Below, piece by piece: positions 1-64,000 of a stretch of DNA of 64,000 bases. How positions within the stretch are numbered: position 1 is the first letter of the stretch; every line of letters starts with the position of its first letter. The translations under genes were made by a program, and so were the position numbers. The stretch comes from Nocardioides aurantiacus (GTDB lineage: Bacteria > Actinomycetota > Actinomycetes > Propionibacteriales > Nocardioidaceae). Location: assembly GCF_003752505.1 (NCBI RefSeq), contig NZ_RKHO01000001.1:1426001-1490000 (forward strand), given 5' to 3'. The notes under the pieces are model-generated. The model had not been told where the DNA came from. It did not search any database and was given only the letters and a program-made list of their open reading frames with translations.

Positions 1-767
1 TCGAAGCCGGGGCCGTGCTCGGGGTGCACCGTGCCGACGAAGGAGACGTCGTTGACCGAGGGCACGCAGTCGAGGCTGGGGTGGCCGCTGGCGGAGGTCT
101 TGAACTTGCGCGGCAGGTTGGAGTAGTCGCGGTTGCCGATGTAGCGGCGCTTGATCTCCTCGAGCGCCGGCGTGGCGTCGATGATCTCGTCGGCGGCGAC
201 CCCGGCGACGGGGGAGCCGAGGAACGGGCGCGGCGAGTCGCCGCAGGCCTCGAGGCTGGTCATCCCGACGGCGTCCAGGCGGTCCCAGATCTCGGGGACG
301 TTCTCGACCTCGATCCAGTGGTACTGGATGTTCTGGCGGTCGGTGATGTCGGCGGTGCCACGGGCGAAGTCGGTGGAGATCGAGCCCAGGGCGCGCAGCT
401 TCGCGGCGTCGAGCAGCTCACCGTCGGAGCGGACCCGGAGCATGAAGAACTCGTCGTCGAGCTCCTCCTCCTCGAGCATCGCGGTCTTGCCGCCGTCGAA
501 GCCCGGGGCGCGCTGGGTGTAGAGGCCCATCCAGCGGAACCGGCCGCGCAGGTCGGCGGGGTCGATGCTGGCGAAGCCGCGCTTGGAGTAGGTGTAGAGG
601 ATCCGGTCGCGGACGTTGAGCGGGTTGTCGTCCTTCTTGGACTGCTCGTTCTTGTTCAGCGGCTCGTTGTAGCCGAGCGCCCACTGGCCCTCGCCCTTCT
701 TGCGGCGGGTGCGGCCGGAGCGGCCGACGCGGCCCTCGGAGGGTGCCGGGGAGGTGCTGGAGGTCAT
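1..767 (-). CDS. Assimilatory sulfite/nitrite reductase, N-terminal part (3' end outside window)
   Basis: Siroheme and [4Fe-4S] ferredoxin-dependent reductase reducing sulfite to sulfide (or nitrite to ammonia) in the cytoplasm. About 255 residues are visible of a family that is normally near 560. The protein opens with a basic stretch (RTRRKKGEGQWALGYNEPLN), then the conserved GLYTQR.PG region, the FMLRVRSDGE half-domain, TDRQNIQYHWI, and GMTSLEACGDSPR, all typical of the first ferredoxin-like half and siroheme contact region of the NirA/SirA family. The ATG at 767 is preceded by AGGAACAG. The cysteines binding the cluster lie beyond the window, so sulfite and nitrite specificity cannot be separated from sequence; the upstream cysteine-containing leader peptide favours sulfite. 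No sign of disruption in the visible part. Confidence 0.9.
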   Translation of the reverse strand, partial: MTSSTSPAPSEGRVGRSGRTRRKKGEGQWALGYNEPLNKNEQSKKDDNPLNVRDRILYTYSKRGFASIDPADLRGRFRWMGLYTQRAPGFDGGKTAMLEEEELDDEFFMLRVRSDGELLDAAKLRALGSISTDFARGTADITDRQNIQYHWIEVENVPEIWDRLDAVGMTSLEACGDSPRPFLGSPVAGVAADEIIDATPALEEIKRRYIGNRDYSNLPRKFKTSASGHPSLDCVPSVNDVSFVGTVHPEHGPGF

Positions 768-879
768 CGTTACCTGTTCCTGGTCGGGAGGGACGCGGTG
801 CGCGCAGCGCGGATCGGCGCGGCGACGAGGCGTCCGGCGGGGCCGTGAGCTCGGCGGGTGGAGGCGGGGCTCGCGGCGC

Positions 880-972
880 TCAGGAGGAGTGACGACACAT
901 CATGCTGCGGGTGCGACCGAGGTCGACGTGGCGGCGGGCCACGAGCCAGGTCGTCGATGCAGCGGTGATCAC
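880..972 (-). CDS. Short leader peptide ORF upstream of the sulfite reductase (about 30 aa)
   Basis: A 31-codon reading frame on the minus strand ends 112 bp before the sulfite reductase start. Its C-terminal part reads ARRHVDLGRTRS, then MMCRHSS and a stop. The core RRHVDL followed by a Cys-Arg-His end is the hallmark of the short actinobacterial putative leader peptides that precede sulfur-assimilation genes. I place the start at GTG 972 because GAGACT sits 7 nt upstream, which suits a leaderless transcript; GTG 942 would give a 20-residue version. The single Cys codon near the end suggests a translation-dependent sensor of cysteine supply that controls the downstream reductase. That role is an inference; the peptide match is what the sequence shows. 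Confidence 0.65.
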   Translation of the reverse strand: MITAASTTWLVARRHVDLGRTRSMMCRHSS

Positions 973-1015
973 GGGAGCAAGTCTCACGTCGCGGACAGGC
1001 GCCCACAAATCTCGG

Positions 1016-1030
1016 TCTCATGCAGTGAGA
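1016..1030. promoter_or_regulatory. Inverted repeat TCTCA-N5-TGAGA between the sulfite reductase leader and glyA
   Basis: A 15-bp near-palindrome with a further half-site (TCTCA) at about 982-986. It lies upstream of the leader peptide on the minus strand and about 60 bp upstream of the glyA -10 on the plus strand. It is a candidate operator for a sulfur or one-carbon regulator; no specific regulator can be named. Confidence 0.35.
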
Positions 1031-1090
1031 TGCGTGTCCGCATATTGGACGCGACGGTCCGCCCCCGGTGGCCCCGCCGAGGGGCCGCTC

Positions 1091-1096
1091 TAGGCT
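1091..1096 (+). promoter_or_regulatory. -10 element (TAGGCT) of a leaderless glyA promoter
   Basis: TAGGCT is followed by six bases and then the glyA ATG, so the predicted transcription start is the A of the start codon. There is no Shine-Dalgarno sequence before this start. Confidence 0.6.
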
Positions 1097-1102
1097 GGTC
1101 CC

Positions 1103-2551
1103 ATGACTGACGAGCGCCTGGCCAAGACCGTCTCCTCGGCGTACGACGCCGCCCTCGAGGTCATCGCCTCGGTCGAGCCGCGTGTGGCGGAGGCCACGCG
1201 CCAGGAGCTGGCCGACCAGCGCGGATCGCTCAAGCTGATCGCCTCGGAGAACTACGCCTCGCCGGCCACGCTGCTCACGATGGGCACCTGGTTCAGCGAC
1301 AAGTACGCCGAGGGCACGGTCGGCCACCGCTTCTACGCCGCCTGCCAGAACGTCGACACCGTCGAGTCCCTCGCCGCCGAGCACGCCCGCGAGCTCTTCG
1401 GTGCGCCCTATGCCTACGTGCAGCCGCACTCGGGCATCGACGCCAACCTCGTCGCCTTCTGGTCGATCCTGGCCAACCGCGTCGAGACGCCCACGCTGCA
1501 GCGCCTCGGCGCCAAGAACGTCAACGAGCTGACCGAGGAGGACTGGGAGACGCTGCGCCACGAGTTCGGCAACCAGCGCCTGCTGGGCATGTCGCTGGAC
1601 GCCGGTGGTCACCTGACCCACGGCTTCCGCCCCAACATCAGCGGCAAGATGTTCCACCAGCAGCAGTACGGCACCGACCCCGAGACCGGGCTGCTCGACT
1701 ACGACGTGGTCCGCGCCAAGGCCCAGGAGTTCCGCCCGCTCGTGCTGGTGGCCGGTTACTCGGCGTACCCCCGCCGGGTGAACTTCGCGAAGATGCGCGA
1801 GATCGCCGACGAGGTCGGCGCCGTGCTGATGGTCGACATGGCCCACTTCGCCGGGCTGGTCGCGGGCAAGGTGTTCACCGGCGACGAGGACCCGATCCCG
1901 CACGCCCAGATCGTCACCACGACGACCCACAAGTCGCTGCGCGGCCCGCGCGGGGGCCTGGTGCTGGCCCAGGAGGAGTTCGCGGCCGACGTCGACCGCG
2001 GGTGCCCGATGGTGCTCGGCGGCCCGCTCTCGCACGTGATGGCGGCCAAGGCCGTCGCGCTGGCCGAGGCCCGCCAGCCGGAGTTCCGCACCTACGCCCA
2101 GCACATCGCCGACAACGCCAAGTCGCTCGCCGAGGGCTTCCTGACCCGCGGCGCGAAGCTCGTCACCGGCGGCACCGACAACCACCTGGTGCTGCTCGAC
2201 GTCTCCGGCTTCGGCCTGACCGGACGCCAGGCCGAGTCGGCGCTGCTCGACGCCGGCGTGGTCACCAACCGCAACTCGGTCCCCGGCGACCCCAACGGCG
2301 CGTGGTACACCTCCGGCATCCGCTTCGGCACCCCCGCGCTCACCACCCGCGGCTTCGGCCACGAGGAGTTCGACACCGTCGCCGACCTCGTCGTCGAGGT
2401 GCTCTCGAAGACCCGGCCCGGCACCAACAAGGCCGGTGCCCCGTCGAAGGCGACGTACGCCACCGAGGACGGCGTCGCCGACCGCGTCAAGGACCGCGCC
2501 GCGGAGATGCTCGACCGCCACCCGCTCTACCCGGGTCTCCAGCTCTCCTGA
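1103..2551 (+). CDS. glyA: Serine hydroxymethyltransferase (long actinobacterial form)
   Basis: PLP enzyme interconverting serine plus tetrahydrofolate with glycine plus 5,10-methylene-THF, the main supply of one-carbon units. The 482-residue product carries the N-terminal [10 protein letters not shown] motif (about 45-54), the VGHRFYA cofactor region and [14 protein letters not shown] with the PLP lysine at about 277. It is some 60 residues longer than the common 420-residue enzyme; the extra segment lies around residues 126-205, between the first PLP contacts and the active-site lysine, and is a known feature of the longer form. The ATG has no ribosome binding site but a -10 element 6 nt upstream, indicating a leaderless message. 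It stands alone, and the downstream 32-bp repeat array separates it from a convergent gene. Confidence 0.95.
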
Positions 2552-2554
2552 CCG

Positions 2555-2803
2555 CGAGCGGGCAGTTCTGCTGGTCCCGAGCGCGCCGACCGGGCAGTTC
2601 TGCTGAGCCTGATGACGCCGACCGGGCAGTTCTGCGGCGGCCAGTCCGGCGGACGACGGCAGAACTGCCCGCTCGGCGGTCCTGGCGCGCGCAGAAGTGC
2701 CCGCTCGGCGGTCCTGGCGCGCGCAGAAGTGCCCGCTCGGCGGTGCTGGAGCGCGCGCAACTGCCCGGTCGACGGTGCTGGCGCGCGCGGAAGTGCCCGG
2801 TCG
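2555..2803. repeat. Array of eight 32-bp repeat units, three forward then five inverted
   Basis: Forward units begin at 2555, 2587 and 2619 (core CGASCGGGCAGTTCTGC); inverted units end at 2675, 2707, 2739, 2771 and 2803 (core GCAGAAGTGCCCGCTCGG and variants). The spacing is exactly 32 bp throughout. The halves meet at about 2647, so a transcript from either side can fold into a long hairpin or several alternative ones. It fills the whole gap between the convergent genes glyA and the response regulator, the usual place of a bidirectional terminator. A second array of the same unit lies at 51002-51207. I do not recognise it as a named repeat family. It is not a CRISPR array: the interspersed bases are part of the repeat and the units change orientation. 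Confidence 0.9.
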
Positions 2804-2808
2804 GCGGG

Positions 2809-3495
2809 TCAGCGCCTCCAGCCGTAGGCCACCTCGGGTCGGCCCGCGCCGCCGTAGCGAGGACGACGCTCGACCGCGCCGTCGTCGGCGAGGTGCTCGA
2901 GGTAGCGGCGGGCGGTGACGCGGGAGACGCCGACGGCCTCGGCGACCTCGGAGGCCGACATCGGTGAGGGCGTACGACGCAGCACGTCGGTCACCTGCCG
3001 CAGCGAGTCCGGGCTCATCCCCTTGGGCAGCGACGACCCGGTGCCCCGGGCCCGGAGCGCGCCGAACAGCTGGTCGACGTCGTCCTGCACCACGTCGTCG
3101 GCGGTCCCGCGCAGCTGCTCGCGGTAGGCGGCGTACTGCTCGAGCTTGGTGCGGAACGCCGCGAACGAGAACGGCTTGAGCAGGTAGAGCACGACGCCTT
3201 GCGACACCGCCCGTCGTACGACGTCGCTGTCGCGCGCCGACGTGACCGCGATGACGTCGCACAGGTGGCCGGCCGCCCGGATCCGCTGCAGCAGCCCGAG
3301 GCCGTGGCCGTCGGGCAGGTGCATGTCGAGCAGCACGAGGTCGACCTCGCCGGGGCGGGAGTCGAGCAGCCGCATCGCCTCGCCGGCCGACCGGGCGACG
3401 CCGGCGAGGTCGAACCCCGCCACCCTCCCGACGTACGCCGCGTGGGCCTCGGCCGCGATCTCCTCGTCCTCGACGACGAGCACCCGGACGCTCAC
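2809..3495 (-). CDS. CitB/DcuR-type response regulator
   Basis: Cytoplasmic DNA-binding half of a two-component pair. The 228-residue product has a receiver domain (about 1-120) with the acidic pocket VVEDEE at the start, the phospho-acceptor Asp in VLLDMHLPDG (about residue 57), a conserved Thr/Ser in VTSAR and Lys in LLKPF. A C-terminal winged-helix region follows (MSASEVAEAVGVSRVTARRY), as in the CitB/DpiA/DcuR family. The GTG start overlaps the kinase stop by 4 nt (GTGA), so the pair is translationally coupled. The neighbouring divergent DctA-type transporter suggests it controls dicarboxylate uptake; this is an inference from context. Confidence 0.88.
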   Translation of the reverse strand: MSVRVLVVEDEEIAAEAHAAYVGRVAGFDLAGVARSAGEAMRLLDSRPGEVDLVLLDMHLPDGHGLGLLQRIRAAGHLCDVIAVTSARDSDVVRRAVSQGVVLYLLKPFSFAAFRTKLEQYAAYREQLRGTADDVVQDDVDQLFGALRARGTGSSLPKGMSPDSLRQVTDVLRRTPSPMSASEVAEAVGVSRVTARRYLEHLADDGAVERRPRYGGAGRPEVAYGWRR

Positions 3496-5081
3496 GAGGG
3501 CGGCCCCAGCGTCACGGTGAACCGCGCTCCGCCCAGGTCGGAGGAGTCCACCTCGACCGCGCCGCCGTGCCGTCGGGCGACCTGGCCCACGAGCGCGAGG
3601 CCCAGGCCGCGGCCCTCGACCGCCTTGGTCGACCAGCCGCGCTCGAGGACCCGCTCCGCGTCCTGGGGAGGTACGCCGGGACCGCTGTCGTCGACCTCCA
3701 CGAGCAGCCCCGCCCCGCGGTCCTCCAGCCGCAGCCGCACCTGCCGCCGGTCGGAGCCGGCCACCGCGTCGAAGGCGTTGTCGAGCAGGTTGCCCACCAC
3801 CGTGACCAGCTCGCGCGACGGCACGGCCACGTCGGCGCCCACGGAGCCCGTGAGCCGCAGCTCGACGCCCTGCTCGGCGGCCTGGGCGGTCTTGCCGAGC
3901 AGCAGCGCCGCCAGCGCGGGCTCCTCGACGGCGCCCACCACCTCGTCGGCGAGCGCCTGCGCCACGGCGAGCTCCTCGGTGGCGAACTCGACGGCGTCCT
4001 CGTGGCGGCCGAGCTCGATCAGCCCGACCACGGTGTGCAGCCGGTTGGCCGCCTCGTGGTTCTGCGCACGCAGCGACGCGGTCAGCCCGCGCACGAGGTC
4101 CAGCTCGCCGGTCACCGACTGCAGCTCGGTGCGGTCGCGGACGGTGACGACGGCACCGACCTCGGCGCCGCCCCAGTAGGCGGGAGCCGAGCTGATCACC
4201 AGCACCTGGTCGCGCAGCACGTAGAGGTGGTCGCTCTCGGCGACCCGGCCCCGCGCCGCCTCGACCATCGCCGGCGGCAGCCCGAGGTCGTCGAAGCGCC
4301 GCCCCAGCACGTCGTCGGGGAGGCCGAGCAGCCGTCGGGCCTCGTCGTTGACCAGCTGCACGCGGCCGGCCTCGTCGAGCAGCACCAGTCCCTCGCGCAC
4401 GGCGTGCAGCACGGCGCGGTAGTACTCGTACATCCGGGTGATCTCGCGCTCGCCCATCCCGTGGGTCTGCCGCCGCAGCCGCCGCGAGATCAGCCAGGCG
4501 CCGGCCAGCCCCACCACCAGCGCGCCCAGCGCGGCCAGCCCGATGGAGGGCAGGTCGCCGAGCAGCTGCTGCTGGATCCGGTCCAGGGTGATGCCGACCG
4601 AGACCAGCGCGACGACGCGACCGCCGTCCTCGACGGGCACGACCGCCCTCACCGAGGGGCCGAGCGTGCCGGCGTACTCCTGGGTGAAGGGGCGTCCCTG
4701 CGGTGCGGTGCCCAGGTCGCCGATGAACCTCTCCCCGATGCGGTCCGGGTCGGGGTGGGTGAAGCGGGTGCGGTCCAGCGCCATCACCACCACGAAGTCG
4801 GTGTCGGTGTCGGCGCGGACCTCCTCGGCGTACGGCTGCAGCGTCCGCGACGGGTCCGCACCGACCACGGCGGTGCGCACGGTGGGGGAGTCGGCGAGCG
4901 ACTCCGCGACCGCCAGGGCCTGGTCGCGGGACTCCGCGCGGACGTCGCGGCGGGCGTCGACGGCGGCCAGTGCCACGGCGCTGACCACCAGGGCGAGCAC
5001 CACCAGCACCTGGAGGAGCAGGATCTGCCGGGCCACGGGGGAGTCCCGGGGACCGCCGCGCCGTGCCATGCGCCGCATCAT
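3492..5081 (-). CDS. CitA/DcuS-type sensor histidine kinase
   Basis: Membrane sensor of C4-dicarboxylates or citrate in related systems. It has a first membrane helix near the N-terminus (LLLQVLVVLALVVSAVAL), an extracellular PDC-like sensor region of about 140 residues containing RFTHPDPDRIGERF, a second helix (IGLAALGALVVGLAGAWLI), a cytoplasmic PAS domain, a dimerisation segment with the phospho-His in QNHEAANRLHTVVGLIELG, and an HATPase_c domain with the N-box NLLDNAFDA and G-boxes DSGPGVP and GRGLGLAL. ATG codons at 5081, 5078 and 5069 are all possible starts; none has a clear Shine-Dalgarno sequence. It lies divergent from dctA and upstream of its regulator with a 4-nt overlap. Confidence 0.88.
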   Translation of the reverse strand: MMRRMARRGGPRDSPVARQILLLQVLVVLALVVSAVALAAVDARRDVRAESRDQALAVAESLADSPTVRTAVVGADPSRTLQPYAEEVRADTDTDFVVVMALDRTRFTHPDPDRIGERFIGDLGTAPQGRPFTQEYAGTLGPSVRAVVPVEDGGRVVALVSVGITLDRIQQQLLGDLPSIGLAALGALVVGLAGAWLISRRLRRQTHGMGEREITRMYEYYRAVLHAVREGLVLLDEAGRVQLVNDEARRLLGLPDDVLGRRFDDLGLPPAMVEAARGRVAESDHLYVLRDQVLVISSAPAYWGGAEVGAVVTVRDRTELQSVTGELDLVRGLTASLRAQNHEAANRLHTVVGLIELGRHEDAVEFATEELAVAQALADEVVGAVEEPALAALLLGKTAQAAEQGVELRLTGSVGADVAVPSRELVTVVGNLLDNAFDAVAGSDRRQVRLRLEDRGAGLLVEVDDSGPGVPPQDAERVLERGWSTKAVEGRGLGLALVGQVARRHGGAVEVDSSDLGGARFTVTLGPPS

Positions 5082-5245
5082 GCCGTACGCCGGGCGCCGT
5101 GAACCGGGCCCCGCCGCGCCAGCCGCCGCCGGGGTCCCACCCGGTGAACACAACCTACGAAAGGGTGACGGCAGTCACAGGGGGTCGCAGGATGTGGTCC
5201 AGGGCACACGCCCGTGACGCCGCACGACCAAGAGCCGGAGGACGC

Positions 5246-6637
5246 ATGAGCAGCACCGACACCCAGGGGACGACGGTCAAGAGGGACCGCACCCACTACC
5301 TGTACATCGCGGTGATCGTCGCGGTGGTCCTCGGCATCATCGTCGGCTTCGTCGCCCCCGACTTCGCGGTGAAGCTGAAGTGGATCGGCGAGACCTTCGT
5401 CGCCCTGGTCAAGATGATGATCCAGCCGGTCATCTTCTGCACCCTCGTCATCGGTGTCGGCTCGGTCCGCAGTGCCGCCAGCGTCGGCAAGGTCGGCGGG
5501 CTCGCGCTCGGCTACTTCCTGACCATGTCGACCTTCGCGCTCGCCATCGGCCTGGTCGTCGGCAACCTGATCGACCCGGGCGAGGGCCTCAACCTCACCG
5601 ACGAGACCGCGGGCGTGGGCGCCGAGCAGGCCGAGGGCGCCGGCTCCACCACCGAGTTCATCACCGGCATCGTGCCCGACTCGCTGTTCTCCTCGCTGAC
5701 CTCGGGCGAGGTGCTGCAGACCCTCTTCGTGGCGCTGCTCGTCGGCTTCGCGCTGCAGGCCATGGGCCGCTCCGGCGAGCCGATCCTCCGGGGCATCGGC
5801 CACCTCCAGCGCCTCGTCTTCCGGGTGCTCGCGATGGTGATGTGGGTGGCGCCGATCGGTGCCTTCGGCGCCATCGCCGCGGTGGTCGGCGAGACCGGCC
5901 TGGACGCGCTGAAGAGCCTCGCGGTGCTGATGGGCGCGTTCTACCTGACCTGCTTCATCTTCGTCTTCGGCGTGCTCGGCACCATCTTGAAGCTGGTCAC
6001 GGGCGTCAACATCCTGAGCCTGTTCAAGTACCTCGCCCGCGAGTTCCTGCTCATCGTCTCGACCTCGTCCTCGGAGTCCGCGCTGCCCCGCGTCATCGCG
6101 AAGATGGAGCACGCCGGCATCGACAAGAGCACCGTCGGCGTGGTCATCCCGACCGGCTACTCCTTCAACCTCGACGGCACCGCGATCTACCTCACGATGG
6201 CCTCGATCTTCATCGCCGACGCGCTCGGCAAGCCGCTGTCGATCGGCGAGCAGATCTCGCTGCTGGTCTTCATGGTCATCGCCTCCAAGGGCGCGGCGGG
6301 CGTCTCCGGCGCCGGTCTGGCCACCCTGGCCGGCGGCCTGTCCTCGCACCGGCCCGAGCTGCTGGACGGCGTCGGCCTCATCGTCGGCATCGACCGGTTC
6401 ATGTCCGAGGCCCGGGCGGTCACCAACTTCGCCGGCAACGGCGTCGCCACGGTGCTGGTCGGTCACTGGACCGGCACGCTGAACCGCGAGCGGCTCGACG
6501 AGGTGCTCGCGGGGCGGGCGCCGTTCGACGAGATGACGATGCTCGACGACGACCACTCCGAGGGCGACCGCGCCAGGGACCTCGACGCCCCGAGCACCAG
6601 CACCGGCAGCACGACGAGCAGCAGCACCACCGGCTGA
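5246..6637 (+). CDS. dctA: C4-dicarboxylate:cation symporter, DctA/GltP family
   Basis: Inner-membrane Na+ or H+ symporter of the DAACS family importing succinate, fumarate, malate or related acids. The 463-residue protein has about eight hydrophobic segments and the two family signatures: the serine-rich hairpin STSSSESALPRV and the substrate-binding region VIPTGYSFNLDGTAIYLT, plus RFMSEARAVTNFAGNG near the end. The ATG at 5246 has GGAGGA 5 nt upstream. The C-terminus ends in an acidic and then Ser/Thr-rich tail. It is divergent from a CitA/CitB-like sensor pair, which probably activates it. Glutamate transport is the main alternative specificity. Confidence 0.9.
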   Translation: MSSTDTQGTTVKRDRTHYLYIAVIVAVVLGIIVGFVAPDFAVKLKWIGETFVALVKMMIQPVIFCTLVIGVGSVRSAASVGKVGGLALGYFLTMSTFALAIGLVVGNLIDPGEGLNLTDETAGVGAEQAEGAGSTTEFITGIVPDSLFSSLTSGEVLQTLFVALLVGFALQAMGRSGEPILRGIGHLQRLVFRVLAMVMWVAPIGAFGAIAAVVGETGLDALKSLAVLMGAFYLTCFIFVFGVLGTILKLVTGVNILSLFKYLAREFLLIVSTSSSESALPRVIAKMEHAGIDKSTVGVVIPTGYSFNLDGTAIYLTMASIFIADALGKPLSIGEQISLLVFMVIASKGAAGVSGAGLATLAGGLSSHRPELLDGVGLIVGIDRFMSEARAVTNFAGNGVATVLVGHWTGTLNRERLDEVLAGRAPFDEMTMLDDDHSEGDRARDLDAPSTSTGSTTSSSTTG

Positions 6638-6654
6638 GCACGGCACCGGCACCC

Positions 6655-6690
6655 CGGGCCCTGGTCCGCCGCGAGGCGGGTCAGGGCCCG
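6655..6690. terminator. Bidirectional hairpin between dctA and the phosphotransferase gene
   Basis: Two stacked perfect stems: CGGGCCCTG pairs with CAGGGCCCG and encloses CCGCC-gcga-GGCGG. The right arm covers the stop codon of the opposing gene (6681-6683). There is no T-tract, as is usual for actinobacterial terminators. Confidence 0.65.
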
Positions 6691-7950
6691 TCGTGCGTCC
6701 CGTCGTGCGGCTCGGTCCGGTCCAGCAGGTCCAGAGAGTACGCCGCCAGCGTGGCCCGCCGTCGGGCGAGGACCAGCAGGTCGGGGGTCGGCTCGGATCC
6801 GAGGTGCTCGAACGGGACCGCGGAGAGGCCGGCGTACAGCACCAGCTGCAGCGCGTGGGCGCGGCGTACGACGTCGGCGGGGGTGTCGTCGCCCTCGGCC
6901 CGCAAGCCCGTGACGTACGCCGCGAGGCAGGCCTCGTCGCGCGCGGCCAGCGCCCCGACGTCCTCCTCGACCGAGCGGCCGGTCTGCACGTCGCCGACGA
7001 GCAGCTGGGCCAGGTCGAACCCGACCGGAGCCGCGCCGAAGAAGCCGTAGTCGATCAGCACGAACCCCTCCACGCCCGTCGAGGTGAGCAGGTTGTGGGG
7101 GCAGGCGTCGCCGTGCGAGGCGAGGAGCGGCATCGCGGCGAGCTCGGCGGTCAGCGCCTCGGCGCGGTGGGCGGCGCCGCGCAGGCCGTCACGCACCGCG
7201 GCGAAGGGCCCGGCGAGGAGCGGGTGCTCCCAGAGCCCGTCGTCGAGGAGCGCCGGGAGCACCTGCCCGGCCAGTCGCCCGTGCAGGTAGCTCCACACCG
7301 ACAGCCCGTGGCCGACGTGGCCCGCGGCCTCGCGCACCCCGGGGCTCGCGGCCAGCCGGCCGAGCAGGTGGGCGGCGACGACGTAGCGGTCCAGCCCCCA
7401 GGGCCGCGGGCGGGTCCGCACCTCCGGCAGCCAGATCGCGGCCGACAGGTCGTCGAGGTCCTCGACCAGCAGCGCGCGCGGCATCGCGAGACCCTCGGGC
7501 AGCCGGGCGCCCAGGTCGGAGCGGTAGGCCAGCGGCTCGGTGCGCCACGGCAGGCCCGCCGCCGCGAGCTCCCGCATCTCCGGTGGCACGAACGCGAAGG
7601 CCGGGTGCCGGCTCCAGCACTGCACCTGCTTGACGAACACCGACCACGTCCGGACGCTCGTGCCCCCGTCGGTCGTGCCCCCGTCGGTCGTGCCCCCGTC
7701 GGTCGAGCCCCCGTCTCCGGGGGTTCGGGCTCGTCGAGACGAGCGCCTCGCCCCGCACCCAGTGCCGCGCCGCGGTGGTGATCGCGTCGAGGTCGTAGTC
7801 GACGGGCTCGACCCTGACGCCGCGCAGCCGGACGTGCTCGGGCCGCTCGACCAGCAGGTCGGCGACGAGGGTGGTCAGCGTCTCCTCGTCCACGGCGGCG
7901 GGTCCGAGCGGCTCCAGCGCGCGTGCAGGAGTGGCGGTGGGCTGGGCCAT
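6681..7950 (-). pseudogene. Aminoglycoside-phosphotransferase-fold kinase, frame-disrupted
   Basis: Kinase-like phosphotransferase of unknown small-molecule substrate. The N-terminal part (7950 to about 7740) is in one frame, with RBS GGAGG before the ATG and the sequence YDLDAITTAARHWVRGEALV. The rest (about 7660 to 6681) is in the +1 frame with SVFVKQVQCWSRHPAF, the catalytic loop HGDACPHNLL and the metal-binding IDYGFFGAAPVGFDLAQLL. The two parts are separated by a palindrome-rich segment and three copies of a 15-bp repeat that break the frame. Together they would make about 420 residues of normal domain content. It is either a decayed gene, a contingency locus or a sequencing error in this GC-rich hairpin. 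It is divergent from a MarR-type regulator. Confidence 0.65.
7659..7744. repeat. Three 15-bp tandem repeats plus palindromes inside the phosphotransferase gene
   Basis: Units CGTGCCCCCGTCGGT occupy 7659-7673, 7674-7688 and 7689-7703. They are followed by a degenerate unit and by CGAGCCC...GGGCTCG with an inner CCCCC/GGGGG stem, then GCTCGTC-GA-GACGAGC. The tandem unit is five codons long and so does not itself shift the frame; the flanking palindromic piece does. It looks like a small palindromic element inserted in the coding region. Confidence 0.7.
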
Positions 7951-7990
7951 GACGGCCTCCGATCGGCAGACGGCTCTACCACCTCGAAGG

Positions 7991-8009
7991 TAAACTCGCT
8001 TTATGAGTT
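7991..8009 (+). promoter_or_regulatory. Leaderless promoter and palindromic operator of the MarR gene
   Basis: TAAACT (7991-7996) lies six bases before the ATG at 8003. Overlapping it is the inverted repeat AACTC-N7-GAGTT (7993-8009), which covers the -10, the start site and the start codon. This is the expected place for MarR autorepression. Confidence 0.6.
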
Positions 8010-8473
8010 CGGTCAAGGGAGCTCCGCCGCGCGCCGAGTGGCACGCCGCCCTGCTGCTCGGCCAGCTGTTCCGACGGCTCGGTGACGCGTTCGGTGAGGG
8101 GCCGGGGCTGCGCCAGTCACAGCTGCGGGTGGTCTCCTCCGTGCCGGCCGAGGGGATCAGCGTCACCGACCTCGCCCGACGGGTGGGCATGACCAAGCAG
8201 GGCTGCGGCCAGTTCGTCGCGGTGCTCGCCGACTCCGGCCACCTCGCGGTGGAGCCCCGGCCCGAGGACCGGCGGGTCCGGCTGGTGCGTCGTACGCCGG
8301 AGGGGGAGCGGGCGACCCACGCGGCCCGCGACCGGGTGCTGGAGCTGGAGGACGCCTGGGCGGCGCAGGTCGGGCCGGAGCGCTACCGCGTCTTCCGCGA
8401 GGTGCTCGAGGAGGTCGCGACCGGCGTCTGGCAGGCCGAGGGAGCGACCGTGCCTCAGAGCAGCGAGCGGTAG
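8003..8473 (+). CDS. MarR-family transcriptional regulator
   Basis: 156-residue dimeric winged-helix DNA-binding protein. The recognition helix region reads ISVTDLARRVGMTKQGCGQFV, followed by the wing with the family signature PEDRRVRLVRRTPEG (D-R-R motif), and flanking helices for dimerisation. The start ATG has a -10 element 6 nt upstream and no ribosome binding site, so it is probably leaderless; a palindrome overlaps the start and suggests autoregulation. The divergent frame-disrupted phosphotransferase is its most likely second target. The last 19 bp overlap the 3' end of the convergent glgM gene. The ligand is unknown. Confidence 0.88.
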   Translation: MSSVKGAPPRAEWHAALLLGQLFRRLGDAFGEGPGLRQSQLRVVSSVPAEGISVTDLARRVGMTKQGCGQFVAVLADSGHLAVEPRPEDRRVRLVRRTPEGERATHAARDRVLELEDAWAAQVGPERYRVFREVLEEVATGVWQAEGATVPQSSER

Positions 8474-9642
8474 ATCTCCAGGGTCCGCCCGGCGATCGCG
8501 GGCCAGCTGAAGTGCTCCTGCGCCCGGCGTCGCCCGGCCCGGCCGTACGCCGCCGCCCGCTCGGGGTCGCTGACCGCATCGACGAGCGCGGCGGCGAGGT
8601 CCGCGACGTACTGCTCGGGCTGCAGCGGCGTCCCGGTGCCGTCGGTCGCCTGCTCGATCGGGACCAGCCACCCGGTCTCGCCGTGCACGACGACCTCGGG
8701 GATCCCGCCGGTCGCCGTCGCCACCACGGCGGTCTCGCAGGCCATCGCCTCGAGGTTGACGATGCCGAGCGGCTCGTAGATCGACGGGCAGGCGAAGACG
8801 GTGGCTGCCGTCAGCAGCGCCACCACGTCGGGGCGGGGGAGCATCTCGGAGATCCAGACGACGCCGTCGCGCTCGGCGGCGAGCTGCTCGACGAGACCGC
8901 GCACCTCGGCCTCGATCTCAGGGGTGTCCGGCGCTCCGGCGCACAGCACCAGCTGCACGTCGGGCGGCAGCTGGGCCGCGGCACGCAGGAACAGCGGCAG
9001 CCCCTTCTGACGGGTGATGCGGCCGACGAAGATGACGCTCGGCCGGTCGGGGTCGAGGCCGAGCTCGCGGACACGGTCGGGGTTCGGCACCGGCTGCCAG
9101 TCCTCGGTGTCGATGCCGTTGTGGACGACCTGCACCCTGGCCGGGTCGATCGCGGGGTAGGCCCGGAGCACGTCCTCGCGCATCGCGGCGCTCACCGCGA
9201 TCACGGTGTCCGCGGCCTCGTAGGCCGACTTCTCGACCCAGCTCGACACGGCGTACCCGCCGCCCAGCTGCTCGGCCTTCCACGGCCGCATCGGCTCCAG
9301 GCTGTGCGCCGAGACGACGTGGGGGACGCCGTGCAGCAGCTTGGCGAGGTGGCCGGCCAGGTTGGCGTACCAGGTGTGCGAGTGCACCAGGTCGGTGCCC
9401 GCGCACCCACCGACCATCTCGAGGTCGACGCCGAGGGTGCGGACGGCCGCGTTGGCGTCGGCGAGGCCCGTCGGGTCGGCGTACGCCGTGGTGCCGGCCT
9501 CCGCGCGCTCCCCGCCGAAGCAGTGGACGCGGGTGTCGACGCCGTCGACCGCCCGCAACGCGCGGACCAGCTCGGCCACGTGGACGCCGGCGCCGCCGTA
9601 CACCTCGGGCGGGTACTCCCTGGACAACACGTCGATGCGCAT
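8455..9642 (-). CDS. glgM: GT4 glycosyltransferase, alpha-maltose-1-phosphate synthase type
   Basis: 395-residue GT-B glycosyltransferase. In mycobacteria the orthologous protein in the same divergent arrangement with glgC makes alpha-maltose-1-phosphate from ADP-glucose and glucose-1-phosphate, feeding the GlgE glucan pathway; many annotations call it glycogen synthase. The N-terminal domain opens with MRIDVLSREYPPEVYGGAGVHV and contains HSHTWYANLAG. The C-terminal domain has the nucleotide-sugar elements VIFVGRITRQKGLPL and the E-x7-E motif SIYEPLGIVNLEAMAC, then TGGIPEVV and GETGWLVP. The start at 9642 has TAGGTT 6 nt upstream, so it is probably leaderless. The divergent glgC lies 68 bp away with a shared palindrome. 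Confidence 0.88.
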   Translation of the reverse strand: MRIDVLSREYPPEVYGGAGVHVAELVRALRAVDGVDTRVHCFGGERAEAGTTAYADPTGLADANAAVRTLGVDLEMVGGCAGTDLVHSHTWYANLAGHLAKLLHGVPHVVSAHSLEPMRPWKAEQLGGGYAVSSWVEKSAYEAADTVIAVSAAMREDVLRAYPAIDPARVQVVHNGIDTEDWQPVPNPDRVRELGLDPDRPSVIFVGRITRQKGLPLFLRAAAQLPPDVQLVLCAGAPDTPEIEAEVRGLVEQLAAERDGVVWISEMLPRPDVVALLTAATVFACPSIYEPLGIVNLEAMACETAVVATATGGIPEVVVHGETGWLVPIEQATDGTGTPLQPEQYVADLAAALVDAVSDPERAAAYGRAGRRRAQEHFSWPAIAGRTLEIYRSLL

Positions 9643-9648
9643 GACAGC

Positions 9649-9704
9649 AACCTAGTGCGCGTCGGGCGCCGGCGCTCGCGCGTGACCGCGGTCACCCCTA
9701 GGGT
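9649..9704. promoter_or_regulatory. Divergent leaderless promoters of glgM and glgC with a central palindrome
   Basis: Minus strand: TAGGTT at 9654-9649, six bases before the glgM ATG. Plus strand: TAGGGT at 9699-9704, six bases before the glgC ATG. Between them GTGACCGCGGTCAC (9682-9695) is a perfect 14-bp palindrome just upstream of the glgC -10, well placed for a repressor acting on glgC. Confidence 0.55.
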
Positions 9705-9710
9705 CGTGCC

Positions 9711-10958
9711 ATGAGTGCATCGTCGCGGCGCAAGAAGGTCCTGGCCATCGTGCTGGCGGGCGGGGAGGGCAAGCGGCTGATGCCGCTGACCGCCGACCGC
9801 GCCAAGCCGGCGGTGCCGTTCGGCGGCATCTACCGCCTGATCGACTTCGCGCTGTCCAACGTCGTCAACTCCGGCTACCTCCAGGTCGTCGTGCTGACGC
9901 AGTACAAGTCGCACAGCCTGGACCGCCACGTCACCACCACCTGGCGGATGTCGACGCTGCTCGGCAACTACGTCACCCCGGTGCCCGCGCAGCAGCGGGT
10001 CGGCAAGCGGTGGTACCTCGGCAGCGCCGACGCCATCTTCCAGTCGATGAACCTCCTCGACGACGAGAAGCCCGACATCGTCGTGGTGGTCGGCGCCGAC
10101 CACGTCTACCGGATGGACTTCTCCCAGATGGTCGACGCGCACGTCGAGAGCGGCGCCGCGGCGACGGTCGCGGCGATCCGGCAGCCGATCTCGCTGGCCG
10201 ACCAGTTCGGCGTCATCGACGTCGACCCGGAGGACCCCGCCCGCATCCGGGCGTTCCTGGAGAAGCCGACCGACCCCACCGGCCTGCCCGACTCGCCCGA
10301 CGAGGTGCTCGCCTCGATGGGCAACTACGTCTTCGACGCCGACGCGCTGCGCGACGCCGTCACCCGCGACGCCGACGACGAGGGCTCCAAGCACGACATG
10401 GGCGGCGACATCGTGCCGGCCTTCGTGGCCCGCGGCGAGGCCGGCGTCTACGACTACAAGGACAACGACGTGCCGGGCTCCAACGAGCGCGACCGGGGCT
10501 ACTGGCGCGACGTCGGGACGATGGGCTCCTACTACGCCGCGCACATGGACCTCGTCGCCCACCTGCCGGTCTTCAACCTCTACAACCAGCAGTGGCCGAT
10601 CTACACGACCTACGGCCCGCAGCCGCCGGCCAAGCTCGTCGAGGGCGACGGCATGGCGCCGGTGACGGTCTACAACTCGATCCTGTCCCCGGGCGTCGTC
10701 GTGACCGGCGGCTCGGTCCGCGAGTCGGTGCTCTCGCCGTCGGTCCGCGTCGCCTCCGGCGCGCGCGTCGAGGGCTCGGTGCTGCTCAACGGGGTCAGCG
10801 TGGGGGAGGGGGCGATCGTCAAGAACGCCATCCTCGACAAGAACGTCGTGGTGCCCGCCGGGGCCCAGGTCGGCGTCGACGCCGAGGCCGACCGCGCCCG
10901 CGGGTTCGTCGTGGAGGACGGGCTGACCGTGCTCGCCAAGGGCCAGGAGGTCACCTGA
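9711..10958 (+). CDS. glgC: Glucose-1-phosphate adenylyltransferase
   Basis: ADP-glucose pyrophosphorylase, converting glucose-1-phosphate and ATP to ADP-glucose for glycogen or GlgE-type glucan synthesis. The 415-residue protein has the nucleotide-binding start [26 protein letters not shown] split here by its own glycine loop (GGEGKRL and [10 protein letters not shown]), the substrate loop [12 protein letters not shown], the glucose-1-phosphate site AFLEKP, and a C-terminal left-handed beta-helix (INGVSVGEG-type hexapeptides) for regulation. It is probably leaderless (TAGGGT 6 nt before the ATG). Its stop overlaps the pgm start (TGATG), so the two genes that make and use glucose-1-phosphate are translationally coupled. 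Confidence 0.95.
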
Positions 10959-12601
10959 TGGCCGCCAGCCGGGCCGGCACGCCCGCCCGCCCCGAGGACC
11001 TCGTCGACGTCGCGCACCTGGTCACGGCCTACTACACCGGCGACCCGGACCCCGACGACGTCGACCAGCAGGTCGCGTTCGGCACCAGCGGCCACCGCGG
11101 CTCCTCGCTCAGGACGTCGTTCAACGAGACCCACATCGCCGCCACGACGCAGGCGATCGTCGACCACCGCCGCGAGCAGGGCTACGACGGCCCGCTGTTC
11201 GTCGGCCGCGACACCCACGGCCTCTCCGAGCCGGCGTGGGCGACCGCCCTCGAGGTCCTCGTCGCCAACGACGTCACCGTCCTGGTGGACGACCGCGACG
11301 GCTACACCCCGACGCCGGCCGTCTCCCACGCGATCATCCGGGCCAACGGCGGCCGCACCTCCGGGCCCGGCCTGGCCGACGGCATCGTGGTCACGCCGTC
11401 CCACAACCCGCCGAGCGACGGCGGGTTCAAGTACAACCCGCCCCACGGCGGCCCCGCCGACTCCGACGCCACCACGGTGATCGCCGCCCGCGCCAACGAG
11501 CTGATCCGGGCGGGGCTGTCCGGCGTCCAGCGGGTGCCGTTCGCCCGCGCCCGCGCCGCGGCCCAGGGCTACGACTTCCTCGGCACCTACGTCGACGACC
11601 TGCCCTCCGTGCTCGACGTCGACCGCATCCGCGAGGCGGGCGTGCGCATCGGCGCCGACCCGCTCGGCGGCGCCGCGGTCCACTACTGGGGCGAGATCGC
11701 CGAACGGCTGCGCCTCGACCTGACCGTGGTCAACCCGCTCGTCGACCCGACGTGGCGCTTCATGACGCTCGACTGGGACGAGAAGATCCGGATGGACTGC
11801 TCCTCGCCCCACGCCATGGCCTCGCTGATCGGCCGCAAGGACGAGTACGACATCGCGACCGGCAACGACGCCGATGCCGACCGGCACGGCATCGTCACCC
11901 CCGACGCCGGGCTGATGAACCCCAACCACTTCCTGGCCGTGGCCATCGGCTACCTCTTCGGCGGCGCCCGGCCCGACTGGCCCGAGACCGCCCGGATCGG
12001 CAAGACCCTGGTGTCGAGCTCGATGATCGACCGGGTGGCCGCCTCGCTCGGCAAGCCGTTGGTCGAGGTCCCGGTCGGGTTCAAGTGGTTCGTGCCCGGC
12101 CTCATCGACGGCTCGTTCGGCTTCGGCGGGGAGGAGTCGGCCGGCGCGTCGTTCCTGCGTCGTGACGGCTCGACGTGGACCACGGACAAGGACGGTCTGC
12201 TGCTGGCCCTGCTCGCCAGCGAGATCCTCGCCGCGACCGGTCGCACCCCCAGCGAGCACTACGCCGACCTGGTCGCGCAGCACGGCGAGCCGGCGTACGC
12301 CCGGGTCGACGCCCCCGCCGACCGCGCGCAGAAGGCGGCGCTGGCCGCCCTCTCGCCCGAGGCCGTCGCCGCCACCTCGCTCGCCGGCGAGGAGATCACC
12401 GGCAAGCTCACCGAGGCCCCCGGCAACGGCGCTGCCATCGGCGGCCTCAAGGTCACCACCGAGTCGGCCTGGTTCGCCGCCCGGCCCAGCGGGACCGAGG
12501 ACGTCTACAAGATCTACGCCGAGTCCTTCCGCGGCCCCGACCACCTCGCCGAGGTCCAGGCCGAGGCCCGCGACGTCGTCTCCGCCGCCCTCGGCGGGTA
12601 G
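10958..12601 (+). CDS. pgm: Phosphoglucomutase, alpha-D-glucose-phosphate-specific
   Basis: 547-residue alpha-D-phosphohexomutase interconverting glucose-6-phosphate and glucose-1-phosphate, the precursor for the glgC step just upstream. Domain signatures are in order: FGTSGHRG near residue 47, the phosphoserine loop VTPSHNPPSDGGFKYNPP, the metal loop GNDADADRHG, the sugar-binding GGEESAGASF and the phosphate-binding RPSGTEDVYKIY near the C-terminus. Length and motifs match the bacterial Pgm (not the ManB) branch. The ATG overlaps the last base of the glgC stop codon. Downstream is a short hairpin before a convergent gene. Confidence 0.95.
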   Translation: MAASRAGTPARPEDLVDVAHLVTAYYTGDPDPDDVDQQVAFGTSGHRGSSLRTSFNETHIAATTQAIVDHRREQGYDGPLFVGRDTHGLSEPAWATALEVLVANDVTVLVDDRDGYTPTPAVSHAIIRANGGRTSGPGLADGIVVTPSHNPPSDGGFKYNPPHGGPADSDATTVIAARANELIRAGLSGVQRVPFARARAAAQGYDFLGTYVDDLPSVLDVDRIREAGVRIGADPLGGAAVHYWGEIAERLRLDLTVVNPLVDPTWRFMTLDWDEKIRMDCSSPHAMASLIGRKDEYDIATGNDADADRHGIVTPDAGLMNPNHFLAVAIGYLFGGARPDWPETARIGKTLVSSSMIDRVAASLGKPLVEVPVGFKWFVPGLIDGSFGFGGEESAGASFLRRDGSTWTTDKDGLLLALLASEILAATGRTPSEHYADLVAQHGEPAYARVDAPADRAQKAALAALSPEAVAATSLAGEEITGKLTEAPGNGAAIGGLKVTTESAWFAARPSGTEDVYKIYAESFRGPDHLAEVQAEARDVVSAALGG

Positions 12602-12641
12602 TCGCCGCGGTCCGTCTGCACGGATGAGTACCCAACCTCAC

Positions 12642-12659
12642 GGGCAGTCCGTCTTGCCC
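12642..12659. terminator. Short stem GGGCA/TGCCC between pgm and the DUF559 gene
   Basis: A 5-bp stem with an 8-nt loop in the 63-bp convergent gap. The left side (CGGGCAGTCC) resembles the core of the 32-bp repeat found at 2555 and 51002, so it may be a single degenerate unit of that family. Confidence 0.35.
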
Positions 12660-12664
12660 AGCTC

Positions 12665-13571
12665 CTAGGCCGCACAGCTCGGGCAGCGACCGACGTGGGT
12701 ACGCATCTGTGCAGCTGCGGTGAGGACCTCTCGGACGTGATCGGGGTCGAACATGACGTCCTCCCACGAGAAGCGCAGCACGATCCAGCCGTCCACGACC
12801 AGGAGGTTGTAGCGACGGGCATCCCGGCGCAGGTCGGCGCGACCGCCGTGCCACTCGAAGGAGTCCGCCTCGACCACGATGCGGAGGTCGTCGTCGACGA
12901 GGTCGGGGCGCACCGTCTGCCGCGTGCCGATCACGACGCGCTGGGGGACCAGTCTCAGGCCGGGGACGTCGAGGGCGAGGTGGCGCAGCACGGACTCGAA
13001 GGGGTCGGGCGGCACGTCCGTCCGCCCGACCGAGGACGCGGCGCACCTTCGCGGCCCCGGGCCCCTGGGCGGTCGCGGCCACGCGCGCGAGGACCTGCGG
13101 AGGTACGCCGCTGCGGAGCGCGGAGTCCGCGACCGCGAGGCCCTCGTCGTCCGGCAGCTGCCGGACGCACTGCTCCAGCGTCGTCTCGACGTCGGTCGCC
13201 ACGCCGTCGCGCACCTGCTCGGGCAGGAGCGTGCCGCGGTGCACCTCCGCGCGCCGACGTTGGTCGGGCGTCAGCCGTCGGCTCCTGCTGAGCAGGACGT
13301 GGGGCCTGGTGGGGACGGTCGTGACCGCCCAGCCGTGCCACAGCGCCGCGCTGGTCAGGCAGAGCACGCCTCGGAGGCCGTGGGCGACCGCCGTGGCCTG
13401 GTCGCAGGACCTGAGCGTGAGGCAGCCACGCCCGGAGGCCAGCAACGAGCCGTCGGCCAGCGCACGGTCCACCTGGCCCCGCGACGTCGCGGCGACGGCC
13501 GAGGCGCGCTGGGCCACGCCGCCCTGCTGCTCGACGTACGCCACGACCAGGCCCATCTGCCCACCCTGCAT
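12665..13571 (-). pseudogene. AbiEi-antitoxin-like plus DUF559 (Vsr-like) protein, frame-disrupted
   Basis: The family combines an N-terminal winged-helix antitoxin-like domain with a C-terminal DUF559 domain of the Vsr/PD-(D/E)XK endonuclease fold; functions are mostly unproven. The N-terminal part (13571 to about 13025) reads RGQVDRALADGSL and GLAVADSALRSG. The C-terminal part (about 13015 to 12665) reads PFESVLRHLAL, RPDLVDDDLRIVVEADSFEWHG, split here between the Asp of RPDL and EADSFEWHG, then RRDARRYNLLVVDGWIVLRF. Normal alignment requires a one-base frame change at about 13010-13030 in GTCGGGCGGACGGACG. This is either recent inactivation or a sequence error; both halves are otherwise intact. 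Confidence 0.6.
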
Positions 13572-13616
13572 GCGACGGACTGCGGCGTCGAACGACGATC
13601 CACAGGCGGGCGACCC

Positions 13617-15251
13617 TCAGAGGGCGGGGGTGGCGCGGGTGACGATCGTGGCGAGGTCGATGCCGACGGGGAGGGTGCCGAGGGTGCCGTTGTAGTCCCC
13701 GCCGAGGCGGGTGGCGCAGAAGGCGTCGGCGACGTCAGGGTCGGCGTGGCGCAGCAGGAGCGAGGCCTGGAGGCAGGCGGCCATCTGGCCGGCGAGGCGG
13801 CGGGCCGAGTGCTCCAGGGTGCCGACGTCGCCGAGCATCGTCAGGACGCCCTCCACGGCTAGGTCGAGGCGGGGGTCCTCGCCGCGGGCGAGGCCGACCT
13901 CGGTCAGCCAGGCGCCGAGCGCCTCGGGCTCGCGGGACAGCGCGCGCAGCACGTCGAGCGCGTTCACGTTGCCCGAGCCCTCCCAGACCGAGTTCAGCGG
14001 CGACTCGCGAAACAGCAGCGGCAGCCCGGACTCCTCGACGTAGCCGTTGCCGCCCAGGCACTCCAGCGCCTCGGCGACCATCATGGGCGTGCGCTTGCAC
14101 ACCCAGAACTTCGCCAGCGGCAGCGCGATCCGGCGCAGTGCCGCCTCGTGGGGGTCCGTACGCCGGTCCACGGCACTCGCCAACCGCATCGCCAGCACGG
14201 TCGCCGCCTCGGACTCCACCGCCAGGTCGGCCACCACGTTGCGCATCAGCGGCTTGTCACCCAGCAGCCCGCCGAAGGCCGACCGGTGCGCCACGTGCCA
14301 CGACGCCTCGGCCAGCGCCTTGCGCATCAGCGACGCCGACCCGATCACGCAGTCGAGGCGGGTCGCGGCGACCATCTCGATGATCGTGCGTACGCCGCGC
14401 CCCTCGTCGCCGAGCCGCTGCGCCCAGGTGCCCTCGAGCTCGAGCTCGGCGGAGGCGTTGGACCGGTTGCCCAGCTTGTCCTTGAGCCTCACGACGTCGA
14501 TGCGGTTGCGCTCGCCCGAGGGCAGCACCCGGGGGACCAGGAAGCACGACAGTCCGTCCGGTGCCTGGGCCAGCACCAGGAAGACGTCGTTCATGGGGGC
14601 GGAGGTGAACCACTTGTGGCCGTGCAGGGTGTACTCCCCGTTGACCGACGTCGGCCGGGCCTGCGTCTCGTTGGCGCGTACGTCGGACCCGCCCTGCTTC
14701 TCGGTCATCCCCATGCCCGCCAGCGCGCCGCCCTTGTCGGCCAGCAGCCGCACCCCGGGGTCGTAGGAGGTCGCGGCCAGCTTGGGCGTCCACTGCTCGG
14801 CCAGCGCGTCGTCGGCGCGCAGGGCGGGGACGGCGGCGTACGTCATCGAGATCGGGCAGCCGTGCCCCGGCTCGGTCTGGGACCAGGCGAAGAACCCGGC
14901 GGCCCGGCGGAGGTGGGCGTGCTCGGAGTCGGACTCCCACGGCGCCGCCTGCAGTCCGTGGCCGACCGCGCGCTCCATCAGCCAGTGCCACGAGGGGTGG
15001 AAGCGGACCTCGTCGACGCGGTTGCCGTAGCGGTCGACGGTGACCAGCTCGGGGTGGTGCACGTTGGCCAGCCGGCCGTGCTCGCGGGCCTCCTCGGTGC
15101 CGGCCTCGAGGCCCAGCCCGGACAGCGTCTCGACGACGCCGTCGGGGGCGTGGCTGCGGACCGCGTCCAGGAGCGCGGTGTCGGACGTCACGACGTCGTG
15201 GCCGACGAGCGGCGGGGCCTGGTTGCGGGCTACCCGGGAGTCGGCGCTCAT
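13617..15251 (-). CDS. AidB-like acyl-CoA dehydrogenase
   Basis: 544-residue FAD flavoprotein of the acyl-CoA dehydrogenase superfamily, closest in length and order to AidB (DNA alkylation response, isovaleryl-CoA dehydrogenase homologue) rather than to the 380-residue fatty-acid enzymes. Features: GMGMTEKQGGSDVRANET (FAD and substrate loop), LHGHKWFTSAPMNDVFLVLAQ, the middle beta domain LKDKLGNRSNAS, and ECLGGNGYVEESGLPLLFRE with a following C-terminal helical region. The start at 15251 is chosen because TACGGT lies 6 nt upstream, a leaderless arrangement; a longer frame continues upstream but has no family similarity. It shares an 18-bp promoter region with the divergent yihY gene. Physiological substrate unknown. 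Confidence 0.85.
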   Translation of the reverse strand: MSADSRVARNQAPPLVGHDVVTSDTALLDAVRSHAPDGVVETLSGLGLEAGTEEAREHGRLANVHHPELVTVDRYGNRVDEVRFHPSWHWLMERAVGHGLQAAPWESDSEHAHLRRAAGFFAWSQTEPGHGCPISMTYAAVPALRADDALAEQWTPKLAATSYDPGVRLLADKGGALAGMGMTEKQGGSDVRANETQARPTSVNGEYTLHGHKWFTSAPMNDVFLVLAQAPDGLSCFLVPRVLPSGERNRIDVVRLKDKLGNRSNASAELELEGTWAQRLGDEGRGVRTIIEMVAATRLDCVIGSASLMRKALAEASWHVAHRSAFGGLLGDKPLMRNVVADLAVESEAATVLAMRLASAVDRRTDPHEAALRRIALPLAKFWVCKRTPMMVAEALECLGGNGYVEESGLPLLFRESPLNSVWEGSGNVNALDVLRALSREPEALGAWLTEVGLARGEDPRLDLAVEGVLTMLGDVGTLEHSARRLAGQMAACLQASLLLRHADPDVADAFCATRLGGDYNGTLGTLPVGIDLATIVTRATPAL

Positions 15252-15269
15252 GGCCTTACCGTAGTGCTC
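15252..15269. promoter_or_regulatory. Shared symmetric -10 element for two divergent leaderless genes
   Basis: The 18-bp gap contains TTACCGTA. On the minus strand it reads TACGGT, six bases from the acyl-CoA dehydrogenase ATG; on the plus strand TACCGT (15257-15262) lies seven bases from the yihY-like ATG. The two -10 hexamers overlap almost completely, so the two promoters should compete for polymerase. Confidence 0.55.
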
Positions 15270-16343
15270 ATGGCCGTCCAGAGCAGTCCGCGCCGGCAGG
15301 TGCGCGGGTTGTCGTGGGCGACGATGCGGACCTCGACCTGGCAGCTGGTCGTCAACACCGTCGGCACCTGCATGCGCCACCGGGTCACGGGGCTGGCGGC
15401 CGAGGCGGCGTTCTTCGCCGTGCTCTCGCTGCCGCCGCTGATCTTCGCGCTGGCGGGCTCGATCGGCTACATCTTCGCCCAATTCAGCGACAGCCAGATC
15501 GCGGAGGTCCGCGACACGATCATCGCGCTGGCCAGCCAGGCGCTGACCCCGCAGACGGTCGACAGCATCATCCGGCCGACCCTCGACGAGGTGCTCTCCG
15601 GCGGTCGCTACGACGTGATCTCGATCGGCTTCGTGCTCGCGCTGTGGTCCGGCTCCCGCGCGCTCAACGTGTTCCTCGACACCATCACGATCATGTACGG
15701 CCTCGGCGGCCAGCGCGGCATCCTGTCGACCCGCGCGCTGTCCTTCGGCCTCTACCTGCTCGGCATGCTGATGGGGGTGGTGCTGGTGCCGCTCGTGGTG
15801 GCCGGCCCGACGCTGATCGGCCGGTGGCTGCCCGAGCGGCTGGCGTTCCTGGACCAGCTCTACTGGCCCGTGGTGCTGCTGCTGGGCATCGTCTTCCTCG
15901 CGCTGCTCTACCACCTGTCCGTGCCGGTCCGGACCCGCTGGCGCTGGAACCTCCCCGGCGCGGTGTTCACGATGTTCTGCTGGGTCTTCGGCTCGGCGCT
16001 GCTGCGCTGGGTGCTGGTCGGCACCGCCCAGGGCTCGACCTCGATCTACGGCCCTCTGGCCGCGCCGATCGCGGTGCTGCTGTGGCTCTACCTGCTCTCC
16101 ATCGCCATCCTCATCGGCGCGGCCCTGAACGCCGCCTTCGACCAGGTCTGGCCGCAGAAGGAGCTGACCACCGCCCGCGCGGAGCGGCTCAGCCGGATCT
16201 CGCTCGACAACGTGCTGCCCTGGCGGGCCGGCCCGACGACGGCCAGGACGGACGACGAGCCCGACGCCGCCACCGAGGACGAGCCGCCGGCCGGTGAGCC
16301 CGTCGCGCCCGCCCAGCCGGTGGCCCCCGGCCGCAAGGCCTGA
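15270..16343 (+). CDS. YihY/BrkB-family integral membrane protein
   Basis: 357-residue member of the YihY (UPF0761, formerly RNase BN or BrkB) family, function not established. The family start is visible as RHRVTGLAAEAAFFAVLSLPPLIFALAGSIGY across its first helix (here in pieces: LAAEAAFFAVLSLPP), then five further membrane segments, SRALNVFLDTITIMYG and YGPLAAPIAVLLWLYL near the end. The C-terminal 60 residues are hydrophilic, acidic and proline-rich, and presumably cytoplasmic. Start ATG 15270 is set by a -10 element 7 nt upstream and absence of a ribosome binding site. It is divergent from an AidB-like gene. Confidence 0.85.
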   Translation: MAVQSSPRRQVRGLSWATMRTSTWQLVVNTVGTCMRHRVTGLAAEAAFFAVLSLPPLIFALAGSIGYIFAQFSDSQIAEVRDTIIALASQALTPQTVDSIIRPTLDEVLSGGRYDVISIGFVLALWSGSRALNVFLDTITIMYGLGGQRGILSTRALSFGLYLLGMLMGVVLVPLVVAGPTLIGRWLPERLAFLDQLYWPVVLLLGIVFLALLYHLSVPVRTRWRWNLPGAVFTMFCWVFGSALLRWVLVGTAQGSTSIYGPLAAPIAVLLWLYLLSIAILIGAALNAAFDQVWPQKELTTARAERLSRISLDNVLPWRAGPTTARTDDEPDAATEDEPPAGEPVAPAQPVAPGRKA

Positions 16344-16388
16344 GGGTCGCTGCCGCGGCGCCCGTCGCGTGCGTGCCATGCTTCGGCC

Positions 16389-16742
16389 GTGGCCAACGTG
16401 ACCCTGCCGACCCCGGTGGTCCTCGCCGGAGCCGGGCTGTGCCTGCTCGGGGGCTACCTCGTCGGCTCGGTGGCCGGCGCGACCGACCAGGTCGAGCGGC
16501 GTACGGCGGAGGTCGCCTCCTACGACCCCGCCGACCAGCGGGTCTGCCTCACCGGTGCCGCGGTGGAGGACCTGCCCGGCGCCGACGACGAGGGCCGGCT
16601 GTGCGGCTCCCTGCGTCGTACGCCGTCCAGCGCCGTGCCGCGCGAGGGCGACACCATGCGCTTCGTCTCCGTCGCCACCACCGGACAGGTCGACGGCAAG
16701 CCCCGGCAGTCCGTCGTCGTCATCGGCGACGTGGTCGGCTAG
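16389..16742 (+). CDS. Small membrane-anchored hypothetical protein
   Basis: 117-residue protein of no recognised family. An N-terminal hydrophobic helix (VVLAGAGLCLLGGYLVGSVAG, about residues 10-30) is followed by a polar domain with two cysteines (QRVCLTGAAVED and RLCGSLRRTP) and a C-terminal beta-rich stretch (SVVVIGDVVG). The helix lacks a clear signal-peptidase site, so it is probably a membrane anchor with the rest outside. GTG start with CATGCT six bases upstream. The following K+ channel gene begins 2 bp after its stop, so the two are likely co-transcribed; the association could mean an accessory role, which is speculation. Confidence 0.6.
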   Translation: MANVTLPTPVVLAGAGLCLLGGYLVGSVAGATDQVERRTAEVASYDPADQRVCLTGAAVEDLPGADDEGRLCGSLRRTPSSAVPREGDTMRFVSVATTGQVDGKPRQSVVVIGDVVG

Positions 16743-16744
16743 TC

Positions 16745-17827
16745 GTGGCGGCCGCCCCCCGCTCCTTCGGGATGCTGACGCTGCCGGCCCGGCAGCGCTC
16801 CCCGTGGTGGGAGCTCGGCCGCCGGCTCCTGGCGGCGATCGGGATCCTGGCGTTCACGGTCGCGATCGTGTGGTTCGACCGTGACGGCTACGTCGACAAC
16901 AGCGACCCGAGCAACGAGGTCAGCCTGGTCGACGCGATGTACTACACGACCGTCACCCTGAGCACGACCGGCTACGGCGACATCGCCCCGGCCACGGACA
17001 CGGCGCGGCTGGTCAACGCCTTCGTCGTCACGCCGCTGCGCATCGCCTTCCTGGTGCTGCTGATCGGCACGACGCTGGAGGTGCTGGCCGCGCAGGGCCG
17101 CGAGATGTTCCGGGTCGCCCGTTGGAGGAGGAAGATGAACCAGCACGTCGTCGTCATCGGTTACGGCACCAAGGGTCGCAGCGCCGTCCAGACCCTGGTC
17201 AGCAACGGCACCTCCCGCGACTCCGTCGTCGTGGTGGACCCCTCCACGGTCGGGCAGGAGGAGGCCAACGCGGACGGCCTGGCCGTCGTCACCGGCGACG
17301 CCACCCGCCGCGACGTGCTGCGGCGCGCCGGCGTCGAGCACGCCCAGCAGGTCATCATCACCACCGCCCGCGACGACACGACGGTGCTCGCGACGCTCAC
17401 GGTGCGCCAGCTGAACCCCGACGCCTACATCGTCGCGGCGGTGCGCGAGCAGGACAACGTGCAGCTGGTGCGGCAGAGCGGCGCCGACTCGGTGATCACC
17501 TCCTCCGACGCGGTGGGCCGGCTGCTCGGCCTCGCGTCGTACTCGCCCAACCTCGGCGCGGTGATGGAGGACCTGCTCACCTACGGCGAGGGCCTCGAGG
17601 TGGCCCAGCGCGAGCTGCTGGTGGGCGAGGTGGGCCGGGCGCCCCAGTCGTTGCCCGACCAGGTGATCGCGGTGGTGCGCGACGAGAAGGTCTACCGCTA
17701 CTTCGACCCGACGGTCACGCTGCTGGCGCGCGGCGACGAGCTGATCGTCGTACGCCCGTCCAAGGAGCTGCCCTGGGCACCTCGGCCCGGCACCCACAAC
17801 GAGACGCTGGCCGACGAGGAGGACTAG
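16745..17827 (+). CDS. Potassium channel with RCK/TrkA-N domain
   Basis: 360-residue two-helix ion channel subunit. A first transmembrane helix (LLAAIGILAFTVAIVWF), the pore loop with the K+ filter TTVTLSTTGYGDIAP, and a second helix (IAFLVLLIGTTLEVLAA) are followed by a cytoplasmic RCK domain: HVVVIGYGTKGRSAVQTL is the Rossmann glycine motif and VVTGDATRRDVLRRAG is conserved in TrkA-N. A C-terminal TrkA-C-like region closes the protein. The GTG start sits 2 bp after the stop of the small membrane gene upstream. It resembles MthK/Kch-type tetrameric channels gated by ligand binding to the RCK ring. Confidence 0.9.
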   Translation: MAAAPRSFGMLTLPARQRSPWWELGRRLLAAIGILAFTVAIVWFDRDGYVDNSDPSNEVSLVDAMYYTTVTLSTTGYGDIAPATDTARLVNAFVVTPLRIAFLVLLIGTTLEVLAAQGREMFRVARWRRKMNQHVVVIGYGTKGRSAVQTLVSNGTSRDSVVVVDPSTVGQEEANADGLAVVTGDATRRDVLRRAGVEHAQQVIITTARDDTTVLATLTVRQLNPDAYIVAAVREQDNVQLVRQSGADSVITSSDAVGRLLGLASYSPNLGAVMEDLLTYGEGLEVAQRELLVGEVGRAPQSLPDQVIAVVRDEKVYRYFDPTVTLLARGDELIVVRPSKELPWAPRPGTHNETLADEED

Positions 17828-17891
17828 CGCCGGGCTGTACCGCCCGCGCGTAGCGGCTGCGCCATGAGGTCCGGCCTCGTAGGATCAGGGC

Positions 17892-18437
17892 GTGAAGGAA
17901 GCCGTGAAGGGCCTGGGGCTCAAGGTGCTGGGCTGGGTCCTGCTGGTGGCGGGCATCATCTTGATGCCGGCGCCCGGACCCGGGGCGATGGTCATCCTGC
18001 TCGCGATGGTCGTGCTGGCCACGCAGTACGAGTGGGCCGACAAGCGGCTGGACAAGGTCAAGGTCTGGGCCCTCAAGGGCGCCGCCGACAGCGTGAAGAC
18101 CTGGCCGCGCATCATCGCCTCGCTGCTGGGCGTGGCCTGGCTGGTCGGTCTCGGCATCTTCTGGGGCATGCGACCCCCGGCCCCCGACTGGTGGCCGCTG
18201 CGCGAGAGCTGGTGGCTGATCGGCGGCTGGGGCACCGGCTCCACGTTGATCTTCTCCGGCGTCGTGGCCTTCGGGCTGCTGGTCTACAGCTTCGTGAAGC
18301 TGCGTGGCGCCACCAAGGCCGACATCGAGGCCCAGGCCACCCGCGGCGGCGCGAGCGATGCCCCCGGCGTGCAGCACGACCAGGAAGGCAACCGGCTCGA
18401 GCGCCCCCGCCCGGCCGACAGCGCCTCGCACCAGTAG
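17892..18437 (+). CDS. PGPGW-domain transmembrane protein (TIGR02611-like)
   Basis: 181-residue actinobacterial membrane protein of unknown role. The family motif is seen in the first hydrophobic hairpin (LMPAPGPGAMVILLAMVVLATQ), followed by the amphipathic WADKRLDKVKVWALKG segment and two more hydrophobic segments (IIASLLGVAWLVGLGIFWGM and STLIFSGVVAFGLLVYSF). The C-terminal 40 residues are polar. GTG start with TAGGAT six bases upstream, so leaderless. The gene precedes a mycothiol-type enzyme gene by 5 bp. Confidence 0.8.
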   Translation: MKEAVKGLGLKVLGWVLLVAGIILMPAPGPGAMVILLAMVVLATQYEWADKRLDKVKVWALKGAADSVKTWPRIIASLLGVAWLVGLGIFWGMRPPAPDWWPLRESWWLIGGWGTGSTLIFSGVVAFGLLVYSFVKLRGATKADIEAQATRGGASDAPGVQHDQEGNRLERPRPADSASHQ

Positions 18438-18442
18438 CTCCC

Positions 18443-19120
18443 GTGGCCTCCCCGTCCTCGGAGATCGACGCCTGGCGCGCCGGCCACCGTCGCGTCTGCG
18501 ACCTCGTCCTGCAGGCGAGCCCGGCCGAGCTCGAGCGGCACGTGCCCGCCACGCCCGACTGGACCGCGCGCGACCTGGTCTCCCACATGGTGGGGCTGGC
18601 CGCCGACGTGCTGGCCGGTGACGAGCCGGACGACCACCACGCGGGCTGGACGCAGGCGCAGGTCGACGCCCGCCTCGACCGCTCGGGCGTCAACCTGGTC
18701 GAGGAGTGGCGCGGGCTGGCCGACGACCTGGCCGCGTGGATGGCCGAGCACGGCACCAGGCCGCTCAACGACGTGCTCGTCCACGAGCAGGACCTCCGTG
18801 GTGCGCTGCGGAGGGCGGGTGCCCGTGACGCCCCCGGCGTCGACGTCGTACGCCGCAGGATGGCCGGCCGTCTCGGCACCACCCTGGCGGAGCTGCCGCC
18901 GCTGGGTCTGGTCGGACCCACCTGGCAGTGGGCCTCGCGCGGTGCTGCCGCCGACGCCGACACCGTGCTGGAGGCCTCCGACTTCGACCTGCTGCGGTCG
19001 CTGTGCAGCCGTCGCACCGCCGGGCAGCTGCGCGGCTGGACCACCCGCGGCGACGTCGCGACCTACCTGCCCGCCTTCGCCGGGCTCGGCGACCTGCCGC
19101 CCCGGCCCCTGGACGAGTAG
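18443..19120 (+). CDS. Maleylpyruvate isomerase-family, DinB-fold protein (TIGR03083-like)
   Basis: 225-residue protein of the mycothiol-dependent maleylpyruvate isomerase/DinB superfamily, widespread in actinobacteria and usually without an assigned substrate. The N-terminal four-helix part carries the typical TPDWTARDLVSHMVGLAADV with the first metal-ligand histidine, and the second pair of ligand histidines is in VLVHEQDLRGALRR. The C-terminal part ends in the usual SDFDLLRSLCSRRTAGQLRGW segment. GTG start 5 bp after the upstream stop. Possible roles include thiol-dependent detoxification; nothing local fixes this. Confidence 0.8.
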   Translation: MASPSSEIDAWRAGHRRVCDLVLQASPAELERHVPATPDWTARDLVSHMVGLAADVLAGDEPDDHHAGWTQAQVDARLDRSGVNLVEEWRGLADDLAAWMAEHGTRPLNDVLVHEQDLRGALRRAGARDAPGVDVVRRRMAGRLGTTLAELPPLGLVGPTWQWASRGAAADADTVLEASDFDLLRSLCSRRTAGQLRGWTTRGDVATYLPAFAGLGDLPPRPLDE

Positions 19121-19188
19121 CCGCCGCCGACCTGTCGACGGGGGTGTCGGTTCGTGCGCGCCCGGGGGCCGGTGCGAGGCTGGTCGGC

Positions 19189-20469
19189 ATGGACCAGTCC
19201 GGCGCGCTCACTCCCACCCCACCGTCGCAGGGCGACACCGTGCCCTCGCGCGAGAAGGTGATCGGCCGCGGGCTCGCCTGGGTGGCGACCTGGAGCGGGC
19301 GGCTCGTGCTGGTGACGCTGGCGGCGATCGTCGTCGGGCTGATCATCAAGTACACCTGGACGATCCTGTTCCCCGTCGTGCTCGCGCTGGTGCTGGCGAC
19401 CGTGCTGGCCCCGGTCTCGAAGTTCCTGCGCGCCCGGGCCGGCGTGCCCAGCGGCCTGGCCGCGGCGGCCACGCTGGTCGGCTTCCTCGGTGTCTTCGTG
19501 GTGGCCGGGTTCGCGATCGCGCCCTCGGTCGTCGGGCAGAGCGAGGACATCGTCAAGAGCACCAACGCGGGCCTGCAGAAGCTGCAGGACTACGTCCAGG
19601 GGCTCGACTTCGTCTCCTCGGCCCAGATCGACAACGGCCTGCAGAGGCTCCAGGAGCAGATCAGCGGCTCGGCGTCCTCGATCGCCTCGGGCGTGATCAC
19701 CGGCGTCTCCGCCGTCACCAACGGCCTGATCACGCTGGTGATCACGCTGATCCTGACGTTCATGTTCCTCAAGGACGGCCGCCGCTTCCTGCCGTGGCTG
19801 CGTCGGATGGCCGGTCCCCGCGCCGGTGGCCACCTCCAGGAGGTCGGCAACCGTTCCTGGCGCACCCTGGGCGGCTTCATCCGCACCCAGGCGCTGGTCT
19901 CGCTCATCGACGCGGTGCTGATCGGCGCCGCGCTGCTGTTCGTCGGGGTCCCGCTGGCGGTGCCACTGGCCGTGCTGACCTTCTTCGCCGGCTTCATCCC
20001 CATCGTGGGTGCCGTGGTGGCGGGCCTCGTCGCCGTCCTGGTCGCCCTGGTCTCCAACGGCCTGACCGGCGCGATCATCATCCTCGTCGTGATCCTGCTG
20101 GTGCAGCAGCTCGAGGGCAACGTGCTCTCCCCGTGGCTGCAGTCCAAGTCGATGCAGCTGCAGCCGGCGGTGGTGCTGCTCTCGGTGACCCTGGGCTCGA
20201 CGCTGTTCGGCATCACCGGGGCCTTCCTCGCGGTGCCCGTCGTGGCGGTGATCGCGGTCGTCCTGCGCTACCTCGACGACGTCGTCGAGGACAAGTCCAC
20301 CCCGGGCGACAACCCGCCCTACCTGGCCGGGGGGCCGTCCGGAGACGAGCCCGACGCCAGCACCCGCCAGGGCGAGGACGACCTCACCCGCGCCCAGCGC
20401 GACCCCGACGACGACCTGGCGGTCGACGACGGCGAGGACGACCACCCGACCGCCCCGGCCGTGTCCTGA
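19189..20469 (+). CDS. AI-2E-family (PerM/TqsA) transporter
   Basis: 426-residue inner-membrane exporter-like protein. It follows the family layout: paired N-terminal helices (VLVTLAAIVVGLIIKYTWTI), a soluble insertion with Gln-rich helices (about 120-180), then the block of C-terminal helices with GGFIRTQALVSLIDAVLIGA, IPIVGAVVAGLVAVLVAL and QQLEGNVLSPWLQSKSMQLQP, the signature of the family. The C-terminal 60 residues are very acidic and disordered. Substrates vary in the family (autoinducer-2, Na+, polyamines); none is indicated here. Translationally coupled to the FAD oxidoreductase, whose ATG overlaps its stop. Confidence 0.85.
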   Translation: MDQSGALTPTPPSQGDTVPSREKVIGRGLAWVATWSGRLVLVTLAAIVVGLIIKYTWTILFPVVLALVLATVLAPVSKFLRARAGVPSGLAAAATLVGFLGVFVVAGFAIAPSVVGQSEDIVKSTNAGLQKLQDYVQGLDFVSSAQIDNGLQRLQEQISGSASSIASGVITGVSAVTNGLITLVITLILTFMFLKDGRRFLPWLRRMAGPRAGGHLQEVGNRSWRTLGGFIRTQALVSLIDAVLIGAALLFVGVPLAVPLAVLTFFAGFIPIVGAVVAGLVAVLVALVSNGLTGAIIILVVILLVQQLEGNVLSPWLQSKSMQLQPAVVLLSVTLGSTLFGITGAFLAVPVVAVIAVVLRYLDDVVEDKSTPGDNPPYLAGGPSGDEPDASTRQGEDDLTRAQRDPDDDLAVDDGEDDHPTAPAVS

Positions 20470-21458
20470 TGAGCACCACCCCCGGCCCCGTCGTCGTGGT
20501 GGGCGCCGGCATCGCCGGCATCGCGTGCGCCCGCCGGCTGCGGACGGCCGGCCTCGACGTCCACGTGCTCGACCGCGGCCGTCGGATCGGCGGCCGGATG
20601 GCGACCCGGACCGTGGCGGGGCGCCCGGTCGACACCGGGGCGTCCTACTTCACCGTCTCGGACAGGCGCTTCGCCGCCGTGGTGCGCGAGTGGCGCTCCT
20701 CCGGGCTGGCGCACGAGTGGACCGACCGGTTCCACGTGCTCGGGGAGGGGGAGCCGGAGGTCAAGCAGGGTCCCGTCCGCTGGGGCACCGCCCACGGCAG
20801 CCGCTCCCTGGTGGAGGAGCTCGCCCGGGGCCTCGACGTGCGGCCCCGCGAGGTCAGGACCGTGCGCCGTCGCGCGGGCGGCCTCGAGGTCGACGGCGTC
20901 CGCGCCGCCGCGGTCGTGCTCGCGATGCCCGACGCCCAGGCCCGCCGGCTGCTGGGCCACGACCTGCAGGACGTCCGCGGCGTGCTGACCCGGGAGAGCG
21001 AGCCGGTGCTGGCGCTGACCGCGGCGTACGACGCCCGCACCTGGGACCGCGGCGAGCGCTTCGACGGCGCCTTCGTCAACGGCGACGACGTGCTGGCCTG
21101 GGTCGCCGACGACGGCCGCCGTCGCGGCGACGACGCGCCGGTGCTGGTGGCGCACTCCACGCCGGCCTTCGCGGCCGGGCACCTCGCCGACCCCGCCGCC
21201 GCCGCCCCGGCGATGCTCGCGGCGCTGGGCAGCCACCTCGAGGTCGACGAGCCGGTGACGACGCGGGTGCAGCGGTGGTCGCTGGCCCGCCCGACCGGCC
21301 GGCGGCTGCCCACCCACCACCTCCGCGACGGGGTCGGCGTCTGCGGCGACGGCTGGGGCCCGGTGTCGAAGGTGGAGGGTGCCTGGATCTCCGGCGACGA
21401 CCTCGGCACGGCCCTGGCCCGCGAGCTCCGGTCGGCTCGCGCGGGCCGCCCGGCGTAG
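20469..21458 (+). CDS. Renalase-like FAD-dependent oxidoreductase
   Basis: 329-residue NAD(P)/FAD flavoprotein. It has the N-terminal Rossmann motif VVVVGAGIAGIACARRLRTAG and then a long FAD-binding loop RGRRIGGRMATR with DTGASYFTVSDRRF, as in renalase and related amine-oxidase-like proteins. Near the C-terminus, VCGDGWGPVSKVEGAWISGDDLG completes the FAD site. Expected to be cytosolic; natural substrate unknown in bacteria, though renalases oxidise mis-reduced NAD(P)H isomers. The ATG shares the A of the upstream stop codon. Confidence 0.82.
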   Translation: MSTTPGPVVVVGAGIAGIACARRLRTAGLDVHVLDRGRRIGGRMATRTVAGRPVDTGASYFTVSDRRFAAVVREWRSSGLAHEWTDRFHVLGEGEPEVKQGPVRWGTAHGSRSLVEELARGLDVRPREVRTVRRRAGGLEVDGVRAAAVVLAMPDAQARRLLGHDLQDVRGVLTRESEPVLALTAAYDARTWDRGERFDGAFVNGDDVLAWVADDGRRRGDDAPVLVAHSTPAFAAGHLADPAAAAPAMLAALGSHLEVDEPVTTRVQRWSLARPTGRRLPTHHLRDGVGVCGDGWGPVSKVEGAWISGDDLGTALARELRSARAGRPA

Positions 21459-21531
21459 AGCAGTTCCCGTCGCGCCGCATGGCCGGGCGCTCTTCGGGCA
21501 CGTAGGGACCTCACGACGAAACGGGGAACCC

Positions 21532-21852
21532 GTGTCACCGCTCCAGCTGGACGAGGTCTTCGAGGAGCCCCCGTCCGTGGTCAGCACGATCTTGTGCACC
21601 GCGATCGAAGCCGCCGGCTGGACGCTGGTGGGCGTCTGGGACGCCGGGCAGCGACTCGTCTGGACCGTCGACGACGACCAGCTCTCGACGCCGGCCACGA
21701 TCCAGGCCGTCATCAGCGACCACGCCGACGGCGGCTCCCGGGTGCACGTCTCCTCGCTCGACGAGCTCTGGCGCGGCGACGTGCAGGACCCGCAGCTGCG
21801 CAGCACTCCGCGGCTCGACGACGCCGGGTCGGACGACCCCGGCACCCGCTGA
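21532..21852 (+). CDS. Small hypothetical protein, acidic
   Basis: 106-residue soluble protein I do not recognise. It reads as a compact alpha/beta protein: two short helices (LDEVFEEPPSVVSTILCTAIEAAG), a strand WTLVGVWDAG, QRLVWTVDDDQLS, a helix TPATIQAVISDHA and strand SRVHVSSLDELW, then a disordered acidic tail. The GTG start has GGGGAA 6 nt upstream. It lies 74 bp after the FAD oxidoreductase and 15 bp before the Mug-like glycosylase gene on the same strand. Codon use is normal for the genome, so I consider it a real gene. Confidence 0.65.
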   Translation: MSPLQLDEVFEEPPSVVSTILCTAIEAAGWTLVGVWDAGQRLVWTVDDDQLSTPATIQAVISDHADGGSRVHVSSLDELWRGDVQDPQLRSTPRLDDAGSDDPGTR

Positions 21853-21867
21853 CCCAGGGCGTCGGTC

Positions 21868-22407
21868 GTGCACGTCCTGCCCGACGTCGTCGGCGAGGTC
21901 CCTGTCGTCGTCTTCTGCGGCCGCGCCGGGGCCGACAGCCCGAAGGCGCGTGAGCACCGCTACGACGCTCCGGGCAACCGGTTCTGGTCGCTGCTCCACG
22001 AGAGCGGGCTGACCCCGCGCCTGCTCCGCGCCGACGAGGAGGACCTGCTGCCGGCGTACGGCCTGGGCAGCACCGACCTGGTCCGCACCGGCGAGGAGTG
22101 GACCCGTCCCTCGTCGTACGCCGTGGCGGAGCTGGTCGCCAAGGTGGAGGCGTGGCAGCCCGAGTGGCTGGCGTTCACGAGCAAGACCGTCGCCGCGCTG
22201 GTCGCCCGGGCTGAGGGGCGGCGGCCACCGGGGCTCGGCCCGCAGGACTGGTACGTCGGCGGCGCCCAGGTGTTCGTGCTCCCGGGCACCAGCGGCGCCA
22301 ACCAGCGCAAGGACTACGACGGCCGGGTGGACCGCCTGTCGTGGTTCGCCGAGCTCGCCGCGCTGGCCGGGCCACCGCGACTCAGCGGCGCTTGCGGTCC
22401 TTCTTGA
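21868..22407 (+). CDS. G/U mismatch-specific (Mug-like) uracil-DNA glycosylase
   Basis: 179-residue base-excision repair enzyme of the uracil-DNA glycosylase superfamily. The segment VVFCGRAGADSPKA corresponds to the catalytic motif A region, YDAPGNRFWSLLHESGL is the Mug-family PGNxFW element, TSKTVAALVARA belongs to the core sheet, and VLPGTSGANQRKDY is the intercalation-loop motif (PSxxxN in relatives). Start GTG 21868, 15 bp after the upstream stop. Its 3' end overlaps the convergent LapA-like gene by 26 bp. Uracil or alkylated cytosine opposite G is the expected target. Confidence 0.75.
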   Translation: MHVLPDVVGEVPVVVFCGRAGADSPKAREHRYDAPGNRFWSLLHESGLTPRLLRADEEDLLPAYGLGSTDLVRTGEEWTRPSSYAVAELVAKVEAWQPEWLAFTSKTVAALVARAEGRRPPGLGPQDWYVGGAQVFVLPGTSGANQRKDYDGRVDRLSWFAELAALAGPPRLSGACGPS

Positions 22408-22744
22408 CCCGGCGGCGCAGCTGCAGGATGCGCAGGGCGCCCGCCGAGGCGACGAGGAGCGCTCCGCCCGCGGCCGCGATCAGCAGCGTGGCCGACAGCG
22501 GCGCCTGGCCGGTCCAGCCGAAGTAGCTGACCTCCACCCGCTGGGTGTTCTGCAGGATGAACACGGCCAGCAGGATCAGCACCACGATGAGCGCGACGGT
22601 GGCCGACCAGATGCCGCTGGTGCGCGAGCCGCGCAGCGGGTCCTTGGCCGACCCGGAGCCCGTCGACCGGGTGGCGGGTGCCTCGTCGGCGGACGCGGAG
22701 GCGGGGGAGCCGGGCTCGGTGGGGGACGGGTGCTCAGTGCTCAC
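22382..22744 (-). CDS. LapA/DUF1049-domain membrane protein
   Basis: 120-residue protein with a disordered Ser/Pro/Glu-rich N-terminal 45 residues and two membrane helices (SATVALIVVLILLAVFILQN and ATLLIAAAGGALLVASAGAL) separated by TQRVEVSYFGWTGQAPL, the typical loop of the LapA domain, and a basic C-terminus RRRVKKDRKRR. In proteobacteria LapA acts in LPS assembly; in a Gram-positive actinobacterium the role is unknown. GTG start at 22744 with GGAG 8 nt upstream. Confidence 0.8.
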   Translation of the reverse strand: MSTEHPSPTEPGSPASASADEAPATRSTGSGSAKDPLRGSRTSGIWSATVALIVVLILLAVFILQNTQRVEVSYFGWTGQAPLSATLLIAAAGGALLVASAGALRILQLRRRVKKDRKRR

Positions 22745-22882
22745 GGTCTGCTCCTGCGTGGGTGGCGGGTCGATCTCGGCTGGATCTCGCTCCCGGTGTC
22801 GTACCCGGGGAGCCGCCGGCCACGCGTGGGCCGGCACCCCACCCTAGGAGGCCCGGCTGGGTCGGGGTGTCAGGATCGACAC

Positions 22883-23341
22883 GTGTTCCTCCAGTGCTCC
22901 TGCGGTCAGCGTCACTGGGGGCGCTACGGAGCGGCGGGACTGCTGCTCACCGACCCGGGTCGCACGGGCGTGCTGCTGCAGAAACGCTCGGTGCACGTGC
23001 ACAGCGGCGGCACCTGGAGCGTGCCGGGCGGCGCCATCGAGCGGGGCGAGGATCCTGTCGACGCCGCGCTGCGCGAGGCGCACGAGGAGGCGGGCCTGCG
23101 GGCCCGCGACCTGGCCGTCTCGCGCACGGTCGTGGGCACCGACCACGGCACCTGGTCCTACACCTACGTCATCGCCGAGGCGCCGCGCCCCGAGCTGGCC
23201 GAGCTGCGCAGCGCCGGCGCCACGAGCTGGGAGGCCGACCGGACGGTGTGGGTGGACCTCGACCGGGTCGGCTCCTACCGTCTCCACCCGGGTCTGCGCG
23301 AGGTGTGGCCGCGGCTGCGCGAGGAGCTGCTCGCGCCCTGA
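22883..23341 (+). CDS. NUDIX hydrolase
   Basis: 152-residue pyrophosphohydrolase. The Nudix box is complete: GGAIERGEDPVDAALREAHEEAGL fits G-x5-E-x7-R-E-U-x-E-E-x-G-U (residues about 53-75). The flanking strands AAGLLLTDPGRTGVLLQKRS and the domain end VWVDLDRVGSYRLHP are usual for small ADP-ribose or (d)NTP-type Nudix enzymes; substrate cannot be told. The N-terminus contains CSCGQRHWG, a possible metal-binding pair. GTG start with CAGGAT six bases upstream, probably leaderless. Confidence 0.88.
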   Translation: MFLQCSCGQRHWGRYGAAGLLLTDPGRTGVLLQKRSVHVHSGGTWSVPGGAIERGEDPVDAALREAHEEAGLRARDLAVSRTVVGTDHGTWSYTYVIAEAPRPELAELRSAGATSWEADRTVWVDLDRVGSYRLHPGLREVWPRLREELLAP

Positions 23342-23435
23342 GCGCCGAGGCTGCACCCCCAGTCGTCGGAGACGGTTCACCGGTTCGTCGTGGCGTATTC
23401 ACGGTTAGGACTATTGACTTAGTAGACTTTGCCGC

Positions 23436-24431
23436 ATGACGCGGCAGAGCAGTCTGGCGAGCCTTCCCCGACCCACGTCCACCCACGCACCCGATCCCGT
23501 CTCCCAGCCCGTCCCCGGGCCCGACTCCGGTCCCGCGCTCGGCGGGCCGGTGCTCGGCGAGGTCGTCGACGTCGGTGTCGTGGTCCTCACCCAGGGGCAC
23601 CGCCCCGACGACCTGGCCGCCGCTCTGGCGGCGGTGCTCGGCCAGCAGGGCGTCACCTGCGACGTCGTGGTGGTGGGCAACGGCTGGGAGCCGACCGGCC
23701 TGCCCGCGGGGGTGCGCGGCCTCGCGCTGCCCGTCGACGACGGCATCCCGGCCGGCCGCAACGCCGGGGTGCCCCACGTGTCCGGCGACCTGCTGCTCTT
23801 CCTCGACGACGACGCCCGGCCCGCAGGGCCGGACTACCTGGCGCGCGCGGTCGCCCTCTTCGCCGCCGACCCCGGGCTGGGCCTGGTGCACCCGCGGGTC
23901 GACGCGACGTACGGCGAGGCGCCGACGCGCTGGGTGCCGCGCGTCCGCACCGGGGACCCGCGCCGTTCCTCGCCGGCCTTCGTGCTGTGGGAGGGCGCCA
24001 CCGTCGTACGCCGGGACGCGCTGCTCGCCGCCGGCGGGTGGCCGGAGGTCTACCGCTACGCCCACGAGGGCATCGAGCTGGTGTGGCGGGTGTGGGACGC
24101 CGGGTTCAGCGTCCGCTACGTCGGCGACCTGGTCGCCCTCCACCCCCCGATCGACCCCGCCCGCCACGCGACGTACCACCGCTTCAACGCCCGGCACCGG
24201 GTCTGGCTGGCCCGGCGCAACCTGCGCTGGCCGTTCACGTGGGCCTACGTCGCCACCTGGACGCTGGTGCAGCTGCTGCGCTCGGTGGGGAGCCCCGAGG
24301 GCCGGGCCTCGCTGCGTCCGTGGACCGCCGGCTGGTGGGAGGGCTGGCGGGTCGACCCCGGCGGCCGCCGCCCGCTGCGGTGGCGCACCGTGTGGCGGAT
24401 GACCCGCCTCGGTCGACCGCCGGTGGTGTGA
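23436..24431 (+). CDS. Family 2 glycosyltransferase
   Basis: 331-residue GT-A glycosyltransferase with a 45-residue disordered Pro-rich N-terminus. The nucleotide-sugar domain shows VVVLTQGHRPDDLAAALAAV, GIPAGRNAGVPHVSGD, and the metal-binding LFLDDDARPA. The acceptor side shows EGATVVRRDALLAAGGWPEVY and HEGIELVWRVWDAGF (ED-type base, here HEGIE). There is no membrane segment beyond a weak C-terminal hydrophobic stretch. The upstream region is unusually AT-rich for this window, with TAGACT seven bases before the ATG. It is followed 1 bp later by a second GT2 gene. Likely role: surface polysaccharide assembly together with the pyruvyl-transferase pair downstream. Confidence 0.85.
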   Translation: MTRQSSLASLPRPTSTHAPDPVSQPVPGPDSGPALGGPVLGEVVDVGVVVLTQGHRPDDLAAALAAVLGQQGVTCDVVVVGNGWEPTGLPAGVRGLALPVDDGIPAGRNAGVPHVSGDLLLFLDDDARPAGPDYLARAVALFAADPGLGLVHPRVDATYGEAPTRWVPRVRTGDPRRSSPAFVLWEGATVVRRDALLAAGGWPEVYRYAHEGIELVWRVWDAGFSVRYVGDLVALHPPIDPARHATYHRFNARHRVWLARRNLRWPFTWAYVATWTLVQLLRSVGSPEGRASLRPWTAGWWEGWRVDPGGRRPLRWRTVWRMTRLGRPPVV

Positions 24432-24432
24432 G

Positions 24433-25482
24433 ATGACGACCTTCCTCCCGCAGTCCACCGTCCCGGCCCAGCGACGGGCACGCCCGCGCCGCACCGGCGT
24501 CGTGACGCAGCCGCCGGTCTCGGTCTTCATGGCCGTGCGCGACGAGCAGGCCGACCTCGCCGCCAGCGTGGCCCGCGTCCTCGAGCAGGACTACCCCGGC
24601 GAGCTCGAGGTCGTCCTGGCCGTCGCACCCTCCACCGACGACACCTGGGGCGAGGCGCAGCGGCTCGCGGCGCACGAGCCCCGGGTCCGCGTGGTGCGCA
24701 ACCCGGCCGGGGCCACGCCCCACGGCCTCAACGCCGCGATCGCGCACGCCCGCCACGACCTGCTGGTGCGCGTCGACGGCCACGCCCACCTGCCCGCCGG
24801 CTACCTGGTCGACGTGGTCGCGCTGCTGGAGTCCACCGGTGCCGCCAACGTCGGCGGCCGGATGGTGCCCGAGGGCGACACCCCGGTCTCCCGGGCCGTG
24901 GCGGTGACGATGAGCTCCCGGCTGGGGATCGGTGGCGGCGCCTTCCACGTCGGCGGCGAGGCCGGCCCGCAGCCCACGGTCTACCTCGGGGCGTTCCGCC
25001 GCGAGGCGCTGGTCGGGGTCGGGGGGTACGACGAGCGCTTCCTGCGCGCCCAGGACTGGGAGCTCAACCACCGGCTGCGGCTGGCCGGTCACACCGTGTG
25101 GTTCGACCCCGACGTGGCCGTCACCTACCGGCCGCGCTCGAGCTGGCGGACCTTCGCCCAGCAGCAGCTCCGCACCGGCGGCTGGCGGCGACGGGTGATC
25201 GAGACCCACCGCGGCACCGCCGACCTGCGCTACCTCGTCCCGCCCGTGGCGGTGCTGACGATGGTGGCGGGGCTCCTGGCCGGGCTGGCCGCCCCGTTCC
25301 TCGGCGCGTGGCTGGCCCTGGGCCTGCTGGCCCCGGCCGTCTACGCCGGCGGGGTCACCGTGCTCGGGCTGGCCCTGGCCCGGGTGCGGCGGCTGCCGCG
25401 CGCGGTGGCGTGGCGGATGCCGCTGGCGCTGGCCGTGATGCACCTGTCGTGGGGCACCGGGTTCGTGCTCCGGGCGCGCTGA
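24433..25482 (+). CDS. Membrane-anchored family 2 glycosyltransferase (ExoA-like)
   Basis: 349-residue GT2 enzyme with C-terminal membrane helices, resembling succinoglycan glucosyltransferase ExoA. Visible motifs: VSVFMAVRDEQADLAASVARV, ATPHGLNAAIAHARHDLLVRVDGHAHLPAGYL (the DGH replaces the usual DxD-type DAD), GAFRREALVGVGGYDE, AQDWELNHRLRLAGH (the catalytic ED equivalent is QDWE) and RTFAQQQLRTGGWRRRV, the QxxRW region in altered form. Three hydrophobic segments follow from about residue 270. It probably adds a sugar to a lipid-linked intermediate at the membrane. Starts 1 bp after the previous stop. Confidence 0.85.
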   Translation: MTTFLPQSTVPAQRRARPRRTGVVTQPPVSVFMAVRDEQADLAASVARVLEQDYPGELEVVLAVAPSTDDTWGEAQRLAAHEPRVRVVRNPAGATPHGLNAAIAHARHDLLVRVDGHAHLPAGYLVDVVALLESTGAANVGGRMVPEGDTPVSRAVAVTMSSRLGIGGGAFHVGGEAGPQPTVYLGAFRREALVGVGGYDERFLRAQDWELNHRLRLAGHTVWFDPDVAVTYRPRSSWRTFAQQQLRTGGWRRRVIETHRGTADLRYLVPPVAVLTMVAGLLAGLAAPFLGAWLALGLLAPAVYAGGVTVLGLALARVRRLPRAVAWRMPLALAVMHLSWGTGFVLRAR

Positions 25483-25495
25483 CCGGCGGCGAGCG

Positions 25496-25534
25496 GACGG
25501 TCCGACCCGACCGCGGGGGGAGGGTCAGACCGTC
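25496..25534. terminator. Hairpin between convergent polysaccharide genes
   Basis: GACGGTCCGACCC pairs with GGGTCAGACCGTC with a single C-A mismatch, 13-nt loop. The right arm overlaps the stop codon of the minus-strand gene (25525-25527). Confidence 0.65.
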
Positions 25535-27387
25535 AGGTCCGCGGAGGCGCCCTGCCCGACGAGCGCGACGGCCTCCTCGAGCCGCTGCTGCACGGCGTCG
25601 AGGACGTCCTCGGCGACGGTCCGCGTCTCCAGCAGGCCGGTGAGCCCGGCCTGCTGCAGGTCCGGGCCGACGGGGTGGACGACCGGCTCGTCGAGGCCGA
25701 GCCCCAGCGCCAGGTCGCGCAGCACGAACGCCAGGTCCTCGCGCGGCTCCAGGGCCACGGTGGCGCACGGCAGGCCGAGCGCGAGGCACAGTGCCAGCAC
25801 GCCGGGGTCGCTGGTCACCACCCCGTCGTACGCCGTCAGGCGGGTGAGCAGCCCGACCACGTCGTCGGGCCGGGAGACCCGGGTGCTCAGCTCGTCGACG
25901 TCGTCGGGCAGGGAGAGCCGCAGCCGGGACTGGCTGACGTGGCGCAGCAGCGCAAGGCGGCCCTGGGGCTCGGGGCGGGCGAGCGGCAGCAGCCGGGCCG
26001 CGAGCACCAGCGGGTCGCCGTACGCCGTGACGTCGGGACCGCCCGCCCGCCGCAGCGCCTCGGCGCTCAACGGCCCCCGCACGCCGAGGTAGCGCCCGTC
26101 CGGACCGGGCCGGTCACCGTGCCCCGCCGTGCCCGCCCCCACCACGACGCTGCTGCGCTGCACGTGGGCCAGCACCGACCCGGACACCACGAGGTGCGGA
26201 CGCGGCGTCGCGGCGGTGGGCTTCTGGTAGCCGACCGGATGACCGGTCAGCCGGCGCACCAGCAGCGGGGTCAGCCAGTTCTCGGCCGTGCCGGGGAACG
26301 GGCGCGGCCACCACAGCGCGGGCAGCGCGCCGGCGTGCTCGGCGGGGGAGGCGAGGTGGCCGAACGCCTCGGCGACCTCCTGGTCGTCGAGCTCCTCCTG
26401 CCGGGGGCGGGCCGTGGCGCGCAACCGGGCGGCGTACGCGTCCACCTGGGCGAGGTCGCCGTCCTGGCCCGCGAGCAGCATCTGTCGCAGCAGCCGGTTG
26501 CGGTGCGGGGTCGGGGTGGCGGGCGGCAGGTCGACCTCGGCCCGGGCGGCCTCGTCGTCGGGCTCGTCCTCGTCGCCCTCGCCGTTGCCGTCGGGCTCCG
26601 CGGCGCCGCCCCGACCTCCGGCGGTCAACCGTGCCTCGACCCGGGCGAAGCGCATGGCGCTCGCCGAGAGGTGGCCGACCTGGCTGTACATCATCCGCAG
26701 CCCGATGAAGAGCACGATCGCGTCCGCGCCGGCGAGCGCGCCGGAGACGGCGCGCAGCAGCACCACGGCCAGGGCCAGGGCCATCGCGAGGCTGGCGAGG
26801 ACGGCGCCGAGCTCGGCGTCCCGCAGCCGGCGGCCGACGCGCTCGCCCACACCGGTGGCGGTGTCGCGCGCCTCGTCCAGGTAGGCCAGCTGCCGGGCCA
26901 GCTGGCGGCGGTAGATCACCGCGACCAGGGCGAGCACGGCGGTGCCGATGCCGATGTTGAGCACCCCGAAGAGGGGGTCGAGCCAGACGAAGAGCAGGCA
27001 GAAGGCCACCACCTGGATCAGTGCGACGCTGGCGGTGGAGAGCTCGAAGGCCGACGCCCACCTCCACGCCTCCTGGTGGCGGGGCCGCTCGGCCTGCGAG
27101 GACTCGAAGCCGCGCCGGAACACCCGCACCCGGTTGAGGCGCACCACGTGGTGGATCGCCCGGCTCAGCGCGAAGGCCGCGAAGAAGCCCGCCCCGGCGA
27201 GGACCAGCGCGGTGCGCTCGGCCTCCAGCCGCTCCGCGCCGTGGAGGACCAGCTGGGAGAACATCCGGGTGACGAGCAGCTCGCTGACCGGCAGCATCGC
27301 CATCGTCAGCAGCAGCGCCGAGACCTCCAGGCGGCTGCGCCGCTCGGTGAACAGGCCCGTGAAGGCGCCCAGGAGGTCGCGGAACAC
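25525..27387 (-). CDS. Membrane domain fused to polysaccharide-pyruvyl-transferase-like module
   Basis: 620-residue protein with an unusual build. Residues 1-255 form about six helices resembling an ABC-exporter transmembrane domain (LALSRAIHHVVRLNRVRVFRRG-type coupling segments are seen as SRAIHHVVRLNRVRVF), but no ATPase domain or Walker motif follows. An acidic linker (EGDEDEPDDEAA, about 270-281) leads to a module starting at HRNRLLRQMLLAGQDGDL (about 295), then WWPRPFPGTAENWLTPLL, HLVVSGSVLAHV, YLGVRGPLSAEALRR and TAYGDPLVLAARLLP, typical of polysaccharide pyruvyl transferases. The same module ends the next protein upstream. Probably attaches pyruvate or a similar group to a membrane-bound glycan; export is possible but unsupported without an ATPase. 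Confidence 0.75.
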   Translation of the reverse strand: MFRDLLGAFTGLFTERRSRLEVSALLLTMAMLPVSELLVTRMFSQLVLHGAERLEAERTALVLAGAGFFAAFALSRAIHHVVRLNRVRVFRRGFESSQAERPRHQEAWRWASAFELSTASVALIQVVAFCLLFVWLDPLFGVLNIGIGTAVLALVAVIYRRQLARQLAYLDEARDTATGVGERVGRRLRDAELGAVLASLAMALALAVVLLRAVSGALAGADAIVLFIGLRMMYSQVGHLSASAMRFARVEARLTAGGRGGAAEPDGNGEGDEDEPDDEAARAEVDLPPATPTPHRNRLLRQMLLAGQDGDLAQVDAYAARLRATARPRQEELDDQEVAEAFGHLASPAEHAGALPALWWPRPFPGTAENWLTPLLVRRLTGHPVGYQKPTAATPRPHLVVSGSVLAHVQRSSVVVGAGTAGHGDRPGPDGRYLGVRGPLSAEALRRAGGPDVTAYGDPLVLAARLLPLARPEPQGRLALLRHVSQSRLRLSLPDDVDELSTRVSRPDDVVGLLTRLTAYDGVVTSDPGVLALCLALGLPCATVALEPREDLAFVLRDLALGLGLDEPVVHPVGPDLQQAGLTGLLETRTVAEDVLDAVQQRLEEAVALVGQGASADLTV

Positions 27388-27390
27388 GCC

Positions 27391-29181
27391 TCAGCCCCGG
27401 CGTTCGTCGTACGCCGCGATGCCGGCCGCCACCGCGGCCTCGACCTCGTCGAGCTTGTCCTCGCCGATGCGGACCTGGCGCACCAGGTCGTCGACGTGGG
27501 TGCGGCGCAGGTCGAGGTGGACCACCACGGGCTGCCAGTCGCCGGTGAGCCCGGCGCCGAGGGCGTAGTCGCGGTACTTGATGCCGCTGCCGTGGACCGC
27601 GCCCTCGAAGCCGCGGAAGCCGACCAGCGCGCACGGGATGCCGTAGCTGTGGCACGCGATCATCACGTGCATCGCGCTGGTCACCACGGCACGGTAGCCC
27701 GCCAGGTGCTCGAGGAAGCTCCTGATCTCCTCGGGGTGCGACATCAGCACGCTGAGCTCGTCCATGTCCTCGGGCAGGGTCAGCGGGAGGCCGGCGTGCT
27801 TGAAGTGGCGGACCAGGGCGACGCGACCGTTGTGCGGGCCGCGCTCGATCGGCAGCAGCCGGGAGAGCAGCACGCCGGGGTCGCCGAGACTGGTGACGGC
27901 GGGTCCGCCCTGGCGTCGCAGCAGGTCGGCGGTGACGGGCCCCCGCACGGAGACGTAGTGCGCGCGGCCGTCGAGCTCGACCTCCTCGGTCGAGATGCCC
28001 GTCCCGACCACGACCGAGCGCGGACCGATGAAGCGCCCGATGGAGCCCACCATGACGAGGTGCGGCTGCGTCGTGGGTGCGGTGGGGGACCGGAAGGTCA
28101 CCGGCCGCTGCGAGACCGACTGCAGCACCAGCGGGCTCAACCAGTCGCCGAAGTTGCCGGGGAAGGGCCGCACCCACCAGCTGAGGGTCAGCGGGTCCTG
28201 CGACCCCCCGCCGAGGGCGTACTGCGCGAACGACTCGGCCGCCCGCTGCGCGCCGGCCTCGGCCGCCGTCGGGACGTCGGCCGCGTTGAGGCGCGAGGCG
28301 AGGGTGCGCACACCCTCGAGGTCACCGCGCTGCCCCTGGACCACCATCTGGTTGACCAGGCCCTGGCGGTGCCGCGAGCTGCCGGTGGGCTGGTGGGACC
28401 CCTGCGTCAGGACGTGGGTGAGACCGGAGCGGTCGGCGACGAGCCGGAGCCGGTGGGTGAGCCGTCCGGACCGCTGGCCGAGCCGGCGCTCGGCGGCCTT
28501 GGCCGCACGGAGCGCCAGCCGACGGGAGCCGCTCCCGCGGCGCGACGGGCCCTGCACCTGGGCGTGCTGGACGACCTTGGACTTGAACTCCGCGACGTTG
28601 CCGCTGGAGCCGAAGGTGAAGAACGGCGCGACCCCCGGTGCGCCGCCGCGCCCCACGACCGCCGAGGAGGGGATGACCTGGAAGCTCATCGAGGGCGCGT
28701 TGGTGCGCCACGACTCCTCGAAGAAGTAGTCGTCGGTGGCCTTCAGCCGCGACGTCGCCTCGAGGGCGACGGCGTCGGCGACGAACCTGCGGGCGGCCGG
28801 GCTGGTGCCGATGCCGAAGAAGCAGGGCTCCCAGAACCGCGTGCGGTTGCCGTAGCCGATCGTCGACGGCGCACTGAACCCGCGCTGGAAGCCGACCAGG
28901 TCGGCGGTCGCGTCCCGGACGTACGCCGGCAGGTCGTGCAGCCGGCAGTCCACGTCGATCCAGAAGACCCGCGCGTCGGGGTGTTGGTCGCAGACGCGGC
29001 CGAGGAAGGCGATCTTGCGGCGGCAGATGTCGGCCCAGTCCTCGCCGGGCGCCTTGACGATCTCCTCGAGCTCGCTCCGCACGCCCAGGTCGGCGAGGTT
29101 CTTGCGCAGCTTCTCGGCGTGGTCGCGGTAGTAGTCGTCGGCGGTGTAGAACGAGCAGACGACGACGTCGGTGTGGCCCAT
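27391..29181 (-). CDS. Glycosyltransferase fused to polysaccharide-pyruvyl-transferase-like module
   Basis: 596-residue two-domain protein. Residues 1-210 look like a nucleotide-diphospho-sugar transferase: TDVVVCSFYTADDYYRDHA at the start, the DxD motif in RVFWIDVDCRLHDLP (about 76-78) and FWEPCFFGIGTSP. After a basic linker, the module shared with its downstream neighbour begins at HRQGLVNQMVVQGQRGDL (about 271), with WWVRPFPGNFGDWLSPLV, HLVMVGSIGRFIGPRSVVVGTG, YVSVRGPVTADLLRR, SLGDPGVLLSRLLP and VTSAMHVMIACHSYGIPCALV. The gap to the next gene is only 3 bp, so they form an operon. It likely extends and pyruvylates a surface glycan. Upstream are a -10-like TAGAGT and a 17-bp palindrome. Confidence 0.78.
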   Translation of the reverse strand: MGHTDVVVCSFYTADDYYRDHAEKLRKNLADLGVRSELEEIVKAPGEDWADICRRKIAFLGRVCDQHPDARVFWIDVDCRLHDLPAYVRDATADLVGFQRGFSAPSTIGYGNRTRFWEPCFFGIGTSPAARRFVADAVALEATSRLKATDDYFFEESWRTNAPSMSFQVIPSSAVVGRGGAPGVAPFFTFGSSGNVAEFKSKVVQHAQVQGPSRRGSGSRRLALRAAKAAERRLGQRSGRLTHRLRLVADRSGLTHVLTQGSHQPTGSSRHRQGLVNQMVVQGQRGDLEGVRTLASRLNAADVPTAAEAGAQRAAESFAQYALGGGSQDPLTLSWWVRPFPGNFGDWLSPLVLQSVSQRPVTFRSPTAPTTQPHLVMVGSIGRFIGPRSVVVGTGISTEEVELDGRAHYVSVRGPVTADLLRRQGGPAVTSLGDPGVLLSRLLPIERGPHNGRVALVRHFKHAGLPLTLPEDMDELSVLMSHPEEIRSFLEHLAGYRAVVTSAMHVMIACHSYGIPCALVGFRGFEGAVHGSGIKYRDYALGAGLTGDWQPVVVHLDLRRTHVDDLVRQVRIGEDKLDEVEAAVAAGIAAYDERRG

Positions 29182-29205
29182 GGTTCCCTCACGTGGACTG
29201 CCTCA

Positions 29206-29222
29206 GGTCCCGGGTCGGGACC
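29206..29222 (-). promoter_or_regulatory. 17-bp palindrome upstream of the glycosyltransferase/pyruvyl-transferase operon
   Basis: GGTCCCG-GGT-CGGGACC is a perfect 7+7 inverted repeat 25-41 bp before the operon's first ATG and downstream of a TAGAGT -10-like box. It could be an operator or a small hairpin in the 5' leader. Confidence 0.4.
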
Positions 29223-29340
29223 AAAGTGCAGTCGCTCACTCTACATTGGCCCGGTGGCGTCGGGGTGACCTCGACACGACATCGGGACGTCGGTCCCGCG
29301 ACGGTTCGGGGGGCCTGCAGGTCGGGGTCCGGCGGCTCGG

Positions 29341-29808
29341 TCAGGCCGGTCGCAGGGCCGTCTCGTCGACGGGTCGCGCCGCCGGGCCGTGGAGGGCGAC
29401 CAGCTGGGCAGCCACCTCGACGAGGTCGGTGCGCTGCTCCTCGGCGTACGACGTGAGCAGGGCGGCCGCCCCCGCGAGATCGACCCGCTCGTGCTCGACG
29501 AGCAGCTCGAGCGCGTCGGTGACGACGGTGTCGGGGGAGTCGATGACCCAGGAGGCGTCGAAGTCGGGGTGGCGGCGGTGGCGCAGCGCCAGCCGCCGGA
29601 AGCGGGCGATGACGCTGCGACGGCGCTCGGGGTGGGCACGCGCCTCGGCGTGCCCGAGCTGGAGCTCGCGCAGCGTGCGCAGCTCGGCCAGGCGCCCCTC
29701 GGTGCCGCCCGCGTCGGCGGTGCCGACCTGGTCGCGGACCCGCTGCCGGAGGAACAGGGTGAGCTGGTCGAGCAGCTGCGTCTCGTGCCGGGTGTCGCTG
29801 AGCCTCAT
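29341..29808 (-). CDS. Hypothetical protein with an ANTAR-like C-terminal region
   Basis: 155-residue protein, mostly helical and rich in Arg. The C-terminal third (ALELLVEHERVDLAGAAAL and LTSYAEEQRTDLVEVAAQLV) has the spacing of the last two helices of ANTAR RNA-binding domains (deAf..L..yA...n..L.evA), but the first ANTAR helix is not convincing, so this is only a suggestion. The N-terminus MRLSDTRHETQLLDQLTLFLRQRV looks like a dimerisation helix. I start at ATG 29808 with AGGCGG upstream; a longer frame continues but is not protein-like. It stands between the polysaccharide operon and the accessory region. Confidence 0.55.
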   Translation of the reverse strand: MRLSDTRHETQLLDQLTLFLRQRVRDQVGTADAGGTEGRLAELRTLRELQLGHAEARAHPERRRSVIARFRRLALRHRRHPDFDASWVIDSPDTVVTDALELLVEHERVDLAGAAALLTSYAEEQRTDLVEVAAQLVALHGPAARPVDETALRPA

Positions 29809-29964
29809 GCCGGGCCGCCTGGGGAAGGAGGTGGTGCGCCCGGAATGCCCGGTTGCGTGGTGTCGGTGTGGACGTACCCACCCGCACCGTTCGTACGCCG
29901 CCCCGCCCCGTCCGTCGGTGCGACCACCCTCTCCCCACCGGGTCGGCCGGGCTAGCGTGGCGCC

Positions 29965-30261
29965 ATGAGCGAGCAGACGTCCCCGGCGGACGACCAGCAG
30001 GAGTGGCCCGAGAACTGCCCGACGTGCGGGACCCGGCTGCAGCAGGTCGCGGTGGACTTCGCCGCCGACTCGCCCGACGAGGTCGGGGCCACCGCCGACG
30101 TCGCGGGGGCGATCTTCGAGGACCGGTGCCCCGACCCGGAGTGCCCGGCCCACCAGGCGGCGACGGGTGCGGGGGAGCGGGCCGGCGGTTCGCTCGGCGA
30201 CCGTCAGCCCGACCAGCCGACGACGCCGGGCTCGCTCGGCGGCGACAACGGCGGCGCCTGA
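29965..30261 (+). CDS. Small hypothetical protein with CxxC and CxxxxC pairs
   Basis: 98-residue acidic protein. Two cysteine pairs (ENCPTCGTRL at about 17-20 and DRCPDPECPAH at about 54-59) could form a zinc ribbon. The segment between them (QQVAVDFAADSPDEVGATADVAGAIFE) is acidic, and the C-terminus is a Gly/Pro/Gln-rich disordered tail. No family recognised. The ATG has TAGCGT six bases upstream and no ribosome binding site, so it is leaderless. Codon usage matches the core genome. Confidence 0.65.
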   Translation: MSEQTSPADDQQEWPENCPTCGTRLQQVAVDFAADSPDEVGATADVAGAIFEDRCPDPECPAHQAATGAGERAGGSLGDRQPDQPTTPGSLGGDNGGA

Positions 30262-30265
30262 GCCC

Positions 30266-30361
30266 TCATCGGGTCAGCAGCAGCACCAGCACGATCGTCA
30301 CGGCGGCGGACAGCACCAGGGAGCCGAAGCAGCCGAGGCGGTTGCTGAAGAACAGGAACAC
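30266..30361 (-). CDS. 31-residue single-helix membrane protein
   Basis: A very short ORF with a GTG start and GGAG 8 nt upstream. The peptide begins MFLFFSNRLGCFGSL and continues as one hydrophobic helix (VLSAAVTIVLVLLLTR) to the stop. A short N-terminus of the type FFSNRLGCxGS followed by a single helix looks like a conserved tiny actinobacterial membrane protein. The codons are those of the core genome. Function unknown. Confidence 0.6.
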   Translation of the reverse strand: MFLFFSNRLGCFGSLVLSAAVTIVLVLLLTR

Positions 30362-30434
30362 GGGAGGACTCCGGGGGATCGGCGGGCGGCACGTCGGTGG
30401 ACGGCCGGGTCACCGATACCCCCGGCAGTCCACC

Positions 30435-30650
30435 TCAGACGGGCGCCGGCTGCGTCTCGGGCGCGGTGTCGGGGTCGGCGCCGGGCTCCGGCACGACCTG
30501 CGGACCCGACGGGACGACCTCGGGGTCGCTCTGCGGGGTGGCGCCCGGGTCCTCGCCAGGAGCGACGGGACTGACCTCGGGGGTGCTCTCGGGGGCGTCG
30601 TCGGGCACGGCTCCGGGGTCGGTCACCGGCTCGACGGGAGCGGTGGTCAT
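30435..30650 (-). CDS. Small Pro/Glu/Asp-rich protein
   Basis: 71 residues, wholly low-complexity (P, E, D, V, S) and predicted to be unstructured: MTTAPVEPVTDPGAVPDDAP at the start. It overlaps the preceding minus-strand ORF by 4 nt (ATGA) and begins with the same MTT-P-EPV-DP pattern, so the two look like tandem duplicates. A composition-driven chance ORF is possible, but the overlap and shared N-terminus argue for real genes. Confidence 0.45.
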   Translation of the reverse strand: MTTAPVEPVTDPGAVPDDAPESTPEVSPVAPGEDPGATPQSDPEVVPSGPQVVPEPGADPDTAPETQPAPV

Positions 30651-30772
30651 CGCTGGGGGTCCAGGTCGGGGTTGCCCGTGCCCGGGGTGGTGTCGGGCTG
30701 CGACGGCTCGTCGGGCTGGATGATGGGCTGCTGGTCCGGGTCCTGCACGGGTTCGGCTGGTGTCGTGGTCAT
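30647..30772 (-). CDS. 41-residue Pro/Asp/Gln-rich protein, paralogue of the next gene
   Basis: Begins MTTTPAEPVQDPDQQPIIQP and is rich in Pro, Asp and Gln throughout, with no hydrophobic segment. It overlaps the downstream small ORF by 4 nt, so they would be translationally coupled. Upstream the sequence GTACGACGCACC is repeated 22 bp apart (about 30774-30807), which may be part of the control region. No known family; function unknown. Confidence 0.45.
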   Translation of the reverse strand: MTTTPAEPVQDPDQQPIIQPDEPSQPDTTPGTGNPDLDPQR

Positions 30773-30860
30773 GGGTGCGTCGTACCCACCTGGCGGTGCG
30801 TCGTACGCCGACCGCAGGTCGTGACGCGGCGGGTGTGGTCCCAGCCGGCCAGCGAAGCGC

Positions 30861-31103
30861 TCAGTCCGTCCAGGGTCGTGCGAACGGGCGCAGCACACGG
30901 TGACCCGCCCAGGCGATCGCGAGGCCGGCGACGAAGGGGGCGACGTACGGCTGGGGCGACTTGTACGGCGGGTCCATGTCTTGCGTCACCGCACAGCCGA
31001 CGAAGAAGCAGCCCGCAGCAAGGATTCAGCCGACGGTGACGAGCAGGTAGCCGAGCAGCCGCCGTCCTGGCGCACGCTGCGAGACCGGCTCGGGATCCTC
31101 CAT
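30861..31103 (-). pseudogene. Small membrane protein gene with an internal TGA
   Basis: A leaderless start (TAGGCT, six bases, ATG at 31103) opens MEDPEPVSQRAPGRRLLGYLL-type sequence, but codon 26 is TGA (31028-31026). The same frame continues after it as ILAAGCFFVGCAVTQDMDPP, then PYVAPFVAGLAIAWAGHRVL, to a stop at 30861. Read through, it would be an 80-residue protein with two membrane segments. The intact promoter and frame on both sides suggest a recent nonsense mutation (for example TGG or CGA to TGA) or a base error. Confidence 0.6.
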
Positions 31104-31470
31104 CACGGCAGCCTAGGTCGCGGGGTCGGCATGTCGTCGACGATCTCAACGGTGGAGGAGTCGGCCATCGGGGTCCCAAGGGCTTGAGTTCAGTCCACTG
31201 AACTGGGCGCGCAAAGGTGCGAACATGCCCGCCGATGCTGGCGAGCGCGATGGTGGGGACCGGCTGGGCGAGCAGTTGCGGTTCACGGGGCGAACAGCCC
31301 TCGCAGACAGTCGTGTCGCCGTCGTGACCCTGACGCCCCTGGCAGCGACCCCAGCCGCCCACTCTGCGGACCCCCGCCTTGTTCGACTCACGGGGTGAAT
31401 GGTGACGTTCTCCCATCTCGGGCGGAGGCCAGTGGCGCCCGTCAGCACCACTCACCTCCAGGAGCCTCGG
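31104..31470. other. Gene-free stretch with an 18-bp palindrome
   Basis: About 370 bp without a convincing gene. It contains the promoter of the pseudogene to the left and the palindrome AGTTCAGT-CC-ACTGAACT at 31187-31204. The base composition falls here compared with the core. The right end carries AGGAG before the ATG at 31471. Confidence 0.5.
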
Positions 31471-31998
31471 ATGTCCAGCCAGTTCCCGCCCAACCCGCAT
31501 CAGCCCGGTTATCCACCGCGGGGCAACTACCCGCAGGGCGGCCACTACCCGCCTCCCCCGCCGCAGAAGAAGAGCCACACGCTGCGCAACGTCCTGCTGG
31601 CCATCCTGGCCGGGTTCGTTCTCCTGCTTGGCGGCTGTGCGGTGCTCTTCTCAGTCGCAAGCACGGAGTTCAGCACTGACAGCGATGGCACCACCAGCGG
31701 CGGCGGTGGCGACGCGGAGGAGACAGCGGACGACACGGCGAGCTACTCGTGCAAGGACCTGGCCAAGGAAGCGGCGGAGCTGTCTGAGAAGGCCGACGTG
31801 AGCCTGCTCAAGGTTCGTCAGCTGAAGATGGTGCGCGACCTGCGAACGACCTACGACGTGCCCACTGGCGACGACGAGGCACCGGTGCTGGTCTGCCGCG
31901 GCTCGGGCGTCTGGAGCGACACCACGAAGTCGCCAGTTCGCCTGCGCCTTCTCGTCGACTCCGATGAAGAGTTCTTCGTGGAGTACCAAGAGCTCTAG
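31471..31998 (+). CDS. Proline-rich single-pass membrane protein
   Basis: 175 residues: a cytoplasmic Pro/Tyr/Gly/Gln-rich N-terminus (about 1-35, PPNPHQPGYPPRGNYP), a transmembrane helix containing an LGGC lipobox-like sequence (VLLAILAGFVLLLGGCAVLF), an acidic Ser/Gly-rich spacer and an extracellular domain with one cysteine pair (YSCKDLAKEAAELSEK and VLVCRGSGVW) followed by a basic strand region. The topology recalls actinobacterial cell-surface proteins with Pro-rich tails, but I do not recognise the extracellular domain. ATG with AGGAG 7 nt upstream. Lower GC and more relaxed codon use than neighbours to the left. Confidence 0.7.
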   Translation: MSSQFPPNPHQPGYPPRGNYPQGGHYPPPPPQKKSHTLRNVLLAILAGFVLLLGGCAVLFSVASTEFSTDSDGTTSGGGGDAEETADDTASYSCKDLAKEAAELSEKADVSLLKVRQLKMVRDLRTTYDVPTGDDEAPVLVCRGSGVWSDTTKSPVRLRLLVDSDEEFFVEYQEL

Positions 31999-32450
31999 GA
32001 ACCAGGTTTGGCGGCGCGGCGGAGATCGTGCTGGTGGAGCACGGGGCTGATCTGCAACTCGTCGTGGAGCGCCGCATCGCGGGTCTCGTCATCAGTGAAG
32101 GTCCGCTGTGAGAACGCCAGGATGCCGCGGAGCTCGTGGTCAAGGGTGGCGGGGCGGAGGCGGCCAGCGGGGACGGTGTCGGCGTAGTTCTCGGCTGGGT
32201 CGAGGGAGTACCTCACGTGAGCCCACCAGCCGGTCTCGCGGCACAGGGTCCAGACGCGGAGCTCGCCCGCGCGTCGCTGCTCGTCGACGAGGACCTCGTG
32301 CGTCCCACGTGTCGGGGAGAGGTCACGGGTGGCGACGATGCGATCCGTGGCGTCGTCCGGGCGAGTCGTCGTTCTGTGACGTTGCCACGACGGGCTGAGA
32401 ACCCGCCCTGCCTGCGCGATGCGGGGTGTCCTTCGGGGTTCTGACTTCAC
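31995..32450 (-). CDS. Hypothetical protein, accessory region
   Basis: Up to 151 residues. The central part (RVWTLCRETGWWAHVRYSLD, then PAENYADTVPAGRLRPATLD) has a normal protein-like composition with several Trp and Tyr, unlike a shadow frame, and no family is evident. The first 45 residues are basic and less convincing, so a later GTG start (around 32339) is possible. Its stop overlaps the end of the convergent gene by 4 nt. No membrane segment or signal peptide. Confidence 0.45.
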   Translation of the reverse strand: MKSEPRRTPRIAQAGRVLSPSWQRHRTTTRPDDATDRIVATRDLSPTRGTHEVLVDEQRRAGELRVWTLCRETGWWAHVRYSLDPAENYADTVPAGRLRPATLDHELRGILAFSQRTFTDDETRDAALHDELQISPVLHQHDLRRAAKPGS

Positions 32451-32610
32451 CCCTTGAGGTTCTGTTCAGCATGCGGGCACTTCCGCGACTCTCGTCTAGC
32501 CCAGCTGAGCGTGATCCGAGGTGGGAAAGCGGACGGACCCCGACTCGGACCTAATCTTCCGGAGGCGCCCGCTCGGGGCGGTCACGGACTCACTTTCGCA
32601 GGGACCTCAC

Positions 32611-33309
32611 ATGTCGAACTTCTCGGGACGCGGCGGCCGCAAGTTGCTCACCCTCATGCTCTCCGTTGGCGCGCTTCTCGCCTCCATGCTGACCATGGGC
32701 GCATCGCCAGCGGCTGCCTACGGCACCTGCTCGGTGCAGCTGCCCTCGAAGTTGACGGTTGACGCGCCCTTCAAGCGGTTCGTGGGACGCCTGGCCCCTG
32801 ATTGCTACGAGTCCGGCACGGATTACGCCGCATGGGACGTCGAGCACGACTACTACGGACCCGACGACATCTTCATCTTCGATTCGGGCGAGACGTCGTC
32901 GGACTGGGCGTTCTACGATTGGGGCAACCTCGGCAGCTACACGATCCGCCCTTCGGGCGCCTGGGATTACGACTACAACGACGTCTCCCAGAACACCGTG
33001 ACTACCTCGGTCCGTCTTGGGTCGAGGTTGTCGATGACCTCGTCGCGCAGTGGTCGATACGTCACCCTGCGGGCCACCGCTACCCGCTACAAGCCCAGCG
33101 CCTCAGGCTTCCGCGCATGGGGTGGCCGGCCGGTGTCGGTCTACACGCGCACCTCCAGCACCGCGCCTTGGAAGTACCTCCGCACGAGGACGACGGACAA
33201 GTACGGCAAGATCGCCACGCGCATCGACCAGCGGTACGTCCGGGACTACCAGGCCCGACTCGGCAACACCGCAGCCGTGTGGGGCAAGACCGCCAGTACG
33301 CGCCGCTGA
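32611..33309 (+). CDS. Secreted hypothetical protein, Tyr/Asp-rich
   Basis: 232 residues with a clear Sec signal peptide: basic GRGGRKLL, a hydrophobic core (TLMLSVGALLASMLTMG) and cleavage after ASPAAA (about residue 36). The mature part has one cysteine pair (GTCSVQLPSK and LAPDCYESG), an acidic aromatic segment (AAWDVEHDYYGPDDIFIFDS) and a C-terminal beta-rich basic half (VTLRATATRYKPSASGF) with YTRTSSTAPWKYLRTRTTDKYGK, recalling repeats of bacterial extracellular beta domains. GGGA lies 8 nt before the ATG. Lower GC than the core. Function unknown. Confidence 0.75.
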   Translation: MSNFSGRGGRKLLTLMLSVGALLASMLTMGASPAAAYGTCSVQLPSKLTVDAPFKRFVGRLAPDCYESGTDYAAWDVEHDYYGPDDIFIFDSGETSSDWAFYDWGNLGSYTIRPSGAWDYDYNDVSQNTVTTSVRLGSRLSMTSSRSGRYVTLRATATRYKPSASGFRAWGGRPVSVYTRTSSTAPWKYLRTRTTDKYGKIATRIDQRYVRDYQARLGNTAAVWGKTASTRR

Positions 33310-33755
33310 GCGTGGCCTCGTCGTCGTAGGCCCTGGGTCGAGTTCCTCTTCCGCTGAGGGCTGTCGCGGAGCCGAACCTGGTGGCCTGCACCCGTACGGC
33401 CAGGTGGTCGGCTCGCACCCAGATCCGCTCCCGTGCGAGACGTGGAGGCTCGTCCCGCGCTCGGCTCGAGCTCCCACTGACTGCCCGTTCACCCGAGCCG
33501 CTGCGCGACCCGCTCGACGGACCACCATTCCTGGCGCCCGATCTCGGATGGGGTGCCCTGAGGTCGAGGAACGACCCAGGCGTACTTGACGCGCTGACTC
33601 TCTGCTGGTCACCATCTCGCCCGCACCAATGTCGCGCCGATGACGGAAGGCCAGCGCGCGGTGGAGCGGCACGTGCACGCCTCGGAGCGGTGCCTCGAGC
33701 GTGCTCGTCGGGCGCTGGGCGCACGTGGGGCGCACGGCGGTGGGGGAGCAGCAAG
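33310..33755. other. Gene-free decayed stretch before the tRNA terminator
   Basis: No intact gene on either strand. On the minus strand 33608-33489 a 39-codon open segment without a start (KYAWVVPRPQGTPSEIG, then RQEWWSVERVAQRLG and stop) has protein-like composition and may be the tail of a decayed gene. Confidence 0.4.
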
Positions 33756-33790
33756 AAACCCCGCCTCCCCAGAATCGGGAAACGGGGTTT
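33756..33790 (-). terminator. Rho-independent-type terminator of the tRNA operon
   Basis: On the minus strand AAACCCCG and CGGGGTTT form an 8-bp stem, followed by CTTGCT, 18 bp downstream of tRNA-Val. It is the only hairpin in this window with A/T-rich stem ends. Confidence 0.7.
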
Positions 33791-33807
33791 GACCTGCGGG
33801 TTCTAGC

Positions 33808-33882
33808 TGGTGGGCGATACTGGGTTTGAACCAGTGACCTCTTCCGTGTCAAGGAAGCGCGCTACCACTGCGCCAATCGCCC
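33808..33882 (-). tRNA. tRNA-Val (anticodon GAC)
   Basis: Acceptor GGGCGAT pairs with ATCGCCC, the anticodon loop is TTGACAC, and the T-arm is GGTTCAAACC. The 3' CCA is encoded (33810-33808). Last gene of a three-tRNA minus-strand operon. Confidence 0.95.
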
Positions 33883-33907
33883 CGGGTGTTGCTGGTTGTT
33901 CAGTTCG

Positions 33908-33978
33908 AGGTGGGTACGGGATTCGAACCCGTGTTCACGGATTTGCAGTCCGTTGCCTCGCCTCTCGGCCAACCCACC
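33908..33978 (-). tRNA. tRNA-Cys (anticodon GCA)
   Basis: Acceptor GGTGGGT pairs with ACCCACC, anticodon loop CTGCAAA, T-arm GGGTTCGAATCCC and discriminator U73, as expected for tRNA-Cys. CCA is not encoded. Confidence 0.95.
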
Positions 33979-34008
33979 GTGGAGTCCCGGCAAGACGGGG
34001 TGTTCCCG

Positions 34009-34081
34009 AGCGGACGACGAGACTCGAACTCGCGACCTCAACCTTGGCAAGGTTGCGCTCTACCAACTGAGCTACGTCCGC
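34009..34081 (-). tRNA. tRNA-Gly (anticodon GCC)
   Basis: Acceptor GCGGACG pairs with CGTCCGC, D-arm TAGCTCAGTTGGTAGAGC, anticodon loop TTGCCAA, T-arm GAGTTCGAGTC and U73. CCA is not encoded. First gene of the operon. Confidence 0.95.
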
Positions 34082-34115
34082 TTGCGACCGCCGGTTTCCC
34101 TGCGGTGCGAACAGA

Positions 34116-34143
34116 ACCATAGCCGAACCCGACGGGAGCACAA
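34116..34143 (-). promoter_or_regulatory. Promoter of the tRNA-Gly-Cys-Val operon
   Basis: On the minus strand TTGTGC (34143-34138) and TATGGT (34121-34116) are separated by 16 bp, and the -10 lies about 35 bp before tRNA-Gly. This is a good housekeeping-sigma promoter. Confidence 0.65.
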
Positions 34144-34262
34144 ATTCGGGGGGTCCCCTCGGGTCCGGCCGGGTGGGGGAGCCTCATCCCGGGCAGTTCG
34201 GACACGCCTTCCGACGCGCTCGCTCGAGGCCCACACACGTCCGTCCGACTAGGGTCGCGAGC

Positions 34263-35084
34263 ATGCAGGTGTGGGTGGACGGCACGGTCCTGGACGACCC
34301 GGAGGCCCCCGCGGTGCGGGTGGTCGACCACGGCTTCACCGTCGGTGACGGCGTGTTCGAGGCCGTGAAGGTGGTGCGCGGGCAGCCGTTCGCGCTGACC
34401 CGCCACCTCGAGCGGCTGCAGCGCTCCGCGGCGTCGCTCGCACTGCCGGAGCCGGACCTCGACCGGGTGCGGGGAGCGATCGGCGAGGTGCTGGCGCGCG
34501 AGGAGCTGGCGCTGGGCAAGCTGCGGATCACCTTCACCGCAGGGCCGTCACCGCTGGGCTCCGGACGGGGGAGCGGGGAGCCGACGCTGGTGGTGGTCGC
34601 GACGGCGATGGACCCGACCCCGCGCACGACGTCGTTGCACCTCGTGCCGTGGCCGCGCAACGAGCGCGGCGTGCTCGCCGGCGTCAAGTCCACGTCGTAC
34701 GCCGAGAACGTGCTCGCGCTCGCCGAGGCGCAACGCCACCACGCGACCGAGGCGCTGTTCGCCAACCTCGCGGGACACGTGTGCGAGGGCACCGGCTCCA
34801 ACGTGGCGTACGTCGTCGACGGGGAGCTGCGGACGCCGACGCTCGCGTCGGGCTGCCTGGCCGGCATCACGCGGGCCCTGCTCCTGGAGTGGGCCGAGGT
34901 GACCGAGGTCGACGAGCCGGTCGAGGTGCTGACGCGGGCGGACGAGATCGTGCTGCTCTCCACGACCCGTGACGTGCAGGGGGTGCACCGCTACGGGACG
35001 CGCGAGCTGACGGCGCCGGGGCCGACCACGCGGATGCTGATGGAGACGTGGGCGGCGCGGGAGGCCGAGCACCTGGACCCGTGA
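34263..35084 (+). CDS. Class IV aminotransferase-fold PLP enzyme (aminodeoxychorismate lyase-like)
   Basis: 273-residue fold-type IV PLP enzyme. The N-terminus MQVWVDGTVLDDPEA and VVDHGFTVGDGVFEAVKV is typical of 4-amino-4-deoxychorismate lyase (PabC) and branched-chain or D-amino-acid aminotransferases. The PLP lysine is in GVKSTSYAENVLALAEA, followed by EALFANLAGHVCEGTGSNVAYV, TPTLASGCLAGITRALLLEW and a threonine-rich STTRDVQGV phosphate site. The lyase (folate, p-aminobenzoate) is the most likely activity by length, but class members are hard to tell apart. The ATG is probably leaderless (TAGGGT seven bases upstream). The segment CCGGGCAGTTCGG at about 34190 resembles one unit of the 32-bp repeat core. 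Confidence 0.82.
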   Translation: MQVWVDGTVLDDPEAPAVRVVDHGFTVGDGVFEAVKVVRGQPFALTRHLERLQRSAASLALPEPDLDRVRGAIGEVLAREELALGKLRITFTAGPSPLGSGRGSGEPTLVVVATAMDPTPRTTSLHLVPWPRNERGVLAGVKSTSYAENVLALAEAQRHHATEALFANLAGHVCEGTGSNVAYVVDGELRTPTLASGCLAGITRALLLEWAEVTEVDEPVEVLTRADEIVLLSTTRDVQGVHRYGTRELTAPGPTTRMLMETWAAREAEHLDP

Positions 35085-35124
35085 GGGTCCCCGGGAGGGG
35101 TGCCGGCCGCCGGGGCGGTCCTCG

Positions 35125-35550
35125 TCAGTCCGCGAGGATGCGGGCGAGCTCGGTGTCGAAGTCGACGAACGCGGCCTCCTGGCCGTCCGGCACCGCGGCG
35201 AGCATCCTGCCCACGAAGGTGTTGACCGCGCGGGAGCCGGCCTGGACGAGCAGCTCGCCGTCGGGGGAGCAGAGCTCGACGATCACGACGGCGGAGCCGT
35301 TGGAGCTCAAGCAGGGCCACACGTGGACGTCGCCGTCGCCGGTGGGCTCGTACAGACCCTCGACCAGCAGCTCGCGGCCGAAGGTCCATCGGACCTCCTG
35401 GACGCCGGTGCGGAACACCATCGTCACCGCGAACGGGTCGGCCGGGTCGAAGACCAGGTCGGCCTCCAGCGCGGTGGACTCGCCCTGCGGGTCCACGAAC
35501 TCCAGCTCGACGCTCTCCGTGATGACCTGAGCGGTCTTGGTCTGCTTCAT
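35125..35550 (-). CDS. SsgA-like sporulation/cell-division regulator (SsgB type)
   Basis: 141-residue member of the actinomycete-specific SsgA/SsgB family, which in Streptomyces positions FtsZ during sporulation septation. The family pattern is clear: ESVELEFVDPQGES, FDPADPFAVTMVFRTG, VRWTFGRELLVEGLYEPTGDGDVHVWP, split by the conserved W-x-FxRELL and GxGDV blocks, then SSPDG-type SPDGELLVQAG and AFVDFDTELARIL. The ATG has GGGGAAAG 3 nt upstream, the strongest ribosome binding site nearby. The 380-bp region upstream is full of short repeats and palindromes, suggesting complex control. Nocardioides does not form streptomycete spores, so a general division role is likely. Confidence 0.88.
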   Translation of the reverse strand: MKQTKTAQVITESVELEFVDPQGESTALEADLVFDPADPFAVTMVFRTGVQEVRWTFGRELLVEGLYEPTGDGDVHVWPCLSSNGSAVVIVELCSPDGELLVQAGSRAVNTFVGRMLAAVPDGQEAAFVDFDTELARILAD

Positions 35551-35673
35551 GATCTTTCCCCTTGATGTCCCGCGAGGCCCCCTCCACGGGACCTCTTCGC
35601 GCCCTCGACGCGATGACCAGAGTGTGCTGAATACCGAGCCTGGCTGACAGGCGTTCCTCCGAAATGTGGCTTT

Positions 35674-35735
35674 TGTCTAGGGGGTGGTCTACACATTCCC
35701 CGCGACTGGTCTATTTCCGTGGTGCATTGGTCTAG
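35674..35735 (-). promoter_or_regulatory. Four phased GTCTA repeats upstream of the ssg gene
   Basis: GTCTA starts at 35675, 35687, 35709 and 35730, mostly as TGGTCTA, spaced 12, 22 and 21 bp, close to one and two helical turns. They lie 125-185 bp upstream of the ssg start in a relatively AT-rich stretch and look like cooperative binding sites of one regulator. Confidence 0.45.
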
Positions 35736-35786
35736 TCAGGTTGTCTCCCCGGGCTGGCCAACTGGTCGGGGGCGAGGTAACGCAAA

Positions 35787-35812
35787 GGGACTAGTCCCAC
35801 GTGCGCCACGTG
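35787..35812. promoter_or_regulatory. Adjacent palindromes in the ssg/tRNA-Val intergenic region
   Basis: GGGACTAGTCCC (35787-35798) is a perfect 12-bp palindrome and is directly followed by CCACGTG-CGC-CACGTGG (35797-35813). Within the 382-bp gap between ssg (minus) and tRNA-Val (plus). Candidate operator pair. A TAATGT -10 for the tRNA lies at 35896-35901. Confidence 0.4.
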
Positions 35813-35932
35813 GACTACTCGCCCGGTGACCCGGGGCGCAGCACCCCGTCGACGGCCCGGGAGGATGCCCCGTGAAGGGGGCGGCGGGGGTGCGCTAATG
35901 TGTGCCGCGCACCGGTTCGGCCGGATGCGCTC

Positions 35933-36004
35933 GGGCGATTGGCGCAGTGGTAGCGCGCTTCGTTCACACCGAAGAGGTCACTGGTTCGAACCCAGTATCG
36001 CCCA
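35933..36004 (+). tRNA. tRNA-Val (anticodon CAC)
   Basis: Same acceptor (GGGCGAT/ATCGCCC) and body as the GAC isoacceptor at 33808, but the anticodon loop is TTCACAC. T-arm GGTTCGAACC. CCA is not encoded. Probable -10 TAATGT 31 bp upstream. Confidence 0.95.
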
Positions 36005-36104
36005 CCGAGCACCACCCCTCCTGACGTACGCCGCCCCCGCGCGGCCGTCGCCGTCGCGCCGATACGATCGCCGGGTCCGCCGTACCCGTGCCCCAGGAGC
36101 TGTT

Positions 36105-38114
36105 GTGCCCGACATCAAGGTCGTCCTCGTCCACGCCGACGCGCGTCAGGACCAGACGGTGACCGCGGGCACCAAGGCCTGGGAGCTGTTCCGCGACGAC
36201 CCCGACGTGATCGCCGTGCGGGTGACCGGCGCCGACGGCGAGCCCGCGCTGCGCGACCTCGCCACCGAGCTGGCCGACGGCGACGTCGTCGAGTCGGTGC
36301 TCATCGACAGCGCCGACGGCCACGACATCCTGCGCCACTCGACCGCCCACGTGATGGCCCAGGCGGTCCAGGAGCTGTTCCCCGACGCCCGGCTCGGCAT
36401 CGGCCCGCCCATCGAGAACGGCTTCTACTACGACTTCGACGTCGCGACGCCGTTCCAGCCTGCGGACCTCGAGAAGATCGAGACCCGGATGCGCAAGATC
36501 GTCAAGGCCAACCAGCGGTTCTCGCGCCGCGTGGTCTCCGACGAGGACGCCCACGCCGAGCTGGCCGAGGAGCCCTACAAGCTCGAGCTGATCGGTCTCA
36601 AGGGCGCCGCCGGGCAGGCGTCCCAGGAGATCGCCGAGGGCGCCGACGCCGAGGTCGGCGCCGGCGAGCTGACCATCTACGACAACCTCGGCCGCAACGG
36701 CGAGGTCGTGTGGAAGGACCTCTGCCGCGGTCCGCACCTGCCCACCACCAAGCGGATCCCGGCCTTCAAGCTGATGCGCTCCGCCGCGGCGTACTGGCGG
36801 GGCGACGAGAAGAACAAGCAGCTGCAGCGCCTCTACGGCACCGCCTGGGAGTCCAAGGAGGCGCTGGACGCCCACCTGCACCGGATCGAGGAGGCCGAGC
36901 GCCGCGACCACCGTCGCCTGGGCCGCGACCTCGACCTGTTCAGCTTCCCCGACGAGATCGGCTCCGGTCTGCCCGTCTTCCACCCCAAGGGCGGGGTGAT
37001 CAAGCGGGTGATGGAGGACTACGTCCGGCAGCGGCACATCGAGGAGGGCTTCGAGTACGTCGGGACGCCCCACATCTCCAAGGAGCAGACCTTCCACCTC
37101 TCGGGCCACCTGCCCTACTACGCCGACGGCATGTTCCCCCCCATGGAGATGGAGGGGGCGACGTACTACCTCAAGGCCATGAACTGCCCGATGCACAACC
37201 TGATCTTCCGCTCGCGCGGCCGGTCCTACCGTGAGCTGCCGCTGCGGCTCTTCGAGTTCGGGCACGTCTACCGCAACGAGAAGTCGGGCGTGATCCACGG
37301 CCTCACCCGGGTGCGCGGGTTCGCCCAGGACGACTCGCACTCCTACGTCACTCCCGAGCAGGCGCCCGGGGAGATCAAGCACCTGCTCGACTTCGTGCTG
37401 GGGCTGCTCCGCGACTTCGGGCTCGATGACTTCTACCTCGAGATCTCCACCCGCGACGACTCCAAGCCCGACAAGTTCGTGGGCAGCGACGAGGACTGGG
37501 CCGAGGCGACGGCGGTGCTGGAGCGGGTCTGCACGGAGTCGGGCCTCACGCTCGTGCCGGACCCCGGTGGCGCTGCGTTCTACGGGCCCAAGGTCTCGGT
37601 CCAGGCGCGTGACGCCATCGGCCGCACCTGGCAGATGTCGACCATCCAGTACGACTTCAACCAGCCCCGCGGCTTCGACCTGCAGTACCAGGCCGCCGAC
37701 GGCAGCCGGCAGCAGCCGGTGATGATCCACTCCGCCAAGTTCGGCTCGATCGAGCGGTTCATCGGCGTGCTCGTGGAGCACTACGCCGGCGCCTTCCCGC
37801 CCTGGCTCGCGCCGGTGCAGGTCCAGGGCATCCCGATCGCGGAGCGGCACGGCGACTACCTCGCCGACGTGGCGCGGCGGATGAGGGCGCAGGGCGTGCG
37901 CGTCGAGGTCGACCACTCCGACGACCGGATGCAGAAGAAGATCCGCAACGCCCAGCTGCAGAAGGTGCCCTTCATGGTCATCGCCGGCGACCAGGACGTC
38001 GAGGCGGGCGCGGTCAGCTTCCGCTACCGCGACGGGCGCCAGGACAACGGCGTCCCCGTCGAGGAGGCCATCGCCCGCGTCACGCAGGCGGTCGCCGCGC
38101 GCGAGCAGGTCTGA
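36105..38114 (+). CDS. thrS: Threonine-tRNA ligase
   Basis: 669-residue class II aminoacyl-tRNA synthetase. It has an N-terminal TGS domain (about 1-65), the SAD editing domain with [16 protein letters not shown] and the zinc/editing segment, the catalytic core with motif 2 ([15 protein letters not shown]), the zinc-site cysteine in [22 protein letters not shown], and motif 3 ([16 protein letters not shown]), then the anticodon-binding domain from [11 protein letters not shown] start at 36105 with AGGAG 6 nt upstream; TACGAT at 36063-36068 is a likely -10. It is followed after 2 bp by the HIT gene, the conserved actinobacterial order thrS-HIT-pgsA. Confidence 0.97.
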
Positions 38115-38116
38115 GC

Positions 38117-38638
38117 GTGAGCCACACCTCGGGGGAGCCGCGCGACGGCTTCGAGGGCTTCGACCGGCTCTGGACGCCCCACCGGATGGCCTACGTCGCC
38201 CCGTCGGTGCCGACCGGTGACGGCGGGTGCCCGTTCTGCGCGATGGAGCACCTGCCGCCCGAGGAGAGCCTGGTCGTGGCCACGGGGGAGCGGTGCTTCA
38301 CCGTGCTCAACCTCCACCCCTACAACCCGGGGCACCTCATGGTGCTGCCGCTGCGCCACGTCGCCGACCTCGAGGACCTCGACGACGCGGAGGCCGCCGA
38401 GCTGATGACGACCACGCAGCGCGCCATCCGGGTGCTCCGCGAGGTCAGCGGGCCGCACGCCTTCAACGTCGGCCTCAACCTGGGCGGGGTGGCCGGGGGG
38501 TCGCTCTCGCAGCACCTGCACCAGCACGTGGTCCCGCGCTGGTCGGGCGACGCCAACTTCATCACCGTGGTGGGCGGCACCAAGACGCTGCCGCAGCTGC
38601 TCGGCGACACGCGCGACCTGCTGGCCGCCGCCTGGTGA
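38117..38638 (+). CDS. HIT-domain nucleotide hydrolase/phosphorylase
   Basis: 173-residue histidine-triad protein. The catalytic motif HLHQHVVPRW (H-x-H-x-H-xx) is near residue 138; the zinc-binding pair CPFCAM is near residue 39, and the fold strands RCFTVLNLHPYNPGHLMVLPL are standard. In Mycobacterium the orthologue beside thrS has Ap4A phosphorylase activity, so this is the likely function. GTG start 2 bp after the thrS stop. A perfect 9-bp hairpin follows its stop. Confidence 0.9.
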   Translation: MSHTSGEPRDGFEGFDRLWTPHRMAYVAPSVPTGDGGCPFCAMEHLPPEESLVVATGERCFTVLNLHPYNPGHLMVLPLRHVADLEDLDDAEAAELMTTTQRAIRVLREVSGPHAFNVGLNLGGVAGGSLSQHLHQHVVPRWSGDANFITVVGGTKTLPQLLGDTRDLLAAAW

Positions 38639-38642
38639 CCCG

Positions 38643-38667
38643 CGGCCCGGGCGCGGCACCCGGGCCG
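38643..38667. terminator. Hairpin after the thrS-HIT unit
   Basis: CGGCCCGGG and CCCGGGCCG form a perfect 9-bp stem with a 7-nt loop, between the HIT gene and a small convergent gene. No T-tract. Confidence 0.65.
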
Positions 38668-38674
38668 GACGGCC

Positions 38675-38812
38675 TCAGCCCTTCTTGCCCTTGAGGGCCT
38701 GCTTGGCCAGGAGCGTGGACTCCTCGGCGGCGCCGCGCTTGTCGGCGCGCTTCTCCTTGATGGACTTGCTGGTCTTCTTGGTCATGCCCTGCCGTGGCGA
38801 CTTGTCGCTCAT
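38675..38812 (-). CDS. 45-residue Lys-rich small protein
   Basis: MSDKSPRQGMTKKTSKSIKE and then RADKRGAAEESTLLAKQALKGKKG. It is strongly basic, lacks hydrophobic segments and is predicted to be helical or unstructured. Very similar tiny proteins (KTSKSIKEKRADKR) are common in actinobacteria and unassigned; nucleic-acid or ribosome binding is a guess from charge. ATG with GAGGA 8 nt upstream. It lies between two plus-strand genes of the thrS-pgsA region, antisense to neither. Confidence 0.75.
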   Translation of the reverse strand: MSDKSPRQGMTKKTSKSIKEKRADKRGAAEESTLLAKQALKGKKG

Positions 38813-38912
38813 GTGGCGTCCTCGGAGATCGGATTGCCTGAGTGGCTCCGTGCTGCGACCGTACGCCCCTGCCCGGCGGGAGGCGTGTCCACCGGTAGCC
38901 TCTCGACCCGAG

Positions 38913-39548
38913 ATGTTGGACCGGTTCAAGAACTTCTGGCAGGGCGTCGTGCTGGCGCCCGTGATCGACCTCCTCATCCGCCTCGGGGTCAGCCCCGACG
39001 TCGTGACGCTGGTGGGGACGCTCGGCGTCAGCGCGGGCGCGCTCGTGTTCTTCCCGCAGGGGATGCTGCTGACCGGGGTGCTGGTGATCACGGCCTTCGT
39101 CTTCAGCGACCTCGTCGACGGGGCGATGGCGCGCAAGACCGGGCGGGTCTCGGTGTTCGGCAACTTCTTCGACTCCACCCTCGACCGCATCGGCGACGGC
39201 GCGATCTTCGGCGGGCTGGTCCTCTACTTCGCCGGCCCCGGCGACAGCGTGCTCTACACCTCGCTCACGCTCTACTGCCTGGTCATGGGCGCGGTGACCT
39301 CCTACGCCCGCGCCAAGGCGGAGTCGCTCGGGCTGCAGGCCAAGGGTGGTCTGGCCGAGCGCGCCGACCGGCTGGTGGCGATCCTGGTGATGACCGGGCT
39401 GAGCGCGATCTTCGGGCTGCCGTGGCTGATGCACCTCACGATCTGGGTGCTCGCGGCGGCCAGCACCGAGACCGTCGTACGCCGGGTGCTGATGGTGCGA
39501 CGGCAGGCGCTGGCGCTCGACCAGGAGCCACGGCCCGGGGTGTCGTGA
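38913..39548 (+). CDS. pgsA: CDP-alcohol phosphatidyltransferase (PIP synthase type)
   Basis: 211-residue membrane enzyme. The CDP-alcohol transferase signature is complete: DLVDGAMARKTGRVSVFGNFFDSTLDRIGD (D-x2-D-G-x2-A-R-x8-G-x3-D-x3-D), in the cytoplasmic loop after the second helix. About five hydrophobic segments. In the conserved position after thrS-HIT in mycobacteria this gene encodes phosphatidylinositol-phosphate synthase, so inositol-phosphate is the likely acceptor. ATG 38913; a -10-like TAGCCT lies 11 nt upstream. Acts at the inner face of the membrane in phosphatidylinositol synthesis. Confidence 0.88.
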   Translation: MLDRFKNFWQGVVLAPVIDLLIRLGVSPDVVTLVGTLGVSAGALVFFPQGMLLTGVLVITAFVFSDLVDGAMARKTGRVSVFGNFFDSTLDRIGDGAIFGGLVLYFAGPGDSVLYTSLTLYCLVMGAVTSYARAKAESLGLQAKGGLAERADRLVAILVMTGLSAIFGLPWLMHLTIWVLAAASTETVVRRVLMVRRQALALDQEPRPGVS

Positions 39549-39568
39549 ACCCGCCGTAGCCTGGACCC

Positions 39569-40513
<945 letters not shown>

Positions 40514-40536
40514 CGTCCGTCCGGTATAGCCCACTT

Positions 40537-40602
40537 GGGGCGATCTGACCGATCTGCCGCTCGCCGCCGGGCGGCTCCGTCAGACTTCACCCACATCGCC
40601 CC
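40537..40602 (+). other. Nested inverted repeats downstream of pdxS
   Basis: GGGGCGAT (40537-40544) pairs with ATCGCCCC (40595-40602), enclosing CTGAC/GTCAG and GCCGC/GCGGC. A branched or bulged stem is possible in the pdxS 3' region. Nothing else lies in this 216-bp gap apart from the hairpin at 40618. Confidence 0.4.
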
Positions 40603-40617
40603 AGCGCGAGGACCTGG

Positions 40618-40655
40618 TCCCGGCGTGACGCATCGGGGGACGCGTCACGCCGGGA
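40618..40655. terminator. Perfect 14-bp hairpin between pdxS and pdxT
   Basis: TCCCGGCGTGACGC and GCGTCACGCCGGGA are fully complementary with a 10-nt loop. It probably ends pdxS transcripts; pdxT has its own leaderless promoter (TAGGCT at 40718-40723). Confidence 0.65.
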
Positions 40656-40729
40656 TCCGTGGTTCCCGGCACCTGCCTCGCAGGGAGCCCGTGTCCCGAC
40701 CGGCGCTCCCGCCCACCTAGGCTCGCCCG

Positions 40730-41355
40730 GTGTCCGCCACCGCCCCCACCGTCGGCGTGCTGGCCCTCCAGGGCGACGTCCGCGAGCACCTCGCGGCGCT
40801 GCGTCGCCTCGGGTGCGAGCCCCGCGCCGTACGCCGCCCCGAGGAGCTCGCCGCGGTCGAGGCCCTCGTCGTCCCCGGTGGTGAGTCGACGACGATGGTG
40901 CGGCTGGCCCGCACCTTCGGCCTCCTGGAGCCACTGCGCGAGCGCATCCGCGGGGGGATGCCGACCCTCGGGACCTGCGCCGGCATGGTGCTGCTGGCCG
41001 ACCGGCTGCTCGACGCCGCCCCTGGCCAGGAGACGCTCGGTGGCCTCGACGTCACGGTCCGCCGCAACGCCTTCGGTCGGCAGGTGGCCTCCTTCGAGGA
41101 CGAGGTCGAGCTGACCGGGGTCGCGGGCCCGGTGCCGGCGGTCTTCATCCGGGCGCCGTGGGTCGAGGACGCGGGACCCGGCGTCGAGGTGCTCGGCCGG
41201 GTCGCCCGGGGGCCGGCCGCGGGTAGGATCGTCGCGGTTCGGCAGGGCCCGCTCATGGCGACGTCGTTCCACCCGGAGGTGGGTGGGGACGACCGTGTCC
41301 ACGAACTGTTCCGAGACCTGGTCTCGGCCACCGCACGCGAGGGAAGGAACCGCTG

Positions 41356-41356
<1 letters not shown>
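40730..41356 (+). CDS. pdxT: PLP synthase glutaminase subunit PdxT
   Basis: 208-residue class I glutamine amidotransferase giving ammonia to PdxS. The triad is visible: [13 protein letters not shown] (nucleophile Cys about residue 83), and SFHPEV (His-Glu near 181); the oxyanion loop is VPGGESTTM, and FIRAPWV is a family motif. GTG start with TAGGCT six bases upstream, leaderless. It is separated from pdxS by an unusually long gap with hairpins, so subunit ratio may be set independently. Its stop overlaps the yebC ATG (TGATG). Confidence 0.95.
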
Positions 41357-42120
<764 letters not shown>

Positions 42121-42204
42121 CCCGGCTCGTGTCGCTCCCGGTGACGGGGAGGCCGCCGGGCTAGCGTGGTGCGAACACGTGTTCGGACGGCGACGGGAGC
42201 AAGG

Positions 42205-42744
42205 ATGCGCGTCCTCGGGATCGACCCCGGCCTGACCCGCTGCGGCGTCGGCGTGGTCGAGGGCTCCATCGGGCGCCCCCTGTCGCTGGTCGACGTGGGC
42301 GTCGTACGCACCTCCACCGAGCTGCACGTCGCCCACCGGCTGCGCGAGCTCGAGGTCGGCCTCGAGGAGTGGCTGGACCGCACCCGGCCCGACGCCGTCG
42401 CGGTGGAGCGGGTCTTCAGCCGCAGCGCCGTCAGCACCGTCATGGGCACCGCCCAGGCCAGCGGCGTCGCGATGCTGGTGGCCGCCCGCCGGGGCCTGCC
42501 GGTCGCGCTGCACACCCCCAGCGAGGTCAAGGCCGCCGTCACCGGCAACGGCCGCGCCGACAAGGCGCAGGTCGGCGCGATGGTGGCGCGGCTGCTGCGG
42601 CTCGACGCCGTGCCCAAGCCGGCCGACGCGGCCGACTCGCTCGCCCTGGCCATCTGCCACGTCTGGCGCGGAGGCGCCTCCGACCGCATCGCCGCCGCCC
42701 TGGAGAAGCAGGTCGCGGCCCGAACCCGAGGAGTCCGTCCGTGA
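42205..42744 (+). CDS. ruvC: Crossover junction endodeoxyribonuclease RuvC
   Basis: 179-residue Holliday-junction resolvase. The RNase H-like active site is seen as [14 protein letters not shown] (first Asp), VAVERVFS (Glu) and the C-terminal [12 protein letters not shown] (two Asp). GGGAG lies 7 nt before the ATG, and TAGCGT at about 42162-42167 is a likely -10. It cuts junctions brought by the RuvAB motor encoded next; the stop overlaps the ruvA start by 3 nt. Confidence 0.95.
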
Positions 42745-43355
42745 TCGCCTTCGTCCGCGGCCGTGTGGCCGGCATCAGCCTCACCTCCGCCGTGCTCGAG
42801 GTCGGCGGCGTCGGCCTGGAGCTGCAGTGCACCCCCGACACCATCGCCGGCCTGCGCCACGGCGCCGAGGTCTCGCTGCCGACCAGCATGGTGGTCCGCG
42901 AGGACTCGCTGACGCTGTTCGGCTTCGCCGACGACGACGAGAAGCAGATGTTCGAGCTCGTCCAGACCGCCAGCGGCGTCGGACCCAAGCTCGCCCAGGC
43001 GATGCTGGCCGTGCTGCGCCCCGAGACGCTGCGGCGTGCGGTCGCCGGCGACGACGTCAAGACGCTGACCACCGTGCCCGGCATCGGCCAGAAGGGTGCG
43101 CAGCGGATCATCCTGGAGCTGCGCGACCGCATCGGCACCCCGGGGTCCTACGCCGAGCCCGGCACCACGTCGCCCGCGACGACCGGCACGGCCGACTGGC
43201 AGGCGCAGGTGCAGACCGGCCTGGTGGGCCTGGGGTGGAGCGCCAAGGAGGCCGACCGGGCGATCAGCGCCGTGGCGCCCGAGGCCGACCAGATGTCCAC
43301 CCCCGACGTCGCCCGACTGCTGCGGCTGGCGCTGCGCGCGCTGAGCAAGGCCTAG
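42741..43355 (+). CDS. ruvA: Holliday junction DNA helicase subunit RuvA
   Basis: 204-residue tetramer-forming junction-binding protein. [14 protein letters not shown] starts the OB domain, the two helix-hairpin-helix motifs are in [15 protein letters not shown] and [17 protein letters not shown], and the C-terminal RuvB-binding domain ([17 protein letters not shown]) follows a flexible linker. GTG start inside the ruvC stop (GTGA). Confidence 0.95.
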
Positions 43356-43364
43356 GCGGTCGAC

Positions 43365-44450
43365 GTGGACGAGTCGCAGCTCGAGGCCGCCGAGGCGGCG
43401 TACGTCACGGGACGGGCGCTGGTCGCCGCCGACGCCGACGGGGACGAGCGCGTCGTCGAGGCGGCGCTGCGCCCCCGCACGCTCGACGAGGTGGTCGGCC
43501 AGGAGCGCGTCCGCGAGCAGCTCTCCCTGCTGCTGGAGGCCGCCCGCCGCCGCGAGCGCGTGCCCGACCACGTGCTGCTGAGCGGGCCTCCCGGCCTGGG
43601 CAAGACGACACTGGCGATGATCATCGCCGCGGAGATGAGTTCGCCGCTGCGGCTCACCAGCGGCCCGGCCATCACCCACGCCGGCGACCTCGCGGCGATC
43701 CTGTCGGGCCTCAACGAGGGCGACGTGCTCTTCGTCGACGAGATCCACCGGATGTCACGGCCGGCCGAGGAGATGCTCTACATGGCCATGGAGGACTTCC
43801 GGGTCGACGTGGTCATCGGTAAGGGCCCCGGCGCCACGGCCATCCCGCTCGAGATCCCGCCCTTCACCATGGTGGGCGCCACCACGCGGGCCGGCCTGCT
43901 CCCCAGCCCGCTGCGCGACCGGTTCGGTTTCACCGCCCACCTGGAGTTCTACGAGCCCGCCGAGCTCGAGCGCATCGTGCGCCGCTCGGCCCGGCTGCTC
44001 GAGGTCGAGCTCGGGGCGGACGGGGCGGGGGAGATCTCCGGCCGGTCCCGGGGCACCCCGCGCATCGCCAACCGGCTGCTGCGGCGGGTCCGCGACTACG
44101 CCCAGGTGCGCGCCGACGGCGTGGTCACCCGCGCCCTGGCCCGGTCCGCGCTCGACCTGTTCGAGGTCGACGAGTCCGGGCTCGACCGGCTCGACCGCGC
44201 GGTGCTCGACGTGCTGTGCCGTCGCTTCGGCGGTGGCCCGGTGGGCGTCAGCACCCTCGCGGTCGCCGTGGGGGAGGAGCGCGAGACCGTCGAGGAGGTC
44301 GCGGAGCCCTTCCTGGTGCGCCTGGGGCTGCTCGCCCGCACCCCACGGGGTCGCGTCGCGACCCGCGCCGCCTGGCACCACCTCGGCCTGACCGCCCCGG
44401 AGACGGTCGACGCCACGCTGTTCGGGTCGGACACCGACCTGCCCCGGTAG
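43365..44450 (+). CDS. ruvB: Holliday junction DNA helicase RuvB
   Basis: 361-residue AAA+ branch-migration motor. Walker A is [11 protein letters not shown], Walker B is [10 protein letters not shown], sensor 1 is [11 protein letters not shown] with the arginine finger region LRDRFGF, and [21 protein letters not shown] is the sensor 2 helix. A C-terminal winged helix ([31 protein letters not shown], seen in pieces) binds DNA. GTG start 9 bp after ruvA. In the usual ruvC-ruvA-ruvB-yajC-secD-secF order. Confidence 0.96.
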
Positions 44451-44573
44451 CCCGGTTACACTGCCTCGTCGGTGCCCCGGCGACGCGCGCGCTCCGACCT
44501 GCCTCCGGGCGGGTCCCGTGCCCCGGAGGTGCCACTCGGCCTCTTTCCCCCCGTTCTTGGAGTTGGTGTCGTC

Positions 44574-44948
44574 GTGCCTCCCGCTGCACAGCTGCTGGTC
44601 GTCGTGGTGGCGCTGGCGGCCTTCTGGTTCGTCGTGATGCGCCCCGCCCGGGTGCAGCAGCGCAAGGTCGTCGAGCTGCAGCAGGCGTTGCAGGTCGGTG
44701 ACGAGGTCGTCCTCTCCGCGGGGATCTTCGGCACCGTCCGCTCGTTGTCCGACGCGCGGGTGGACATCGAGATCGCCCCCGGCGTGGTCATCACGGTGGC
44801 CCGCCAGGTCGTCGTACGCCGGGTGCAGGACCTGCCCGACCAGGACCGTCCCGCCGAGCCCGGCAGTGCGTCCGAGGACCCCACCGACCCCGACCACGGC
44901 CAGGACCCCCGCGCCCCGCGCGGCCCGGCCGACCCGACCCAGGACTGA
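44574..44948 (+). CDS. yajC: Preprotein translocase subunit YajC
   Basis: 124-residue single-pass membrane protein that associates with SecDF. One N-terminal helix (AAQLLVVVVALAAFWFVVMRP) is followed by the conserved VQQRKVVELQQALQVGDEVVLSAGIFGTV segment, seen here in pieces (QALQVGDEVVLSAGIFG), and the IAPGVVITVARQVV strand. The C-terminal 35 residues are an acidic Pro/Asp-rich tail, longer than in E. coli. GTG start; TTGGAG lies 12 nt upstream. Followed after 7 bp by secD. Confidence 0.92.
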   Translation: MPPAAQLLVVVVALAAFWFVVMRPARVQQRKVVELQQALQVGDEVVLSAGIFGTVRSLSDARVDIEIAPGVVITVARQVVVRRVQDLPDQDRPAEPGSASEDPTDPDHGQDPRAPRGPADPTQD

Positions 44949-44955
44949 GGCAGCA

Positions 44956-46725
44956 GTGGCCAGCACCCAGCGCGTGCCCCGTCCCGTGCGCACGCTCGTC
45001 GTCTTCTTCCTCACGATCCTGGTGCTCTTCGGCCTCGCCGGTGCCGGTGGCACCTGGAAGCCGCGCCTCGGGCTCGACCTCGAGGGCGGCACGCGGATCA
45101 CCCTCTCCGCCCTGGACAGCGGCGGCTCGGTCACCGCGACCAAGCTGCAGCAGGCGGCGGGCATCGTCGACCAGCGCGTCAACGGCAGCGGCGTCTCCGA
45201 GGCCGAGGTCTCGACCCAGGGCGACCGCAACATCATCGTGGAGATCCCCGGCGACAACCGTTCCGACCTCGTCGACGCGGTGACCCGGACCGCCCAGCTG
45301 CGGTTCCGGCTCGTCGCCGGTGCACCGCAGCCGGGCCGGCCGGCCGAGGAGCCCAGCGCCTCGCCCAGCGGATCGCCCAGCGGTTCGCCCAGCGGTTCGC
45401 CGGGTGCCTCCTCCAGCGCCTCCCCGAGCGCGAGCCCCAGCCCGTCGGCCACTGCCGGCCAGGGCGAGGCGACCCCCGCGGGTCGCCCGGCGCCGTTCGC
45501 CGAGCCCAGCGACTCGCCCAGCGCATCGCCCAGCGCCAGCCCCTCGGCCCCGCCGAGCGCGCCGGCGTCCCAGGCGCCCGCCGACCCGCAGCAGCCCCAG
45601 GTCACCGAAGAGGGCGCGTCGGTCGACGACCCGCTCGCCTGGTCGACCAACCCGGGGGTGACGTGGCTGCAGAACTTCCAGCAGTTCGAGTGCCCCGCGG
45701 CCGGTTCCGCGGCCAAGCCCGAGGCCGACGACCCCGACGAGCCGCTGGTGGCCTGCGACGAGGACGGCAACAAGTACCTCCTCTCCAAGGCGGTCGTCGA
45801 GGGCACCGAGCTCCGCTCGGCGTCGTACGGCATCCCGCAGAACGGCACCGGCTACGCCGTGCAGCTCGGCTTCAAGGCCAGCGCCCGCGGCACCTTCGGC
45901 GACGTCACCACCGCGCTGCAGCGCAACGGCGGCAGCTTCGCGATCGTCCTCGACGGCACCGTGCTCTCCGCGCCGGGCGTCAACGAGCCGATCCTGGACG
46001 GCAACGCCCAGATCACCGGCGACTTCACGGAGTCCGAGGCGCGCTCGCTCTCCAACTCCCTGAAGTACGGCGCACTGCCGATCCGCTTCGCCGAGCCCAC
46101 CGTCGAGACGATCGGCCCCTCGCTGGCCGGAAACCAGCTCTCGGCCGGCGTGCTCGCGGGCGTCGTGGGGCTGGCGATCGTGATGATCTACTGCCTGTTC
46201 TACTACCGCGGCCTCGGCCTGGTGGTGATCGCGTCGCTGGTCGTGGCGGCGGTGATCACCTACGGAGCCGTGCTGGTGCTCTCGGCGTCCGCCGGGTTCA
46301 CCCTCACCCTGCCCGGCATCGCGGGACTGATCGTCGGTGTGGGCATCACGGCCGACTCCTTCATCGTCTACTTCGAACGCATCCGCGACGAGATGCGGGA
46401 CGGCAGGTCGATGCGCGTCGCCGTCGAGACCGGCTGGGCCCGGGCGCGCAACACCGCGCTCGCGGCGGACGCCGTCTCGCTGCTCGCGGCGGTCGTGCTC
46501 TACATCTTCGCCGTGGGCGTCGTGCGGGGCTTCGCCTTCGCGCTCGGCGTGAGCACGCTGATCGACATCGCCGTGTTCTTCTTCTTCACCAAGCCGGTGA
46601 TGACCCTGCTCGCACGGCGTAGGTTCTTCAACACCGGCACCCGCTTCTCGGGTCTCTCCCGGGAGACGCTCGGGGTCGACGAGGCGCCACCCGCCCGCAC
46701 GGGCCTGGCCGGAGGGAGTGCCTGA
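44956..46725 (+). CDS. secD: Protein translocase subunit SecD
   Basis: 589-residue RND-type subunit that uses the proton gradient to aid late steps of Sec export. An N-terminal helix (VRTLVVFFLTILVLFGLAGAG), the family's LGLDLEGGTRITL, the P1 domain, then five helices from about residue 395 with GIAGLIVGVGITADSFIVYFERIRDE, seen as GVGITADSFIVYFE. A 95-residue Ser/Pro/Ala-rich spacer (about 123-217, repeating SPSGSPSGSP) splits the first periplasmic domain; long low-complexity spacers here are common in actinobacterial SecD. GTG start. The ATG of secF overlaps its stop. Confidence 0.95.
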   Translation: MASTQRVPRPVRTLVVFFLTILVLFGLAGAGGTWKPRLGLDLEGGTRITLSALDSGGSVTATKLQQAAGIVDQRVNGSGVSEAEVSTQGDRNIIVEIPGDNRSDLVDAVTRTAQLRFRLVAGAPQPGRPAEEPSASPSGSPSGSPSGSPGASSSASPSASPSPSATAGQGEATPAGRPAPFAEPSDSPSASPSASPSAPPSAPASQAPADPQQPQVTEEGASVDDPLAWSTNPGVTWLQNFQQFECPAAGSAAKPEADDPDEPLVACDEDGNKYLLSKAVVEGTELRSASYGIPQNGTGYAVQLGFKASARGTFGDVTTALQRNGGSFAIVLDGTVLSAPGVNEPILDGNAQITGDFTESEARSLSNSLKYGALPIRFAEPTVETIGPSLAGNQLSAGVLAGVVGLAIVMIYCLFYYRGLGLVVIASLVVAAVITYGAVLVLSASAGFTLTLPGIAGLIVGVGITADSFIVYFERIRDEMRDGRSMRVAVETGWARARNTALAADAVSLLAAVVLYIFAVGVVRGFAFALGVSTLIDIAVFFFFTKPVMTLLARRRFFNTGTRFSGLSRETLGVDEAPPARTGLAGGSA

Positions 46726-47978
46726 TGGGCCGGATGAGTCGCCTGGGCAACAGGCTCTACGAGGGGGAGACCTCGATCGACTTCGTCGGTCGCAAGTGGC
46801 TCTGGTACGCCATCTCCGGCGTCATCGTCGTCATCGCGTTCGCCGGGGTCCTGATCCGGCCCCTCAACTTCGGCATCGAGTTCGAGGGCGGCGTCGAGTA
46901 CCAGGTCAACCTCCCCGCCAACGAGGTCACGCAGGAGAACGCCGACGTCATCCGCTCCGCGGTGGCCGACACGGGCCTGGACGCCGCGTCCGCGCCGATC
47001 GTCAACACCTCCGGCACCGACTCGATCCGGGTGCAGACCGAGGAGATGACCAACGACCAGGCGACCGAGGTGCGCGACGCCATCGCCGAGGCCGTCGGCG
47101 TCGACGCGCGCAGCGACATCTCCACCCAGGAGGTCGGCGCGAGCTGGGGCCAGCAGGTCGCCGAGCGCGCGCTGCTCGGCCTGGTGGTCTTCCTCGTGCT
47201 CGTGGTCCTCTTCATCTGGGCCTACATGCGCGAGTGGAAGATGTCGGTGGCCGCGCTGGTCGCGCTCGCCCACGACCTCGTCATCACCATCGGCATCTAC
47301 GCCATCTCCGGCTTCGAGGTCACGCCCGCCACCGTCACCGGCGTGCTGACCATCCTGGGCTTCTCGCTCTACGACACCGTCGTGGTCTTCGACAAGGTCA
47401 AGGAGAACACCCGCACCACCAAGGGCTCCCGACGGACGTACGCCGAGCAGGCCAACCTGGCGGTCAACCAGACCCTGGTGCGCTCGATCAACACCTCGAT
47501 CGTCGCGCTCCTGCCCGTCGGCGCGATCCTCTACGTCGGTGTCGCCACCCTCGGGACCGGGGCGCTCAAGGACCTCGCGCTGTCGCTGTTCGTCGGCATG
47601 GCCGCGGGTGCCTACTCCTCGATCTTCATCGCCACGCCGCTGGCGGTGCACCTCAAGCAGGGCGAGAAGGAGATCAAGGTCTCCGACGCCCGCGCCAAGG
47701 CGCGGTCGCGGCGCAGCGTCGACCGCTACGCCGACGTGCCCGTGTTCCACGAGGGCATGCCCGCGGTCGACGACGGTGCGGCGTACGACCCCGACGGCCC
47801 GGACGCCGAGCCCGAGGACGACCGCGCCGCGGCTGCTCCGGTGCGGGCCCCCGCCCGTCGCCCGGAGGCGTCCGGCTCCGGCCGGGTCGTCCCCGACGCC
47901 CACTCGCCCCTGCGCGACGGCGGCGCCGCCAAGCGCAGCCAGCCCACCCGCCAGCCGCGCTCCAAGCGGCAGAAGTAG
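46725..47978 (+). CDS. secF: Protein translocase subunit SecF
   Basis: 417-residue partner of SecD. LNFGIEFEGGVEYQVNLP is the family N-terminal motif after helix 1; five further helices follow with LGFSLYDTVVVFDKVKENT and LVRSINTSIVALLPVGAI. The C-terminal 100 residues are a cytoplasmic, charged, disordered tail ending in RQPRSKRQK, which is usual in actinobacteria. ATG overlaps the secD stop (TGATG). Confidence 0.95.
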   Translation: MGRMSRLGNRLYEGETSIDFVGRKWLWYAISGVIVVIAFAGVLIRPLNFGIEFEGGVEYQVNLPANEVTQENADVIRSAVADTGLDAASAPIVNTSGTDSIRVQTEEMTNDQATEVRDAIAEAVGVDARSDISTQEVGASWGQQVAERALLGLVVFLVLVVLFIWAYMREWKMSVAALVALAHDLVITIGIYAISGFEVTPATVTGVLTILGFSLYDTVVVFDKVKENTRTTKGSRRTYAEQANLAVNQTLVRSINTSIVALLPVGAILYVGVATLGTGALKDLALSLFVGMAAGAYSSIFIATPLAVHLKQGEKEIKVSDARAKARSRRSVDRYADVPVFHEGMPAVDDGAAYDPDGPDAEPEDDRAAAAPVRAPARRPEASGSGRVVPDAHSPLRDGGAAKRSQPTRQPRSKRQK

Positions 47979-47985
47979 GAGCCCC

Positions 47986-48543
47986 GTGACTTCCCTGCCT
48001 GCGACGGGCGCGCTGTCCGCCGAGATCGACCGTCTCGTCCGTGACGTGGAGGGATTCCCGAAGGCGGGGGTGACCTTCAAGGACATCACTCCGCTGCTCG
48101 ACGACCACGCCGCCTTCACCGCGGTCGTGCAGGCACTGGCCGACGCCGGCCGCGACGCCGAGGGTCGGGTGGTGGTCGACAAGGTCGTCGGCATGGAGGC
48201 CCGCGGCTTCATCCTGGCGGCCCCGGTGGCGCTCGCGCTCGGCGTGGGCTTCGTCCCGGTGCGCAAGCCCGGCAAGCTGCCGCACGAGACGCGCTCGGTC
48301 TCCTACGAGCTGGAGTACGGCCAGGAGACGCTCGAGATGCACCTCGACGCCCTCGACGAGGGCGACCGCGTCCTGGTCGTCGACGACGTGCTCGCCACCG
48401 GCGGCACCGCCGCGGCCACGGTCTCGCTGGTGGAACAGGGCGGCGGCACCGTCGCCGGGCTCGCCGTGCTCATGGAGCTCGGCTTCCTGCCCGGCCGTGA
48501 GACCGTGGGCGCGCTGCCGCTGACCGTGCTCCACACCGTCTGA
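47986..48543 (+). CDS. apt: Adenine phosphoribosyltransferase
   Basis: 185-residue purine salvage enzyme converting adenine and PRPP to AMP. The start ([19 protein letters not shown]) and the PRPP loop [18 protein letters not shown] are diagnostic, with [15 protein letters not shown] and [11 protein letters not shown] for the flexible loop. GTG start at 47986, 7 bp after secF. The conserved actinobacterial order secF-apt-relA is kept. Confidence 0.95.
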
Positions 48544-48610
48544 GCGACCACCCGGCCGCGCACGACCTAGACTGGACCGCAGAGGTCCGCACCGCACGGA
48601 GGGAGGCCTC

Positions 48611-50992
48611 GTGGCCGAGGAGCCGGTGGTCACCGACCACCCCGTCGACGAGGGGCCTGCGCCCGCCCGTGACGACGCTCCAGCGCCGAGCCCGGCGCCG
48701 CTCCCCGTCGCATCCCGCCCTGCCCGGCCCGCCGAGCGCGCCCCCGCCCTGTCGGGCCGCGGTGTCCGCGCCCGCCTGGCCCGCATCGGCACCAGCAAGC
48801 AGGTCGGCAACCCGGTCCTGGAGCCGCTGTTCCGCACCGTGCGCGCCAACCACCCCAAGGCCGACCTGGCGCTGATCGAGCGGGCCTACGACGTCGCCGA
48901 GCTCCACCACCGCGGCCAGAACCGCAAGAGCGGCGACCCCTACATCACCCACCCGCTCGCGGTGACGACCATCCTGGCCGACATCGGCATGACCGAGCCC
49001 ACGCTCGTGGCGGCCCTGCTCCACGACACGGTCGAGGACACGCCCTACACGCTCGACCAGCTGCGCAAGGACTTCGGCGACGAGGTCGCGCTGCTGGTCG
49101 ACGGCGTCACCAAGCTCGACAAGGTCAAGTACGGCGACTCCGCCCAGGCCGAGACCATCCGCAAGATGATCGTGGCGATGAGCAAGGACATCCGCGTCCT
49201 GGTCATCAAGCTGGCCGACCGGCTCCACAACATGCGCACCCTGCGCTACGTCAAGCAGGAGACGCAGGAGCGCAAGTCCCGCGAGACCCTCGAGATCTAC
49301 GCCCCGCTGGCGCACCGACTGGGCATGAACACACTCAAGTGGGAGCTCGAGGACCTCGCGTTCGCCACCATGCACCCCAAGATCTACGACGAGATCGTGC
49401 GGCTCGTCGCCGAGCGCGCGCCGTCGCGCGACCAGTTCCTGACCGAGGTGACCGGTCAGGTCGACCGCGACCTCAAGACCGCGCGGATCAACGCGCGGGT
49501 GACCGGCCGGCCCAAGCACTACTACTCGATCTACCAGAAGATGATCAACGGCGGTCGCGAGTTCTCCGACATCTACGACCTCGTCGGCATCCGCATCCTG
49601 GTCGACTCCGACCAGGAGTGCTACGGGGTCCTCGGTGTGCTCCACAACCGCTGGAACCCCCTGCCCGGGCGGTTCAAGGACTACGTCGCGATGCCGAAGT
49701 TCAACATGTACCAGTCGCTGCACACCACGGTGATCGGTCCCTCCGGCAAGCCCGTGGAGATGCAGATCCGCACCGTCGCGATGCACCGCCGGGCGGAGTA
49801 CGGCGTCGCCGCGCACTGGAAGTACAAGGAGGACTCCCGCAACGGGGTCGACACCGAGCGGGCCGCCGGCTCCGACGGCGACCTGCAGTGGCTGCGGCAG
49901 CTCCTCGACTGGCAGAACGAGGTCGAGGACCCGGGGGAGTTCCTGGACTCGCTGCGCTTCGAGATCAACAGCGCCGAGGTCTTCGTCTTCACCCCGCGCG
50001 GCGACGTCATCGGCCTGCCGATCGGCTCGACGCCGGTCGACTTCGCCTACGCCATCCACACCGAGGTCGGTCACCACACCATCGGGGCCCGGGTCAACGG
50101 GCGGCTGGTGCCGCTGGAGTCCGCGCTCGAGCACGGCGACGTCGTCGAGGTCTTCACCTCCAAGTCGCCCAACGCCGGGCCGTCGCGCGACTGGCTGCAG
50201 TTCGTCACCTCGCCGCGGGCGAAGAGCAAGATCCGCCACTGGTTCACCAAGGAGCGGCGCGAGGAGGCCATCGAGCAGGGCAAGGAGCAGATCGGCCGCC
50301 TGCTGCGCAAGGAGGGGCTGCCCCTCAAGCGCGTGATGACGCACGACTCGCTGACCCAGGTGGCCAACGAGCTGCGGCTGCCCGACGTCTCCGCGCTCTA
50401 CGCCGCGGTCGGCGAGGGCAACCTCGGCGCCCAGACCGTCGTCCGCAAGGTGATCGAGGTCGCCGGCGGCAAGGACGGTGCCGCGGAGGACCTGGCCGAG
50501 GCGGTGACGATCACCCGGCCCCGGCGTACGTCCTCGGCGGGGGTGGACTCCGGCATCGTCGTCAAGGGCGTCAGCGACGTCCTGGTCAAGCTGGCCCGGT
50601 GCTGCACGCCGGTCCCCGGCGACGAGATCCTCGGCTTCGTCACCCGCGGCGACGGCATCTCGGTGCACCGCCGCGACTGCACCAACGCCACCTCGCTGCT
50701 CAGCCAGCCCGAGCGGCTCGTCGACGTCGAGTGGGCCCCGACCTCGCAGTCGACGTTCCTGGTCCAGATCATGGTGGAGGCCCTCGACCGGGCTCGGCTG
50801 CTCTCCGACATCACCATGGTGCTCTCCGACCAGCACGTGAACATCCTCTCGGCCAGCCTCTCCACCAGCCGCGACCGCGTCGCCAAGAGCCGCTTCGCCT
50901 TCGAGATGGGCGACCCCAAGCACCTCGGCGCCATCTTGAAGTCGGTGCGCCAGGTCGACGGCGTCTTCGACGCCTACCGCGTCACCCACTGA
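48611..50992 (+). CDS. relA: Bifunctional (p)ppGpp synthetase/hydrolase
   Basis: 793-residue long RSH protein controlling the stringent response. In order: a Pro/Ala-rich N-terminal 50 residues; the HD hydrolase domain with [20 protein letters not shown] and [13 protein letters not shown] (HDxxED about 138-143), intact and thus hydrolase-competent; the synthetase domain with the [21 protein letters not shown] region (seen as [12 protein letters not shown]) and EMQIRT; TGS ([14 protein letters not shown]); helical and [10 protein letters not shown] zinc-finger segment; and a C-terminal ACT domain. GTG start with GGAGG 8 nt upstream and TAGACT at about 48569. It is followed by the second 32-bp repeat array. 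Confidence 0.96.
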
Positions 50993-51001
50993 CCAGCCAG
51001 C

Positions 51002-51207
51002 CGAGCGGGCAGTCGTGCTCGCCTCAGGTACGCCGAGCGGGCAGTCGTGCTCGTCTCAGGTACGCCGAGCGGGCAGCTCTGCCGGCGTGCACCGACACAA
51101 CTGCCCGGTCGGAGTCCTCAGACGGGACACAACTGCCCGGTCGGAGTCCTCAGACGCGACACAACTGCCCGGTCGGCGCGCTCAGATGTGACACAACTGC
51201 CCGGTCA
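51002..51207. repeat. Second 32-bp repeat array, three forward then four inverted units
   Basis: Forward units begin at 51002, 51034 and 51066 (CGAGCGGGCAGTCGTGC type); inverted units end at 51111, 51143, 51175 and 51207 (ACAACTGCCCGGTCGG type). The period is exactly 32 bp, and core, orientation order and genomic context (between convergent genes, here relA and the DUF349 gene) equal those of the array at 2555. The last unit contains the stop codon of the DUF349 gene (51207-51205), so the array has extended into or captured a gene end. Confidence 0.9.
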
Positions 51208-52650
51208 GGAGAAGTCGGACGCCGCCTGGCGGGCCATGTCGAGGAACTGCTGGCGTGAGGCGAGCTGGGACTCGAGGTCCTTGACGCGACGGTCGTCCCC
51301 GGCGGCGCGGGCCTTCTCGAGGTCGGCCTCGAGACCGGCGACCGCACGCTCGAGCTGTCCCAGCATGTCGTCGGCGCGTGCCGACTTCTCCGGGTCGCTG
51401 CGCTTCCACGCGTCGTCCTCGACCTGGCGAATGGCCTGCTCGACCTTGCGCATGCGGCCCTCGAGGGTCTTGATCTGGTCGCGCGGCACCTTGCCCGCCG
51501 CGTCCCACCGGTCGGCCAGGTCGCGGAAGGCGCGCTTGGTGGCGTCGAGGTCCGTGACCGGCAGCAGCGCCTCGGCTTCGACCAGCAGTGCCTTCTTGGT
51601 CTCGGCGTTCTCGGCGAACTCCTTGTCCTGCTCGGCGTTGGCGGCGTCACGGGCACCGAAGAAGACGTCCTGGGCGGCGCGGAAGCGCTGCCACAGCGGC
51701 TCCTCGACGTCGCGCGGGGCGGGACCGGCGGACTTCCAGTCCTGCATCAGCGACCGGTAGCGCGTCGAGGTGGGCCCCCACTCGGTGGACCCGCTCAGCG
51801 ACTCGGCCTCCGTGACCAGCCGCTCCTTGACGACCCGGGACGACTCCCGCTTCTCGTTGAGCTCGTTGAAGTGCGCCTTGCGGCGACGGGTGTACGCCGT
51901 CCGCGTGCTCGAGAACCGGTGCCACAGCTCGTCGTCCTGGCGCTTGTCGAGCCGGGGGAGCGCCTTCCACTCCTCCAGGAGGTCGCGCAGCCGGTTGACG
52001 CCGTTGCGCCAGTCCTGGCCGGTCGAGACCGACTCGGCCTCGGTGACGATCTGCTCCTTGCGCGCGCGTGACTCCTCCTGCTTGCGGGCCCGGTCGGCCC
52101 GGCGCTGGCCGCGCTGCACGCCGAGCAGAGGTCGCAGCGCGTCGAGGCGGGCCGAGAGCCCGACGAGGTCGCCGACCGCCCGGGGCTCGACCAGCAGGTC
52201 GGAGACCTTCTTGAGCGAGGTCGAGGCCTCGTCGGGGGAGAGGGCGCCGTTGCGGATGCGCTGCTCGAGCAGCTGCACCTCGAAGGCCAGGGCGTCGTAG
52301 CGCTGGGTGAAGAACGCCAACGCCTCCTCGGGGGTGCCCTCGGGGAACTGCCCGACCTCGCGCTCACCGTCGGGGGTGAAGACGAACACCGTGCCGTCCT
52401 CCCGCACGCGACCGTGGTCGGTCTCCAGCGCGGAGTCGGCGGCCGGGGTGCGGGCCGGGGCGGCCGGAGCCGGCGCCTGGGGTGCCGACGGAGCCGAGGG
52501 GGCCGCGGGGGCCGTGGGAGCCGTGGGGACGGCAGCACGCGGAGGTGCGGGCACGGGCGGCGCGGGGGCCGGGGGAGTGGCCGGGGAGGTCTCGGACGGT
52601 CGAGGACCGTCGGGTCCGGGGGAGTTGCCCTGCGCGGTCACGTTCGCCAC
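51205..52650 (-). CDS. DUF349 repeat protein
   Basis: 481 residues. The first 75 are Pro/Ala-rich and disordered; about 80-115 include FVFTPDGEREVGQFPEGTPEEALAFF, seen as VFTPDGEREVGQFP; the remainder is a highly charged helical array of DUF349 repeats, each with a W-x2-GPAPRD-type (WKSAGPAPRDVEEPLWQRF) or AAGKVPRDQIKTLEGRM core and D-LW-RFR. DUF349 proteins are thought to bind ribosomes or RNA; function in actinobacteria is not established. GTG at 52650 chosen; GTG 52641 is the alternative. Its place between relA and the glyoxalase gene replaces the ppiB found there in mycobacteria. Confidence 0.85.
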   Translation of the reverse strand: MANVTAQGNSPGPDGPRPSETSPATPPAPAPPVPAPPRAAVPTAPTAPAAPSAPSAPQAPAPAAPARTPAADSALETDHGRVREDGTVFVFTPDGEREVGQFPEGTPEEALAFFTQRYDALAFEVQLLEQRIRNGALSPDEASTSLKKVSDLLVEPRAVGDLVGLSARLDALRPLLGVQRGQRRADRARKQEESRARKEQIVTEAESVSTGQDWRNGVNRLRDLLEEWKALPRLDKRQDDELWHRFSSTRTAYTRRRKAHFNELNEKRESSRVVKERLVTEAESLSGSTEWGPTSTRYRSLMQDWKSAGPAPRDVEEPLWQRFRAAQDVFFGARDAANAEQDKEFAENAETKKALLVEAEALLPVTDLDATKRAFRDLADRWDAAGKVPRDQIKTLEGRMRKVEQAIRQVEDDAWKRSDPEKSARADDMLGQLERAVAGLEADLEKARAAGDDRRVKDLESQLASRQQFLDMARQAASDFS

Positions 52651-52769
52651 ACCTGCTTCGCGTCGAGTCGTTGGCGGTCTAGCGCTGCAATCGTAGCCAT
52701 GCCCGGGGCACCGGCCGGAGGCCAGTAGGCTGGCTCGGTCCACGACCCGACCCCGCAGGAGACAGACAG

Positions 52770-53480
52770 GTGCTGATCGCAGGCTTCCCGGCCGGGCCCT
52801 GGGGCACCAACTGCTACGTCGCCGCGACCGGCGCCGGCCAGGAGTGCGTCGTCATCGACCCGGGCAAGGACGCGGCCGACGGCGTCGCCGACGTGGTCCG
52901 CGAGCACGGGCTCAAGCCCGTCGCCGTGCTGGTCACGCACGGTCACGTCGACCACATGTGGTGCGTGGCCCCGGTGGCCGGCACCTACGACGCGACCGCG
53001 TGGATCCATCCCGCCGACCGCCACCTGCTGAGCAACCCCATGGCCGGGATGTCCCGCGAGACGACGGCCATGCTGCTCGGCGGGAAGTACGAGTTCGCCG
53101 AGCCCGACTCCGTCGAGGAGCTCGCCGACGGCCGCACGCTCGAGCTGGCCGGGCTCTCCTTCGTCGTCGACCACACCCCGGGTCACACCGAGGGCTCGGT
53201 CACCTTCCGTACGCCGTACGCGGCGGCCGACGTGTCGGAGGTGATGTTCTCCGGGGACCTGCTGTTCGCGGGCTCGATCGGGCGCACCGACCTGCCCGGG
53301 GGCGACCACCCCACGATGCTGCGCAGCCTGCGCGAGAAGGTGCTGACCCTGCCCGACGACATCGTGGTGCTGCCGGGCCACGGCGAGCAGACGAGCATCG
53401 CCCGCGAGCGGGCCACCAACCCCTACCTGCTCGACCTGGCCGACGACGGCTCGACGACGCCTCCGGCGCGGGGGCTCTGA
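52770..53480 (+). CDS. MBL-fold hydrolase, glyoxalase II-like
   Basis: 236-residue metallo-beta-lactamase-fold enzyme. The binuclear metal site is complete: VTHGHVDHMW (HxHxDH), HTPGHTEGS, SGDLLFAGSIGRTDLPGGD, and VLPGHGEQTSI. The N-terminus AGFPAGPWGTNCYVA is typical of the hydroxyacylglutathione hydrolase-like family that in actinobacteria probably acts on other thioesters. GTG start; TAGGCT at about 52727 is a likely -10. hisS follows 1 bp after its stop, as in other actinobacteria. Confidence 0.88.
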   Translation: MLIAGFPAGPWGTNCYVAATGAGQECVVIDPGKDAADGVADVVREHGLKPVAVLVTHGHVDHMWCVAPVAGTYDATAWIHPADRHLLSNPMAGMSRETTAMLLGGKYEFAEPDSVEELADGRTLELAGLSFVVDHTPGHTEGSVTFRTPYAAADVSEVMFSGDLLFAGSIGRTDLPGGDHPTMLRSLREKVLTLPDDIVVLPGHGEQTSIARERATNPYLLDLADDGSTTPPARGL

Positions 53481-53481
53481 G

Positions 53482-54849
53482 GTGGCGCGCACCGCCCCGC
53501 TCAGCGGGTTCCCCGAGCTGCTGCCCGCCCAGCGCCACGTCGAGCAGCAGGTGCTGGCGCGGCTGACGCGGACCTTCGAGCTGCACGGCTTCGCCAACCT
53601 GGAGACCCGCGCCGTCGAGCCGCTCGACCAGCTGCTGCGCAAGGGCGAGACCTCCAAGGAGGTCTACGTGCTGCGTCGGCTGCAGGCGACCGAGGAGGGC
53701 AACGACTCCGGTCTCGGGCTGCACTTCGACCTGACCGTGCCGTTCGCGCGCTACGTGCTCGAGCACGCCGGCAAGCTGGAGTTCCCGTTCCGCCGCTACC
53801 AGGTGCAGAAGGTGTGGCGCGGCGAGCGCCCCCAGGAGGGTCGCTTCCGCGAGTTCACCCAGGCCGACATCGACGTGATCGGCCGCGACACCCTGGCCTT
53901 CCACCACGACGTCGAGGTGGCCCGCGTGATGCTGGCCGCGCTCGGCTCGTTGGCCGAACCCGGCGGGATCGGGCTGCCCGGCTTCCGGCTCCAGGTCAAC
54001 AACCGCAAGCTGATCCAGGGCTTCTACGCCGGCCTCGGGGCGCCCGACGTGGAGGCCGTGATGCGGGTCGTCGACAAGCTCGACAAGCTGCCGCGCGAGC
54101 GGGTCCACACGCTGCTGCAGGACGACGCCGGGCTCACCGCGCAGCAGGCCGACGCCTGCCTGGCACTGGCCTCCATCACCACGCCCGACACCTCCTTCGT
54201 GGAGCAGGTGCGTGCCCTCGGCGTCGAGCACGAGCTGCTCGACGAGGGCCTGGCCGAGCTGGCCGCGGTCGTCGAAGGCTGCGCCGGCCTGGTCACCGAC
54301 CGGGTCGAGATCGTCGCCGACCTCACCATCGCCCGCGGGCTGGACTACTACACCGGCACCGTGTTCGAGACCCGCCTGCACGGCCACGAGTCGCTCGGCT
54401 CGATCTGCAGCGGCGGGCGCTACGACTCCCTCGCCACCGACGGCCGTACGACGTACCCCGGTGTCGGGATCTCGCTGGGCGTCAGCCGGCTGCTCGTGCC
54501 GCTGCTCACCCGCGGCGTCGTCGTCGCCGACCGGTCGGTGCCCAGCGCCGTGCTGGTGGCCGTCGTCGAGGAGGACCGCCGCGCCGAGAGCGACGCACTG
54601 GCCGACCAGCTGCGCGCCCGCGACGTGGCCTGCGAGGTGGCCCCGTCGGCGGCGAAGTTCGGCAAGCAGATCCGCCACGCCGAGCGGCGTGGCATCCCCT
54701 TCGTGCTCTTCCCCGGGAGCGCGGGGGAGCACCCCCAGGTCAAGGACATCCGCAGCGGCGACCAGACCACGGTCGACCCCACCAGCTGGACGCCACCGGT
54801 GGAGGACCTCCACCCGCGCGTCCGGTTCGACGAACAGGAGCAGCAGTGA
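53482..54849 (+). CDS. hisS: Histidine-tRNA ligase
   Basis: 455-residue class II synthetase, slightly longer than the 420-residue E. coli enzyme. Seen: motif 1 region ([19 protein letters not shown]), [13 protein letters not shown]-type ([13 protein letters not shown]), motif 2 [23 protein letters not shown], seen as [20 protein letters not shown], the histidine loop [13 protein letters not shown] and [11 protein letters not shown], and a C-terminal Rossmann-like anticodon domain. GTG start 1 bp after the hydrolase stop. The aspS GTG overlaps its stop. Confidence 0.95.
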
Positions 54850-56645
54850 TCCGCACGCATGACGCCGGCAGCCTTCGGGCCGAGCACGTCGACACCGAGG
54901 TCGCCCTCGCCGGGTGGGTGGCCCGGCGTCGCGACCACGGCGGGGTCGCGTTCATCGACCTGCGCGAGGCCAGCGGCGTCGTCCAGGTGGTGATCCGCGA
55001 CGAGGCGGTGGCCCACCAGCTGCGCAGCGAGTACTGCCTGAAGATCACCGGCACCGTCTCGCAGCGCCCCGAGGGCAACCAGAACCCCGCCCTGCCCACC
55101 GGCGAGGTCGAGGTGATCGCGTCCGACGTCGAGGTGCTGAGCGAGGCGGCCCCGCTGCCGTTCCCGATCGACGACACCGCCGGCGCCAGCGGGGGCAACG
55201 TGGGCGAGGAGGCGCGGCTGCGCCACCGCTACCTCGACCTGCGCCGCGCCGGCCCCAACGCCGCGCTGCGCCTGCGCAGCCGGGTCAACGCCGCCGCCCG
55301 CGGGGTGCTCGACCAGCACGGCTTCGTCGAGGTCGAGACCCCGACCCTGACGCGCTCCACGCCCGAGGGCGCCCGCGACTTCCTGGTGCCCGCCCGGCTG
55401 CAGCCCGGCAGCTGGTACGCCCTGCCCCAGAGCCCCCAGCTGTTCAAGCAGCTGCTCATGGTCGCCGGGATGGAGCGCTACTACCAGATCGCGCGCTGCT
55501 ACCGCGACGAGGACTTCCGCGCCGACCGGCAGCCGGAGTTCACCCAGCTCGACCTCGAGATGAGCTTCGTCGACCAGGACGACGTCGTCGCGCTCACCGA
55601 GGAGATCCTCTCGGCGCTGTGGGGCCTGATCGGCGTCGAGGTGCCGACGCCGCTGCCGCGCCTGACGTACGCCGAGGCGATGGCGCGCTTCGGCAGCGAC
55701 AAGCCCGACCTGCGGATGGGCCAGGAGCTCGTCGACTGCACCGAGTTCTTCGCCGGGACGCCCTTCCGGGTCTTCCAGGCGCCGTACGTCGGTGCCGTGG
55801 TGATGCCCGGCGGAGCCGGCCAGCCCCGCAAGCAGCTCGACGCCTGGCAGGAGTGGGCCAAGCAGCGCGGTGCCCGCGGCCTGGCCTACCTCCTGGTCAA
55901 GGAGGACGGCGAGCTCACCGGGCCGGTCAGCAAGAACATCTCCGAGGAGGAGAAGGCCGGGATCGCGGCCCACGTCGGTGCGCAGCCGGGCGACTGCATC
56001 TTCTTCGGTGCGGGCGCACCGAAGACGAGCCGTGCCCTGCTGGGTGCGGCGCGGCTGGAGATCGGCCGTCGCCTGGGGCTGCTCGACGAGGACGCCTGGA
56101 GCTTCGTGTGGGTCGTCGACGCCCCGCTGTTCGAGCCCGCCAGCGAGGCCGTGGCCGCCGGCGACGTGGCCGTGGGCGGGGGGCAGTGGACGGCCGTCCA
56201 CCACGCCTTCACCAGCCCCCAGGACCCGGAGCACTTCGACGAGGCGCCCGGCGAGGCGCTGGCCTGGGCCTACGACATCGTGTGCAACGGCAACGAGATC
56301 GGCGGCGGGTCGATCCGTATCCACCGCCGCGACGTCCAGGAGCGGGTGTTCGCGCTGATGGGCCTGGGCCAGGAGGAGGCGCAGGAGAAGTTCGGCTTCC
56401 TGCTCGACGCCTTCGCCTTCGGCGCGCCGCCGCACGGCGGCATCGCGTTCGGCTGGGACCGGATCTGCGCGCTGCTGTCCGGGGTGGACTCGATCCGCGA
56501 GGTGATCGCCTTCCCCAAGAGCGGCGGCGGCTTCGACCCCCTGACGCAGGCACCTGCACCGATCACGGCCGAGCAGCGCAAGGAGGCCGGTGTGGACGGC
56601 AAGCCGCAGGCAGAAACCGCGTTGAAGGGCTCCGGCGCCGAATAG
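54846..56645 (+). CDS. aspS: Aspartate-tRNA ligase (bacterial type)
   Basis: 599-residue class II synthetase with an N-terminal OB anticodon domain ([22 protein letters not shown]), motif 1 ([20 protein letters not shown]), motif 2 ([20 protein letters not shown]), a GAD insertion (about 280-410) typical of the bacterial enzyme, and motif 3 ([15 protein letters not shown]). The presence of the GAD domain and the lack of a visible asparagine synthetase leave open whether it is non-discriminating. GTG start overlaps the hisS stop (GTGA). Its stop is 40 bp before a promoter for the ABC operon. Confidence 0.96.
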
Positions 56646-56687
56646 TCGCGCTCTGGTAACGATCCCGCCTAGATCGGGTCACGGCAC

Positions 56688-56716
56688 TTAACTCGGGCAG
56701 GTCTCGTGCCTAGTGT
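56688..56716 (+). promoter_or_regulatory. Promoter of the oligopeptide ABC operon
   Basis: TTAACT (56688-56693) and TAGTGT (56711-56716) are separated by 17 bp, giving a 5' leader of about 75 nt before the GTG at 56795. Confidence 0.6.
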
Positions 56717-56725
56717 TCCCACGGT

Positions 56726-56742
56726 CGGTCAGGCCCTGACCG
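56726..56742 (+). promoter_or_regulatory. Palindrome in the 5' leader of the ABC operon
   Basis: CGGTCAGG-C-CCTGACCG is an 8+8 inverted repeat starting 10 bp after the -10 element. Placed at the transcription start, it would suit a repressor. Confidence 0.45.
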
Positions 56743-56794
56743 GTCATGCACCTGACGGTCCCGCTCGAGGCGGGCCGCACGGAGGAGGAAACAC

Positions 56795-58615
56795 GTGAGA
56801 AGCAAGCGTCTCTTCACCGCCGGGGCGGTGATCGCCTCGCTCAGCGTCATGGCGACCGCCTGCGCGGCCCCCAGCGCCGACGAGGGCGAGGGCAACAGCG
56901 ACCAGCCCACGTCGCTGAACCTCGGTTGGAACCAGCCGTTCTACAGCTACAACGAGGACACCTCGAACGGCAACGCGACCGCCAACTCCAACATCAAGTA
57001 CCTCATGAACGACCAGTTCTGGTACGTCGACGCGGAGGGTGAGATCCAGCAGAACACCTCCTACGGCACCTACGAGAAGACCAGCGAGGACCCGCTGACG
57101 GTGAAGTACACCGTCGCCGACGACACGACCTGGTCCGACGGCACGCCCGTCGACGCCGCCGACGTCCTGCTGGCCTGGGCCGCGGGCAGCGGGAACCTGA
57201 ACACCATCGACGCCGACAAGGTGAAGACCGACGACGCGACCGGCCTGCCCCAGAACACCAAGGGCAAGGTCTACTTCGACACCTCCTCCCAGGGCCTGCC
57301 CTACGTCACCGAGACGCCGGAGATCAGCGACGACGGCAAGACCCTGACTCTGGTCTACGACAAGCCGTTCGCCGACTGGCAGTACGACATCAGCATGTCG
57401 ATCCCGGCCCACGTGACGGCCGCCAAGGCGCTCGGCATCGACGACCCGCAGGAGGCCAAGGACGCCCTCATCAAGGCCGTCCAGGACAAGGACGAGGCCG
57501 CGCTGGCCAAGATCTCGTCCTTCTGGAACACCGGGTACGACTACACCAAGATGCCCGACGACAAGGACCTTGCTCTCTCCTCCGGCGCCTACGTCATGAA
57601 GGAGTTCAAGGAGAACCAGTACATGACGCTGGAGAAGAACCCGAAGTACAAGGGTGACCACGCGGCGTCGATCGACCAGCTCACCATCCGCTGGAACGAG
57701 GACCCCCTGGCGCAGGTCCAGGCGCTCGAGAACGGCGAGATCGACATGTTCTCCCCGCAGGTCACCACCGACGTGGCGCAGGCGGCCGAGAAGGTCGACG
57801 GCGTCGAGATCGAGACCGGCGTCGAGGGCACCTACGAGCACATCGACCTGGTGCTGAACAACAAGGGCCCCTTCGACCCGGCGTCCTACGGCGGCGACGA
57901 GGCCAAGGCCCTCAAGGTCCGCCAGGCCTTCCTCTCCGCCGTCCCGCGCCAGGAGATCGTCGACAAGCTGATCAAGCCGATCAACGCCGACGCGGAGGTC
58001 CGCAACTCCTTCACCCGCACCGAGGGCACCCCGGGCTACGACGAGATCGTCGCCCAGAACGGCTCCTCGGAGTACTCCGAGGTCGACCCGGCCCGCTCCA
58101 AGAAGCTGCTCCAGGAGGCGGGCGTCAACGGCGACGTCGACGTCCGGGTGATGTACGCCGCCGACAACGTGCGTCGTGCCAACGAGTTCCAGCTGCTCAA
58201 GCCGGCGCTCGCCGAGGCCGGCTTCAACCTCATCGACGCCAAGAGCGCCAAGTGGGGCGAGAAGCTGGGCGACGGCACCTACGACGCGGTCGTCTTCGGC
58301 TGGCAGTCCGAGACCCCGGCCGTGACCGAGAGCGGTCCGACCTTCGTCACGGGTGGCATCAACAACCTGATCGGCTACAGCAACGAGACGGTCGACTCGG
58401 AGTTCGACACCCTGAACACCGAGACCGACGAGGCCAAGCAGATCGAGATCCTGGCCAACGTCGAGAAGGAGCTCTACAAGGACGCCATCGGCCTGACGCT
58501 CTACCAGTTCCCGTCGGCGAACATCAGCAACGGCAGCCGTGTGACCGGGCTCGACCCGGCCATCCTGGCGCCCACGATGTTCTACGGCTTCTGGGACTGG
58601 AAGGCCGGCAGCTGA
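56795..58615 (+). CDS. Oligopeptide ABC transporter substrate-binding lipoprotein
   Basis: 606-residue family 5 solute-binding protein. A lipoprotein signal (VIASLSVMATAC, Cys about residue 23) anchors it outside the membrane. SBP_bac_5 features are the early VKYTVADDTTWSDGTPVDAADVLLAWA, seen as WSDGTPVDAADVLLAW, GAYVMKEFKENQYMTLEKNPKY, DPLAQVQALENGEIDMFSPQ and QIEILANVEKELYKDAIGLTLYQFP. It captures a peptide or similar ligand for the two permeases downstream. GTG with GGAGGA upstream. Codons are strongly optimised, suggesting high expression. Followed by a double hairpin and the permease genes. Confidence 0.9.
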   Translation: MRSKRLFTAGAVIASLSVMATACAAPSADEGEGNSDQPTSLNLGWNQPFYSYNEDTSNGNATANSNIKYLMNDQFWYVDAEGEIQQNTSYGTYEKTSEDPLTVKYTVADDTTWSDGTPVDAADVLLAWAAGSGNLNTIDADKVKTDDATGLPQNTKGKVYFDTSSQGLPYVTETPEISDDGKTLTLVYDKPFADWQYDISMSIPAHVTAAKALGIDDPQEAKDALIKAVQDKDEAALAKISSFWNTGYDYTKMPDDKDLALSSGAYVMKEFKENQYMTLEKNPKYKGDHAASIDQLTIRWNEDPLAQVQALENGEIDMFSPQVTTDVAQAAEKVDGVEIETGVEGTYEHIDLVLNNKGPFDPASYGGDEAKALKVRQAFLSAVPRQEIVDKLIKPINADAEVRNSFTRTEGTPGYDEIVAQNGSSEYSEVDPARSKKLLQEAGVNGDVDVRVMYAADNVRRANEFQLLKPALAEAGFNLIDAKSAKWGEKLGDGTYDAVVFGWQSETPAVTESGPTFVTGGINNLIGYSNETVDSEFDTLNTETDEAKQIEILANVEKELYKDAIGLTLYQFPSANISNGSRVTGLDPAILAPTMFYGFWDWKAGS

Positions 58616-58629
58616 TCCTGGGCTGAACC

Positions 58630-58692
58630 GTCCGGGCCACCCCGGACCCACGTGGTGGGTACTGTCGCTGAGCGGTGGTGCCCACCACGTGG
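58630..58692 (+). other. Two tandem hairpins between the binding-protein gene and the permease genes
   Basis: GTCCGGG-CCAC-CCCGGAC (58630-58647) is directly followed by a stem with arms 58648-58662 and 58678-58692 (CCACGTGGTGGG with CCCACCACGTGG plus three more pairs, one G-U). There is no T-tract. Likely an attenuator or mRNA-stability element that keeps permease output below that of the binding protein. Confidence 0.6.
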
Positions 58693-58731
58693 ACTGTCCG
58701 CGTCCCTCCGACCGTCAGGCTGACCCCTTCC

Positions 58732-60300
58732 ATGGTTGTGTTCTTCGTCAAGCGGCTGCTGATGTCGCTCCTCGTCGTCCTGGTCTCGACGCTGATCATG
58801 TACGTCCTGGTCGACCTCTCGATCGACCCGCTGGCCGACCTGCGCACCAGCACGGCACCCAACAAGGCGCAGCAGATCGCCAACCGCACGGCCGAGCTGC
58901 GGCTCGACGATCCCGTGATCCTGCGCTACCTCGACTGGCTGCGCGGAGCCTCGGGCTGCCTGTACGGCAGCTGCGACCTCGGCGAGAACTGGAAGACCAA
59001 CCAGCTGGTCACCTCGCTGCTCTCCGGCGCCGTGACCACGACCATCCAGCTGGTCAGCGTCGCCACCGTCCTGGCCATCGTGCTGGGCGTCCTCGTCGGC
59101 ATCGTGAGCGCGCTGCGGCAGTACTCCGGCTTCGACTACTCGATCACCTTCCTGAGCTTCCTGCTCTACTCGCTGCCCGTGTTCTGGGTGGCCGTGCTGG
59201 CCAAGGTCTACCTGGCCATCGACCTCAACAACTTCCTGGCCGGGGAGGACGGCCAGGCGGCCCAGCTGTCGTGGACCTTCATCGTCGTGGTGGCCCTGCT
59301 GGCGGGGCTGATCGTCTCCTCGGCGGTCGCCGGCGACGCGCGCACCCGACTGCGCAACGCCGCCGTGGCGGCCGTGGCGACCGTGGCGCTGCTGGTCTTC
59401 CTCAACCTCACCGGCTGGTTCGAGCGGCCCCAGATCGGCATCGTCCTGATCGCGCTGAGCGCGGTGGGCTGGGCGTTCGTGATGACCATCCTGTCCACGG
59501 GCCTGCGCAACAAGAAGGCGCTGTACTCCGCGCTCTCGGTGGCCGCGCTCGGCGTGGTGCTGTGGTACCCGATGCTGTTCGTCTGGTTCTACGCCCGCGA
59601 CGCCGGCATCCTGGGCTGGCCGCTCGTGATCGGGCTGTTCCTGGTGGCCCTGGCGCTCAGCGCCGGCATCGGCTGGGCGTGGGGCGGTCCCGACCGCGGC
59701 CAGTCCATGCGCACGGCCGCCCTCACCGCCGTCCCGGTCTCGATGATGCTGTTCACCGACCGCCTGCTGCAGAGCTGGGCGAGCTACAACGACAACCAGG
59801 CCATCAAGGGCCGGCCGATCGCCACCATCGGGCGGGCGACCCCCAACCTGGTCGGCGACTTCTGGATCCAGACCCTCGACGTGCTGACCCACCTCGCGCT
59901 GCCGACGGCCACGCTGATCCTGATCTCGTTCGCGTCCTACACCCGCTACTCGCGGGCCTCGATGCTCGAGGTGATGAACGCCGACTACATCCGCACCGCG
60001 CGGTCCAAGGGCCTCACCGAGCGCACCGTGGTGATGCGGCACGCCTTCCGCAACGCGCTGCTGCCGCTGGCCTCGATCGTCCCGATCGACATCATCACGC
60101 TGCTCGGTGGTGCCGTCATCACCGAGACGGTCTTCGGCTGGTTCGGCATGGGCCGGCTCTTCGTCGACTCGCTCAGCGGCCAGCAGCAGGATCCCGTGAT
60201 GGCCTACATCCTCATCGTCGGCATCCTGGCGGTGCTGGCCAACTTCGTCGCCGACCTCGTCTACGCCGTACTCGACCCCAGGATCCGGGTGGCCGCATGA
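58732..60300 (+). CDS. Oligopeptide ABC transporter permease (DppB/OppB-like, extended)
   Basis: 522 residues, against about 310-340 for ordinary DppB/OppB. The N-terminal helix (VKRLLMSLLVVLVSTLIMYVLV), the early TM pair with QLVSVATVLAIVLGVLVGIVSALRQYS, the EAA coupling loop (YIRTARSKGLTERTVVMRHAFRNAL, seen as ARSKGLTERTVVMRHAFRN), and LLGGAVITETVFGWFGMGRLF are standard. About 175 residues with five or more additional hydrophobic segments (about 165-340) are inserted after the first half. ATG 58732 or GTG 58738 are possible starts. The next permease gene overlaps its stop. Confidence 0.88.
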   Translation: MVVFFVKRLLMSLLVVLVSTLIMYVLVDLSIDPLADLRTSTAPNKAQQIANRTAELRLDDPVILRYLDWLRGASGCLYGSCDLGENWKTNQLVTSLLSGAVTTTIQLVSVATVLAIVLGVLVGIVSALRQYSGFDYSITFLSFLLYSLPVFWVAVLAKVYLAIDLNNFLAGEDGQAAQLSWTFIVVVALLAGLIVSSAVAGDARTRLRNAAVAAVATVALLVFLNLTGWFERPQIGIVLIALSAVGWAFVMTILSTGLRNKKALYSALSVAALGVVLWYPMLFVWFYARDAGILGWPLVIGLFLVALALSAGIGWAWGGPDRGQSMRTAALTAVPVSMMLFTDRLLQSWASYNDNQAIKGRPIATIGRATPNLVGDFWIQTLDVLTHLALPTATLILISFASYTRYSRASMLEVMNADYIRTARSKGLTERTVVMRHAFRNALLPLASIVPIDIITLLGGAVITETVFGWFGMGRLFVDSLSGQQQDPVMAYILIVGILAVLANFVADLVYAVLDPRIRVAA

Positions 60301-61370
60301 GCACTCCTCTCGAACCCCAGCACCACCTCGACCCGACCGGCGGGGACACCAACGAGAACGCGATCGAGCTCAAGGACGTCGAGGGTCTCTCCCAGGGCCA
60401 GATCGTGCGGAGGCGGTTCTTCCGCCACCGCGGTGCCCTGGTCGGCCTCATCGGCATCGTGGTGGTGGCCCTGCTCGCCTACACCTCGATCGGGGCGCTC
60501 GGGCTGCCGGGCTGGTGGAAGTTCGACCACGTGGCACCCAACGACGTCGTGAACGGCGGTCGCCCCAGCCTGAGCCTGCCGGTGTGGCTGGGTGGCAACG
60601 GCTTCGCGATCGGCGACCACCCCTTCGGCCAGGACGAGATCGGTCGCGACGTGTTCGCCCGCGTCATGAAGGGCACCCAGACCTCGCTCAACGTCATGGT
60701 CGTGATCAGCCTGCTCGCCGCCGCGCTGGGCATGGTCGTCGGGGCGATCTCGGGCTACTTCCGGGGTGCCGCCGACCAGGGCCTGATGCGCCTGACCGAC
60801 CTCTTCCTGACCTTCCCCGTCATCGTCATCGGCGCGGTGCTGGGCAACATCGCCGGCGGCGGCGGCCCGTTCCTGCTGGCCCTGGCCCTCGGTGCGGTCA
60901 CCTGGCCGACGCTGGCACGGCTGGTGCGGGGCGAGTTCCTCACGCTGCGCGAGCGCGAGTTCGTCGACGCGGCCAAGGTCGCCGGCGCGAGCAGCTTCCG
61001 GATCATGCGCAAGCACATGATCCCCAACGCCATGGGCGTGATCATCGTCAACACCACGCTGCTGGCCTCCCAGGCGGTGCTGCTCGAGACCTCGCTGTCC
61101 TACCTCGGCTTCGGCATCAAGTCGCCCGACGTGTCGCTCGGCACGATGATCGACGAGTACCAGTCGGCGTTCGCCACCCGGCCGTTCCTGTTCTGGTGGC
61201 CCGGCGTGTTCATCATCATCATCGCGCTCGCGGTCAACTTCATCGGCGACGGCCTGCGCGACGCCTTCGACCCCCGGCAGAAGCGGATCCCCTCGGCCCG
61301 CAAGATGCGCCTGGCGGCCGCCAAGGGAGACCGTGGCACCGAGTCCAACGTGTCGGGCTCGGTCCAGTGA
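60297..61370 (+). CDS. Oligopeptide ABC transporter permease (DppC/OppC-like)
   Basis: 357-residue second permease. It has the OppC N-terminal helix (HRGALVGLIGIVVVALLAYTS), HPFGQDEIGRDVFARVMKGTQTSL, the EAA loop EFVDAAKVAGASSFRIMRKHMIPNA, seen as FVDAAKVAGASSFRIMRKHM, and VLLETSLSYLGFGIKSPDVSLGTMI. The cytoplasmic N-terminus of about 45 residues is typical of the C-type subunit. Overlaps the upstream stop by 4 nt (ATGA). Confidence 0.92.
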   Translation: MSTPLEPQHHLDPTGGDTNENAIELKDVEGLSQGQIVRRRFFRHRGALVGLIGIVVVALLAYTSIGALGLPGWWKFDHVAPNDVVNGGRPSLSLPVWLGGNGFAIGDHPFGQDEIGRDVFARVMKGTQTSLNVMVVISLLAAALGMVVGAISGYFRGAADQGLMRLTDLFLTFPVIVIGAVLGNIAGGGGPFLLALALGAVTWPTLARLVRGEFLTLREREFVDAAKVAGASSFRIMRKHMIPNAMGVIIVNTTLLASQAVLLETSLSYLGFGIKSPDVSLGTMIDEYQSAFATRPFLFWWPGVFIIIIALAVNFIGDGLRDAFDPRQKRIPSARKMRLAAAKGDRGTESNVSGSVQ

Positions 61371-61405
61371 CCCCGGTCGCCCCGCTCGCCGCGCCCGGCA
61401 CGGCC

Positions 61406-61945
61406 TCAGCCGAGCAGCGGCAGCACGACGGTGGCCACGGCCAGCACCGCGACGCCTGCCAGCGTGCCGGAGTGCCAGGTGCGACGCAGGTCGGGCCGCT
61501 CGAGGCGCCCGTCGTCGAGGTGGCCGGCCGCCCGCAACGCCTCGAGCCGGGCCTGCACCCGGACGGCCGCGGGGCCGGGCTCGCCACGGGCCCGCTGCGT
61601 GCCGCTCGGGGCCTGAGCGGCCCAGGCCTGCACGGTGCCGTACGCCGTGCGCAGCCGCAGGCCGTAGCGTCCCTCGACCTCCTCCAGCGCCGGCCACGGC
61701 ACCTCGACGGTGCGCAGCGTGTTGACCACGCGGACGCCCCCGTCGGAGACCTCGACGCAGGCGCGCCAGAAGGCCGCCCAGCCGAGCAGGCCGAAGAGCA
61801 CGAGCGGCGCGGCGTACGTCCGGACGGCCGTGGGGCCACCCAGCAGCGTCGACCCCGTCCCGAGGACGGCGAGCGCCACCATCGTCGCCCCGAGCGCGCG
61901 CGCCGACGGCGCGCGCACCACCTCCGTGGGACCCAGGGCCTGCAT
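61406..61945 (-). CDS. PH-domain (bPH6-like) membrane protein, antisense within the ABC operon
   Basis: 179 residues: a short N-terminus, two helices (ATMVALAVLGTGSTLLGG and YAAPLVLFGLLGWAAFW), the PH-like strand set VEVSDGGVRVVNTLRTVEVPWPALEEVEG, seen as GGVRVVNTLRTVEVPWPALE, and a C-terminal helix (TLAGVAVLAVATVVLPLLG). This is the layout of actinobacterial PH-domain membrane proteins (PF10756-like), function unknown. It sits on the opposite strand between the permease and ATPase genes of the ABC operon, filling almost the entire gap. Confidence 0.8.
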   Translation of the reverse strand: MQALGPTEVVRAPSARALGATMVALAVLGTGSTLLGGPTAVRTYAAPLVLFGLLGWAAFWRACVEVSDGGVRVVNTLRTVEVPWPALEEVEGRYGLRLRTAYGTVQAWAAQAPSGTQRARGEPGPAAVRVQARLEALRAAGHLDDGRLERPDLRRTWHSGTLAGVAVLAVATVVLPLLG

Positions 61946-61983
61946 GCGCCCACCCTGGCAGAGACTCCCCGAAAGGCATCGTC

Positions 61984-63759
61984 GTGAGCACTCCCGAGGA
62001 CCAGCTGCACCCGGTCGGCACGCCCGTCGGCCCCCGCGACACGGCCGCCACCGGCCGGACCGGCCAGGACCACGACGTCCCGCTGCTCGAGGTCGAGGAC
62101 CTCAGCGTCCACTTCTACGTCGACGGCGACTGGTTCCCCGCCGCCATCGACGTCAGCTACACCGTCGAGGCCGGCGAGGTGCTGGCCATCGTGGGCGAGT
62201 CCGGGTCGGGCAAGACGCAGTCGTCGATGTCGCTGCTGGGACTGCTGCCGCCCAACGGCCGCTCGACCGGCAGCGCCAAGCTCCGCGGCCAGGAGCTCGT
62301 CGGGCTCACCGGCGCCCCGTTGCGCCGCATCCGCGGCAAGGAGATCGCGGTCATCTTCCAGGAGCCGATGACCGCGATGAACCCGGTCTACACGATCGGG
62401 TTCCAGATCGTGGAGACCATCCGCTCGCACTTCGACATCTCTCCCAAGGACGCCCGCAAGCGCGCCATCGAGCTGCTCACCCTGGTCGAGATCCCCGAGC
62501 CCGAGCGCCGCTTCGACGCCTTCCCGCACCAGCTCTCCGGCGGTCAGCGGCAGCGCGCCATGATCGCCCAGGCGCTGGCCTGCGAGCCGCAGCTGCTCGT
62601 CGCCGACGAGCCGACCACGGCGCTCGACGTCACCGTCCAGGCCGAGATCCTCAAGCTGATGCGGGAGCTGCGCGAGCGGGTCAACGCCGGCATCGTGCTG
62701 ATCACCCACGACATGGGGGTCGTGGCCGACATGGCCGACCGGATCGTGGTGATGCAGCACGGGCGGATCGTGGAGACCGGCACCGCCGACGACATCTTCA
62801 ACCGGGCGCAGCACCCCTACACCCAGCAGCTGCTCGCCTCGGTGCCCCACTTCGGCACCGCGAGCGCCGTCGACGGCGAGGCCCGCACCGAGCGCGACCG
62901 CGCGACCGCGGCAGGCGACTCCCGGCCGCCGATCTTCACGGCCGAGAACCTCGTCCTGGAGTACCCCAAGCGCGGCAACCAGCCGGTCTTCCGAGCCGTG
63001 GACGACGTGTCGCTGTCGATCCAGCCCGGCGAGGTCGTCGGCCTGGTGGGGGAGTCGGGCTCGGGCAAGACCACCATCGGCCGCGCCGCCATGGGCCTGC
63101 TGCCCGTGGCCGGTGGCAGCTTCGAGGTGGCCGGCGTCCAGCTCGCCGGAGCCACGCGCAAGGACCTCAAGCCGCTGCGCGACAAGGTCGGCATCGTCTT
63201 CCAGGACCCCGGCTCCTCGCTCAACCCCCGGCTCCCCGTCGGCGAGTCGATCGGTGAGCCGCTGCTGCTGCACCGCGGTCTGAAGGGCAAGGCGCTCGGT
63301 GCCGAGGTCGAGCGGCTCCTCGACGCGGTGCAGCTGCAGCGCGGCTTCCGCAACCGCTACCCCCACGAGCTCTCCGGCGGTCAGCGCCAGCGCGTCGGCA
63401 TCGCCCGCGCCCTGGCCCTCAACCCCGACCTGCTCGTGGCCGACGAGCCCACCTCCGCGCTCGACGTGTCGGTGCAGGCCAAGGTGCTGGACCTGTTCCA
63501 GGAGCTGCAGCGCGAGCAGGGCTTCGCCTGCCTGTTCATCAGCCACGACCTCGGCGTGGTCGAGCTGCTCGCCTCGCGGATCGCCGTGATGTACATGGGC
63601 AAGCTGGTCGAGGTCGGACCCACCGACCAGATCGTGCGCACCCCGCAGCACGACTACACCCAGCGTCTCGTCGCCGCCGTCCCCGTCCCCGACCCGGCCG
63701 AGCAGCGTCGCCGTCGCGAGGCCCGCGACGCCCTCATCGACCGCGTCGGCGCCAGCTGA
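61984..63759 (+). CDS. Oligopeptide ABC transporter, two ATPase domains in one protein
   Basis: 591-residue fusion of the DppD-like and DppF-like ATPases. First domain: Walker A GESGSGKTQSSMS, signature LSGGQRQRAMIAQALA, Walker B LLVADEPTTALD. Second domain from about residue 320: Walker A GESGSGKTTIGRA, signature LSGGQRQRVGIARALA, Walker B LLVADEPTSALD, ending in the OppF-type C-terminal zinc-less tail. It powers the permeases upstream. GTG start. The operon is thus complete: binding protein, two permeases, ATPase pair. Confidence 0.93.
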   Translation: MSTPEDQLHPVGTPVGPRDTAATGRTGQDHDVPLLEVEDLSVHFYVDGDWFPAAIDVSYTVEAGEVLAIVGESGSGKTQSSMSLLGLLPPNGRSTGSAKLRGQELVGLTGAPLRRIRGKEIAVIFQEPMTAMNPVYTIGFQIVETIRSHFDISPKDARKRAIELLTLVEIPEPERRFDAFPHQLSGGQRQRAMIAQALACEPQLLVADEPTTALDVTVQAEILKLMRELRERVNAGIVLITHDMGVVADMADRIVVMQHGRIVETGTADDIFNRAQHPYTQQLLASVPHFGTASAVDGEARTERDRATAAGDSRPPIFTAENLVLEYPKRGNQPVFRAVDDVSLSIQPGEVVGLVGESGSGKTTIGRAAMGLLPVAGGSFEVAGVQLAGATRKDLKPLRDKVGIVFQDPGSSLNPRLPVGESIGEPLLLHRGLKGKALGAEVERLLDAVQLQRGFRNRYPHELSGGQRQRVGIARALALNPDLLVADEPTSALDVSVQAKVLDLFQELQREQGFACLFISHDLGVVELLASRIAVMYMGKLVEVGPTDQIVRTPQHDYTQRLVAAVPVPDPAEQRRRREARDALIDRVGAS

Positions 63760-63828
63760 GGGCCGACCCATCGCCTCCTGCCGCGGGCGCGGCGGACGGC
63801 GTCGGAGCGGGCGGCTAGGGTCGCGGCG

Positions 63829-64000
63829 ATGGACGGCCTGTTCGAGCTCGACGACGCGGCGGCCCCGGCCAACCGGCCGGGCGGCACCGCGGGCTCGCTC
63901 GCGGGCAACGCCCACGCCTCGGCCCCGCTCGCGGTGCGGATGCGACCGCGCACGCTCGACGACCTCGTCGGGCAGCAGCACCTGCTGCGCTCCGGGTCGC
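63829..64000 (+). CDS. rarA: Replication-associated recombination protein A (RarA), N-terminal part
   Basis: 57 residues visible. After a short acidic and Ala-rich start (MDGLFELDDAAAPANRPG), the segment LAVRMRPRTLDDLVGQQHLL is the conserved beginning of the RarA/MgsA AAA+ ATPase, a clamp-loader relative that acts at stalled forks. ATG with TAGGGT seven bases upstream, leaderless. The remainder lies beyond the window. Confidence 0.85.
   Translation, partial: MDGLFELDDAAAPANRPGGTAGSLAGNAHASAPLAVRMRPRTLDDLVGQQHLLRSGS

What the first reader, a model, noticed from the sequence alone, without database searches (positions are those of the whole stretch)
2555..2803. An exactly 32-bp-period, orientation-switching intergenic repeat array
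Eight units of a 32-bp element fill the gap between glyA and the convergent response-regulator gene: three forward (starts 2555, 2587, 2619) then five inverted (ends 2675, 2707, 2739, 2771, 2803), with no slippage in period. Core CGASCGGGCAGTTSTGC is conserved; the other half of each unit drifts. Arms in both orientations mean any transcript crossing it can form one long or several alternative hairpins. A second array of the same design lies at 51002-51207. The 3-forward/n-inverted layout and exclusive position between convergent genes point to a maintained family that may act as a bidirectional terminator, an RNA-duplex buffer against convergent transcription, or a protein-binding platform. 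I know of no described family that matches.
Basis: seen in the sequence. Interest (0 to 1): 0.78.

Follow-up and report, generated by a model that had tools for sequence, protein, structure and literature searches.

The report
Helix-phased repeat arrays at gene ends
Short DNA repeats spaced by about whole turns of the double helix sit in two facing arms right after the ends of genes in some soil actinobacteria, which looks more like a landing strip for an unknown DNA-binding protein than like an RNA hairpin.

Summary
The array at 2555-2803 is real. It belongs to a dispersed family: 13 loci in this genome, matches in 20 of 341 Nocardioidaceae genomes. A sister family has a 22-bp period (matches in 26 of 335). 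The unit is a near-invariant core, (CGC)CGASCGGGCASTT, then a species-specific stretch, then an unconserved rest. Arms usually follow a gene in its own sense: 133 of 178 arm ends (32-bp type) and 105 of 134 (22-bp type) follow a same-sense stop codon, and 48 of these 238 first units contain it. Position between convergent genes is preferred, not exclusive. The two arms of a locus are not more complementary to each other than to arms of other loci, so RNA pairing is not supported as the conserved function. The distance between opposing cores is quantised in helical turns, about 10.5-11 bp, in both families. Best reading: polar, helix-phased sites for an unidentified DNA-binding protein, probably a two-way transcription barrier at gene 3' ends. 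Placement resembles REP elements, but the unit is not palindromic and no RAYT transposase was found (0 of 21 genomes). My searches found no described family that matches.

The parts
2555..2635 (+). + arm of array 1: unit cores at 2555-2571, 2587-2603, 2619-2635, exact 32-bp period; 3 nt lie between the glyA stop codon and the first core
2636..2658 (.). centre between the arms; innermost opposing cores 44 bp apart in core-start coordinates, 40 bp from core centre to core centre
2659..2803 (-). - arm of array 1: cores at 2659-2675, 2691-2707, 2723-2739, 2755-2771, 2787-2803; 5 nt lie between its outer end and the stop codon of the response-regulator gene
2809..3483 (-). response-regulator gene followed, in its own sense, by the - arm
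   Evidence: L035 4310-4984
51002..51082 (+). + arm of array 2: cores starting at 51002, 51034, 51066
51095..51207 (-). - arm of array 2: cores ending at 51111, 51143, 51175, 51207; the TGA of the outermost unit (51205-51207) is the stop codon of the - strand gene
48611..50992 (+). RelA/SpoT-type gene (name recalled from its sequence, not searched) followed by the + arm of array 2
51205..52743 (-). gene of unassigned function followed by the - arm of array 2 (start codon uncertain)

Best explanation
The array is a set of same-polarity binding sites for an unidentified sequence-specific DNA-binding protein. The sites are spaced by about whole helical turns so that sites of both arms lie on about the same face of the DNA. 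As a rule one arm follows the stop codon of a flanking gene in that gene's sense direction, so an elongating RNA polymerase meets the sites from the same side. The most likely job is a polar, two-way transcription barrier or insulator at gene 3' ends, preferentially between convergent genes. Shown: anatomy, placement, polarity, helical quantisation, and no overall excess complementarity between the arms of a locus. Inferred: that a protein binds, that it binds DNA rather than RNA, and that the effect is on transcription.
For: Period: of 489 neighbouring same-arm gaps in 112 distinct arrays, 443 are 32 bp, 19 are 31, 4 are 33 and 23 differ. In 90 arrays of the sister family 370 gaps are 22 bp, 5 are 21, 4 are 23, 40 differ, and 30 of those 40 are 44, 66 or 88. 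Arm-to-arm distance is quantised by the helical turn, one value per site: 32-type 43 sites, R=0.67 at 10.5 bp and 0.72 at 11; 22-type 51 sites, R=0.62 at 10.5; jitter null reached in 0 of 3000 trials in both; mean phases at 10.5 bp are -1.1 and +1.3 bp, close to whole turns. A stricter unit definition, not reduced to one per site, gives R=0.78 (46 arrays) and 0.72 (47), the best of all periods from 6 to 20 bp. Polarity: 133 of 178 and 105 of 134 arm ends follow a same-sense stop codon. The core is shared by 14 genomes while the next bases are species-specific; in the three genomes checked the consensus is nearly the same in both arms, as expected if sites track a changing trans-acting factor. 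Duplex energy and mean identity show no extra complementarity within loci.
Against: No binding protein is identified. Quantisation in the 22-bp family could partly reflect modules of 11 bp (core 11 + linker 11), and four of its sites lie off the peaks at 26-27 bp. Counting only the 19 distinct distances of the 32-type, the jitter test is weak (p=0.058). Arm sizes are correlated in the 32-type (rho 0.49, p=2e-5, 67 arrays) though not in the 22-type (0.11, p=0.43, 59 arrays), which a pairing model would also predict. A few unit positions do match better within loci of the 32-type (positions 6, 16, 17, 31; z 2.4 to 4.0, of 32 positions). Several innermost +/- pairs form near-perfect hairpins, and both window arrays fold much better than shuffles (z -4.92 and -7.66). 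3 of the 32-type and 7 of the 22-type arrays do not have a simple order of arms. The glyA junction carries no array in nine of 13 genus loci parsed, so the array is dispensable there.
Confidence: 0.4

Rival explanations
1. The arrays are REP-like dispersed selfish repeats without host function. They are spread and homogenised by ectopic gene conversion, perhaps driven by the endonuclease genes (DUF222-HNH, DUF559/MTES_1575) that nest next to or between the arms.
For: Patchy distribution (20 of 341 genomes). Species-specific consensus over the loci of a genome. In G228, 6 of 10 DUF222 genes lie just downstream of a listed array arm in the same orientation, 2 of 5 in G207 (one search compared; array lists are capped, so these are lower bounds). 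AbiEi/DUF559-type genes lie between the arms at one 32-type site in 6 species (Pfam-tested in 2, L037 and L149; the other 4 by resemblance of the printed sequence) and at a second, 22-type site (L272, L284, both Pfam-tested). The glyA array is reduced to one unit in the genome with the most similar GlyA.
Against: DUF222 is in all 16 genomes tested, 6 of which had no match to either array type, and 0 of 5 copies in the own genome are at arrays. MTES_1575 matches occur in 23 of 23 array-positive and 21 of 23 other genomes. No Y1 transposase in any of 21 genomes. A selfish repeat does not predict helical-turn quantisation of the arm-to-arm distance.
Confidence: 0.25
2. RNA element: the two arms pair in the transcript to form a long or alternative hairpin that terminates transcription or stabilises mRNA 3' ends from both sides.
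For: Facing arms just after stop codons; strong predicted folding of both window arrays; near-perfect central hairpins in some loci (L093, L111, L157, L226); one genus-mate (G014) has a single hairpin of the core at the M13-peptidase site (L169); arm sizes correlated in the 32-type; a few unit positions match better within loci.
Against: Arms within a locus pair no better than exchanged arms: ungapped 0.821 against 0.792 for innermost units (31 loci, p=0.12), 0.835 against 0.854 and 0.856 against 0.851 for the next two ranks (31 and 18 loci). Duplex energy is weaker within loci in both families (-63.95 against -66.49, n=52; -37.16 against -40.35, n=39). No T-tract terminator in window 1000-5300. 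21 of the 77 plus-to-minus transitions listed are more than 110 bp long, several with genes inside. Helical quantisation is not expected for RNA.
Confidence: 0.2
3. Chromosome-structure sites: strong topoisomerase (gyrase) or nucleoid-protein sites that absorb the positive supercoils between convergent genes, like E. coli BIME-2 (recalled).
For: Preference for convergent and codirectional 3' ends, tandem phased sites, modest number per genome (13 own loci, at least 35 in G228).
Against: Matches in only a minority of related genomes, though gyrase is universal (recalled); species-specific sequence; polarity not required by this model. Not tested further.
Confidence: 0.12

Closest known systems
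REP / BIME elements (GTAG- and CGTC-tagged; PMC3733652, search listing and five passages seen)
   Same: Dispersed, intergenic, mostly downstream of genes between convergent or codirectional ORFs, often in facing orientation, termini often supplying the stop codon of a flanking ORF; several families species-specific.
   Different: Units here are not palindromic and carry no GTAG or CGTC tag in the consensus; 22- or 32-bp tandem period; no RAYT (Y1) transposase in 21 genomes tested.
Iterons of plasmid replication origins (recalled)
   Same: Directly repeated sites about two helical turns apart, on one face of the helix.
   Different: Chromosomal, many loci per genome, at gene ends, two facing arms; no replication initiator noticed beside them.
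Arrayed polar transcription terminators bound by protein, such as the Sal boxes of TTF-I (recalled)
   Same: Tandem, oriented protein sites downstream of genes.
   Different: Those are eukaryotic rDNA elements; the protein here is unknown, the arms face each other, and termination was not shown.
Tandem repeats of archaeal Borg elements (PMC9879509, passages seen)
   Different: Borg repeats are perfect, A-enriched, about half inside ORFs; these are one diverged family with a fixed period and facing arms.
Intergenic TAACTGA direct repeats of Beggiatoaceae (PMC4679880, search listing and start of abstract only)
   Same: Dispersed sets of short intergenic direct repeats in a bacterial genome.
   Different: Different motif and host; spacing and arm layout not compared.

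Membership tests
REP/BIME | palindromic 20-40 bp unit | tested here: not met
   in the four genomes tested the most strongly covarying columns do not lay out a stem (in the two largest sets most are adjacent or near neighbours), and the consensus of 14 genomes has no dyad across the unit. The short GCAG-TT-CTGC dyad of some units is not kept across species.
REP/BIME | GTAG or CGTC tag at one end | tested here: not met
   neither in the printed consensus of 14 genomes (single units contain CGTC).
REP/BIME | RAYT (Y1_Tnp) transposase in the genome | tested here: not met
   PF01797 in 0 of 21 genomes, 15 of which have arrays of one type or the other; the control rings in 5 of 14 known genomes.
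REP/BIME | located at gene 3' ends, convergent or codirectional | tested here: met
intrinsic terminator | GC-rich hairpin followed by a T tract | tested here: not met
   0 sites in window 1000-5300 (shuffles 0.5 on average); array 2 and other loci not scanned. Hairpins without a T tract are not excluded.
RNA duplex/hairpin element | compensatory matching of the two arms within loci | tested here: not met
   overall; a few single positions do match better within loci.
iteron array | direct repeats phased by whole helical turns | tested here: met
   period 32 or 22 bp; facing arms phased too.
iteron array | lies at a replication origin and binds its initiator | tested here: not met
   199 arrays at 153 different gene junctions, so not confined to an origin; binding itself was not testable.

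The most novel reading that the evidence does not exclude
A new kind of bacterial transcription boundary: tandem, polar, helix-phased protein sites placed in one arm behind each of two genes, with both arms held on one face of the DNA. It would exist in two versions, of two and of three helical turns per site, and its recognition sequence would change from species to species together with an unknown protein.
Probability: 0.3. Interest if true: 0.85.

Novelty: new variant of a known kind. Interest (0 to 1): 0.62.

Why it matters
How GC-rich actinobacteria end transcripts and keep convergent genes apart with few classical terminators is poorly known (recalled). A dispersed, polar, helix-phased site family at gene ends gives a concrete, testable candidate. 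Its species-specific recognition sequence offers a natural handle for finding the protein. The geometric rule (about whole turns between opposing arms) makes a sharp prediction: half-turn insertions should break it.

Tried and rejected
RNA hairpin or duplex as the conserved function: rejected as the lead because arms do not match better within loci.

REP/RAYT membership: rejected.

Endonuclease genes as the obligatory partner: DUF222 and MTES_1575 occur with and without arrays, though they nest in arrays in some genomes.

Unit-internal RNA structure: no supporting covariation.

Same site with the 32-bp type in one species and the 22-bp type in another: 7 of the 30 sites shared between genomes. 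By my rough estimate, not computed in a call, a few such coincidences are expected by chance, so I do not lean on it.

Single records outside the family were looked at by eye: Cryobacterium lactosi and Arsenicicoccus bolidensis look like the same design; the Methanoregulaceae bin has two + units next to two Ns. All three are among the 112 arrays and were dropped.

Paper searches found no described family; most subscription papers are not in that library.

Full report
OBSERVATION. The window holds 15 matches at up to 3 mismatches, 8 in this array and 7 in the array at 51002-51207, against 2.71 expected and at most 7 in 100 shuffles. In the whole genome (4.06 Mb, one contig) the core at up to 2 mismatches gives 50 forward and 54 reverse matches, with 6 and 5 for the reversed control. 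Grouped by position these make 13 array loci, each with + units first (2-5) and - units second (2-6); the remaining scattered matches I took as chance.

DISTRIBUTION. A two-unit pattern at exact 32-bp spacing hits 9 of 24 genomes of the genus and, in a looser form, 20 of 341 genomes of the family, in 2 of 26 genera; the reversed control never matched in either call. A scan of one genome for each of 84,980 species gives 60 stretches, 57 of them from records named Marmoricola, Nocardioides or unnamed Nocardioidaceae/Propionibacteriales bins and 3 from Cryobacterium, Arsenicicoccus and a Methanoregulaceae bin. By matching contig lengths, G228 is Nocardioides sp. Soil805, G008 Marmoricola sp. URHB0036, G009 Marmoricola sp. 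Leaf446, G006 N. pocheonensis and G207 N. sediminis.

A SISTER FAMILY. Downstream of glyA in G018 lies an array of similar design with a 22-bp period and core CCGTTSASTTS. A two-unit pattern of it matches in 26 of 335 family genomes. In nine of these the reversed control matches at least as often; I put this down to the nearly mirror-symmetric core (inference), and I checked arrays in fetched DNA of most of the richer genomes. The two cores align (CCGGGCAGTTG against CCGTTGAGTTG), and the periods differ by about one helical turn.

ANATOMY. From 135 array calls in the loci given to, 112 distinct 32-type arrays remained after removing duplicates: 70 beginning with + and ending with - (3 of them, L086, L222, L247, with mixed order inside), 21 with only + and 21 with only - units. 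443 neighbour gaps are 32 bp, 19 are 31, 4 are 33, 23 differ. For the 22-type I used 89 loci (only part of those that exist) and kept 90 arrays, 52 in simple + then - order, 31 one-armed, 7 mixed; 370 gaps are exactly 22 bp, 5 are 21, 4 are 23, 40 differ (30 of these are 44, 66 or 88). Consensus over 14 genomes shows a near-invariant core, (CGC)CGASCGGGCASTT, a species-specific stretch at about positions 14-22, and an unconserved stretch at about 23-29; in the three genomes split by arm the consensus is nearly the same in both arms.

PLACEMENT. Genes were called with a simple codon model of my own. Of 109 32-type arrays (3 non-Nocardioidaceae dropped), two-arm arrays are 42 convergent, 26 codirectional, 1 divergent, 1 at an edge; one-arm arrays are 13 convergent, 16 codirectional, 10 divergent. 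All neighbouring gene pairs in the same fetched DNA, array junctions included, are 116 convergent, 472 codirectional, 108 divergent. 133 arm ends follow the stop codon of a same-sense gene (median 4 nt, 119 within 20 nt); 45 face a gene start. For the 22-type: two-arm arrays 34 convergent, 16 codirectional, 3 divergent, 6 edge; one-arm arrays 11 convergent, 14 codirectional, 3 divergent, 3 edge; 105 arm ends after a same-sense stop (82 within 20 nt) and 29 facing a start. In 18 of 133 and 30 of 105 cases the stop codon lies inside the first unit. So the rule is 'behind a gene, in that gene's sense', not 'between convergent genes only'.

TURNOVER. 199 arrays fall into 153 sites by flanking-protein similarity; 30 sites carry arrays in more than one genome (five 22-type arrays have no genome assigned and count as one), for example the rbpA-pgl type junction in 6 species (gene names recalled). 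At the glyA site, of 13 loci parsed out of 25, 32-bp arrays occur in G000 and G007 (with different unit sequence), a single unit remains in G009 (98% identical GlyA), a 22-bp array lies in G018, and none is seen in the other nine; G006, G004 and G011 show, by eye, a very short convergent gap without an array. At the M13-peptidase site 4 of 19 parsed loci (of 24) have arrays and one (G014) has a single hairpin. Arrays are therefore shared between species at some sites, but are optional.

RNA OR DNA. If the transcript hairpin were the function, the two arms of a locus should match each other better than arms of other loci in the same genome. Overall they do not: ungapped innermost units 0.821 against 0.792 (31 loci with close arms, p=0.12), next ranks 0.835 against 0.854 and 0.856 against 0.851 (31 and 18 loci), and 0.846 against 0.833 for innermost units of 12 loci with distant arms. 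Duplex energies are -63.95 within against -66.49 between loci (52 loci) and -37.16 against -40.35 (39 loci of the 22-type), that is, weaker within loci, with 0.9945 and 0.997 of permutations at least as stable as observed. Mean identity is 0.635 against 0.634 (56 loci) and 0.651 against 0.657 (43 loci); single positions of the 32-type go either way (6, 16, 17 and 31 better within loci, 26 worse). On the other side, both window arrays fold far better than shuffles (z -4.92 and -7.66), as facing repeats must, some central pairs are near-perfect hairpins, and arm sizes correlate in the 32-type (rho 0.49, 67 arrays) though not in the 22-type (0.11, 59 arrays).

HELICAL PHASING. The distance between the innermost opposing core centres is clustered: 32-type near 20, 30, 41, 52 and 63; 22-type near 12, 22, 32, 44 and 52, with four sites at 26-27 off the peaks. 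One value per site (distances up to 110 bp) gives R=0.67 at 10.5 bp and 0.72 at 11 (43 sites), and 0.62 at 10.5 (51 sites). Moving each value at random by up to 6 bp never reached this in 3000 trials in either family, and the mean phases at 10.5 bp are -1.1 and +1.3 bp, close to a whole number of turns. With stricter units, not reduced to one per site, R is 0.78 (46) and 0.72 (47), and the best period among 6-20 bp is 10.9 and 10.6; with exact 22-type cores only, R is 0.67 (29). The 19 distinct values of the 32-type alone give p=0.058. For the 22-type a modular origin (11-bp core, 11-bp linker) could give similar numbers; for the 32-type I see no such module. I take this as the best evidence for DNA-level recognition with the sites on one face.

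NESTED GENES. In G228 six of ten DUF222 genes start just behind a listed array arm, in its orientation, and two of five in G207; 0 of 5 in the own genome; the other genomes were not compared. AbiEi/DUF559-type (MTES_1575-like) genes lie between arms at one site in six species (Pfam-tested in two, by resemblance in four) and at a second site in the 22-type. Other between-arm genes look ordinary (GDSL lipase and a 6PGDH-like protein). DUF222 is in 16 of 16 genomes, 6 of them without a match to either array type; MTES_1575 matches occur in 23 of 23 array-positive and 21 of 23 other genomes, over the curated cut-off in 12 of 46. Y1 transposases are absent (0 of 21). So these genes look like lodgers rather than the engine.

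VERDICT. Polar, helix-phased binding-site arrays behind genes, most likely for an unknown DNA-binding protein acting as a two-way transcription barrier (0.4). Rivals are selfish repeats (0.25), an RNA element (0.2) and a topological site (0.12). Placement is REP-like, but the palindromic unit, the tag and the RAYT link were tested and not met. In the papers I could search (listings; passages of PMC3733652, PMC10589994 and PMC9879509) I saw no description of this family.

Noticed in passing
L263-L291 and L322-L381 (G015, G018, G023, G109, G136, G142, G156, G162, G189, G237, G238, G247 and others): A second array family with a 22-bp period (CCGTTGAGTTG core), matching in 26 of 335 family genomes; the stop codon TGA of the upstream gene lies inside the first core in 30 of 105 cases.
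   Followed up: yes
L224, L232, L234, L235, L239, L249, L252, L253 (G228): DUF222-HNH or other HNH endonuclease genes lie just behind single-arm arrays in the same orientation; of the copies I looked at, several share an upstream stretch and their flanks diverge right after the stop codon.
   Followed up: partly
L037 4262-5236 (own genome): An AbiEi/DUF559-type gene between the arms at the rbpA-pgl type junction; it is read in two frames here and has look-alikes at the same site in five other species.
   Followed up: partly
window 12716-12904 (-): A DUF559/MTES_1575-like open frame, not next to an array.
   Followed up: no
window 7658-7715: A 15-bp tandem repeat (TCGTGCCCCCGTCGG, 3.9 copies, 97% matches), with GC-rich sequence behind it.
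   Followed up: no
L072 (Cryobacterium lactosi), L081 (Arsenicicoccus bolidensis): Similar two-arm arrays with related cores outside the family (by eye), suggesting a wider actinobacterial distribution.
   Followed up: partly
arms of 32-type and 22-type loci: By duplex energy the arms of one locus pair less well than arms of different loci, which may mean that perfect palindromes are selected against.
   Followed up: partly
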